DNA of 33,566 nt, taken from Sunxiuqinia dokdonensis. Lineage in GTDB: Bacteria > Bacteroidota > Bacteroidia > Bacteroidales > Prolixibacteraceae. Under the pieces are notes generated by a model, which had not been told where the DNA came from, made no database searches, and saw only the letters and a list, made by a program, of their open reading frames with translations. The position numbers and the translations under genes are program-made. Positions 1 through 33,566 of the stretch are shown here, piece by piece. Positions within the stretch are counted from its first letter, which is position 1. Each line of letters starts with the position of its first letter. The stretch lies in NCBI RefSeq assembly GCF_001270965.1, contig NZ_LGIA01000175.1:1-33566 (forward strand). Reading direction: 5' to 3'.

Positions 1-50
1 TTTTCAACATACTTTTCAACAACGTCCCAAGAGCGTGTAGAAAATAGTCC

Positions 51-94
51 GGCCTGCCCAGCTTCCCCCCTCGTCACCGCTTCGCTAAGACGAG
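51..94. repeat. GC-rich dispersed-repeat remnant, left copy
   Basis: The 159 bp before the toxin gene hold no gene. They contain GGCCTGCCC (51-59) and, at 78-94, a 17-mer that matches 880-896 at 15 of 17 positions (core TCGCTAAGA). The two copies lie in the same orientation on either side of the toxin-antitoxin pair. They look like remains of a dispersed intergenic repeat. Whether it occurs elsewhere in the genome cannot be seen from this window. Confidence 0.35.
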
Positions 95-159
95 CGGGAG
101 TTGGAGGGGTAATCGTTACCCAGCTGGTGAGACGGGCTGCCCAATTGGCGTGTCGTGCC

Positions 160-507
160 TTATTCAAGGTCAAGCACTATTTGAATATTTTCTTTTACTA
201 GATCAATTAGCTCATCGGGTAAAACACCCAGCCTTTTCGTCAATCGTTTATTATCAATCGCTCGTATTTGGTCAATCATAACATCACAAGCCTGATGGAG
301 ATTAGCTGTGCCTTTTTTAAGATGAACCCTTAAAATTTCTGAATCCTTATTTACGTTCGTTGTAATCGGACAAACAATTGTTGATGGGTGTGGAATCTGG
401 TTGAGTAAGTTTGTTTGAATAACCAAAACTGGTCTTGTTTTACCAGGTTCTGTTCCAATCTGTGGATTTAAATCCGCAAGCCAGATTTCAAATTGTCTAA
501 TCAGCAT
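160..507 (-). CDS. MazF/PemK-type toxin (endoribonuclease)
   Basis: This 115-residue protein has the PemK/MazF family layout. The start MLIRQFEIWLADLNP is followed by GTEPGKTRPVLVIQ (residues 18-31), whose conserved R25-P26 pair lies on the RNA-binding loop in this family, then CPITTN (46-51) on the central strand and a DQIRAID segment near residue 80. Length is normal for MazF. Known members cut mRNA at short sequences and are held inactive by the partner antitoxin. The start codon overlaps the end of the antitoxin gene by 11 bp, so the two are probably translationally coupled. No truncation or missing family residue was noticed. The cleavage sequence cannot be predicted. Function assignment by family is firm; activity in this host is inferred. 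Confidence 0.9.
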   Translation of the reverse strand: MLIRQFEIWLADLNPQIGTEPGKTRPVLVIQTNLLNQIPHPSTIVCPITTNVNKDSEILRVHLKKGTANLHQACDVMIDQIRAIDNKRLTKRLGVLPDELIDLVKENIQIVLDLE

Positions 508-730
508 AGTCAGTCTCCTCGAAATCTTTAAGTACAGACATTGAATCCGCTTGAACTAATTCAGATTCCTTTTTAAGTTTTTTCTCAAGAATCTGTTTAC
601 GCTGAACTTTATTATAAAACTCAATCGCTTCGTTTATGTATCGGTTGCGTGGTTTCTTAATCCGGGCAAGTATTTTTTCTGTCTCGCCGAAAACGGAATC
701 GTCTATTTTTAAGGATATTGTTTTCATCAT
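497..730 (-). CDS. Antitoxin, ribbon-helix-helix type, partner of the MazF toxin
   Basis: A 77-residue protein encoded directly before the toxin and overlapping it by 11 bp. The N-terminus (MMKTISLKIDDSVFGETEKIL) has the alternating pattern of a ribbon-helix-helix strand followed by helices, including RNRYINEAIEFYNK (residues 28-41), as in CopG/MazE-like DNA-binding antitoxins. The charged C-terminal part (about residues 45-77, ending in acidic FEETDYAD) probably wraps the toxin. Antitoxin-first order is standard for type II modules. Two consecutive ATG codons begin the gene; the first (730) was used. A promoter with an overlapping palindrome sits just upstream and fits autorepression. Sequence identity to a named antitoxin family was not established. 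Confidence 0.8.
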   Translation of the reverse strand: MMKTISLKIDDSVFGETEKILARIKKPRNRYINEAIEFYNKVQRKQILEKKLKKESELVQADSMSVLKDFEETDYAD

Positions 731-740
731 GTTTTATTTG

Positions 741-778
741 GATATCACAAAGGTATATCTTTTTAGTATGTTGTTCAA
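741..778 (-). promoter_or_regulatory. Promoter and candidate operator of the toxin-antitoxin pair
   Basis: On the minus strand TACCTTTG (748-755) matches the Bacteroidota -7 element TAnnTTTG. TTG (776-778) lies 20 nt upstream as the -33 element. An inverted repeat GATAT-N9-ATATC (741-759) spans the -7 box, which is where an autorepressing antitoxin would bind. Confidence 0.65.
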
Positions 779-812
779 GTGTCTCTATCCGTGTTTTCGC
801 TAAATATTCAGG

Positions 813-896
813 CCTGCCCCGATTCAATTGGGGACTACCTGCGCACTCCTTTCCGATAACCATCGGAACAGGCAGTCGCCGCATCGCTAAGATGAG
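813..896. repeat. GC-rich dispersed-repeat remnant, right copy
   Basis: Shares GGCCTGCCC (813-821) and the 17-mer at 880-896 with the stretch at 51-94. Between them are a near-palindrome around CAATTG (about 820-836) and the small hairpin CCGAT-AACC-ATCGG (853-866). The spacing between the shared blocks differs from the left copy, so at least one copy is degraded. No gene is present here. Confidence 0.35.
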
Positions 897-921
897 GGGG
901 AGAAAACCATCTGCGTCGAAA

Positions 922-2082
922 CTAAAAACTCCATTTCAACCTCCCAAAAAGCAGTTGGCCGATATCGCCAAACTCGGTGCTTTGGTCGCCAAAAAACAGT
1001 TGGCCGGTCGCCATCAGCTCCAGGTTGTTTTGCAGGGAGTAAGTTAGCGCCGGGCCAAAGTACCAGGAGCCATCGTTTGGATTGGCGATGCCCGACAGGC
1101 TGGCCGAAAACAGCGGCGTGACGGGGTAGGAGATTTGCCCAAACAGCGAATATTGGGCAAAGGAAAGGTATTTGGCCGAGAGCTTGTTGTTGAAAAACGG
1201 GTCCATCCCTCCGGCTTTGCCCGTTTTGCCGTGGCTGTTGTACAAAACACCGGAATGGATGTACAAGGAACTGGGCAAAGTATAATCGGCCGAAATGGAA
1301 GCTACGGTGGCCGTTTCGGAATTGACCTCATCGTTCTTCGGCATAAAGTGGGTGATTTCGCCCCGGAAGCCAGCACCTTGAATATCGCCGGCCCAGCCTG
1401 TACCCACGATGTAATCGGTGCCCACCCAACCGCCGATCAGCTGGATGTCGTAGTTCCACTGCGAAAAGCGGTAAAGGCCCGCCAGCGCCATTTCATCTTC
1501 GTTCTTCCCGATTTGGTAAACCAATTCTGCCGACGAGGTCATGCCGGTGTAATATTGAATGCGCAGGGCATCGGTTCCCGGGCGTTCCTCATAGTCGAAA
1601 TCAAAATAAGAATACGAATTGAAAACGTCGTTCGGATTCCACACCAGGTTCATGCCCCAGTTTACCCGTTGCCGGCCGGCGGTGATCTGCCAGTTGCCCG
1701 CAACCCAATCCAGGTAAGCGCGGTCGAACATGGAATGCACAAACCAACCGCTGCCCTCGGCGGGGATGAAGGAAAGATCGAGGTAGCCATTGTCTACGTC
1801 AACCACCGACTGATAAGCCGGGTATTCTTTCACCAGGCTGCCAAAAAGCAGGCGGTTGCGCATTTCGGCCACCACAGTGAGTTGGTTGGTGGCATACCAT
1901 TTAAAATTCAAGCGGTTGTGAATGGTGTTGGTGGTCAGACTATTGCTTTCCAGGCCGGGGATTTGCTGCTTGGGTTGATAATACATCAGCAGCTCTTTCA
2001 CATAGCCACTCAGGTACACCGTTTGCTGAGCACCAGCCAGCAAGGGAATTAAAAATCCGAGTAGAAAAAACAGTCGCTTCAT
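922..2082 (-). CDS. Outer-membrane beta-barrel protein, last gene of the Lol-like operon
   Basis: A 386-residue protein with a clear signal peptide (MKRLFFLLGFLIPLLAGAQQ, cleavage after about residue 18). The remainder is rich in alternating aromatic/polar strands and ends in LKWSF; a terminal aromatic residue is typical of outer-membrane barrels. The segment GRQRVNWGMNLVWNPNDVFN (about residues 136-155) resembles the conserved GRQ..WG..NP.DV signature of DUF1302-like porin-type proteins, but family membership is tentative. It overlaps the CAP-domain gene by one base (TGATG). Its place at the end of an operon with an ABC exporter and a LolA-like carrier suggests an outer-membrane end point or cargo acceptor. 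Substrate unknown. A long antisense frame across it is a coding shadow. Confidence 0.8.
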   Translation of the reverse strand: MKRLFFLLGFLIPLLAGAQQTVYLSGYVKELLMYYQPKQQIPGLESNSLTTNTIHNRLNFKWYATNQLTVVAEMRNRLLFGSLVKEYPAYQSVVDVDNGYLDLSFIPAEGSGWFVHSMFDRAYLDWVAGNWQITAGRQRVNWGMNLVWNPNDVFNSYSYFDFDYEERPGTDALRIQYYTGMTSSAELVYQIGKNEDEMALAGLYRFSQWNYDIQLIGGWVGTDYIVGTGWAGDIQGAGFRGEITHFMPKNDEVNSETATVASISADYTLPSSLYIHSGVLYNSHGKTGKAGGMDPFFNNKLSAKYLSFAQYSLFGQISYPVTPLFSASLSGIANPNDGSWYFGPALTYSLQNNLELMATGQLFFGDQSTEFGDIGQLLFGRLKWSF

Positions 2083-2765
2083 CAGTTGGACGGGGTAAAG
2101 CCGTCGGTAAATTCAATGGTGCAGAAATACTTGTAAGTTGGATGCGTATCGGCAGCGACGCCAATTTCGGTAAAGCTGGCGTCCAGAATATTCTTCCGGT
2201 GTCCGCGGTCGACAACCCCATCGTCAATGAGCAGGGAGATAATGGCTAATCTCGGGTTCTCGTAGCCATAAACCAGGTTTTCGGCCAGTTTTGATGTGTA
2301 AGCACCAAAGCGCTTCATGCGCACCTGCGGTGTCCAGCCACTTTTGGTCAGGTGGCCCGTGCCGCCATAAATTTTTTGGTCTTTCACCAGCAGCTCTGCA
2401 GCTGACGAAAGGCCTCGCACGGGAATGAGCGGAGCAACCGACGGAGCCGATTTCATGTCCCGGATACATTCTTCCAGCGCCGCAATGCCTTCGCGGGTTT
2501 TTAGCGGTGCCGATCCGGGCAGGGTGAGCACATCGTCCTTGTAGGCCGAATGCAGCGGTTCGAGGTATTCCGCAGCATAGCGGGATGGGTTGTGCCTGAC
2601 CTTGTTCAGCTCGAGCACAATTTCTTTTTCGTATTGGTCCAGGTAAACCGCTTTTGCCCCGGTGTTGAGTTCGGCGGGCCAAGTGGTTTCGGATTGGCTG
2701 ACTGGTTTTTCCGAAGTGAAAAGCAGTCCGGAGAAAATAAGAATAAGGGTCAAAATTGATTGCAT
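2082..2765 (-). CDS. CAP/SCP-domain secreted protein
   Basis: 227 residues with an N-terminal hydrophobic signal (MQSILTLILIFSGLLFTSEK). The body carries the CAP superfamily pattern: a first helix with EIVLELNKVRHNPSRYA (about 48-64), the GHL segment near residue 139, AENLVYGYENPRLAIISLLIDDGVVDRGHRKNILD (about 162-196; the GHRKNIL motif is diagnostic), and a C-terminal strand YKYFCTIEFTDGF. Bacterial CAP proteins are extracytoplasmic; the biochemical role of most is unknown, though some bind lipids or sterols. It lies 5 bp after the ATPase gene and overlaps the barrel gene by one base, so it is a full member of the operon. A lipid-binding CAP protein would fit an envelope lipid-transport system, but that is inference. 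Confidence 0.85.
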   Translation of the reverse strand: MQSILTLILIFSGLLFTSEKPVSQSETTWPAELNTGAKAVYLDQYEKEIVLELNKVRHNPSRYAAEYLEPLHSAYKDDVLTLPGSAPLKTREGIAALEECIRDMKSAPSVAPLIPVRGLSSAAELLVKDQKIYGGTGHLTKSGWTPQVRMKRFGAYTSKLAENLVYGYENPRLAIISLLIDDGVVDRGHRKNILDASFTEIGVAADTHPTYKYFCTIEFTDGFTPSN

Positions 2766-2770
2766 GCTAT

Positions 2771-3457
2771 TTATTTTTTTCGATTATCACTAATTATTTT
2801 GCCGTCTTCAAGTGTGATCACCCGATGGGCTTTATTGACCACCCGCTGATCGTGCGTGCTAAAGATAAACGTTATTTTTTCTTGCTTATTGAGCTCTTCC
2901 ATGATATTGAGCAGGTTTTCGGTCGATTTGGAATCCAGGTTGGCGGTGGGTTCATCGGCCAGCACAAATTTAGGTTTTGAAGCCAGCGCCCGGGCTACGG
3001 CGACCCGCTGCTGCTGTCCACCCGACAGTTTTGATGGCCGGCTGTCTTCTCGTCCTTTCAGGCCAACCGCTTCGAGCAACTGCATGGTGCGTGCCTCGCG
3101 TTCTTTTTTTGGCCTGCCCTGAAGGTGCATCACAAATTCAACATTTTCTTTGGCGGTCAGCACCGGAATCAGGTTGTAGGATTGGAACACAAAGCCAATG
3201 TTTTTCATTCGGAAGTCGATTAACTGGGACGATTTTAGCTTCCCCAGGTCCGTATCATCAATCCGGATGTTGCCCGAGGTTGGCTGATCCAGTCCACCAA
3301 GCATGTTGAGCAGGGTGGTTTTTCCTGATCCGGACGGGCCGACAATCGCGGTAAATTCACCTTCCTCGATGTTCAGGTCGACGCCATTCACGGCATGAAC
3401 CTCAACTTCGGAATCGTTGTAAGTTTTGAATAGCTCTTTTATTTCGATGATTGTCAT
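2771..3457 (-). CDS. ABC transporter ATP-binding protein, LolD/MacB type
   Basis: The 228-residue ATPase has every expected motif: Walker A GPSGSGKT (40-47), Q-loop Q92, signature LSGGQQQR (144-151), Walker B FVLADE (164-169), D-loop NLD (173-175) and switch histidine H202. It belongs to the LolD/MacB group that powers FtsX-type permeases; these usually extract or push substrates at the periplasmic face instead of moving them through a channel. The frame is open upstream to 3505, but those 16 codons are translated from an 8-bp tandem repeat and give a low-complexity His/Thr peptide. The start at 3457 ([10 protein letters not shown]) matches the normal beginning of the family and was chosen. 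The two permeases are encoded directly upstream in the same operon. Confidence 0.93.
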
Positions 3458-3460
3458 GGC

Positions 3461-3540
3461 TGTATGGTTATGTGGTTGAATTGTTTGATGGTTGTGTGTT
3501 CCCATGGTTAAATGGTTTTATGGTTGAATGGTTATATGGT
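3461..3540. repeat. 8-bp tandem repeat array filling the permease-ATPase spacer
   Basis: Ten consecutive 8-mers with consensus TNNATGGT (plus strand), for example TAAATGGT, TTTATGGT, TGAATGGT, TATATGGT, occupy exactly 80 bp. Units 2, 3 and 5 are diverged. The array fills almost the whole gap between the permease stop and the ATPase start codon. In the minus-strand transcript it reads ACCATnnA over and over and yields a spurious N-terminal extension of the ATPase frame. Confidence 0.75.
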
Positions 3541-3541
3541 T

Positions 3542-4759
3542 TTATTCGGTTCGGATGGCATCAGCTGGATTATATTTTAAAGCTTTTCGAGCAGGGTAAA
3601 GTGAGGCGAGAATCCCGGTTAGGATGACGAGTATCACAATGACAACGACCATCTGAACTTCGACGACCGGATAGACGATGGAGGAATACCCAAAATCTTC
3701 CAGTCCTTGTGCCCAATTAGACAGGTTGATGCCATTTTGCTGGAGTGCGAGCGATGCGCCCAGTCCCAGCATAATGCCGATTGTTCCACCAGTCAGGGTG
3801 AGTAAGATGGTTTCAAACATGAGCATGAGAAACACCCGAAGCTTGCCCATGCCAATGGCCATGAGCATACCAATTTCCTTCACCCGTTCCATCACCACCA
3901 TGAGCATGGTGTTGACAATGCCAAAACCAAGCGACAGCAAGATGATGATAACGAAAATATAGGTATATAAATTCCCGATCTCGTTGAGGTAGCCCAATTC
4001 CGGAGTAAGTTCTTTCCAGTTCAGCACTTCCAGTCCGGAGTGTTGTTCCCGCAAAGCCAGCGTGGTGGAGTTCAGATCGTTTTGGTCGTGTAAATGAATA
4101 ATAATTTCGTGGGCCACACCTTCCGAAAGCATGCTCAGCCGGGCCAAATCCTGGTATCGGACAAACACGTTGGTCTCTTCATACATGCTGTTGGCCGTAT
4201 CAAAAATCCCACAAACGCGGAATGCCCCGCCAGTGAGGTGTCCATCGGCATCCTGCAGGGTGATGACCACTTTTGACTTTAATTTGATTTTTAGCTTTTC
4301 GGACAGTTTTTTGCCAATGACAATCGGGTTGCGGCTGATACTTTCAAAATAATCACCTTCCGTAACATATTCACTCAGGCTGGTAACCTGCTTTTCCTTC
4401 TCAGGAATGATGCCCATGATTTTCACACCGGTTCCGGTTTCGGCCGAGGCAACCATGGATTGAATGGTTATTCGCGGGCTCACGCCATTGATGGTGGGGT
4501 TTTCGCTGAGCTGTTCGGCCAGGTCAAAACCCTTGGGAATGATTTGTCTGATGTCGTAGTTTTTGCGGTATTCCGGATTGTGTATCTGGATATGAGAGGT
4601 TTCGGTTTCAATTCCGGCTTCGAGGCGTTGGTTCATCCAGCCTTTCATAAAGGTAGCGCTAAATACACCGGCAAACATGCCAATGGTAATGGCTGTGATG
4701 ATAATGCCCGATCGGAGGGGATTTCGCCAAATATTTCGCCATGCAACTGAAGGAATCAT
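3542..4759 (-). CDS. ABC transporter permease, FtsX/LolC-E type (second)
   Basis: A permease of about 405 residues with the FtsX/MacB layout: a first membrane segment near residues 15-35 preceded by AWRNIWRNPLRS, a long extracytoplasmic domain (about 40-260), then three C-terminal membrane segments (about 268-292, 313-340 and 365-390) and the closing LYPARKALKYNPADAIRTE, a family hallmark. The VVMERVKEIGMLMAIGM motif before the third segment is typical of LolC/E-like proteins. The frame begins at 4786 with MHYTLNSND, but ATG 4759 (MIPSVAWRN) matches the family start and lies 10 nt after the preceding gene's stop, so it was preferred; the earlier start would overlap that gene by 17 bp. It pairs with the upstream permease as a probable heterodimer driven by the downstream ATPase. 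Confidence 0.9.
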   Translation of the reverse strand: MIPSVAWRNIWRNPLRSGIIITAITIGMFAGVFSATFMKGWMNQRLEAGIETETSHIQIHNPEYRKNYDIRQIIPKGFDLAEQLSENPTINGVSPRITIQSMVASAETGTGVKIMGIIPEKEKQVTSLSEYVTEGDYFESISRNPIVIGKKLSEKLKIKLKSKVVITLQDADGHLTGGAFRVCGIFDTANSMYEETNVFVRYQDLARLSMLSEGVAHEIIIHLHDQNDLNSTTLALREQHSGLEVLNWKELTPELGYLNEIGNLYTYIFVIIILLSLGFGIVNTMLMVVMERVKEIGMLMAIGMGKLRVFLMLMFETILLTLTGGTIGIMLGLGASLALQQNGINLSNWAQGLEDFGYSSIVYPVVEVQMVVVIVILVILTGILASLYPARKALKYNPADAIRTE

Positions 4760-4769
4760 ATCGTTTGAG

Positions 4770-5990
4770 TTAAGCGTGTAGTGCATTAATTAACTTCATC
4801 CGGTTGGCCGAGAAAATAGGGTAGAGGGCAATAACCAGCGTAATGAGGAACACCGTGAGTGCCTGGTGCCAAAACACCGATGGCTCCGTTGAAAAGAACA
4901 TGTAAGGTTCAAAGCCATAATCTTCCATCACCAATGCGGCCTGACCAGTGAGTGGAATGGGGTTTTGAGCCTGGAAGCTGAGTAGCGGAATGCTGATTAG
5001 CAAGCCCGATAGCGCGCCAATCATTCCAATAAAAAGGGTTTCGTAAAAGAGAATCGTAGCCAGCTTGTATCGCTGCATGCCAATGGCGATCATCACGCCA
5101 AATTCACGCCTTCGCTCGGCAATCATCATCATGATGGTTCCTAAAATGCCAAAGCCAATTACAATGTACAGGACCGCTTTCATGATGATTCCGCCTGCCC
5201 GGTCGCTTTCAATTTGTTGTACCATTTCGGGCGACATTTCCTGCCAGCTCATGATCGAATAGGGGGAATTCAGCGTCTCGCGCAGTTTGCGTAAGCTTTT
5301 TTCCAATTCGTTGTTATCTTTTATATTGACAACCAGTGAGGTCAGCCGGTTGTTGGCCGAGAAGAATTCCTGGCAATTTTTCAGTTCCATATATACAATC
5401 ATTTTGTTCAGCTCGGGCGATGCATGTTTGATGATACCGCGAACGGGATATTTCCCGGCTGCACTTATGCCATGGTAGCCTTGGCTGATCATGACCAGTG
5501 TGTCGTTGATTCCGAGCCGGAGATAATCGGCCAGGCCCTCGCCAATCAATAGGCCTTGGTCGTTATCGCTGAGGTAGCTTCCCTGGCGCACATTGTTTTT
5601 TAGGCTGGTGAGCCGGTTTTCCGGCTCCGGAACCGTGCCGACAACCATTACTCCTTTTGTTAATTCTTCGGATGAAGCCAGGGCAAAGGACTCGAGCCGG
5701 GGAATGACAAAATCGACTTCTTCGTTTGCCAGAATCAACTGGTTCAGATCCTGTGACTCTTCAAAGGTGTCGTTGATGCTTTTGCTTTCCCAGTAATTTT
5801 CGTGGTGAACTTGCATCGCCCCCGAGTAGTATTTCACCACCATGTCCACCATTTTTTCATACGAGCCTTCCTGCATCGAAGTCATGTACGCCGAAAGTAG
5901 TACGCCAAAAAAGATGGAAGCCACGGTAATCAGTGTTCGCCGCTTGTTCCGCCAAAGATTCCGCCAGGCTATTTTAAGATTTGTACGCAT
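4770..5990 (-). CDS. ABC transporter permease, FtsX/LolC-E type (first)
   Basis: 406 residues with the same architecture as its neighbour: MRTNLKIAWRNLWRNKRRTL followed by a first membrane segment (about 20-42), a periplasmic region (about 45-270), and three membrane segments near 272-296, 316-340 and 368-395. The motif AERRREFGVMIAIGMQRYKL (about 293-312) corresponds to the LolC/E E-G-x-A-x-G-M segment. It diverges from the second permease in the periplasmic part, which suggests an asymmetric LolCE-like pair. The gap to the LolA-like gene upstream is 97 nt and contains an imperfect stem-loop. True LolCDE delivers lipoproteins to LolA; whether this copy moves lipoproteins or another lipid is not decided by the sequence. 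Confidence 0.9.
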   Translation of the reverse strand: MRTNLKIAWRNLWRNKRRTLITVASIFFGVLLSAYMTSMQEGSYEKMVDMVVKYYSGAMQVHHENYWESKSINDTFEESQDLNQLILANEEVDFVIPRLESFALASSEELTKGVMVVGTVPEPENRLTSLKNNVRQGSYLSDNDQGLLIGEGLADYLRLGINDTLVMISQGYHGISAAGKYPVRGIIKHASPELNKMIVYMELKNCQEFFSANNRLTSLVVNIKDNNELEKSLRKLRETLNSPYSIMSWQEMSPEMVQQIESDRAGGIIMKAVLYIVIGFGILGTIMMMIAERRREFGVMIAIGMQRYKLATILFYETLFIGMIGALSGLLISIPLLSFQAQNPIPLTGQAALVMEDYGFEPYMFFSTEPSVFWHQALTVFLITLVIALYPIFSANRMKLINALHA

Positions 5991-6019
5991 AGGTTATGGA
6001 TTGATGGATTTGATCCTGG

Positions 6020-6082
6020 ATATTTGATTCCGGATACTGGATAGGACGAAAATTCAAGCATCCAGTGTCCAGATTCAAGTAT
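6020..6082. repeat. Imperfect inverted repeat between the LolA-like and permease genes
   Basis: Arms of 23 nt at 6020-6042 and 6060-6082 match as inverted repeats at 19 of 23 positions and enclose a 17-nt loop. The transcript of the operon could fold here into a long hairpin, which might attenuate or stabilise the mRNA between the carrier gene and the permease genes. No T-run follows, so it is not a standard terminator. Confidence 0.55.
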
Positions 6083-6087
6083 CGTAA

Positions 6088-6837
6088 CTATTTCACCCTT
6101 TTCATATTTTGTATCGAAAAAAACGATTCTTCCAACGGGACTTCGAAATCCATCTTGTCAAAGGTCATGATGGTTTTGTGCCCTTCTTTTTCTGCCGGAA
6201 TCATTTCCATACGTGTGGGAATCACCCGATCGTCCATTTGTTTGATATCGGTCAAAATCTCCGTATTCACCAGGAAATCATCTTCATCGTAAAATTCGGC
6301 TTTCAGCCACAGCAGCTCGTCTTTGCTGATCCACATAAAAATCTTTCCCCAAACCACAGCGGCTTCTTCGTTCGGAACCAGTTCAATTTTGTAGCAATCG
6401 TATCCTTCCAGCTTTTCCTCACCAAGCAGCCGATGTTCGTAGTCTTTCACCAGCGACGATTCCTGCACCAGGTCGTCGTTGGTAAAGTCCGAGCCCATCC
6501 ACGACTGCATCATCATCGATGGCGGGATCTTGATCATCCGGTTGATGCTCGGTACCCAGTTCCACATTTCGTTTCTGCGCTTCAAAAAAACCTGTCCTTT
6601 CTCTTTGGCGGGCGCGGTGATCAGAATCAGCGAATATTCGGTTCCGAGGGTCCAGTTTTTCATGGAAATGGTGCGTTCCCATGATGGGCGTTGAATGGTC
6701 ATGGTAAACTCACCAATACTGGAACTGCCACGGAACTTTTCATCGGCCCGGCGCACCAGGTCTTTGATATCGACGGTTTGCGCGGGAAGTGCTCCGGCAA
6801 CAAAAAGAAAGAGTATCACAAATAGGTGGGTTTTCAT
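6088..6837 (-). CDS. LolA-like periplasmic carrier (outer-membrane lipoprotein-sorting family)
   Basis: 249 residues with a signal peptide (MKTHLFVILFLFVAGALPAQ). The mature protein matches the group annotated as outer-membrane lipoprotein-sorting proteins with a LolA-like half-barrel: ADEKFRGSSSIGEFTMTIQRPSWERT (about 31-56), LILITAPAKEKGQVFLKRRNEMWNWVP (about 70-96), and the strongly conserved SMMMQSWMGSDFTNDDLVQES segment (about 107-127). LolA-fold proteins shield a lipid in a hydrophobic cavity and carry it across the periplasm. This longer branch is distinct from housekeeping LolA and is often found next to RND or ABC exporters. It begins 13 nt after the TetR stop and precedes the permease pair, so the operon holds a complete inner-membrane exporter plus carrier. 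Cargo unknown. Confidence 0.85.
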   Translation of the reverse strand: MKTHLFVILFLFVAGALPAQTVDIKDLVRRADEKFRGSSSIGEFTMTIQRPSWERTISMKNWTLGTEYSLILITAPAKEKGQVFLKRRNEMWNWVPSINRMIKIPPSMMMQSWMGSDFTNDDLVQESSLVKDYEHRLLGEEKLEGYDCYKIELVPNEEAAVVWGKIFMWISKDELLWLKAEFYDEDDFLVNTEILTDIKQMDDRVIPTRMEMIPAEKEGHKTIMTFDKMDFEVPLEESFFSIQNMKRVK

Positions 6838-6850
6838 GATGTTGTAGTTT

Positions 6851-7444
6851 TTATTCGTGTTTACTGATCAGTTTAAAACAGGCTTCAATGGTATCTTTCT
6901 CCAGATTTTCAATCGGGAAAAAATCAGGAGCTGTGAGTAGGATTAAGTTTGCTCCCTTGAGCAAACTCGAGATGGCGAATAAGTCTTTATCGGGCGAAAC
7001 ACTGCCTTGCGAAGCAATAAAGCCGCGGATCATTCTCATGACGTCCTTGCCCTTGTCTTCATATTTGGCAGTGTAAGTTTCCAAAATGTGCGGTTGTAAA
7101 ACCAAAGCCGAGTAGAGTTTCCAAAATGCTTTGTTTTTCAGGGTTGAATGAATGCTGGTCTTGATAAACCGAATAAATTCCTTTTCGCTCATGAGACCGT
7201 CCTTATTCATGTCCATGTCTGCATAAATGTTGCTGAACGCCCAATCAAAAATATTTTCGAGAATGTCGTCTTTGCTTTCAAAGTAGTTATAAATCAGTCC
7301 TTTTGATATTCTTGCTTTTTTCGAAATCTGGCTAATGGAGGTGGCATGAAAGCCATGCTCGGCAAACAGCTCAAGGGCTGTCTGCCGAATGTGTGCTTTC
7401 TTCTGCTGTCTGATTTGTTCCAGTTGTTCCGTGCTTCGAGGCAT
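6851..7444 (-). CDS. TetR/AcrR-family transcriptional regulator
   Basis: 197 residues. The N-terminal helix-turn-helix (about residues 14-60: RQTALELFAEHGFHATSISQISKKARISKGLIYNYFESKDDIL) is a textbook TetR DNA-binding domain. The C-terminal all-helical part should bind the inducer and is not conserved enough to name a ligand. It is the first gene of the envelope transport operon. A promoter and an 18-bp near-perfect palindrome lie 16-33 bp before its start codon, so autorepression of the whole operon is likely. TetR regulators ahead of exporters usually sense a transported or membrane-active compound; that is inference here. Confidence 0.92.
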   Translation of the reverse strand: MPRSTEQLEQIRQQKKAHIRQTALELFAEHGFHATSISQISKKARISKGLIYNYFESKDDILENIFDWAFSNIYADMDMNKDGLMSEKEFIRFIKTSIHSTLKNKAFWKLYSALVLQPHILETYTAKYEDKGKDVMRMIRGFIASQGSVSPDKDLFAISSLLKGANLILLTAPDFFPIENLEKDTIEACFKLISKHE

Positions 7445-7459
7445 GACTTATTTTATTTA

Positions 7460-7508
7460 TGACTGAACGTTCGGTCAAAGTTAAAATGAATTTTAGTTTT
7501 TGAAACAA
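7460..7508 (-). promoter_or_regulatory. TetR operon promoter with overlapping operator
   Basis: TGACTGAACGTTCGGTCA (7460-7477) is an 18-bp palindrome with one mismatched pair, a typical TetR-family operator. On the minus strand TAACTTTG (7476-7483) matches the Bacteroidota -7 element and overlaps the operator edge. TTG at 7506-7508 is 22 nt further upstream, slightly longer than usual spacing. Bound repressor would cover the start site. Confidence 0.7.
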
Positions 7509-7534
7509 CTTGATTGTTAAGTGAATGTTAAGAA

Positions 7535-7548
7535 TGACCGATTGGTCA
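7535..7548. promoter_or_regulatory. Second candidate TetR operator
   Basis: TGACCGATTGGTCA is a 14-bp inverted repeat with perfect TGACC/GGTCA arms. The half-site TGACC also occurs in the operator at 7460-7477 as TGACCGAACG on the minus strand. The two sites are 58 bp apart start to start of the shared half-sites, so two dimers could act together. It may also serve the divergent gene. Confidence 0.55.
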
Positions 7549-7607
7549 GTTTTCGAATCTCTTCCCGTTAGTAATATACCAACTGGATAACTGCAAGATT
7601 CCCCAAT

Positions 7608-7698
7608 GTCATCAAGAAGTCATTCGATTGTCATTAGGTGGTCATTAATTGATTGACACAACCAATGACTATAAAAACCAGGAATGACAATCATTGAC
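7608..7698. repeat. Array of 11-bp phased GTCATT boxes with inverted copies
   Basis: Four direct 11-bp units begin with GTCATC or GTCATT at 7608, 7619, 7630 and 7641 with no gaps. Two inverted copies (AATGAC) follow at 7664-7669 and 7683-7688, and TCATTGAC at 7691-7698. The first six bases are conserved and the last five vary, as expected for protein binding sites on one face of the helix. This sits in the 414-bp region between the divergent TetR and oxidoreductase genes, which holds no gene. Confidence 0.6.
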
Positions 7699-7858
7699 AG
7701 CTGCTACAGATAAATAGGCACGTAAGCGGATCAACAAGAAAGAAAGAAATATTTTCGCGCGGAAAAATCAAAATGGAAAGTGTGCAATCGAATTCACATT
7801 TTCACTATTTCAATTATCTTTACAGGAACTACGAAAAAAATTAACTAAACGCAATAAG

Positions 7859-9178
7859 ATGAACGATACCCGAAGAACTTTTATCAAACAATCAGCAGTT
7901 GTTACTGCCGGAATCGCTGCACTCCCAACCATTATGAATGCGGGCTGTGCCTCGCCCAACGAGAAGATTACCGTCGCCCTGATTGGCTGTCGTGGCATGG
8001 GATTTAATAACCTGCAATCATTTCTGAAAAACAAGGAAGTGGAATGTGTGGCGCTGTGCGATGTGGACCAGCGTGTGCTCGATAAACGGGCTGAAGATGT
8101 TGAAAAACTGACCGGTACGCGTCCGATTTTATATAAGGATTTCCGACAGGTGATTGACAACAAGGATATTGATGCCGTGATTGTGGGCACGCCGGATCAT
8201 TGGCACTGTTTGCCCATGGTTTATGCTTCGGAAGTGGGTAAGCATGTGTATGTTGAAAAACCAATTGGAACGACCATTGAAGAATGCAATGTGATGGTGG
8301 CCGCTCAAAAACGCTACGGAAACGTGGTGCAGGTTGGACAGTGGCAACGCAGCCACTCGCACTGGAACGATGCCGTTAACTATTTGCATGAAGGCAACAT
8401 TGGCCGGATTCGTTCCGTTCGTTCGTGGTCAAATGTGGGCTGGAAATCATCCATTCCGGTTGTTCCCGACAGTGAGGCGCCCGAAGGCGTGGATTATGAC
8501 ATGTGGTTGGGGCCAGCTCCCAAACGGCCATTTAACAAGAACCGTTTTCATGCTTCGTTTCGCTGGTACTGGGATTATGCCGGCGGTGTTATGACTGATT
8601 GGGGTGTCCATCTGTTGGACTTTGCCTTGTTCGGAATGAACCAGTACGTGCCCAAATCCATTATGGCGGTTGGTGGCAAATACGCGTTTCCAGAGGATGC
8701 CATGCAAACGCCCGACACGATGACGACTGTTTATGATTTTGGTGACTTTGGCTTGGTGTGGGATCATACCATTGGCGCTTATGGGGCCAATTATGGCGGG
8801 CGCGGACATGGTGTGGCCTTTGTTGGCGAGTACGGAACCTTGGTGGTTGACCGCAGTGGCTGGGAGGTGATCCCGGAGACCAAAAGCACCGGCAAGAAAG
8901 ATGGCTATGAAGGTGTTGGCTTACAGTCGGCACAAGGTGACGGGCTGGATTTACATGTGAAAAACTTTTTGGATTGCATTCGTACGGGGAATAAACCCAA
9001 TTGCGATATTGAAATTGGTGCACACATTGCGCGTTTTGCACATCTCGGAAATATCTCTTACCGGTTGGGCCGAAAAGTAAACTGGAACCCGGACAAGCAG
9101 GAGTTTGAAAACGATGATGAAGCCAACCAACTGGTCAAGGCAAATTATCGTTCGCCATGGACTTTGCCTAAGGTTTAG
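7859..9178 (+). CDS. Gfo/Idh/MocA-family oxidoreductase, Tat-exported and probably lipid-anchored
   Basis: 439 residues. The N-terminus carries a twin-arginine signal (R5-R6 in TRRTFIKQ), a hydrophobic stretch, and a lipobox-like NAGC with Cys30. The dinucleotide-binding Rossmann fold follows (VALIGCRGMGFNN, about 35-47), then the family's EKPIGTT motif (about 132-138) and the C-terminal alpha/beta substrate domain with the DWGVHLLDFALFGMNQ segment. Relatives use NAD(P) bound before Tat export to oxidise or cleave sugars and glycosides in the periplasm of Bacteroidota. Substrate is not indicated by neighbours: it stands alone. TATCTTTA (7815-7822) is a possible -7 box. A strong terminator follows 12 nt after the stop. 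Confidence 0.9.
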   Translation: MNDTRRTFIKQSAVVTAGIAALPTIMNAGCASPNEKITVALIGCRGMGFNNLQSFLKNKEVECVALCDVDQRVLDKRAEDVEKLTGTRPILYKDFRQVIDNKDIDAVIVGTPDHWHCLPMVYASEVGKHVYVEKPIGTTIEECNVMVAAQKRYGNVVQVGQWQRSHSHWNDAVNYLHEGNIGRIRSVRSWSNVGWKSSIPVVPDSEAPEGVDYDMWLGPAPKRPFNKNRFHASFRWYWDYAGGVMTDWGVHLLDFALFGMNQYVPKSIMAVGGKYAFPEDAMQTPDTMTTVYDFGDFGLVWDHTIGAYGANYGGRGHGVAFVGEYGTLVVDRSGWEVIPETKSTGKKDGYEGVGLQSAQGDGLDLHVKNFLDCIRTGNKPNCDIEIGAHIARFAHLGNISYRLGRKVNWNPDKQEFENDDEANQLVKANYRSPWTLPKV

Positions 9179-9190
9179 AATTTTCAATCC

Positions 9191-9232
9191 AAAAAAAGGC
9201 CAGCTTCATATTGCAGAAGCTGGCCTTTTTTT
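9191..9232. terminator. Bidirectional Rho-independent terminator
   Basis: A perfect 17-bp inverted repeat (9191-9207 and 9216-9232) encloses an 8-nt loop. The GC core GGCCAGCTTC/GAAGCTGGCC is flanked by a run of seven A on the left and seven T on the right, so it works in both directions. It separates the oxidoreductase gene from the convergent disrupted heme-barrel gene. Confidence 0.95.
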
Positions 9233-9799
9233 GATGTCTGTTTTAAGCGTTAGAATGCCGAAATGAATCCAAAATTCAGTTTGCTGATGGTATGGTTCGA
9301 ATCCGTAAAGTCCAGCGTATATTCTGCGGCCAATCGGATATTGGTCCGCAGCATGTAGCCCGCATGAATGGTCGCTGACTGGTAGTTGGCCAATTCAAAG
9401 TCCGATTCCACCCAATTGTATAAGGCCAAAAAGTACCAATCGCTTTGTTCTCCTTTGGGGCTGAAAATGAGTTCGGCCATAGCCGCATCGGTTTTCACAT
9501 CTTCCATCAGCGTGGTGCTGGTCATGTTCGGATAAACCTGCGAATCTTTGCGGTGAAGATATTGCGCATTGAGCTGCCATTTATCCGACGGCGCAAAGCT
9601 GAGGTCGGGCCCCCCGATGAAAACTTTATTGGTCATGTCATCCGCAATATTGTGTATAAGGTTTTCCTTCCCGGTATAGCCAAAAGCGCCAAGCCGGAAA
9701 GTTTCTCCTAAATCTTGCGAAACCCGCCCTAGGAGATTCTTGTACTTGTCATCGTCAAATACCCGCTGTGAGGCTTCACCAATTCCGTTTCCATTTATT

Positions 9800-9808
9800 A
9801 CTTCGACC
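9800..9808. repeat. IS target-site duplication, left copy
   Basis: ACTTCGACC, identical to 11111-11119. A 9-bp duplication fits the 9-12 bp range of IS4-family elements. Confidence 0.93.
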
Positions 9809-11110
9809 CATTAGTGTCTCGTTTAAATATTAAATCGTTCTTTGACAAAATTGGTAATCAATCGTTTGTAGTATTTTTTGTTGCGTGACGATTTGAATTG
9901 TTTCTTTTGGTTCCAAAAAAATGAGAAATGAACCAAGGGAAATATGTATTCGCACAAATCACCGAATTTCTGCCTCGCAGGGTCTTTGACCGTCTTGTGG
10001 TTAAGTACAGTGGCAACAAGCACGTCCGCACTTTTACATGTTGGAACCAGATGCTCTGTATGGTATTCGGACAACTTAGCAATCGCGACAGTCTTCGGGA
10101 TTTAATTGTTGCCATTGATGCGCACCGGAACAAGTCATATCATTTGGGACTCGGCTCCAGCGTGAAACTGGCGACTCTTGCAAGGGCAAACATCAACAGG
10201 AATTGCAAAATCTACGAAGAATTTGCCTGCCACCTGATAGACCATGCCCGCAGGGTTTGTGCCAATGACGATTTTGAAGTAAAAGTCGATGGCAATATTT
10301 ATGCTTTCGACTCCACAACAATCGACCTTAGCCTGAGTGTTTTCTGGTGGGCTGAGTTTCGCAAAAAGAAAGGTGGCGTAAAAATGCATACCCTATACGA
10401 TGTCAAGACCCAGATTCCGAGCTTTGTTCACATTACCACCGCATCAGTCAACGATGTAAATGCCATGGACAATACCCCATATGAGAAAGGCAGTTACTAC
10501 ATCTTTGACCGAGGCTACAATGATTTTGAGCGGCTTTACAGGATTCAAAAACTTGAAGCATGGTTTGTTGTACGGGCCAAAGACAACCTCAAGTTCAAGA
10601 GGATGTACTCTACCCAAGTTGACAAATCGACTGGGATAAGATGTGATCAAACCGGTGTTTTTTTGCACGCAAAATCTCACAATCGTTATCCACAGAAACT
10701 TCGTCGGGTCAAGTATTACGACTGTGAAACAGATGTTGAATTTGTTTTCCTGACAAACAACTTCGAACTCTCAGCCCGGGAAATCGCCATTCTTTATAAG
10801 AATCGCTGGCAAGTAGAATTGTTTTTTAAGTGGATCAAACAGCATCTTAAAGTGAAAAGCTTTTGGGGCCATACCCTTAATGCTGTAAAAACACAACTCT
10901 ATTGTGCAATTACCACATATTGTTTGGTGGCCATTATAAGCAAAGAACTGAAAATAGACCGTTCAACCTACGAAATTCTACAAATTTTAGGAATCTCGCT
11001 ACTGGACAAAACTCCTATCAAAGAGTTACTTACAAACAATGAATACAAAAATGTCAAAGAACTAAATTATAAACAATTGTCACTCAGTCTCTTTTAACGA
11101 GACAGTAGTG
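9809..11110 (+). mobile_element. IS4-family insertion sequence, complete (1302 bp)
   Basis: The ends are imperfect inverted repeats of 19 bp: CATTAGTGTCTCGTTTAAA at 9809-9827 and the complement of 11092-11110, matching at 16 of 19 positions. Identical 9-bp target duplications flank it. One intact transposase gene fills the element. The 119 bp before the transposase contain TTG at about 9852 and TATTTTTTG near 9872, a loose Bacteroidota promoter. Near the right end GTCTC-N7-GAGAC (11087-11103) forms a hairpin that includes the transposase stop. Identical target copies and an intact transposase point to a recent insertion. Confidence 0.95.
9928..11097 (+). CDS. IS4-family transposase
   Basis: 389 residues and apparently intact. 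The N-terminal part (residues 1-75) resembles the DUF4372 domain common in IS4-family transposases. The catalytic DDE triad is visible: D128 in YAFDSTTIDL, D194 in IFDRGYNDF, and E297 in the diagnostic YREK motif (Y290, R293, E297, K304, spacing 2-3-6). It should cut and paste DNA by the IS4 mechanism. ATG 9928 gives the standard length; an ATG at 9921 is in another frame. The gene runs opposite to the disrupted host gene and ends 13 bp before the element's right end. Confidence 0.95.
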   Translation: MNQGKYVFAQITEFLPRRVFDRLVVKYSGNKHVRTFTCWNQMLCMVFGQLSNRDSLRDLIVAIDAHRNKSYHLGLGSSVKLATLARANINRNCKIYEEFACHLIDHARRVCANDDFEVKVDGNIYAFDSTTIDLSLSVFWWAEFRKKKGGVKMHTLYDVKTQIPSFVHITTASVNDVNAMDNTPYEKGSYYIFDRGYNDFERLYRIQKLEAWFVVRAKDNLKFKRMYSTQVDKSTGIRCDQTGVFLHAKSHNRYPQKLRRVKYYDCETDVEFVFLTNNFELSAREIAILYKNRWQVELFFKWIKQHLKVKSFWGHTLNAVKTQLYCAITTYCLVAIISKELKIDRSTYEILQILGISLLDKTPIKELLTNNEYKNVKELNYKQLSLSLF

Positions 11111-11119
11111 ACTTCGACC
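11111..11119. repeat. IS target-site duplication, right copy
   Basis: ACTTCGACC, identical to 9800-9808. It lies in the coding sequence of the disrupted heme-barrel gene. Confidence 0.93.
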
Positions 11120-11772
11120 GCAAAACTGGTTCCCGAGGGTAGTCCGTAAGTCAACAAAACACCTTTGTCGTATTTCAGGTCGATACGGGACGTTCCAATT
11201 TGCGAGGTGTACAGCATGTAATCTTCGAGCGATAGTCGCAATTCGCGCTTAAACAGCGGGTCGGAAACCTGAAATTGTCCGAGGTAAATGTCAAAGTCCA
11301 CACCAAACAAGTCATTGTACATCAAAAAGGCATCTTCCACGCCGGCTACTTCACCTCGTTCACTAAAATAAAAGTAGAAGTAGTACGAAAGCCTGTCCGA
11401 CAGTTCGCCGCCTGAAAGTAGCTTCATCAGGTAGGGCGACGCAAAATCAGTTTTTTCATTACCATCGAGGTTGTAACTGACAAATCCTTCAAGCCGGACG
11501 GCGATGGGCAGTTCACGAAGCAAGGACAACTTTGGATCGCCGGTTTGGGCATAGTACCGAGGCGATTTTTCATCGGCCAGGCGAAAGCCATTTCCGGCAA
11601 ATTCATCGCCGTAGGGCTTAAGCATTGGTGCCGACGGCGCGTGGCAGGTGGTACAACTCAACTGATACTTTCGGGCGAAGGCAGGAATCGCCTGGCTTTG
11701 TTCTGCCAGAAAAAGCATGCCGCTCAGCAAGACCAAAATGGGGATCAATTTTCGTGTCATGGTTTTGTGTTT

Positions 11773-13137
11773 TTATGGATAGACTGTGATTTCGGTTGAA
11801 TGACTGTTCACCTCCAGGGCGGCATATTCTTCGGCCGGAACGTCGAGGTATTCGGCAACAGGCTTCACCAGCAAGCGGTAATAGAGCGATGCGGTCACCG
11901 TAACTTTCCCCGGCGTAATCTCATAGGGCAAGGTAAACGTGAAGGTTTCCGTCTTCGTTTCGCGTGGCCCAATGCGGTAGTCAACACCCAGCGATGCCGT
12001 GTTCCATTGCATAATGGTCATACGTCCCTGCGGATCGAAATAGGGCATGCGGAAAATCCGGTCGCCGATTGGCACATCTTCTCTTCTCACGCCCTCAAAA
12101 TTTTCAATGCCCAGCGGGACGCCCATGTCCTGATAAGCCATGGCGTCGCTGGCGATGGTGTATTCCTCGCCTTCAAAACCTTTTTTGTCAACCGGCAAAT
12201 GAAAGGTGTTGCCGGCTTCATCTTTGGCTTCAACATGCAGCCAAACAATGCGGTCTTCGACTGAGCCTGTTGGAAATTTATGGCCGGTTTTCTGGTTGAA
12301 CAAGGTGGTTGTGAAAACTACCACTTCGCCGGGAACCGTCTCCCGAATGTCGGGTTGAATACGCAGTTCAATGGTTCCGCGCACCTTTCCCGGATCATGC
12401 GCACCATTGAACAGGTGGGTGCGGGTATCCGGATAAGTTGTTCCCATCTTGGCCGTCTTCATTTCCGTGTCGGGCATGTGGCATTCCTGGCAGGTAACAT
12501 GATCGGCGGCATAGGGTCCTTCTTCCCACTCCAGTTGGGTTGATTTGACCCAAATGCCAAACGAATTTTTCTCGTTGTGACAAGTTCCGCAAATCCGGGT
12601 GTCGCTGAACAGGTCGATGGGGACAATCTGGTGGTCGGGCGATTCAATATCGCCTTTTCGTGAGCTGTATTTGGTGGTGCCGGTTTCAAGAATGAAATTG
12701 TGGTTGTAAGCCGTGTCCCCGTCAATGCCTTGAATCAGGTGACAAACTTCGCACGAAACGGACTCGTTGGCCCGTGAACCTTCGCCGGGACGTGGCGGTG
12801 GCATATCGCCGGTTAGAAAGGCCATTGGGGTGTGGCAGCCGTTACAGCCTTCGTGCATGCCTTCCATGGCGGGGTCTGCTTTGGAATGCGCAACGGCCAG
12901 CTTGAAATACTCAATCTCATCCCAATGGTGGGTGTAGGCTTCTGACATCATGGCCTGGCTCCATTGCTGATAAAACTGGTCGTGGCAGGAGCCACAATAC
13001 TCAGGCGTTTTGAAATCGCTGTAGTCGAGAGGCCCGGAATTGCTGCCTGTGTGGGGCGTTGGTTTTTTTAGGTTGAAGCCCAGTAGAAAGAACAGGATGA
13101 TGATACCAAAAGGAAGAAGCTTTAGTTGCATTTTCAT
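11773..13137 (-). CDS. Pentaheme c-type cytochrome with C-terminal beta-sandwich-like region
   Basis: 454 residues. An N-terminal hydrophobic segment (about 5-23) acts as signal or membrane anchor. Five CxxCH heme sites follow: C48-H52 (CGSCH), C98-H102 (CNGCH), C129-H133 (CEVCH), C183-H187 (CGTCH) and C216-H220 (CQECH). The arrangement resembles the cytochrome c554/multiheme fold; additional His residues such as H70-H71, H84 and H95 could be distal ligands. Residues about 240-450 contain no heme site and look like beta strands. It should carry electrons in the periplasm. The next gene, 12 nt downstream, is the monoheme outer-membrane barrel protein now interrupted by an IS, so the presumed partner is lost. 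No dedicated maturation genes lie nearby. Substrate or redox partner cannot be named. Confidence 0.9.
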   Translation of the reverse strand: MKMQLKLLPFGIIILFFLLGFNLKKPTPHTGSNSGPLDYSDFKTPEYCGSCHDQFYQQWSQAMMSEAYTHHWDEIEYFKLAVAHSKADPAMEGMHEGCNGCHTPMAFLTGDMPPPRPGEGSRANESVSCEVCHLIQGIDGDTAYNHNFILETGTTKYSSRKGDIESPDHQIVPIDLFSDTRICGTCHNEKNSFGIWVKSTQLEWEEGPYAADHVTCQECHMPDTEMKTAKMGTTYPDTRTHLFNGAHDPGKVRGTIELRIQPDIRETVPGEVVVFTTTLFNQKTGHKFPTGSVEDRIVWLHVEAKDEAGNTFHLPVDKKGFEGEEYTIASDAMAYQDMGVPLGIENFEGVRREDVPIGDRIFRMPYFDPQGRMTIMQWNTASLGVDYRIGPRETKTETFTFTLPYEITPGKVTVTASLYYRLLVKPVAEYLDVPAEEYAALEVNSHSTEITVYP

Positions 13138-13219
13138 GGTATTTGGTTTTTTTGTGAATATTGACAGGTTAGTGAAAGCTGTTCCGACTCTTTTTCAGGA
13201 ACATAATACACCGCACGTA

Positions 13220-13250
13220 TAAAATTAGCGAATCGTGCAAGGCGAATCAA
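13220..13250 (-). promoter_or_regulatory. Candidate promoter of the cytochrome operon
   Basis: On the minus strand TTG (13248-13250), 20 nt, then TAATTTTA (13220-13227), which matches TAnnTTTG except for the last base. It would give a leader of roughly 75 nt. Just upstream, TGTCTG/CAGACA and TGACTG/CAGTCA (about 13260-13290) form overlapping small hairpins of unknown role. Confidence 0.4.
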
Positions 13251-13384
13251 GGACATACAGTGTCTGACTGCCTGGAAAACAGACAGTCAATAATTTGACT
13301 CAGACTTAGTTGATTGATTGTCAACAGGAACGGTGGCGCGACAGCCTTGCCGACGCGAACCAATTTATATTCGATCTAAATAGA

Positions 13385-14257
13385 TCAAAAGTTTGAATGG
13401 GATGAGTCGGTGACTTGAATTTTTTCGGCTACTTTTTCCATCAGCCATTTGGGCGTAGAAGTGGCGCCGCAAATACCGGCCGATTCTTTCCCTTCGAACC
13501 ATTCCGGGTTCAGCTCTTCGGGTGAAGAAATAAAGTAGCTATTGGGGTTTTCCTTTTTGCAAACGTCGAACAGGAATTTCGCATTGGAACTTTTCTTTCC
13601 GCCAACAAAAATCAGGATGTCATGTTGTGTGGCAAATTCTCTCATTCGGGGAACCCGATTGGCCACTTGCCGGCAAATCGTATCTTTTACCACCAGCTTT
13701 TCGGTCGATTTTTGCCCGATCTTTCCGGCTAAATCATGAAACTGATCCAATGATTTGGTGGTTTGCGAAAACAGGTAAGCGGGTTTGTTTGGATTGACTT
13801 TCTGCAAGTCATCTTCATCTTCAACAATGATGGACTGGTTGTTGGTTTGCCCGTTCAAACCTGTCACTTCAGCGTGGCCTTTCTTTCCGAAAATAATGAT
13901 TTGCCCGTCTTTTTGCTCCATTTCCTTGAACGCTTTTTTTACCCGCTGCTGTAGTTTGAGTACCACCGGGCAGGTGGCATCAACCAGCTCAATGTTGTTG
14001 GCTTTGGCGTATTCGTAGGTTTCCGGAGGTTCGCCATGCGCCCGTAGCAACACCTGACAATTTTTCAAGGTGAAGAAAGTTTCGCGGTCAATGGTAATCA
14101 GGCCAATGGCTTCCAGGCGCTTGACCTCCATGCCATTGTGCACAATGTCGCCCAGGCAGTAGAGCTTTCCTCCCTTGTCGAGCGTTTCTTCCGCTTTTGT
14201 GATGGCATTCACCACCCCAAAACAAAAACCTGATTTATGATCGATCTCTACTTTCAC
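13385..14257 (-). CDS. ispH: 4-hydroxy-3-methylbut-2-enyl diphosphate reductase
   Basis: 290 residues. IspH performs the last step of the MEP isoprenoid pathway, reducing HMBPP to IPP and DMAPP in the cytosol with a [4Fe-4S] cluster. All three cluster cysteines are present: C12 (GFCFG), C96 (DATCPVV) and C195 (DTICRQV). The substrate-binding histidines in IVHNG (about 40) and RAHGE (about 74), the catalytic glutamate in GHAEV (E130) and the SQTT segment (164-167) are conserved. The start MKVEIDHKSGFCFGV matches the family. It lies 154 nt after cmk on the same strand, an order common in Bacteroidota. No anomaly in the gene. Confidence 0.97.
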   Translation of the reverse strand: MKVEIDHKSGFCFGVVNAITKAEETLDKGGKLYCLGDIVHNGMEVKRLEAIGLITIDRETFFTLKNCQVLLRAHGEPPETYEYAKANNIELVDATCPVVLKLQQRVKKAFKEMEQKDGQIIIFGKKGHAEVTGLNGQTNNQSIIVEDEDDLQKVNPNKPAYLFSQTTKSLDQFHDLAGKIGQKSTEKLVVKDTICRQVANRVPRMREFATQHDILIFVGGKKSSNAKFLFDVCKKENPNSYFISSPEELNPEWFEGKESAGICGATSTPKWLMEKVAEKIQVTDSSHSNF

Positions 14258-14266
14258 AGTTTATTT

Positions 14267-14315
14267 AAGTTCCAAGTTCCAAGTTCCAAGTTTCGAGTTT
14301 TGAGTTTCGTGTTTT
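14267..14315. repeat. 7-bp tandem repeat in the cmk-ispH spacer
   Basis: Seven contiguous heptamers: AAGTTCC three times, then AAGTTTC, GAGTTTT, GAGTTTC and GTGTTTT. The exact copies lie on the ispH side and decay towards cmk. Further on, ACTAATCCCCAA occurs at 14390-14401 and ACTAATCCCCAA again at 14411-14422, so the whole 154-bp spacer is repetitive. No gene is present. Confidence 0.75.
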
Positions 14316-14411
14316 TTGAATCGCTTGGTTTAAAACATTCGATTCACCCGAAATCTGCTTGCCCAGTAGCAAATATGTAATCGCCAATTACTAATCCCCA
14401 ATAACCAATAA

Positions 14412-15125
14412 CTAATCCCCAACTTCCATTCGCTCTTTCGCCTTCGTCAGTGCCCATTCCAGCTGTTCTTCACGGTTCAGGTAGCTGTTGTCCAGGATCA
14501 AGGCGTCATCGGCTTGTTTTAATGGGCTTTCTTTTCGGCCCGAATCAATGCGGTCGCGGTCTTCCACGTTTTTCAGAATATCCTCGAAGCTCATGGTTTG
14601 CCCTTTCGCTTTTAGCTCGTCGTAACGCCGTTGGGCACGCACTTCGGGGCTGGCAGTCATAAATATTTTCAGTTCGGCGTCAGGAAAAACTACCGTGCCA
14701 ATGTCACGGCCATCCATCACAATGCCTTTGTTTTTACCCATCGCCTGCTGTTGTTGCACCATGGCTTCGCGCACTTCGCGAATGGTTGCTACCGGGCTCA
14801 CATGGCTGGCAACAGGCAGCTGCCTGATTTCCTCTTCTACATTTGCGCCATTCAGAAAGGTTTCATTTTCGCCCGTCGTTTCATTTAACCTGAATTCAAT
14901 GGTGATCTCGTCCAGACGAGCGATGAGTGCTTGTTCATTCACCTTCCCGTTTCCGGCTAGCTGATGACGCAAGGCAAAAAGCGTGACGGCCCGGTACATG
15001 GCACCGCTATCGAGGTAAATGTAGCCGAGCTGCTTGGCTAACTGTTTGGCAACCGTGCTTTTTCCGCAGGATGAGTGGCCGTCAATGGCAATGACAATCT
15101 TTTTGTTGTCCGTTGGTTGATTCAT
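14412..15125 (-). CDS. cmk: Cytidylate kinase
   Basis: 237 residues. It phosphorylates CMP and dCMP with ATP in pyrimidine nucleotide metabolism. The P-loop GHSSCGKST (about 15-23), the [14 protein letters not shown] segment (about 37-50) and the conserved [31 protein letters not shown] block (about 136-166) are diagnostic. A charged run ERDRID.GRKESPL near residue 190 fits the nucleoside-binding part. Length is normal for the type I enzyme. ispH lies downstream on the same strand; porQ is close upstream but separated by a gene on the other strand. A -7 promoter box lies only six bases before the ATG, which suggests a leaderless transcript. Confidence 0.96.
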
Positions 15126-15130
15126 GAGCG

Positions 15131-15138
15131 CAAAGATA
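15131..15138 (-). promoter_or_regulatory. cmk -7 promoter element, suggests leaderless mRNA
   Basis: TATCTTTG on the minus strand matches TAnnTTTG exactly. Only six bases separate it from the cmk ATG, so transcription would begin at or next to the start codon. No good -33 element was seen. Confidence 0.5.
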
Positions 15139-15255
15139 TTGTTTTTCGACAGAACAGCAGATTTTTGGGTCTTATTTGTCAGGTCCGGTTGATTGGGAGA
15201 ATGACACTTTCCATGGATATATGCGTATACCTGTTGTCACTCAAAAAAAATCACA

Positions 15256-16116
15256 ATGAATAAACGATCATCGCTTTTTCTTTTGCTGGTTTTGCTTGTT
15301 TTGTCTTTGTCAACGCTTGCTCAGGATTCGAAAGAGCATGTTTTCTATCAGGTGGAAACCACCGACGGTAGCGTTTTTAAGGGGCGTTTGGTGTACGAAG
15401 ATGAGACGAGTTTGAAGCTGGAATCTGAAACGCTGGGGGAGATTACGATCCCGCGGGTAAATGTCGTCCGGATTAAGACGCTGGGGAGCTATAAGAAAGT
15501 GGGGACAGCGTATTGGGCCGAGTACCCGCAGGATACGCGGTATTTTTGGGCTCCTACCGGCTATGGACTGCGAAAAGCTGAAGGCTACTATCAAAATGTT
15601 TGGATTTACTTTAACCAGATTGTTTATGGTGTCAGCGATCATTTTTCAATTGGATTGGGAACAATTCCCCTGGTTTTGTTCTTTGGAGAGTCGACACCGG
15701 TTTGGATTACGCCAAAAGTTTCGTTTGAGTTAGAAGAAGATAAAGTAAGCTTGGGATTTGGCGGTTTGTTTGGCGCTGTGTTGGGTGAAGATATTGGCTT
15801 CGGGATTCTTTACGGGGTGACGACTTTTGGCTCACGACAAAAAAACATCAGTTTTGGAATGGGTTGGGGATATGCTGACGAGGATTTTGCTTCATCCCCG
15901 GTGTTTAACGTGAGTGCGCTATATCGGCTTGGCCCGAAGGGATATCTACTATCCGAGAACTATTACTTTCCGGGGGACAGTGCTTTTGGCTTGCTCTCGT
16001 TGGGCGGGCGTAGCCTGTTGGGAAAAGTAGGGCTGGATTACGGCGGCGTCATTCCTCTTGGAGAAGATACAGGCGTGAATATCATTCCCTGGCTGGGAGT
16101 GACCGTTCCGTTTTAA
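15256..16116 (+). CDS. Secreted protein with SH3/Sm-like N-terminus and barrel-like C-terminus, unknown function
   Basis: 286 residues, not recognised as a named family. A signal peptide (MNKRSSLFLLLVLLVLSLSTLAQ) is followed by a compact beta region (about 30-72: YQVETTDGSVFKGRLVYEDETSLKLESETLGEITIPRVNVVRIK) with the look of a small SH3/Sm-like barrel. The rest is glycine- and aromatic-rich with alternating strands (WIYFNQIVYGVSDHFSIGLGTIPLVLF and later) and ends in VTVPF with a terminal Phe, which suggests an outer-membrane barrel. It is transcribed against its neighbours, and its stop overlaps the porQ stop by four bases in a convergent arrangement. It sits between porQ and cmk, genes often adjacent in Bacteroidota, so it may be a later insertion. 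Confidence 0.8.
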   Translation: MNKRSSLFLLLVLLVLSLSTLAQDSKEHVFYQVETTDGSVFKGRLVYEDETSLKLESETLGEITIPRVNVVRIKTLGSYKKVGTAYWAEYPQDTRYFWAPTGYGLRKAEGYYQNVWIYFNQIVYGVSDHFSIGLGTIPLVLFFGESTPVWITPKVSFELEEDKVSLGFGGLFGAVLGEDIGFGILYGVTTFGSRQKNISFGMGWGYADEDFASSPVFNVSALYRLGPKGYLLSENYYFPGDSAFGLLSLGGRSLLGKVGLDYGGVIPLGEDTGVNIIPWLGVTVPF

Positions 16117-17135
16117 TGAAAACTTTCGTTTAAGTTGATGGCTACTGAAATGTGGTTGCTGCTTGCGGCCAGATGATAGCGGGCCGATCCGTAGTTGAAA
16201 TGAAAACGGTTGACTTTGAATCCAAAACCCCACGAAAAGCCAACGGTTGAGGCTTTGTCGTCAAACAGGAGTTCTTGCCGGCGCTGGTAGTTGTAGCCAG
16301 CCCGAATGGACAGATTTTCTGACGGAAGCAGCTCCACGCCCAGCAACAGGTGACGCATAAACATTTTTCCAAACCCGTCTTCCTCAATCCTCGTTTCAAA
16401 TCCCGAACTCACTTCCTCCGGCTGGGACAGTTTCCATTTTTGCAGGTGTTGCAGGGTGGCCGACAAGCGGAGTGGAGCATGCTCCAGCCGCTTCGAAAAA
16501 CCCAGTTGAATGTCAAACGGAATAGACTCCCGTTCGGCGCCGTCATAATAAGTGGTGATTTGGGTGCCCATGTTTTTGAAAACCAAAGCCAGGTTGGTTA
16601 GCTGATCCAGGCTGGCGTAGCTCACTCCGGCATCCAAGGCAATTCCCAAAGATTGATAAGCTTCAAAAGAAGATAAAATGGGCTTCAAGGTAGCTCCCAC
16701 GCGAAATCGGTTCACTTTTTTCGACCACAGGATATTCAGTGCGTATTCGGCGGCTTTGAAAGTCCCGCCTCGTTCGCCAAACTCATCGGCATAAATAAAT
16801 TTGCCATAATTGATGTAGTGCATGCCCAATGCAAAAACGCCCAAATCGCCGTAATCTTGGGCGTACGAAGCATAGCCAAACTGAATATCATCGAAATAAT
16901 TGACGTAGTTGACCAGCAGCTTGTTGTCCATGCTGGCATGCAGCAGCGCCGGGTTGTTATAGGCCACATTCAAATCGGCGGAGTCGTTAATGGCCACCTG
17001 GTTGCCTCCCAGCGCAGCCATGCGGGCCGAGTTGGGCAGGTTCAGAAATTCGTAGGTGGATTCACCTCCAATCTGGGCGCTAAGCCTGACTGTTGCGAAA
17101 AGGAATGCAATTAACAGGAGTTGTTTGGTTATCAT
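16113..17135 (-). CDS. porQ: Type IX secretion system protein PorQ
   Basis: 340 residues. A signal peptide (MITKQLLLIAFLFATVRLSAQ) precedes the conserved PorQ start GGESTYEFLNLPNSARMAALGGNQVAINDSADLNVAYNNPALL (about 23-65), which is highly recognisable. The rest alternates strands as in the PorV/PorQ/FadL-like barrel group (DYGDLGVFALGMHYINYGKF; FRVGATLKPILSSFEAYQSLGIALDAGVSY). PorQ is an outer-membrane barrel of the attachment complex that anchors type IX cargo at the cell surface in Bacteroidota. No other T9SS genes are in this window, which is normal because they are scattered. TATCTTTG at 17165-17172 lies 29 bp upstream of the start. Confidence 0.95.
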   Translation of the reverse strand: MITKQLLLIAFLFATVRLSAQIGGESTYEFLNLPNSARMAALGGNQVAINDSADLNVAYNNPALLHASMDNKLLVNYVNYFDDIQFGYASYAQDYGDLGVFALGMHYINYGKFIYADEFGERGGTFKAAEYALNILWSKKVNRFRVGATLKPILSSFEAYQSLGIALDAGVSYASLDQLTNLALVFKNMGTQITTYYDGAERESIPFDIQLGFSKRLEHAPLRLSATLQHLQKWKLSQPEEVSSGFETRIEEDGFGKMFMRHLLLGVELLPSENLSIRAGYNYQRRQELLFDDKASTVGFSWGFGFKVNRFHFNYGSARYHLAASSNHISVAINLNESFH

Positions 17136-17164
17136 CAGCCGATACCGGTTTGTTCATCAAACAC

Positions 17165-17172
17165 CAAAGATA
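17165..17172 (-). promoter_or_regulatory. Candidate porQ promoter (-7 element)
   Basis: TATCTTTG on the minus strand matches TAnnTTTG, 29 bp before the porQ start. The nearest TTG is only 14-15 nt upstream, so the -33 match is poor. Confidence 0.45.
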
Positions 17173-17243
17173 TTTTTTTATTTTGATCAAGAGATGAATT
17201 TAGTGGATTTTCAAAGTTTTCTGTTTTGATCCTGATCGAGCAG

Positions 17244-17747
17244 CTACCAATCTCTTTTGGTGAGTTCGTCGGTGATGGCGTAAACCACGGGGCAAACTTC
17301 ACAGTTTTTGTGCGTCAACTTCAATATTTGGTAAAAGCGTTTGCGGTCGGTGTGCGGGTATTCGCGGCAGGCACGCGGACGGTTTTCGTACACACAGCAG
17401 TAGTTGTCGCCCATAAGGAATGGGCAGGGTGTTTGCTGAAAAACGTAATCCTGGTCTTCATCCACATACAGGTATTGATTGATAAAATCGACCGTCTTCA
17501 TTTTCTGGCTTTTGGCCAATCGCTCCGCATCTTTGTCGGTGACAATCGGGCTGATGCCGGAGCAGCAATTGGCACAGTCCAGGCAGTCAAACTGGTCGAA
17601 AGCTTCGTCGTGCAAAGCGTGAACAATGGCGTCGAGATTTTTCGGCTTTTTCTTTTTCAGTTTCTGAAACAAGACCGAAAACTCCTGCCGACGGTTGGCC
17701 GTCATTTGCCTGAGTTCGTCAGGTTTGTAGTACCGGATAGCTTCCAT
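17244..17747 (-). CDS. YkgJ-family cysteine cluster protein
   Basis: 167 residues with the cysteine pattern of the YkgJ/CxxCxxCC family, thought to bind Zn or Fe: FDCLDCANCCSGISP (about residues 53-67), CPFLMGDNYCCVYENRPRACREYPH (about 107-131), and a final CEVCPVVY near 149. The biochemical role of the family is unsettled. The gene starts inside the end of the DMT permease gene, overlapping by 29 bp, so the two are co-transcribed and perhaps coupled. The next in-frame ATG would remove only about 14 residues and also shorten the overlap, so the exact start is not certain. Confidence 0.88.
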   Translation of the reverse strand: MEAIRYYKPDELRQMTANRRQEFSVLFQKLKKKKPKNLDAIVHALHDEAFDQFDCLDCANCCSGISPIVTDKDAERLAKSQKMKTVDFINQYLYVDEDQDYVFQQTPCPFLMGDNYCCVYENRPRACREYPHTDRKRFYQILKLTHKNCEVCPVVYAITDELTKRDW

Positions 17748-18636
17748 CTTTACGTTTTCTGCGTTTCAACTGGGCCAGGAACAGGCCGGCAATGACCACG
17801 GCAATTCCAGCCATTTTCTGGAGCGTAATTTCGTCACCCAAAATAAAAAAGGAGAAAAAGGCGACAAACACCGGAATCAGGTTGATGAACATGTTTGATT
17901 TGTTGATGCCGATGTGGCGGATGCTGTAGGTGAAAAAGATGAATCCGAGGATGGAGGCAAAGACTGCCAGCTTGACGATGGCCGCAAAAGCGGTGGGCGA
18001 AAAGGGTGTGGCCAAAGTGCCTTTGGCTTCGAACATCGCCCAAAAAGGCAAAAACATGAAGGCGCCAATCAGGTTTTGGTAGCTGATGATGGTGTATCCA
18101 TTGTAAGTCGCCACCATTTTTTTCAGAATAACCGCATAGCCGATGGTTGACAATACCGCAATAAATTCAAGCCCAATACCCAGCGGCGATGCTGAAAGTC
18201 CGGTTGACAGGTCGAACACCACCAGGCTTACCCCGGCAAATGAAATGACCAGCCCGGCCAGGTTCGCACCACTGAGTTTTTCCTTGAAAAAATACCAGGC
18301 CGCAAATGGCGTGAACAGGGGAATGGTAGCGACAATAACCGCCGCAACGGTTGACGAAACGTACTTCAAACCAAAACTTTCGCCCATAAAATAGAGGAAT
18401 GGCTCGAAAAACGACAACAACACCATCCAGCCCAAATCACTTTTTTTTACCTTCTGCAATTTCCCAATGGCTTTGGCAACGGCAAACATAATAGCCGCAG
18501 CCAAAGTTAGCCGGATAAGCACAACGGTCATGGGTTCGTAAGCCTCGTAAGCTACTTTGAACCATACGAACGAAAAGCTCCAAAAAAACATGGAGAGCAG
18601 CGCCGCCCCATAATATTGCACCCTTTTATTTTTCAT
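17719..18636 (-). CDS. EamA/DMT-superfamily permease
   Basis: 305 residues with about ten hydrophobic helices and the two-fold EamA repeat: AALLSMFFWSFSFVWFKVAYEAYEPMTVVLIRL near the start and LEFIAVLSTIGYAVILKKMVATYNGYTII at the second half, followed by GDEITLQKMAGIAVVIAGLFLA, a family hallmark. Such permeases export metabolites or amino acids across the inner membrane; substrate unknown. The frame is open upstream to 18855, but the extra 73 residues are polar, lack family character and overlap the symporter gene, so ATG 18636 (MKNKRVQYYG) was chosen. The tail is basic (KRRKRKDGS). Confidence 0.9.
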   Translation of the reverse strand: MKNKRVQYYGAALLSMFFWSFSFVWFKVAYEAYEPMTVVLIRLTLAAAIMFAVAKAIGKLQKVKKSDLGWMVLLSFFEPFLYFMGESFGLKYVSSTVAAVIVATIPLFTPFAAWYFFKEKLSGANLAGLVISFAGVSLVVFDLSTGLSASPLGIGLEFIAVLSTIGYAVILKKMVATYNGYTIISYQNLIGAFMFLPFWAMFEAKGTLATPFSPTAFAAIVKLAVFASILGFIFFTYSIRHIGINKSNMFINLIPVFVAFFSFFILGDEITLQKMAGIAVVIAGLFLAQLKRRKRKDGSYPVLQT

Positions 18637-18658
18637 GAAATCCCCGATAATTGAGCGG

Positions 18659-18666
18659 CAAAAATA
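18659..18666 (-). promoter_or_regulatory. Candidate promoter of the DMT-ykgJ pair (-7 element)
   Basis: TATTTTTG on the minus strand matches TAnnTTTG, 22 bp before the chosen DMT start. TTTC about 19 nt upstream is a weak -33. It supports the short start at 18636. Confidence 0.5.
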
Positions 18667-18695
18667 GGGATTAGTTTGCGATTCTGAAATAGTTT

Positions 18696-20123
18696 TTAGC
18701 GGGGTGCCAGCCTTCGGTTTGTCAGCACTGAAATCAGCATGAAAACAACCAGCGAGCTGGAAATTCCAAAGATAATTGGATCCAATCCGAAAGGCAGTTC
18801 CGGGTTCAGGATGATCAGGCTGAGTGATGTGGCGCCGCCGGCAATCATCGACCAAAAAGCGGCTGCCGGATTGTTTTTTGTTTTGATGAGCGCTGCGATG
18901 ACCGGAACAAACAGTCCTGAAACCATGAAGGTGTAGGAATGGAGCATCAATTCAAGCACATTGGGCATTTTCAGTGCAATGAATAAGGCTACGGTTCCCA
19001 TTAAAAAAGTCAGGATTTGCGAAAAACGTAAGCTTGATCGGTGGTTGTGTCCACGAAAAATGTCGGTCAGCACATTGCCGGACGCCGCCATTAAGCAGCT
19101 GTCGGCTGTTGACATGATGGCAGAAAAATAGGCGGACAGCACGATTCCTGTCAGGCCAACCGGCAGCACGGTTTTTAGCAGCAGCGGCAAGCCCATTTCA
19201 GAGTCAATGGCGCTGCCTGCCGGAAATCCGGAGCCGGCCAGCATGCCGTTGTCAAAGGCTACTTTGGAAAGCAAACCCAGAATGACACCAGTAAAAGCCA
19301 TAATCGGATACTCGAACAAGCCAGCGATAAACCAGGCGCGCTGGGCTGACTTAGGCGTTTTCGATGCATAAATCCGTTGGTAAAGCGTCATCCCGATAAA
19401 CCAAATGGGAATGACAATGGCCATCCAGTTCAGGAACTGCTGCCAGCTAATGTTCGTCAGGCTCAGAAATGAAGCAGGCAAGGTGTGGCGAATGGTTTCG
19501 TAGCCGCCCACGGCATAATAGGAAAGGGGCAAAGCGACAAAAATTAATCCGCCCATCAGAATGATCCACTGAATGGTATCGGTATAAATCACTGCTTTTA
19601 ATCCGCCAATGACCGTGTAAACCACGGCAATAATTCCCATCACCAGCAAGGCAGTGGTGAAATTAAGCGCCGGGAATGTGGCCGATGCCAGTTTGGCTCC
19701 GGCCAAAATTTGCGAACTGGTAAATCCCAGGTAGCCAATGGCGGAAATGATTCCGGCAATGAGTGCGACCTGTTTGCTGTAGCTGTTTTCAAGAAACTGG
19801 GGAAACGACAGCAGGTTTTGGCGTTGCGAAAGTTTGTGTACTTTGGGCACCAGAACAACAGCCGTCAGCCAGGCGCCAATTAAGCCGGAAAATAAAAGCC
19901 AACTGCCGGACAATCCCATCACAAATCCGAGTCCGCCCAAGCCGATGGAAAATCCGCCGCCAACGTCGGTTGCCACCACCGACAAGCCAATATGCAGGCT
20001 GCTCATTTTTCGTCCACCCACAAAGTAATCATCCGTATTTTTGTTGCGGCGCAGAAAGAAATAGCCCACGCCCAACATGAAGATGAGGTAGACCGTAAAA
20101 ATGGTCAGATCAATCCAATGCAT
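18696..20123 (-). CDS. Sodium:solute symporter (SSS family), last gene of the abl operon
   Basis: 475 residues with about 13 hydrophobic segments. The SSS pattern is clear: DDYFVGGRKMSSLHIGLSVVATDVGGGFSIGLGGLGF (about 31-67), GLKAVIYTDTIQWIILMGGL (about 173-192), and SAYFSAIMSTADSCLMAASGNVLTDIF (about 323-349), the last covering the Na+-site region of this family. It overlaps the winged-helix gene by one base and ends the ablA-ablB operon. The substrate is not encoded in an obvious motif; in context it could import lysine, a beta-amino acid or another compatible solute. Proline/pantothenate-type specificity cannot be excluded. Confidence 0.9.
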   Translation of the reverse strand: MHWIDLTIFTVYLIFMLGVGYFFLRRNKNTDDYFVGGRKMSSLHIGLSVVATDVGGGFSIGLGGLGFVMGLSGSWLLFSGLIGAWLTAVVLVPKVHKLSQRQNLLSFPQFLENSYSKQVALIAGIISAIGYLGFTSSQILAGAKLASATFPALNFTTALLVMGIIAVVYTVIGGLKAVIYTDTIQWIILMGGLIFVALPLSYYAVGGYETIRHTLPASFLSLTNISWQQFLNWMAIVIPIWFIGMTLYQRIYASKTPKSAQRAWFIAGLFEYPIMAFTGVILGLLSKVAFDNGMLAGSGFPAGSAIDSEMGLPLLLKTVLPVGLTGIVLSAYFSAIMSTADSCLMAASGNVLTDIFRGHNHRSSLRFSQILTFLMGTVALFIALKMPNVLELMLHSYTFMVSGLFVPVIAALIKTKNNPAAAFWSMIAGGATSLSLIILNPELPFGLDPIIFGISSSLVVFMLISVLTNRRLAPR

Positions 20124-20344
20124 TATTTAAGGTCTACGTTGATGGTGTAATACGGCGCTTTTTCCGTGTTGCTCACCCATTCCTTGTCCAACAGCGAATT
20201 CAGGTATTCATGACCGCGCTGGTAGCTCAACTTTAGCTTCATCAGGATATCGCCCATCATGAATTTTTCGTTTTCACTGAGTAGTTTAATAATCTCTTTC
20301 TCTGTACTGTCTTCAATTTTGTTCAGTTCGATTTTTTCTCTCAT
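20123..20344 (-). CDS. Small winged-helix-like protein of the abl operon
   Basis: 73 residues. The sequence STEKEIIKLLSENEKFMMGDILMKLKLSYQRGHEYLNSLLDKEWVSN (about 13-59) reads as three helices with a recognition helix (YQRGHEYLNSLLDKEWV) followed by a short wing and APYYTIN strand, so it is probably a minimal winged-helix DNA-binding protein. Named family not recognised. It lies 2 nt after the four-cysteine gene and overlaps the symporter start by one base, a position that implies tightly coupled expression. It might regulate the operon or form a complex with a neighbour; no ligand domain is present. Confidence 0.75.
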   Translation of the reverse strand: MREKIELNKIEDSTEKEIIKLLSENEKFMMGDILMKLKLSYQRGHEYLNSLLDKEWVSNTEKAPYYTINVDLK

Positions 20345-20346
20345 TA

Positions 20347-20562
20347 TTATTTTTGTTTATAAGGGGTTGCTGTTGCAGGAATTTCCCGTCCTTCTTCTGC
20401 GAGGTTGAACCGTTCGCAGTTTTTCCAACCTTTGTATCCGCGGTTGCAGAAAACATTTTTGATCAGGAAAGATGAAACCTTTTCGATCTTCAGCTCTTCC
20501 TGATATACCGGACAATCTTTGGCATAAGGACATAGTTTTCCCAAATGTCGTTGACTAATCAT
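20347..20562 (-). CDS. Small four-cysteine protein of the abl operon, unknown function
   Basis: 71 residues with four cysteines: C11 and C17 (CPYAKDC), C39 (VFCNRGYKG) and C49 (NCERF). The spacing C-x5-C-x21-C-x9-C could bind Zn or an Fe-S cluster. No signal peptide or membrane segment, so it is cytosolic. It starts on the last base of the ablB stop (TAATG) and is followed 2 nt later by the winged-helix gene. Family not recognised; the cysteine arrangement and rigid operon position argue that it is a real gene. Confidence 0.75.
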   Translation of the reverse strand: MISQRHLGKLCPYAKDCPVYQEELKIEKVSSFLIKNVFCNRGYKGWKNCERFNLAEEGREIPATATPYKQK

Positions 20563-21392
20563 TATTCAATGGTTTTATAATACACGTTCATGCTTTCAAT
20601 CTGGCCGGAAATGTTGGTGTTGTTTTTCAACAAACCCGAGAAGTGGTACCCGTGATTGATAAACGTTTTATTCATTCCCGGCGAATTTAACCGGGCAATG
20701 GTGTATAAGGTTTTATACTCTTTTTCTTTCAGTTTTTCTTCCATCAGCTTGAGTAGGAAGTAGGCCAGCTTGTGCCCGCGGTAGTCAGGCAATACGGCGA
20801 AGTCGGTCATTTCCGCGTTTTTGTTTTCCGCATCCACTTCGGCCGATGAAACACCGATCAATTGGTCCTGGTCCCAAACCCCGAAATAAATGACCGAGCC
20901 ATCCTGCATGGTTTTATTGATGTATTCGGGATTGGTAACCGGAAACGGATAGGTGGCAAACACTTTTCCGAATATTTTCGACATTTCTGCGGCGTGTTCC
21001 GGTTTCGCCAGGCCTAAGTCGAAACGATCGTCGAGTGCAACGCCATTATTGTTGGGGGCTTCATTCAACAAATTGGCCAGGGTGTTGAGCGCCTCGTTTG
21101 GGCTGGCGTTTCGTTCGTCGCTTAAAAATTTCGACATGAAAAACACATCGTCCTCACCTTTGTAAAAGGCCGGAATAAAAGCTTCCTGCGTAAATCCATC
21201 CTGCAAAAACACGGGTTGGGCAGCAGCCGGAATTTTGGCGATGATTTTTGTATAGCCGTTTTTCCGGGCCAGCTCGTTCAACTTTTGGGTTATGTTTGCG
21301 CGGTCATTCGGATCGTATTTCAGCAGGAAAATGCGGTTGTTGAATTTTCCGTGATGTACCAGCGAATGACCAATTTTCTCTATCAAATCCAT
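20562..21392 (-). CDS. ablB: Beta-lysine N6-acetyltransferase
   Basis: 276 residues. AblB transfers an acetyl group from acetyl-CoA to beta-lysine to make N-epsilon-acetyl-beta-lysine, a compatible solute. The C-terminal half is a GNAT fold: LGLAKPEHAAEMSKIFGKVFATYPFP (about 126-151), IYFGVWDQDQLIGVSSAEV (about 166-184), and the acetyl-CoA loop DYRGHKLAYFLLKLM (about 202-216). The N-terminal half (IEKIGHSLVHHGKFNNRIFLLKYD) is typical of AblB. The frame opens at 21422, inside ablA, but ATG 21392 follows an AGGAA Shine-Dalgarno sequence, one base after the ablA stop, and gives the family start (MDLIEKIG), so it was preferred. The partner ablA directly precedes it. Confidence 0.92.
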   Translation of the reverse strand: MDLIEKIGHSLVHHGKFNNRIFLLKYDPNDRANITQKLNELARKNGYTKIIAKIPAAAQPVFLQDGFTQEAFIPAFYKGEDDVFFMSKFLSDERNASPNEALNTLANLLNEAPNNNGVALDDRFDLGLAKPEHAAEMSKIFGKVFATYPFPVTNPEYINKTMQDGSVIYFGVWDQDQLIGVSSAEVDAENKNAEMTDFAVLPDYRGHKLAYFLLKLMEEKLKEKEYKTLYTIARLNSPGMNKTFINHGYHFSGLLKNNTNISGQIESMNVYYKTIE

Positions 21393-21393
21393 T

Positions 21394-22704
21394 TTATTCC
21401 TCTCTTCGGTTATAGCGTTCATTATTCTCCGGAATTAAAGAAATGGAATCATTCGAGTCGGCCAGAAGCCGTTCAATTCCGAGCGCTTCAATTTCTTCGC
21501 TTCCTTCCAGCTTTAAGTCCAAGGTGCAATTTTCGCAATCCCGGTCGCAAAAAATATTTTCGTAGTGATTGGGTTCCTTGTAGGTTGTGATGACGCCTTC
21601 GTAGTTGCGCAGCACCACTTTGTGTGTTGACCACGAAATGATGTAGTTAGGCATGACGGGTATTTTTCCGCCTCCACCCGGAGCATCAATGACGTAGGTT
21701 GGGCGCGCAAAACCACTGGTATGACCAATCAGGCTTTCCATTATTTCGATGCCCTTGCCAATGGGCGTGCGGAAATGCGAAAGTCCTTCTGATAAATCGC
21801 ACTGGTACAAGTAGTAGGGCCGCACGCGGTTTTGTACGAGTTTGTGCACCAGGTTTTTTATGATCCGCGGACAATCATTGACATTGGCCAGCAGCACACT
21901 TTGGTTGCCCAGCGGGAAGCCTCCGTCGGCCAATTTCGTAAGGGCCTCCTTGGCTGAAGTGGTGATTTCACGGGGATGGTTAAAGTGTGTATTGATCCAA
22001 AGTGGTTGGTATTTTTTCAGAATTTTGACCAGATCGTCGGTAATTCGGTAGGGTAAAACAACCGGCATTCTTGTTCCTATGCGAACAACTTCGACATGAG
22101 GAATGGCGGTTAGTTGGGCCAGCAGCCAGTCTATTTTGCTGTCGGGCAGCATGAACGGGTCGCCACCGGAAAGCAATACGTCGCGCACTTGCGGCGTACG
22201 TTTAATGTAGTCAATACCTTTTTGAAGCTGTTCTTTGGAAGGAACAAAATCGATGTCGCCAACTTTTCTTTTGCGGGTGCAATGGCGGCAATACATGGCG
22301 CAGACGTTACTGACATGAAACAGAACCCGGTCGGGATAGCGGTGGGTGATGCCTTCTTCGGGGCTGTCGCTGTCTTCCGAAAGCGGATCCGCCAAGTCCG
22401 TGTCCAAAACATTCAGTTCCTGGATATTGGCAAATGACTGTTTAAAAACCGGGTCATGCTCGTAATTTTCTTTCGAGATTAACGAAGCATAATAGGGGGT
22501 AATGGAAAGTGGAAATTTTTCGGTGGTCTTCCTTAGTTTTTCCTTTTCCGATGTACTGAAACTAATTCCAGTCAGCGTTTCAAATTGTTCCACGGTGCTG
22601 ATCGAGTTTTTCAGCTGCCACTTCCAATCGTTCCAGTTCGACAGGGTCGATGTTTTGTTGATTTTGGTCGCGATCGCTTGTTGTGCGCCATTAAAAATTC
22701 CCAT
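21394..22704 (-). CDS. ablA: Lysine 2,3-aminomutase
   Basis: 436 residues. A radical-SAM, PLP-dependent enzyme that converts L-lysine to L-beta-lysine in the cytosol. The cluster motif CAMYCRHC places the three iron ligands at C135, C139 and C142. The PLP lysine is in [10 protein letters not shown] (K347). C278 (NDCPR) and the C-terminal CDRDCENC cysteines (about 384-391) resemble the Zn-binding set of known lysine aminomutases. Length and the early W-x-W motif are standard. It heads a five-gene operon with a strong promoter at 22731-22762 and is followed one base later by ablB, so the product is most likely acetylated for osmoprotection and not fermented. Confidence 0.95.
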
Positions 22705-22717
22705 AGTTGAAGTATTG

Positions 22718-22762
22718 GTTTCTATAGGAACAAAAATACGCTTTTAACCGTCAATAGCCAAA
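22718..22762 (-). promoter_or_regulatory. abl operon promoter with candidate operator
   Basis: On the minus strand TTTG (22759-22762), 20 nt, then TATTTTTG (22731-22738): a full match to the Bacteroidota promoter, 26 bp before ablA. At the expected start site lies GTTTCTATAGGAAC (22718-22731), a 14-bp palindrome with one mismatched pair, a possible binding site for the MarR protein encoded upstream. Confidence 0.75.
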
Positions 22763-22920
22763 TGCAAGACAGCCACAAGGGTTTGACTTGATTTAAAATT
22801 AACAGATAACCGACTTGGTAATTAGTGTATTGCCGTTAGCTGTAAAAATCATGCAAAAGTGAAAAATGACAGCAGAAAATAATGTGGAATCCAGAATGAG
22901 TCTGAAAGGATCGATTTGGA

Positions 22921-23415
22921 TTAGCGATCAGTTGCTTTCATTTCTTCAATGGGGTCATCGCTGGTGAGCATGGGCGAAGCTTCCAACTGGCCAATATCAA
23001 GCAGGTTCACCAGCGTTTGCAGGCTCTCCTGAATCTGATGCAGTTTTACGTTTGGCAATGCTTGCAGCTTTTCGGTCAGCCGGTCGTGTAAAAGCGGTGG
23101 AATGCGGTTCAGCAGTTCAGATCCTTTTGATGTCAGGGCAATGTTCACGACACGTTTGTCGCCCTGTTTGGGGAGTCGGGCCAGGAAGCCCTTGATTTCA
23201 AGCCGATCGATAATTCCACTTGTCGTGCTGGAGTTCAGGTTCAGGAAGCGGCGAATTTCGCCTTGGGTAGACTGATAGTTCTTTGACGCATGCAAATAGC
23301 TCAAACACAGAATTTGCGGAATGCTCACGCCGTATTCTTTTTGTATCTTTTTGGATTCCAGGTTGATGGACCGGACAATTTTCCGGATGGTAATTAGTAT
23401 TTCAGTCGTATCCAT
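22921..23415 (-). CDS. MarR-family transcriptional regulator
   Basis: 164 residues with the MarR winged-helix: IPQILCLSYLHASKNYQSTQGEIRRFLNLNSSTTSGIIDRLEIKGFLARLPKQGDKRVVNIALTSKGSELL (about 33-103), including the DxR-type wing (GDKRVVNIALT) that contacts DNA. The frame is open for 87 more codons upstream but that part runs over the promoter and the carbonic anhydrase end; ATG 23415 (MDTTEILITIRKIV) fits the family and lies 20 bp after a strong promoter. It is 216 nt upstream of ablA on the same strand and may control it; this is inference from position. The 216-bp gap holds the abl promoter and no gene. Confidence 0.9.
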   Translation of the reverse strand: MDTTEILITIRKIVRSINLESKKIQKEYGVSIPQILCLSYLHASKNYQSTQGEIRRFLNLNSSTTSGIIDRLEIKGFLARLPKQGDKRVVNIALTSKGSELLNRIPPLLHDRLTEKLQALPNVKLHQIQESLQTLVNLLDIGQLEASPMLTSDDPIEEMKATDR

Positions 23416-23435
23416 GCTTTTTTGTTTCGGTACGA

Positions 23436-23466
23436 CAAAAATAGCTGAGTTTTTGAAATTTCCAAA
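23436..23466 (-). promoter_or_regulatory. MarR gene promoter
   Basis: TTTG (23463-23466), 19 nt, then TATTTTTG (23436-23443) on the minus strand, an ideal match. The bases just downstream (GTTTCGGTACGAC on the plus strand, 23424-23436) partly resemble the palindrome at the abl start site, which would fit autoregulation. Confidence 0.75.
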
Positions 23467-23548
23467 AGCAGCAAGCTCAGGCGTTTTTGCTATCGCAGCG
23501 GGATTTGCGGTCGCAAATAAGTTGGGGTTGAACGCTTTTTCAGTGCAA

Positions 23549-24169
23549 TCAGAAAAAGGAAACGATTCCGGTTTCAACATCATAAATGCCACCCACGATG
23601 ATGATTTTACCGTCTTTTTCCAAATCGGAAAGAATCGGGCTTTGCTGGCGTATTTGGTTGATGGTGAGCTGCACATTGATTTCGCTGACTCGATTTACGA
23701 AGGTCAGGTTTTGGCCATTTCTTTCCGAGCTCATTGTCGTTTCGCTTTCAATAGCCGGTTTAATTTTTTGCAGGAGCCCGGTGATGTGTCCCAGTTTAAC
23801 CTGATCGCAAGCACTGATTACTGCGCCACACCGGGTGTGTCCCAGCACGACAATGATTTTCGAATTGGCCACTCCGCAGGCATATTCCATGCTTCCCAAA
23901 ATGTCATCGTTCAGTACGTTGCCGGCAATACGAATGCTGAAAATATCGCCAAGGCCCTGGTCGAAAATCAATTCAGCCGAGGTTCTTGAGTCAATACAAC
24001 TTAAAATGGTGGCAAAGGGAAACTGGCCTTCTGAGGTTTGATTGACTTGCATGAGCAGGTTCCGGTTCACTTTAAGGTTTTTCAAAAACCTGACGTTGCC
24101 TTCTTTTAAAAACTCCAGCGCTTGCTGTGGCGTAATTTTATCCTGCGTTTCTTTGGTATGTGCCCACAT
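23549..24169 (-). CDS. Beta-class carbonic anhydrase
   Basis: 206 residues. It interconverts CO2 and bicarbonate. Zn ligands and catalytic pair are visible: C58 with D60 and R62 in SCIDSR, then H111 and C114 in GHTRCGA. The GLGDIFSIRIAGN segment (72-84) and the VGGIYDVETGIVSF end are typical of the beta class. No signal peptide, so cytosolic. Its start overlaps the Sua5 stop by one base (TAATG), making it the last gene of the DUF4914-PurE-Sua5 operon. In that setting it can balance CO2 for the class II PurE and bicarbonate for Sua5. MarR downstream has its own promoter. Confidence 0.95.
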   Translation of the reverse strand: MWAHTKETQDKITPQQALEFLKEGNVRFLKNLKVNRNLLMQVNQTSEGQFPFATILSCIDSRTSAELIFDQGLGDIFSIRIAGNVLNDDILGSMEYACGVANSKIIVVLGHTRCGAVISACDQVKLGHITGLLQKIKPAIESETTMSSERNGQNLTFVNRVSEINVQLTINQIRQQSPILSDLEKDGKIIIVGGIYDVETGIVSFF

Positions 24170-25128
24170 TATGTTCTCTCTTGATATTTGTATACTGCTT
24201 TTTTTATCCTGTCCATGATGGCGATGCCCAAACCTGATTCAACAACAGGTTCAATAAATATTTGTTTAACCATTGCATCGTCTTCCATCCTATGAAGTGC
24301 TGAAAATAAATTGGCCGCGATTTCCAGCTGGTTGTATGTTTTTGAAGTATAGACCAGTTTGTCACAATTCGTGTGAAGTTCTTTTTGTCCGTGCAAAATG
24401 AGGCCGGACGAATCAGGAAGCCGCACGTTTGTCCGATCGTAAATGTACAAGGGTTTGTTTGGCGAATAGTGGCTTTTTAGCAAGCCGGGAGCCACCAGTT
24501 TTTCTGGCTTTTTGTCGTTGAATACAAACACGCCGGGCAGCGCTTTTTCAATATCATTCAGGCTGATTTTTCCCGGGCGAAGCAAGGTGCAAACGTTTCC
24601 TTCAACGGACACGATGGTGGATTCAATACCTACGGTGGTTGTTCCGCCATCCAGAATGTAATCCACGTCAGGTAGCTGTTTTCTGACATGCTCTGCAGTT
24701 ACCGGGCTCAGCTGCCCAAATTTGTTCGCGCTAGGTGCCGCAATCGGACATTTTGCCATCCGGATCAGGTTCAGTGCCAGCTCGTGGTCAGGCATGCGAA
24801 TACCGACAGTTGGTAATCCGGATGTGACAATGTCGGGGACCAGTTTGCTTTTTGGCAGAACCAGGGTTAGTGGTCCGGGCCAAAACTTTTCGGCCAATTG
24901 CATCACCGCGTCCGAGGGCTCGTCAGTCAGCGCTTTCAGGTCGTCAAGCGAGGCAATATGCACAATGAGCGGATCGAATGACGGCCGCTCTTTCAATTGA
25001 AAAATTTTAGCAACAGCTACGGAATTAAGCGTGTTGGCGCCTAATCCGTAAACTGTTTCTGTTGGAAATGAAACGAGACCGCCCGCGTTGATGATTCGGG
25101 CAGCTTCTTTCAATTGTTGGATATTCAT
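24169..25128 (-). CDS. L-threonylcarbamoyladenylate synthase, Sua5 type
   Basis: 319 residues: the YrdC/TsaC domain (about 1-200) plus a C-terminal Sua5 domain. It makes threonylcarbamoyl-AMP from threonine, bicarbonate and ATP, the first step of the t6A37 tRNA modification. Diagnostic segments are GGLVSFPTETVYGLGANT (about 16-33), KERPSFDPLIVHI (about 46-58), WPGPLTLVL (about 83-91), VGIRMPDH and CPIAAPSANKFGQLSPV (about 126-142), and GIESTIV. The linker APGLLKSHYSPNKPL marks the Sua5 form as opposed to short TsaC. It starts 35 nt after purE and overlaps the carbonic anhydrase start by one base. Bicarbonate is a substrate, which ties it to its neighbours. Confidence 0.94.
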   Translation of the reverse strand: MNIQQLKEAARIINAGGLVSFPTETVYGLGANTLNSVAVAKIFQLKERPSFDPLIVHIASLDDLKALTDEPSDAVMQLAEKFWPGPLTLVLPKSKLVPDIVTSGLPTVGIRMPDHELALNLIRMAKCPIAAPSANKFGQLSPVTAEHVRKQLPDVDYILDGGTTTVGIESTIVSVEGNVCTLLRPGKISLNDIEKALPGVFVFNDKKPEKLVAPGLLKSHYSPNKPLYIYDRTNVRLPDSSGLILHGQKELHTNCDKLVYTSKTYNQLEIAANLFSALHRMEDDAMVKQIFIEPVVESGLGIAIMDRIKKAVYKYQERT

Positions 25129-25163
25129 TTCTGTTGGTATTCTTTGTCCTCTAAACAGGCCTT

Positions 25164-25634
25164 TTACCCTTGCAGAGCCTGATCTGCTTCTTCGAGTGCA
25201 ACCCGTTTTTTGTTTTGATATTCAGAAATTTTTGACTGAATCTCAGGGTTGGATAGGCCCAAGATTTTTGCTGCGGCCAGCGCTGCATTTTCGGGGCTTA
25301 GCACGGTTAAGGGGGCCACTCCCGACGGCATGCGCACGCTTGAATACAAGTCGCCTCCTCCAAATTTGTCGCTGTAAGGCGGACAGGCAATGACCGGGCA
25401 GTGCGTTTGCGCATCGGTAAATCCGCTAAGTGCATTGCTCATTCCTGCAATGGTGATGAACACCACATTTTCCTTTTCGTATGCTTTGATTAACTCGTAG
25501 CATTTCAACGGCACTTTGTGTGCTGATGCAATTCTGGAAACGTTGCTGATTTCAAAACCATCAAGCACTTTGCTGATTTGGTTGGCCCAATCGAGGTCGG
25601 CTTTTGAGCCCATAATAATTACTACTTTACTCAT
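25164..25634 (-). CDS. purE: Class II PurE: phosphoribosylaminoimidazole carboxylase (CO2-using type)
   Basis: 156 residues of the PurE fold. Key segments are GSKADL (9-14), SAHKVP (37-42, with the likely catalytic His39), AGMSNALSG (63-71), CPVIACPP (79-86) and SSVRMPSGVAPLTVLSPENAALAAAKILGLSN (98-129). Bacterial class I PurE normally has SAHRTP and AG-x-AAHLPG; this protein instead has the class II pattern seen in metazoan PAICS (SAHK, AGRSN, CPVIxCPP, LRLPSG...TVLSPEGSA). Class II enzymes carboxylate AIR directly with CO2 and need no PurK or N5-CAIR. It overlaps the DUF4914 gene by 8 bp. No other purine gene is adjacent. A housekeeping class I PurE may exist elsewhere; that cannot be seen here. 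Confidence 0.85.
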   Translation of the reverse strand: MSKVVIIMGSKADLDWANQISKVLDGFEISNVSRIASAHKVPLKCYELIKAYEKENVVFITIAGMSNALSGFTDAQTHCPVIACPPYSDKFGGGDLYSSVRMPSGVAPLTVLSPENAALAAAKILGLSNPEIQSKISEYQNKKRVALEEADQALQG

Positions 25635-27549
25635 TGTCGTTCGTTATTAAGAATGAATATTGGTAATCCATAGGAATAATGGACAGGTATTCGTCAACAC
25701 CCGCTCCGGACAAACAGGCATCAATGATTTGTTTTCCGGTTTCAGACAGCTCGGGTGTCTGGTATTTTTTCAACTCTGTTCTGAAAAAATCATACAGCAT
25801 CTCAGCTCCTGCATCGTAGCCTTTCGTTTCTACTTCGGCTTGCTGATGCACCTGAAGAAAGCGAGCCGGTATTTTGGCGCCTTCAATGGTCAGGTAATTC
25901 AGCTCAAAACCGAGGAGCGGGCAGCGTGCATTTTGGTATTGGTCGCTGCGGAGTTTGGCATTTCCTCTGCGGGTCAAGTATTCGCGCATCAGTAACTGTG
26001 GCTTGAAGCCCACCTTCCAGGCACCGATATGTTGGTTGGGCACCAGCGTATAACGCATGCGGGGAGTCTGAAGAATCTGCTCCAGCAAAAGATTGGCGTG
26101 TGTCACCATTTTTCCGGTGGCAAAAGGCCAATAAGAACCAACGCCTTCGCTTCCCATTCCTCCGCCGTCAACAATGCTGGGATTGGCGTGTCCGCGCGGC
26201 GAAACGAGTCGCCACAGCCATGCCAAAGCCGGTGGCAAAATGTGAAATAGTCCGATGATTCCGTAGGTCGGGTCTTCTTTTGTGCAAGGAGGAGTCCGAA
26301 CCCCAAAACTCCGGATATCAACTGTAACCGGCTTATTCACCACATTGGGCACAATGGCTCTTGGCACAACCACCCGAGGGTTTGGGCATTTCTTGCCGGG
26401 TGCGTCTTCGGTATGGTCCCAGACCAAAGCGGTGCAATCGGGTTTCGATTTTATATTCAGGAATAAAAGCGGATCTTTTGGCTTGATTGTCAGTTTCTCA
26501 AGAAATGGATCATCTCCGTAATCGTTAATGCTGTCGACCCGGATAAACCACGCATTTTCAGCATCGAGAACCGTTAACTTGCCATTGTTTTTTTGAATGG
26601 ACGGCGGACACAGAGCCATGTCATCAGTTACCGGGTTGAACGAACAGAAAATCGGAAAGTTGATCAGTCGTTTTTCACCCGTTTTAATGTTTTCGCCAAT
26701 TTGAACTTGTCCGTTGGGTTCACGCACAATGTTTTGGAGCATCTCACTTTTGCCACCACCACTGGCGCCTTCGTGCATGAATGTGGTGACATTGTCGTAG
26801 GGGCTAACCACTTGAACGGTTGAGCAGTGAGCCGTGATCCAGCCTTCTTTTTCTCCTTTGGTCAACAAGGCTCCATAAAGTCCCTTTTTTGCGCTTGGAC
26901 CCGGGTAAAGGTTGTAGGAAAAAATCTCGTGCAAATCGTCTGAGCGCTTGTGCACAACCACTTGCTTTCCATTGAAATGGGTGTGTCGGAAGGTTGGCGC
27001 TACGTAGATCGCAGAGTCAATGGAAAATCCTTCGGGCAATTCGTTGACCGGAATAATTTGCTGGAGCATGGCCAGCCCCATGGCAAAAAAACCGGCATTG
27101 GCAGGAGCTACGGCAATACCTCCCGAACCAATCTGGTCGCGGCCTGCGAAGTAGAAAAACACCGCTAAATCCTGCTCCTGAAGCCAGTTGATAGTTTCTT
27201 GTCTTAGCGAGTCGAAATCGTAACCAAACTTATCAGAAAAACGCTCTTTGTCGCTTGGCAGATCATCGGCAATGGCCATGGTGTCGGGATCTCTTCGTCG
27301 CATGTAGGCTTCGGTGTAATTTGCTGAAATTCCGTTGCTCACTTTGTGAACGACTGCTTCGGAAACTTCACCTTTGCCGGGAATATTGTATTTAACCTCA
27401 AAACTTTTCTGGTCGCCATCAACTGCTGCTGTTGCCAACTGTTTAACTGTGTCGAAGGTGTTATAGGACTTACAGTTTTTTAGAATCATCTGTACATCCG
27501 ATGGAAGGGTGATTTTTTTGTTGTCAAGGATGTTTAATAAATCGCACAT
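25627..27549 (-). CDS. DUF4914-family protein with HprK/PEPCK-like kinase motifs
   Basis: 640 residues, recognised as the DUF4914 family of unknown function. Two motifs suggest the P-loop fold shared by HPr kinase and PEP carboxykinase: HEGASGGGKSEM (P-loop at about 261-268, very like the HprK G-x-SG-x-GKSE) and PVTDDMAL (D309-D310, like the HprK/PEPCK second-kinase DD). Before them are HTHFNGKQVVVHKRSDD and a glycine-rich GSGGIAV; after them SFGVRTPPCTKEDPTYG and HANPSIVDGGGMGSEGVGSYWPF. No signal peptide. ATG 27576 would add nine residues; ATG 27549 (MCDLLNILDN) was preferred from the family-like start. It begins the operon with class II PurE and overlaps it by 8 bp. Reaction unknown; kinase or carboxykinase chemistry is inference. 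Confidence 0.85.
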   Translation of the reverse strand: MCDLLNILDNKKITLPSDVQMILKNCKSYNTFDTVKQLATAAVDGDQKSFEVKYNIPGKGEVSEAVVHKVSNGISANYTEAYMRRRDPDTMAIADDLPSDKERFSDKFGYDFDSLRQETINWLQEQDLAVFFYFAGRDQIGSGGIAVAPANAGFFAMGLAMLQQIIPVNELPEGFSIDSAIYVAPTFRHTHFNGKQVVVHKRSDDLHEIFSYNLYPGPSAKKGLYGALLTKGEKEGWITAHCSTVQVVSPYDNVTTFMHEGASGGGKSEMLQNIVREPNGQVQIGENIKTGEKRLINFPIFCSFNPVTDDMALCPPSIQKNNGKLTVLDAENAWFIRVDSINDYGDDPFLEKLTIKPKDPLLFLNIKSKPDCTALVWDHTEDAPGKKCPNPRVVVPRAIVPNVVNKPVTVDIRSFGVRTPPCTKEDPTYGIIGLFHILPPALAWLWRLVSPRGHANPSIVDGGGMGSEGVGSYWPFATGKMVTHANLLLEQILQTPRMRYTLVPNQHIGAWKVGFKPQLLMREYLTRRGNAKLRSDQYQNARCPLLGFELNYLTIEGAKIPARFLQVHQQAEVETKGYDAGAEMLYDFFRTELKKYQTPELSETGKQIIDACLSGAGVDEYLSIIPMDYQYSFLITNDNE

Positions 27550-27861
27550 AAATTTCACTTTTAAATGAATTGTCAATGAATTTTGGTTTTTCTTTATCCA
27601 ATTACTCCTGAACGCGGAGGCCAGAACCTAGCACAGCATCATTCCATGTATATTTTCGAAAACATGGAGCCTTTGCTCTGGTATTTACTTGCAAAATAGA
27701 TTGCGAACTCTCCAAGCTAATGATTCGGCGAAAGCGATTTCTTTATTGTTGGGCGACTGTGAGGCAAAAAAAAACGATGTTTTCCCACCGATTTGTTTTT
27801 GCAACTTGATTTCTGTTTCGGGTGTGTCGGTTTATCTTTCCCCATCTCATTATTTCGACGG
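27550..27861 (-). promoter_or_regulatory. Long, possibly structured 5' leader of the DUF4914 operon
   Basis: About 305 nt separate the promoter from the DUF4914 start, with no gene. The minus-strand transcript can form a stem CCAGAGC/GTTCTGG (27675-27681 with 27621-27627, one G-U) enclosing a hairpin CCATGT/ACATGG (27662-27667 with 27644-27649), then a hairpin CTCC/GGAG (27605-27619). It does not match the ZTP (pfl), fluoride or SAM riboswitch signatures that I looked for. A cis-acting RNA is possible and unproven. Confidence 0.35.
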
Positions 27862-27903
27862 CAAAGATATAAAAACTACTTAAAAAATAAAGTGGTACTT
27901 AAT
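27862..27903 (-). promoter_or_regulatory. DUF4914 operon promoter and candidate XRE operator
   Basis: TATCTTTG (27862-27869, minus strand) is an exact -7 match. Upstream, 27882-27903 reads ATTAAGTACCACTT followed by YATTTTTT-like TATTTTTT, covering the -33 region. Its core AAGTACCACTT resembles the palindrome in the XRE promoter, and 19 of 22 bases agree in the opposite orientation. Confidence 0.6.
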
Positions 27904-27917
27904 TTCCAGAAATAGAC

Positions 27918-28469
27918 TTAGAAGTTGGGCGGGGATTGGATCCACAGCAGTTCGCTAATGCCGCTGTGGCTGTTAATGGCGTCGTGCGGGGTTTTGGCAT
28001 TGAAGTAGATGTTGTCGCCGGGTTTTAGCACATAGCTTTTTCCGTCCAGGTCGAATCGGACTTCGCCTGAGAGTAAATGGCAAAAAACCTGGCCATAAGA
28101 GTTGGTGAAAAAGCCTTCAATGCCCGATGTTCGGGCAAAGCGCACCAAGTAGGTATCCATTTGTTTATTGGCATCGTGATGCGACAACAGGTAGATCATG
28201 GTGCCGGATTGGTTTTGGTCGATGTATTTGATGTCTTTGCGGCTGACTACCGGATTGTTAACAAGCGATTCGTTTTCGCCGATAAGTTCTCCAACCGTTG
28301 TGTGCAGGTTTTCAGCAATCGATTTGAGGGTTAAAATGGAAGGAAACGATTTGGATTTTTCGATTTGGGAAAGGGCACTAGAGCTAACTCCTACTTTTCC
28401 AGCGAGTTCGTTCAAATGAAGATTCAAAAGTTCCCTTTTCTTTCTAATTCGTTCTCCAATGCGATTCAT
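27918..28469 (-). CDS. XRE-family regulator with C-terminal cupin domain
   Basis: 183 residues. The N-terminal helix-turn-helix (residues 5-60: GERIRKKRELLNLHLNELAGKVGVSSSALSQIEKSKSFPSILTLKSIAENL) is of the Cro/CI type. The C-terminal cupin (about 105-180: GQVFCHLLSGEVRFDLDGKSYVLKPGDNIYFNAKTPHDAINSHSGISELLWI) should bind a small ligand or metal. Such proteins often control the operon beside them. The DUF4914 promoter lies directly downstream of its stop, and a 22-bp motif is shared between the two promoters, so it probably regulates both itself and the DUF4914-purE operon. Ligand unknown. Confidence 0.92.
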   Translation of the reverse strand: MNRIGERIRKKRELLNLHLNELAGKVGVSSSALSQIEKSKSFPSILTLKSIAENLHTTVGELIGENESLVNNPVVSRKDIKYIDQNQSGTMIYLLSHHDANKQMDTYLVRFARTSGIEGFFTNSYGQVFCHLLSGEVRFDLDGKSYVLKPGDNIYFNAKTPHDAINSHSGISELLWIQSPPNF

Positions 28470-28489
28470 GTTGTTGGTTTTGTTCGAGG

Positions 28490-28526
28490 CAAAGTTATAA
28501 AATTATTAAGTATTACTTCATTTTTT
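28490..28526 (-). promoter_or_regulatory. XRE-cupin promoter with palindromic operator
   Basis: TAACTTTG (28490-28497, minus strand) matches TAnnTTTG, 20 bp before the start codon. AAGTATTACTT (28508-28518) is a perfect palindrome around a central base, inside the longer motif 28505-28526 shared with 27882-27903. No clear -33 TTG was found, as expected if an activator or repressor site replaces it. Confidence 0.6.
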
Positions 28527-28617
28527 CTTTGAGTCCGAATTTCTTACTGGATGAAGTTGGTTCGGAACCAACCGGAAGCCATGTTCGATTGCCGATCAAG
28601 CCTGTTCTGCAGTAAAC

Positions 28618-30864
28618 TCATTTGGCTTTTGCTTCAATTTCGAAGGGCACACGGAAAGCACAAGCTTTATAGTTGGAACAGCCCCAGGCAGTTTTGCCTT
28701 TCAGTATTCTGCCAGTGTCGCATTTGGGACAAGTGGGTTCGTCTTTTATTTCAGGTTGAAGCTGGATGGCCTGATCTTCATGCAATACCAAACGCCCGTC
28801 AAGTTTCAGCTTTTCGTAGTTGAATCCTTTGATTAACGGAGATTTACCTTTACTGATGAGCGCCTCGATTTGTTTGTCGGTTAGTTTCTTCCCAAACCAT
28901 TTAAACGGCACTTTGAAGTGGCAGCCATTGTTCCATTCAGAGCATCCCCATGCAGCTTTCCCTTTCAGCAGTTTTCCTTTTTTACATTTCGGACAAATCG
29001 ATTCGTTGGCCGGTTTGTCCATTTTCTTCTTTGCCCCTTTTCCCTTCGCCTTCGCCTGTTCCTTTGCCTTTGCCTCCGGATCTTCCAGGATGGTGATTTC
29101 TTTTTTCTTCGAATTTTTTACCTGCCAGATGACTTCGGTGACCATGTTTTTTAGTTCGGCCATAAACTGGGCGATGTCCAGCTCTCCAGATTCGATTTGA
29201 CGGAGCTTCCGTTCCCACATGCCCGTGAGCTCAGCCGATTTGAGCAAGTCATTTTCGATGGTGTTGATCAAATCCACTCCAGTTGGCGTTGCTACCAGTC
29301 GCTTGCGTTCCTTTTGAATGTAGCGCCTTCGGAACAGCGTTTCGATGATGTTGGCGCGGGTTGATGGCCGTCCGATGCCGTTTTCTTTCATCAGCTCGCG
29401 GAGTTCATCGTCATCCATGTTTTTTCCGGCGGTTTCCATGGCACGCAGCAAAGTCGCCTCGGTGTAATAGTTGGGCGGCTGGGTTTGCTTTTCCTGCAAT
29501 TCGGGTTGGTGTGGGCCGTGCTCACCGGTGGTAAATACCGGCAGAATATTATCGTCGGATTGGCCCGCTTTTTTGTCGTTTTGAAAGACCGCACGCCAGC
29601 CTGGCTTTAGAATTTGCTTGCCGTTGGCCTTAAACTGGTGCTGTTCAATGTTGGCTTCAATGGTGGTGTTGGCAATTTCGCAATCGGGGTAAAAAACGGC
29701 AATAAAGCGTTTGGTAACCATATCGTACACTTTACGTTCCGATTCGGTCAGATCAATCCGGTAAACACCGGTTGGAATAATGGCATGGTGATCGGTGATT
29801 TTCTTGTTGTCGAATACTTTTTTCGATTTGCGAATTTTCCCTCCGCTCAGCACCGGCTGGGTCAGGTTTTCATAGCCTTTCAATGCTTTCAGTGTACCAG
29901 GCACTTTTTTGTAAATATCATCGGACAAAAACGTGGTGTCAACGCGCGGGTAGGTGGTGACTTTCTTTTCGTAAAGTGCCTGAATCGTGCGCAAGGTTTC
30001 GTCAGCACTTAGGTTTAGCTTGCGGTTGCATTCCACCTGCAGCGAGGTGAGGTCGAACAAACGCGGCGGGTGTTCCTTGCTGTTCTTCTTTTCAATTTTC
30101 CCGATAAAAAGATCCTTGTCCGAAATTTCCTGCAACACGATTTCGGCTTTTTCTTTTTTCTGAAAGCGTCCGGAGGTGTAGGAAAAAGTGGCTTCGCGAT
30201 AAAGGGTTTTGATTTCCCAAAAAGGTTCGGGTTTGAAATTGTCAATTTCCTGCTGGCGGTTCACAATCAGGGCGAGGGTGGGGGTTTGCACCCGGCCAAT
30301 GGAAAGCACCTGCTTGTTTTGTCCGTACTTGAGCGTGTATAATCGGGTGGCGTTCATTCCCAAAAGCCAGTCGCCAATGGCACGGGCGCTTCCGGCTTCG
30401 TACAGTTTGTCAAATTCGTTGCCAGGCAGCAGCTTTTCAAATCCCTCGCGGATGGCTTCTTCGGTGAGCGAAGAAATCCATAGCCGCTTGATTGGTGCCT
30501 TGTTGCCGGCTTTGGTTAGTACCCAGCGCTGAATCAGTTCTCCCTCCTGTCCGGCATCCCCACAGTTAATGATTTCGTCGGCTTTAGAGATCAGTCGTTC
30601 CAGAATTGAAAACTGCTTTTTCACACCCGAATCGTCCATAACCTTTATTCCAAAACGTTTGGGGATCATGGGCAGCTCGTGGATGTTCCAGTATTTCCAG
30701 CGGGTGGTGTAGTCGTGCGGTTCCTTCAGTGTACACAAATGTCCAAATGTCCAGCTCACCTGGTAACCATTTCCTTCAAAATAGCCATCATGGCGGGATT
30801 TTGCTCCAATAATTTGTGCAATTTCTTTTGCTACACTTGGTTTTTCTGCAATGCAAACTTTCAT
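28618..30864 (-). CDS. topB: DNA topoisomerase III (type IA)
   Basis: 748 residues. It relaxes and decatenates DNA by single-strand passage. The TOPRIM domain starts with MKVCIAEKPSVAKEIA (E7) and has CGDAGQEGELIQRW (about 101-114). The catalytic tyrosine is Y305 in VTTYPRVDTTFL. The core ends with LRELMKENGIGRPSTRANIIETLFRRRYI. The C-terminus holds an Ala/Lys-rich linker (about 600-625), then two zinc-ribbon-like modules: CPKCKKGKLLKGKAAWGCSEWNNGCHF and CPKCDTGRILKGKTAWGCSNYKACAF. These repeats are normal for the longer TopB proteins of Bacteroidota. Between topB and the XRE gene is a 7-bp hairpin (28556-28572) without a T-run. Confidence 0.96.
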   Translation of the reverse strand: MKVCIAEKPSVAKEIAQIIGAKSRHDGYFEGNGYQVSWTFGHLCTLKEPHDYTTRWKYWNIHELPMIPKRFGIKVMDDSGVKKQFSILERLISKADEIINCGDAGQEGELIQRWVLTKAGNKAPIKRLWISSLTEEAIREGFEKLLPGNEFDKLYEAGSARAIGDWLLGMNATRLYTLKYGQNKQVLSIGRVQTPTLALIVNRQQEIDNFKPEPFWEIKTLYREATFSYTSGRFQKKEKAEIVLQEISDKDLFIGKIEKKNSKEHPPRLFDLTSLQVECNRKLNLSADETLRTIQALYEKKVTTYPRVDTTFLSDDIYKKVPGTLKALKGYENLTQPVLSGGKIRKSKKVFDNKKITDHHAIIPTGVYRIDLTESERKVYDMVTKRFIAVFYPDCEIANTTIEANIEQHQFKANGKQILKPGWRAVFQNDKKAGQSDDNILPVFTTGEHGPHQPELQEKQTQPPNYYTEATLLRAMETAGKNMDDDELRELMKENGIGRPSTRANIIETLFRRRYIQKERKRLVATPTGVDLINTIENDLLKSAELTGMWERKLRQIESGELDIAQFMAELKNMVTEVIWQVKNSKKKEITILEDPEAKAKEQAKAKGKGAKKKMDKPANESICPKCKKGKLLKGKAAWGCSEWNNGCHFKVPFKWFGKKLTDKQIEALISKGKSPLIKGFNYEKLKLDGRLVLHEDQAIQLQPEIKDEPTCPKCDTGRILKGKTAWGCSNYKACAFRVPFEIEAKAK

Positions 30865-30876
30865 GGAAAGTGATCG

Positions 30877-30900
30877 GTTGTCGGTTTTCAGTTGTCGGTT
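30877..30900. repeat. Short direct repeat in the topB-CvfB spacer
   Basis: GTTGTCGGTT occurs at 30877-30886 and 30891-30900, ending on the CvfB-like stop codon. The whole spacer to topB is only 34 bp. It belongs with the short-period repeats in other same-strand spacers of this window. Confidence 0.5.
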
Positions 30901-31729
30901 AAAGCATTCGGATTCCGTTTTCTTCGATGCTGATTAACCGTTGTTTATACAATGAGCCGATAGCTTTTTTAAAATTCTTTTTGCTGATGTGTAAGTTGCT
31001 TTTAATTAGCTCGGGCGAACTTTTGTCGGTTAACGAAAGAAATCCGCTGTTGGCAGCCAGCTTGTTGAGGATGGACTGTGAGATGTCGTCAATTTTTTCG
31101 TAGCCTTCTTTTTCGAGTGACAAGTCAATCTTTTCATCTTCGCGAATGTTTTTGATGAAGCCTTTCAGCCTTTGCCCGGTTGCAAGTGGTTGAAAAACTT
31201 CATTTTTATAGATCATTCCCCAGTGACTGTTGTCGATGATCGCTTTGAATCCCAAGTCGGTTTGTCCGGCAATAATCAGGTCCACTTCTTCGCCCACTTC
31301 ATAATCAACCGGAATGTTGTCCACGCACTTATCCAGTTTCGAAGTGGCGACAATACGCTGGCTTTCATCGTCCAGGTAAACATACACCAGATAGGACTTT
31401 CCAGCCTCCATACGTTGCTGCTGCTCGCGAAATGGGACCAGCAAATCCTTGGGCAATCCCCAATCCAGAAAGGCGCCTACAGGGGTGACCGAAACGACGG
31501 TTAGCAGTGCAAAATCGCCCACCATTGCTTTGGGTTTTTCGTTGGTTGCCAACAGCCGGTCTTCCGAATCGAGGTAAATAAACACCTCCAGCGTATCTCC
31601 CGGTTTGCATCCTTCAGGCACGTAGCGTTTGGGCATCAGGATTTCGCCATGCGGGCCGCCATCAAGATAAATACCAAAATCTACTTCTTTTACAACCTCC
31701 AGTTCGTTGATTAAGCCAATTGCTGCCAT
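30899..31729 (-). CDS. CvfB/YitL-like S1 RNA-binding protein
   Basis: 276 residues built of S1-type beta barrels followed by a winged helix, as in CvfB. S1 repeats are seen at about 1-62 (LEVVKEVDFGIYLDGGPHGEILMPKRYVPEG), 65-130 (GDFALLTVVSVTPVGAFLDWGLPKDLLVPFREQ), and 145-210 (VDLIIAGQTDLGFKAIIDNSHWGMIYKNEVF). The C-terminal part (about 215-276: ISQSILNKLAANSGFLSLTDKSSPELIKSNLHISKKNFKKAIGSLYKQRLI) is the winged helix. CvfB binds RNA and affects virulence-factor expression in Staphylococcus; its role here is unknown. It precedes topB by 34 nt and is probably co-transcribed with it. TACCTTTG at 31843-31850 is the likely -7 box, giving about a 110-nt leader. Confidence 0.93.
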   Translation of the reverse strand: MAAIGLINELEVVKEVDFGIYLDGGPHGEILMPKRYVPEGCKPGDTLEVFIYLDSEDRLLATNEKPKAMVGDFALLTVVSVTPVGAFLDWGLPKDLLVPFREQQQRMEAGKSYLVYVYLDDESQRIVATSKLDKCVDNIPVDYEVGEEVDLIIAGQTDLGFKAIIDNSHWGMIYKNEVFQPLATGQRLKGFIKNIREDEKIDLSLEKEGYEKIDDISQSILNKLAANSGFLSLTDKSSPELIKSNLHISKKNFKKAIGSLYKQRLISIEENGIRML

Positions 31730-31842
31730 TGTTTTTCAGTTTTTTAGTCGTGTGCTTTTGCTGTTCTGAGATCGTCTTCTTTCTTCGGATTTTAAAACAG
31801 GGACAAACGATCTCCAAAATTTCTGACTATTTTGTTATCGGG

Positions 31843-31850
31843 CAAAGGTA
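31843..31850 (-). promoter_or_regulatory. Candidate promoter of the cvfB-topB pair (-7 element)
   Basis: TACCTTTG on the minus strand matches TAnnTTTG, about 114 bp upstream of the start codon. The nearest TTG is 24 nt away, longer than usual. The 223 bp between the two divergent genes hold only these promoters. Confidence 0.45.
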
Positions 31851-31923
31851 CGTTTTCGGAGGAAATATTGATAACAAGCCACCGATTTAATAGGAAAAGG
31901 AAAACGGTTCGGGAGAAAAGGCT

Positions 31924-31931
31924 TATTTTTG
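31924..31931 (+). promoter_or_regulatory. Candidate promoter of the Gfo/Idh/MocA-malQ pair (-7 element)
   Basis: TATTTTTG matches TAnnTTTG. Transcription would start near 31937, downstream of the TTG codon at 31929 and before the ATG codons at 31947 and 31953, so it rules out the longer start. No -33 element was recognised. Confidence 0.5.
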
Positions 31932-31952
31932 ACGCTCAAACTGGAAATGCTT

Positions 31953-33050
31953 ATGTCAACAGTTAAAATTGGATTTTTAGGCGCTGGCGGAATTGCCAAG
32001 GCACATGCTTTTGCATTGAATTCGCTGCGGTATTTTTATTCGAACACGCCGCAGGTGGTTTTTGAGTCGGTATGCTCGCAGCAGCCGGAGAGTCGTCAAC
32101 AGTTTGCTGAAAGCTATGGGTTTCGGCAAGCTCAGTCGTTTGATGATTTTGTGCAGAATGAAGCAATTGATACGGTGCTGATTTTGGGACCGAACAAGGT
32201 GCACGCCGATCATTTGAAAGCGGTGGCGAACATGCCGAATGTGAAACGAATTTACCTTGAAAAGCCCGTTTGTTCGAGCTTGCAGGAAGAAAAGGATTTG
32301 GCTGAATTGGCCCTCGATGGCCGGAAAGTTCAGGTTGGATTTCAGTATTTACAAACCGCTTCGGTGCGCGAAGCCATTGACTTTTGGAAGTCGGGCAAAC
32401 TGGGAAAACCCATTCATTTCGATTTAAAATACTACCACGGCGATTATTTACAGAAAAGTTATCGCGACAAACGGCAGACACGTTTAACACCTGCACCCGA
32501 TGGAGGCGCTATGGCCGATTTGGGTTCGCATGGTATCAGTTTGCTGTTGGCTTTTTTGGGCGAAAAGCTCGAAATTACAAGCGCTTTGCAGGGCGGACAT
32601 TTTGCGGATGTTCCTGACGATTCGGACTTGTTTTCACTGATTTCGCTTGTTGACCGAAAGACCCGGGCGGTTGGTAACCTGTCGGCCAGTCGCATCAGTT
32701 CAGGAACCGGTGATTTGGTTCAGCTTGAAATTTATGCTGAAAAAGGAACTTTACGTTATTCTTCACACCGGGCCGAGTCGTTCGAATACTTTTTGGAAGA
32801 TACGCGGCAATGGGTAACTCAACCTGTTGGAAGTCACTATCAGCCCATCAGCAGTTTTCCTTCGGGACATGTGCCGCCGGGCTGGTTGCGCTCCATGATC
32901 CATGGTCATTACCTGTTTTTGGGTGGTCAGGATGAAAAAGCTTTTGTGCCCGATTTGAAACATGGACTGGAAGTTCAGCGTCTGGTTCGCGAAACAGCTA
33001 CCCATCTGGATTTCTACCGAAAACAACTGGCAAAGTATGGTGAGAAGTAG
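31953..33050 (+). CDS. Gfo/Idh/MocA-family oxidoreductase, cytosolic
   Basis: 365 residues with no signal peptide. The Rossmann motif is KIGFLGAGGIAKAHA (residues 5-19), the family EKP motif follows in IYLEKPVCSS (about 105-114), and the C-terminal domain includes PDGGAMADLGSHGISLLLAF (about 188-207), the usual substrate-side helix with a conserved His. NAD(P)-dependent sugar oxidation or epimerisation is expected; substrate unknown. The frame is open back to a TTG at 31929, but the promoter box overlaps that codon. ATG 31953 (MSTVKIGF) follows GGA at a Shine-Dalgarno distance; ATG 31947 is the alternative. malQ begins within its last 14 bp, so the two are coupled. Confidence 0.88.
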   Translation: MSTVKIGFLGAGGIAKAHAFALNSLRYFYSNTPQVVFESVCSQQPESRQQFAESYGFRQAQSFDDFVQNEAIDTVLILGPNKVHADHLKAVANMPNVKRIYLEKPVCSSLQEEKDLAELALDGRKVQVGFQYLQTASVREAIDFWKSGKLGKPIHFDLKYYHGDYLQKSYRDKRQTRLTPAPDGGAMADLGSHGISLLLAFLGEKLEITSALQGGHFADVPDDSDLFSLISLVDRKTRAVGNLSASRISSGTGDLVQLEIYAEKGTLRYSSHRAESFEYFLEDTRQWVTQPVGSHYQPISSFPSGHVPPGWLRSMIHGHYLFLGGQDEKAFVPDLKHGLEVQRLVRETATHLDFYRKQLAKYGEK

Positions 33051-33566
33051 TGGGATCTTAGTACATATCAGTTCACTGCCCGGAAAATACGGGATTGGAA
33101 GCATGGGGGATGATGCTTTTGCTTTCGTGGATTTCCTGAAGGAAACCGGACAGAAATATTGGCAGATTTTGCCGCTTGGGCCAACGGGTTACGGCAACTC
33201 GCCCTACCAAAGTTATTCGGCTTTTGCCGGAAGCGATTTGTTGATCAGCTTGGATAAACTGGTTGAGGACCGCTTGTTGAAGACTGAAGAGTTAACTGAT
33301 TTAATGCATTTCTCGGAGCGCAAAGTTGAATACGAGAAGATTGGATTTTTGAAAAGTAATCTGTTGAAGAAAGCTTTTGGGCGTTTTAATACCAATTTTG
33401 ATGATTTTAAGGACGCTTATTATAATTTTTTGGGTGAGCATTCGTGGTGGCTCGATGATTATGCTTTGTTTCAGGCCTTGAAGGAATATAACCTGGATGT
33501 GGTTTGGAACAAGTGGAAAACGGAGTACAGAAATCGGGATGTGCATACGCTCGATAAGGCTCATTT
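33037..33566 (+). CDS. malQ: 4-alpha-glucanotransferase, 5' part (runs off the window)
   Basis: 176 complete codons are present. The start MVRSSGILVHISSLPGKYGIGSMGDDAFAFVDFLKETGQKYWQILPLGPTGYGNSPYQSYSAFAGSDLLISL is characteristic of MalQ/amylomaltase (glycoside hydrolase family 77), including the HISSLPG, WQILPLGPTG and SPYQS segments. The enzyme transfers glucan chains between maltodextrins in the cytosol. The catalytic acids lie beyond the window. ATG 33037 overlaps the preceding gene's end by 14 bp in another frame. The piece ends in DVHTLDKAH at the window edge, so the gene is cut by the window and not by mutation. Confidence 0.95.
   Translation, partial: MVRSSGILVHISSLPGKYGIGSMGDDAFAFVDFLKETGQKYWQILPLGPTGYGNSPYQSYSAFAGSDLLISLDKLVEDRLLKTEELTDLMHFSERKVEYEKIGFLKSNLLKKAFGRFNTNFDDFKDAYYNFLGEHSWWLDDYALFQALKEYNLDVVWNKWKTEYRNRDVHTLDKAH

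Follow-up and report, generated by a model that had tools for sequence, protein, structure and literature searches.

Gene content of the locus

The window, meaning the whole 33,566-nucleotide stretch of Sunxiuqinia dokdonensis DNA that was analysed, contains a row of four enzyme genes together with a regulator gene and two operator-like sites. These are listed from upstream to downstream.

28498..28518, minus strand: operator-like site AAGTAATACTTAATAATTTTA, then -7-like box TAACTTTG, upstream of the XRE-cupin gene
27918..28469, minus strand: XRE-cupin transcription regulator, 183 aa; HTH_3 and Cupin_2 (Pfam)
27880..27900, minus strand: operator-like site AAGTACCACTTTATTTTTTAA, then -7-like box TATCTTTG, about 330 nt upstream of the DUF4914 start
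25627..27549, minus strand: DUF4914 (PF16260), PEP-carboxykinase-like, 640 aa; Pfam 970.9 bits; ATG start
25164..25634, minus strand: class II-like PurE, probable AIR carboxylase, 156 aa; AIRC 143.7 bits
24169..25128, minus strand: Sua5 (threonylcarbamoyl-AMP synthase), 319 aa; Sua5_yciO_yrdC 190 bits, Sua5_C 72 bits
23549..24169, minus strand: beta-carbonic anhydrase (CA), PRK15219 type, 206 aa; Pro_CA 134.9 bits, NF011765 268.8 bits

All four enzyme genes score far over their Pfam cut-offs and share the strand of the XRE-cupin gene, which lies just upstream of DUF4914. The DUF4914 and PurE genes overlap by 8 bp, a gap of 35 nt separates PurE from Sua5, and Sua5 and CA overlap by 1 bp; this co-oriented arrangement, described in an earlier sequence-only reading, is confirmed by the gene calls and Pfam. 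By its overlaps and short gaps the row is operon-like and would be expected to be co-transcribed. A terminator-like hairpin with nine T residues lies at 27790-27775, between the 27880..27900 site and DUF4914. Terminator-like sites number 13 against 8.5 in shuffles (sd 3.1), sigma-70-like promoters were not enriched (4 found against 7.0 in shuffles), and an Rfam search returned no match. The earlier reading missed the XRE-cupin regulator, the two matching sites and the oxaloacetate-node neighbours described below.

DUF4914 as a PEP carboxykinase homologue

The PEPCK/HprK fold first suggested for DUF4914 has held up on the PEPCK side, as homology to PEP carboxykinase (PEPCK) is supported by the predicted fold and by the catalytic residues. 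The AF2 model (pLDDT 87, pTM 0.87) was compared with the PDB by Foldseek, and the best 50 of 118 matches (E<=0.001) are all PEPCK, with a best E of 5.4e-22, TM scores of 0.60-0.75 by target and 0.58-0.63 by query, and rmsd of 5.4-8.2 A. In the predicted structure the PEPCK fold covers the full length of the protein. Profile-profile comparison by hhalign pairs DUF4914 with ATP-PEPCK (E 9.9e-6, probability 82%, 472 columns; with larger sets E 5.4e-6, 86%, 406 columns). The match to GTP-PEPCK is weak (E 0.003, probability only 10%, 178 columns), and the two known types compared with each other give E 0.077.

The case is drawn only from the fold search and the profile-profile comparison, PDB sequence searches being insufficient: single-sequence phmmer reaches the T. 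thermophilus PEPCK only at E 0.53, and the sequence-profile search of the PDB with DUF4914 gave no PEPCK match. In Pfam, the ATP-PEPCK (PF01293) and GTP-PEPCK (PF00821) models miss DUF4914, and only PF16260 matches at E<=0.001. Six frames of 537-561 aa are weak hits of the DUF4914 model (E 7e-5 to 5.4e-4, below cut-off), and two of them, L012 and L013, can be aligned with PckA.

Ten residues (R86, K221, K222, G264, G266, K267, S268, D309, D310 and R392) are kept in 118/118 DUF4914 homologues and H241 in 117/118. The conserved residues align with PEPCK catalytic positions, namely the metal Lys/His/Asp, the P-loop Lys/Ser-Thr and the substrate Arg, with roles that are assumed here to be those of E. 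coli PckA. Compared with PckA, DUF4914 shares the whole fold and these aligned residues but is only 14-17% identical in the structural alignment, is about 100 residues longer and has F for a conserved Arg. In a weak local alignment this residue, F515, lines up with the Arg or close to it, and the position is F in 117 of 118 homologues and Y in the other. The Arg of ATP-PEPCK presumably lies close to adenine. GTP-PEPCK shares the fold as well, and in the alignment its GDDIA motif stands opposite TDDMA in DUF4914. The protein would be expected to interconvert PEP plus CO2 and oxaloacetate, or to catalyse a close analogue of this reaction, and its phosphate donor or acceptor may be other than ADP/ATP.

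A non-nucleotide donor is already represented by the PPi-dependent PEPCK, which the passages seen of PMC8100219 describe as evolutionarily separate and mostly found beside an ATP or GTP PEPCK; set side by side from that description, its likeness to DUF4914 is the idea of such a donor. The same passages report that capnophilic succinate producers run ATP or GTP PEPCK in the CO2-fixing, anaplerotic direction, and within them no link of PEPCK to PurE, Sua5 or CA is stated (PMC8100219). Literature searches found no paper on DUF4914/PF16260, on carbonic anhydrase, purE and Sua5 together, or on XRE, cupin, Bacteroidetes and carbonic anhydrase; most subscription journals lie outside these searches, so novelty is not proven.

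About a tenth of the genomes sampled evenly across the order, 39 of 393, carry DUF4914. A role as replacement for PckA was considered and rejected, as there is no anticorrelation among 61 relatives (PckA in 13/15 genomes with DUF4914 against 34/46 without). The control T. maritima carries DUF4914 and neither PEPCK family.

PurE, Sua5 and carbonic anhydrase

The PurE is class II-like, in line with the sequence-only reading: its motifs SAHK and AGMSNALSG are those of class II (AGxSNxLSG) and not of class I (SAHR and AGxAxHLPG). The best PDB matches are T. denticola PurE (3rg8, the top one) and the AIRC domain of human PAICS. The active site of PAICS contains S, H, K and SN residues (PMC9376930), and all are present here; PAICS Arg331 corresponds to M65, a position at which two of the 11 aligned class II sequences carry R. 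The NCBIfam purE model TIGR01162, whose title names the class I reaction, gives 146.1 bits, below its cut-off of 149.6. Known class II PurE occurs in a purine operon or fused to PurC, in contrast to the DUF4914 row of the window.

In six genomes (G355, G638, G561, G409, G578 and G625), spanning four genera with the first three in one genus, the sole AIRC match is a PurE copy 73-85% identical to this one. The protein is therefore probably a true AIR carboxylase. It follows that the AIR/CAIR chemistry looks ordinary, and the new AIR/CAIR pathway around DUF4914 once proposed is not needed.

The window Sua5 exceeds the TIGR00057 cut-off and has the Sua5_C domain; a second TIGR00057 protein is encoded elsewhere in the genome. 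The CA exceeds the NF011765 cut-off of 221 and is the genome's only over-cut-off Pro_CA match. Its translation holds CIDSR and HTRC, which are taken to be the beta-CA zinc motif Cys-Asp-Arg / His-x-x-Cys. Two kinds of CA occur among the loci, the PRK15219 type of the window and a PRK10437-like type at L205 (215.6 bits, below the cut-off of 251).

Recurrence and exchange of partners

Unsupervised clustering of neighbours at 80 DUF4914 loci gave XRE-cupin (38 loci), Sua5 (19) and PurE (12) as the commonest families. The CA cluster, at 7 of the 80, is tied with four others, and all 7 copies lie within 1.5 kb. The association of DUF4914 with its partners exceeds chance, and its adjacency to purE is shared by other genomes. 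In the order sample the co-occurrence anticipated from this single locus was found, but at only 8/39 loci for PurE, 9/39 for Sua5 and 3/39 for CA; any of the three lies within 4 kb at only 13/39. No partner accompanies DUF4914 at the seven loci taken from beyond the class, one of which has a short flank. Beyond the window, the full row was seen only at L066, L071 and L191 among the loci examined, and most loci have a subset of partners or none. The four-gene set is neither peculiar to this genome nor the rule.

Partners are also exchanged. PurE, Sua5 and DUF4914, mostly with XRE-cupin, are united in at least three gene orders and with two PurE classes, PurK and class I PurE standing in place of class II PurE at L020 and L155. 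The PurK and class I PurE route draws on ATP and bicarbonate, not on CO2. At these two loci DUF4914 is preceded by aminotransferase-(citrate synthase)-malate dehydrogenase, the aminotransferase being class I/II by NF006388 and its aspartate label provisional. A biotin carrier-OadA-like-malate dehydrogenase series is found at L066, aconitase and citrate synthase at L076, PurC at L171 and a partial PurC at L170; for OadA, citrate synthase, aconitase and PurC the link was seen at one to three loci apiece. It is the genes around the oxaloacetate node (malate dehydrogenase, citrate synthase, aconitase and aminotransferase) that give the carboxykinase idea its best support.

On a tree of 118 DUF4914s, the fewest partner changes are 13 for PurE, 15 for Sua5 and 7 for CA. 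In about six of nine independent pairs a PurE change goes with a Sua5 change, and in none do the two run against each other (median p 0.031), which may only reflect these two travelling as a pair. On the same tree, co-variation of PurE with XRE-cupin fell short of significance (median p 0.125), and the CA tests decide neither way (p 1 and 0.5).

The XRE-cupin regulator and its putative sites

The XRE-cupin protein resembles PuuR (NF007408, 52 bits, far below the cut-off of 211). Of the two operator-like sites, which match each other, one precedes its own gene and the other DUF4914. From the positions of these putative sites the protein is probably a repressor. A scan of 12 genomes with the operator pattern gave seven exact matches, each of them at a DUF4914 locus; this count of exact matches has no matched control. 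Matches with up to one mismatch were not above a backward-pattern control (40 against 56 in total over the 12 genomes), and the XRE-bearing DUF4914 loci of G297, G309, G324 and G565 had no match even at one mismatch.

A candidate carbon-dioxide module

The explanation put forward, about evenly poised between right and wrong, sees here a small operon for carbon-dioxide chemistry under local control, in which PEP/oxaloacetate carboxylation is grouped with steps that use CO2 or bicarbonate. Oxaloacetate formed by DUF4914 would lead to malate, citrate, aspartate and threonine. PurE-II would add CO2 to AIR to give CAIR, which PurC then joins to aspartate; Sua5 would consume bicarbonate and threonine; and CA would equilibrate CO2 and bicarbonate. 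The XRE-cupin protein would switch this enzyme set, which is partly redundant given the PckA, class I PurE and second Sua5 encoded elsewhere in the genome. The reaction, donor, signal and co-transcription of such a module are presumptive.

The CO2/bicarbonate theme, already suggested by the sequence-only reading, survives in part: partners recur, are swapped for functional equivalents, and many loci share the regulator and operator-like sites, but most DUF4914 loci are without partners, the PurE-II-Sua5 pair also occurs without DUF4914, and the PurK version uses bicarbonate. Points for the explanation are the PEPCK fold and residues, the oxaloacetate-node neighbours, the PurE/Sua5 co-change and the operator-like sites. 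Points against it, besides the loci without partners, are the usual presence of PckA, the 10% probability of the GTP-PEPCK profile match, the structural rmsd of 5-8 A, F515, the XRE-bearing loci that have no operator match, the weak carbon link of Sua5, which makes few molecules relative to bulk carbon flow, the clash of PurK plus class I PurE with a purely CO2-direct theme, and the hairpin before DUF4914.

More tentatively, DUF4914 could be a third, undescribed PEPCK branch, possibly with a non-ATP/GTP donor, at the head of a modular cluster that regulates itself; an XRE-cupin repressor would then switch PEP carboxylation, AIR carboxylation (by PurE-II or PurK plus class I PurE), tRNA threonylcarbamoylation and CO2/bicarbonate exchange as a group. 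A protein family without known function gains a structural identity and a concrete, testable role. If DUF4914 is a PEPCK, a central metabolic junction has an overlooked enzyme, and metabolic models would change for DUF4914 organisms without a known PEPCK, such as T. maritima. Some bacteria hold a small, apparently switchable CO2-handling gene set headed by a PEPCK-like protein, offering a testable case in which purine synthesis, tRNA modification and anaplerosis, with their needs for inorganic carbon, would come under one switch.

A special case of the carbon-dioxide operon, compatible with it and judged somewhat unlikely, is a response to CO2 shortage or excess, in which the XRE-cupin protein reads a CO2-linked metabolite and the set then stands in for the PckA, class I PurE and Sua5 copies encoded elsewhere. 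Consistent with this, the genome has counterparts of three of the four enzymes at other places, its only over-cut-off beta-CA lies here and the operator-like sites are locus-specific, whereas CA or PurE is missing from many loci.

It is also unlikely that the neighbourhood is a composite without shared metabolic purpose, in which PurE-II-Sua5 is an old housekeeping pair, DUF4914 with XRE-cupin is a separate unit, and short units shuffle among few insertion points. Such shuffling would fit the absence of partners from most DUF4914 loci, and the PurE-II-Sua5 pair does stand without DUF4914 in four of the six genomes with PurE-II as their only PurE, three of them in one genus. Among 70 other neighbour proteins, no Pfam family has more than two matches (best 25 of 112 families). 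The recurrent union in several gene orders with both PurE classes and the tracking of PurE and Sua5 changes on the DUF4914 tree argue the other way. In addition, one DUF4914-free locus, L205, retains XRE-cupin-PurE-II-Sua5-CA, and the site precedes whatever gene follows the regulator in most of 23 loci, as judged by eye.

That DUF4914 is a PEPCK/HprK-superfamily kinase with a different substrate, be it a small acid, a phosphorylated intermediate or a protein, and perhaps part of an AIR/CAIR route, is quite improbable: its P-loop, GASGGGKSEM, is nearer that of HPr kinase than that of PEPCK, and both F515 and the frequent presence of PckA would suit such a role, but the full-length PEPCK fold, the aligned metal and oxaloacetate-site residues, the adjoining oxaloacetate-node genes and the close PurE copies that are sole PurEs all stand against it.

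Some minor observations concern individual genes. Neighbour cluster c60 (L020 and L082) was considered as PurT and rejected, its L020 member being PurK by Pfam. For DUF4914 of the window, an alternative TTG start at 27576 is possible. The three PurE-II-Sua5 pairs of one genus sit behind a frame of isoleucyl-tRNA-synthetase size.

The locus and its genome

Pfam and NCBIfam agree with the names that the sequence-only reading had given to the three enzymes and the DUF4914 domain, and the four genes lie on the minus strand with the overlaps and gap it had described.

27918-28469, minus: XRE-cupin regulator gene, 5′ of the row; topB lies next beyond
25627-27549, minus: DUF4914 (PF16260)
25164-25634, minus: class II-like PurE (PurE-II)
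24169-25128, minus: Sua5
23549-24169, minus: beta-carbonic anhydrase (CA)
22921 to about 23415: MarR-type gene, 3′ of the CA gene (probable ATG at 23415, ~130 nt past it)
20562-22704: ablA and ablB (lysine 2,3-aminomutase and beta-lysine acetyltransferase), beyond the MarR-type gene

The ablA-ablB pair corresponds to a compatible-solute route. Three of the locus functions have other copies in this genome (4.96 Mb, 225 contigs): a class I PurE (contig C6, 212.6 bits), a second Sua5/TsaC (C72) and the ATP-type PEP carboxykinase (PEPCK) PckA (C165). The sole over-cut-off Pro_CA match is the CA of the window. A third AIRC match (C208, 64.6 bits) is, judged by score and length, probably LarB.

DUF4914 as a PEPCK-like protein

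The predicted model of DUF4914 (33 aligned sequences as input) has pLDDT 87 and pTM 0.87 and is weak at the P-loop (263-273) and the C-terminus. Foldseek returned 118 PDB matches at E<=0.001, and all 50 of those listed are PEPCKs of both ATP and GTP types (TM 0.60-0.75 by target length and 0.58-0.63 by query; rmsd 5.4-8.2 Å). Sequence searches of the PDB gave no significant match. In profile comparisons, for which E-values are pairwise, DUF4914 matched six ATP-PEPCKs (E 9.9e-6, probability 82%, 472 columns), a larger ATP-PEPCK set (5.4e-6, 86%, 406 columns) and a larger GTP-PEPCK set (0.003, 10%, 178 columns); the ATP and GTP profiles gave E 0.077 against each other.

In the ATP-type alignment YPGPSAKKG of DUF4914 falls on WYGGEMKKG, HCS on HCS, GASGGGKSEM on GLSGTGKTTL and NPRV on NTRV, while the metal-site DD is left unaligned; TDDMA pairs with GDDIA of the GTP type. 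Invariant in all 118 homologues are R86, K221, K222, S263, G264, G266, K267, S268, D309, D310 and R392, and H241 has one variant. Unlike PckA, DUF4914 has F515 at or near the place of a conserved arginine, which we take to contact the adenine. Fold, profile alignment and invariant residues together suggest that DUF4914 most likely works like a PEPCK. By family-model score it belongs to neither the ATP nor the GTP family, and it may represent a third PEPCK branch.

DUF4914 is present in 15 of 61 relatives, the genome of the window counted. An over-cut-off PckA is found in 13 of these 15 genomes versus 34 of the 46 without DUF4914; DUF4914 is therefore mostly an addition beside PckA and not a substitute. 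The control genome of T. maritima has DUF4914 and neither PF01293 (ATP type) nor PF00821 (GTP type).

Neighbourhood of DUF4914

Partners were counted within 4 kb in two samples. The best 80 loci of at least 576 confirmed relatives, a sample skewed to close relatives, gave XRE-cupin at 38, Sua5 at 19, PurE at 12 (class II 10), CA at 8 (one, L023, a frame of 123 aa) and MFS at 4, with a short flank in 15 to 25 of the loci scored without a given partner. The 39 loci of an even order sample gave 13, 9, 8 (class II 5), 3 and 3, respectively, with 6 to 11 such short flanks; at least one of PurE, Sua5 and CA occurred at 13 of the 39. In a phylum sample, 8 of 296 genomes, that of the window included, had an over-cut-off DUF4914. 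Partners were absent at all seven loci outside the class (L163-L169, of which L169 is short-flanked). From these counts, the association read from this one locus is real, but it is limited to part of the DUF4914 family.

Gene arrangements by locus (several genes are named through clustering with a member that was tested against Pfam)
Window: XRE-DUF4914-PurE-II-Sua5-CA, no HAD
L071, L191: XRE-HAD-DUF4914-PurE-II-Sua5-CA
L076: XRE-HAD-DUF4914-PurE-II-MFS-Sua5-aconitase-unassigned-citrate synthase
L066: biotin carrier-OadA/PYC-like-malate dehydrogenase-DUF4914-PurE-II-Sua5-CA
L020, L155: aminotransferase-(citrate synthase)-malate dehydrogenase-DUF4914-PurK-class I PurE-MFS-Sua5 (L155 adds a leading XRE, and its PurK is split over two frames)
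L171: MFS-class I PurE-Sua5-DUF4914, PurC and XRE divergent (L170 similar, PurC partial; L180/L021 of this type, no PurC match)
L205: XRE-PurE-II-Sua5-CA, no DUF4914
L204, L206, L208 (one genus): PurE-II-Sua5, no DUF4914

L180 and L021 seem to be the same contig region, present in two collections. At some loci DUF4914 is accompanied by CA alone or Sua5 alone. The MFS protein resembles lactate/oxalate-formate carriers. The CA of L205 resembles PRK10437 (below cut-off), unlike the PRK15219 type of the window. L204, L206 and L208 also carry, 5′ of the pair, a ~1150-aa frame of isoleucyl-tRNA-synthetase size and DksA-like (126-149 aa) and LspA-like (219-249 aa) frames, all named from their letters only.

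On a FastTree tree of 118 DUF4914 loci, with gain and loss indistinguishable, the minimum number of changes was 13 for PurE (20 present, 72 absent, 26 unknown), 15 for Sua5 (27, 65, 26), 7 for CA (9, 78, 31) and 19 for XRE (50, 48, 20). PurE and Sua5 could both be scored at 90 loci, of which 16 had the two together, 2 PurE alone, 9 Sua5 alone and 63 neither; of nine independent pairs, 5.8 agreed on average and 0 were opposite (median p 0.031, range 0.016-0.125). PurE with XRE went in the same direction on this tree, not significantly (median p 0.125). Co-change tests for CA involve very small numbers.

Class and distribution of PurE

The class II assignment of the window PurE is supported: its best PDB match is the class II T. 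denticola PurE, and it has the SAHK and AG(M/R)SNALSG motifs common to ten class II PurE neighbours of DUF4914. In the class I copies the corresponding motifs are SAHR and AHLPG. Residues of human PAICS given in PMC9376930 match those of the window PurE, except M65 for Arg331.

Across 393 evenly drawn genomes of the order (E<=1e-25 to the window PurE), this type occurred at 12 places in 11 genomes. Five places are directly 3′ of DUF4914 (window, G497, G706, G461, G565). It is the only AIRC match in six DUF4914-free genomes (G355, G638, G561, G409, G578, G625), the first three of one genus, and in G461 the DUF4914-adjacent copy is the only PurE apart from a LarB-like match. The copy of G565 is broken into two frames, and that of G305 is reduced to a fragment with stops. 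A 354-aa frame in G307 (C7:142090-143037) holds two AIRC matches (166 and 30 bits) and is possibly a tandem PurE.

Regulator and operator-like sites

Most of 23 loci listed contain an operator-like site, AAGTANNACTT; after it come an A/T-rich TTAA stretch and a -7-like box, TAnnTTTG, presumably the Bacteroidota -7 box. The site stands 5′ of the XRE-cupin gene and again 5′ of the first gene after it; the window has just two, both on the minus strand (28518 and 27900). Site-plus-box pairs numbered 62 over 118 loci versus 12.7 in mononucleotide shuffles. The pattern AAGTANNACTTHATWNNTTWA had seven exact matches in 12 genomes, all at DUF4914 loci (two in G000; one each in G319, G310, G497, G461 and G706), of which only the G310 site was not already known when the pattern was set. 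Allowing up to one mismatch gave no enrichment in these genomes (40 matches versus 56 in a backward control). In G297, G309, G324 and G565, whose DUF4914 loci bear XRE, these loci had no match even at one mismatch. Over the 118 loci, sites within one mismatch of the pattern occurred at 31 of 50 with XRE-cupin nearby versus 2 of 68 without it, many of the 31 having been used to derive the pattern. The simplest reading is that XRE-cupin would act by local autoregulation, probably repressing, in one part of the family.

A terminator-like hairpin with nine T (27775-27790, minus strand) lies between the operator-like site and DUF4914; it could be the end of a short leader, operon attenuation or chance.

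A possible CO2/bicarbonate module

Sua5 uses bicarbonate and threonine among its substrates. The PEPCK substrate is CO2, not bicarbonate (PMC8100219), and PurC is established to attach aspartate to CAIR (PMC9376930). The locus may be a module that would couple PEP/oxaloacetate carboxylation to CO2- and bicarbonate-using biosynthetic steps, a reading that fits the oxaloacetate-node neighbours, the swapped AIR-to-CAIR solutions, PurC, the two kinds of CA and the shared sites; its reaction, donor, direction and signal are our inference. Against this reading weigh mainly the absence of the partners at most DUF4914 genes and the ability of PurE-Sua5 to travel as its own pair.

Other settings of DUF4914

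DUF4914 is thus found in other contexts as well. At L055 (about 5486-9569) and L072, a GntP permease (named by Pfam at L055) and further genes lie 3′ of DUF4914 in the same orientation, and the neighbour scan includes RidA-like and D-serine-dehydratase/alanine-racemase-like proteins, with loci unassigned. Six sediment MAG loci (L083-L086, L088, L089) have a prolyl oligopeptidase-like gene directly 3′ of DUF4914, a different conserved setting. L062, L071 and L076 have a HAD phosphatase gene between XRE-cupin and DUF4914; at L061 the intergenic stretch in that position resembles, by eye, a truncated remainder of it.
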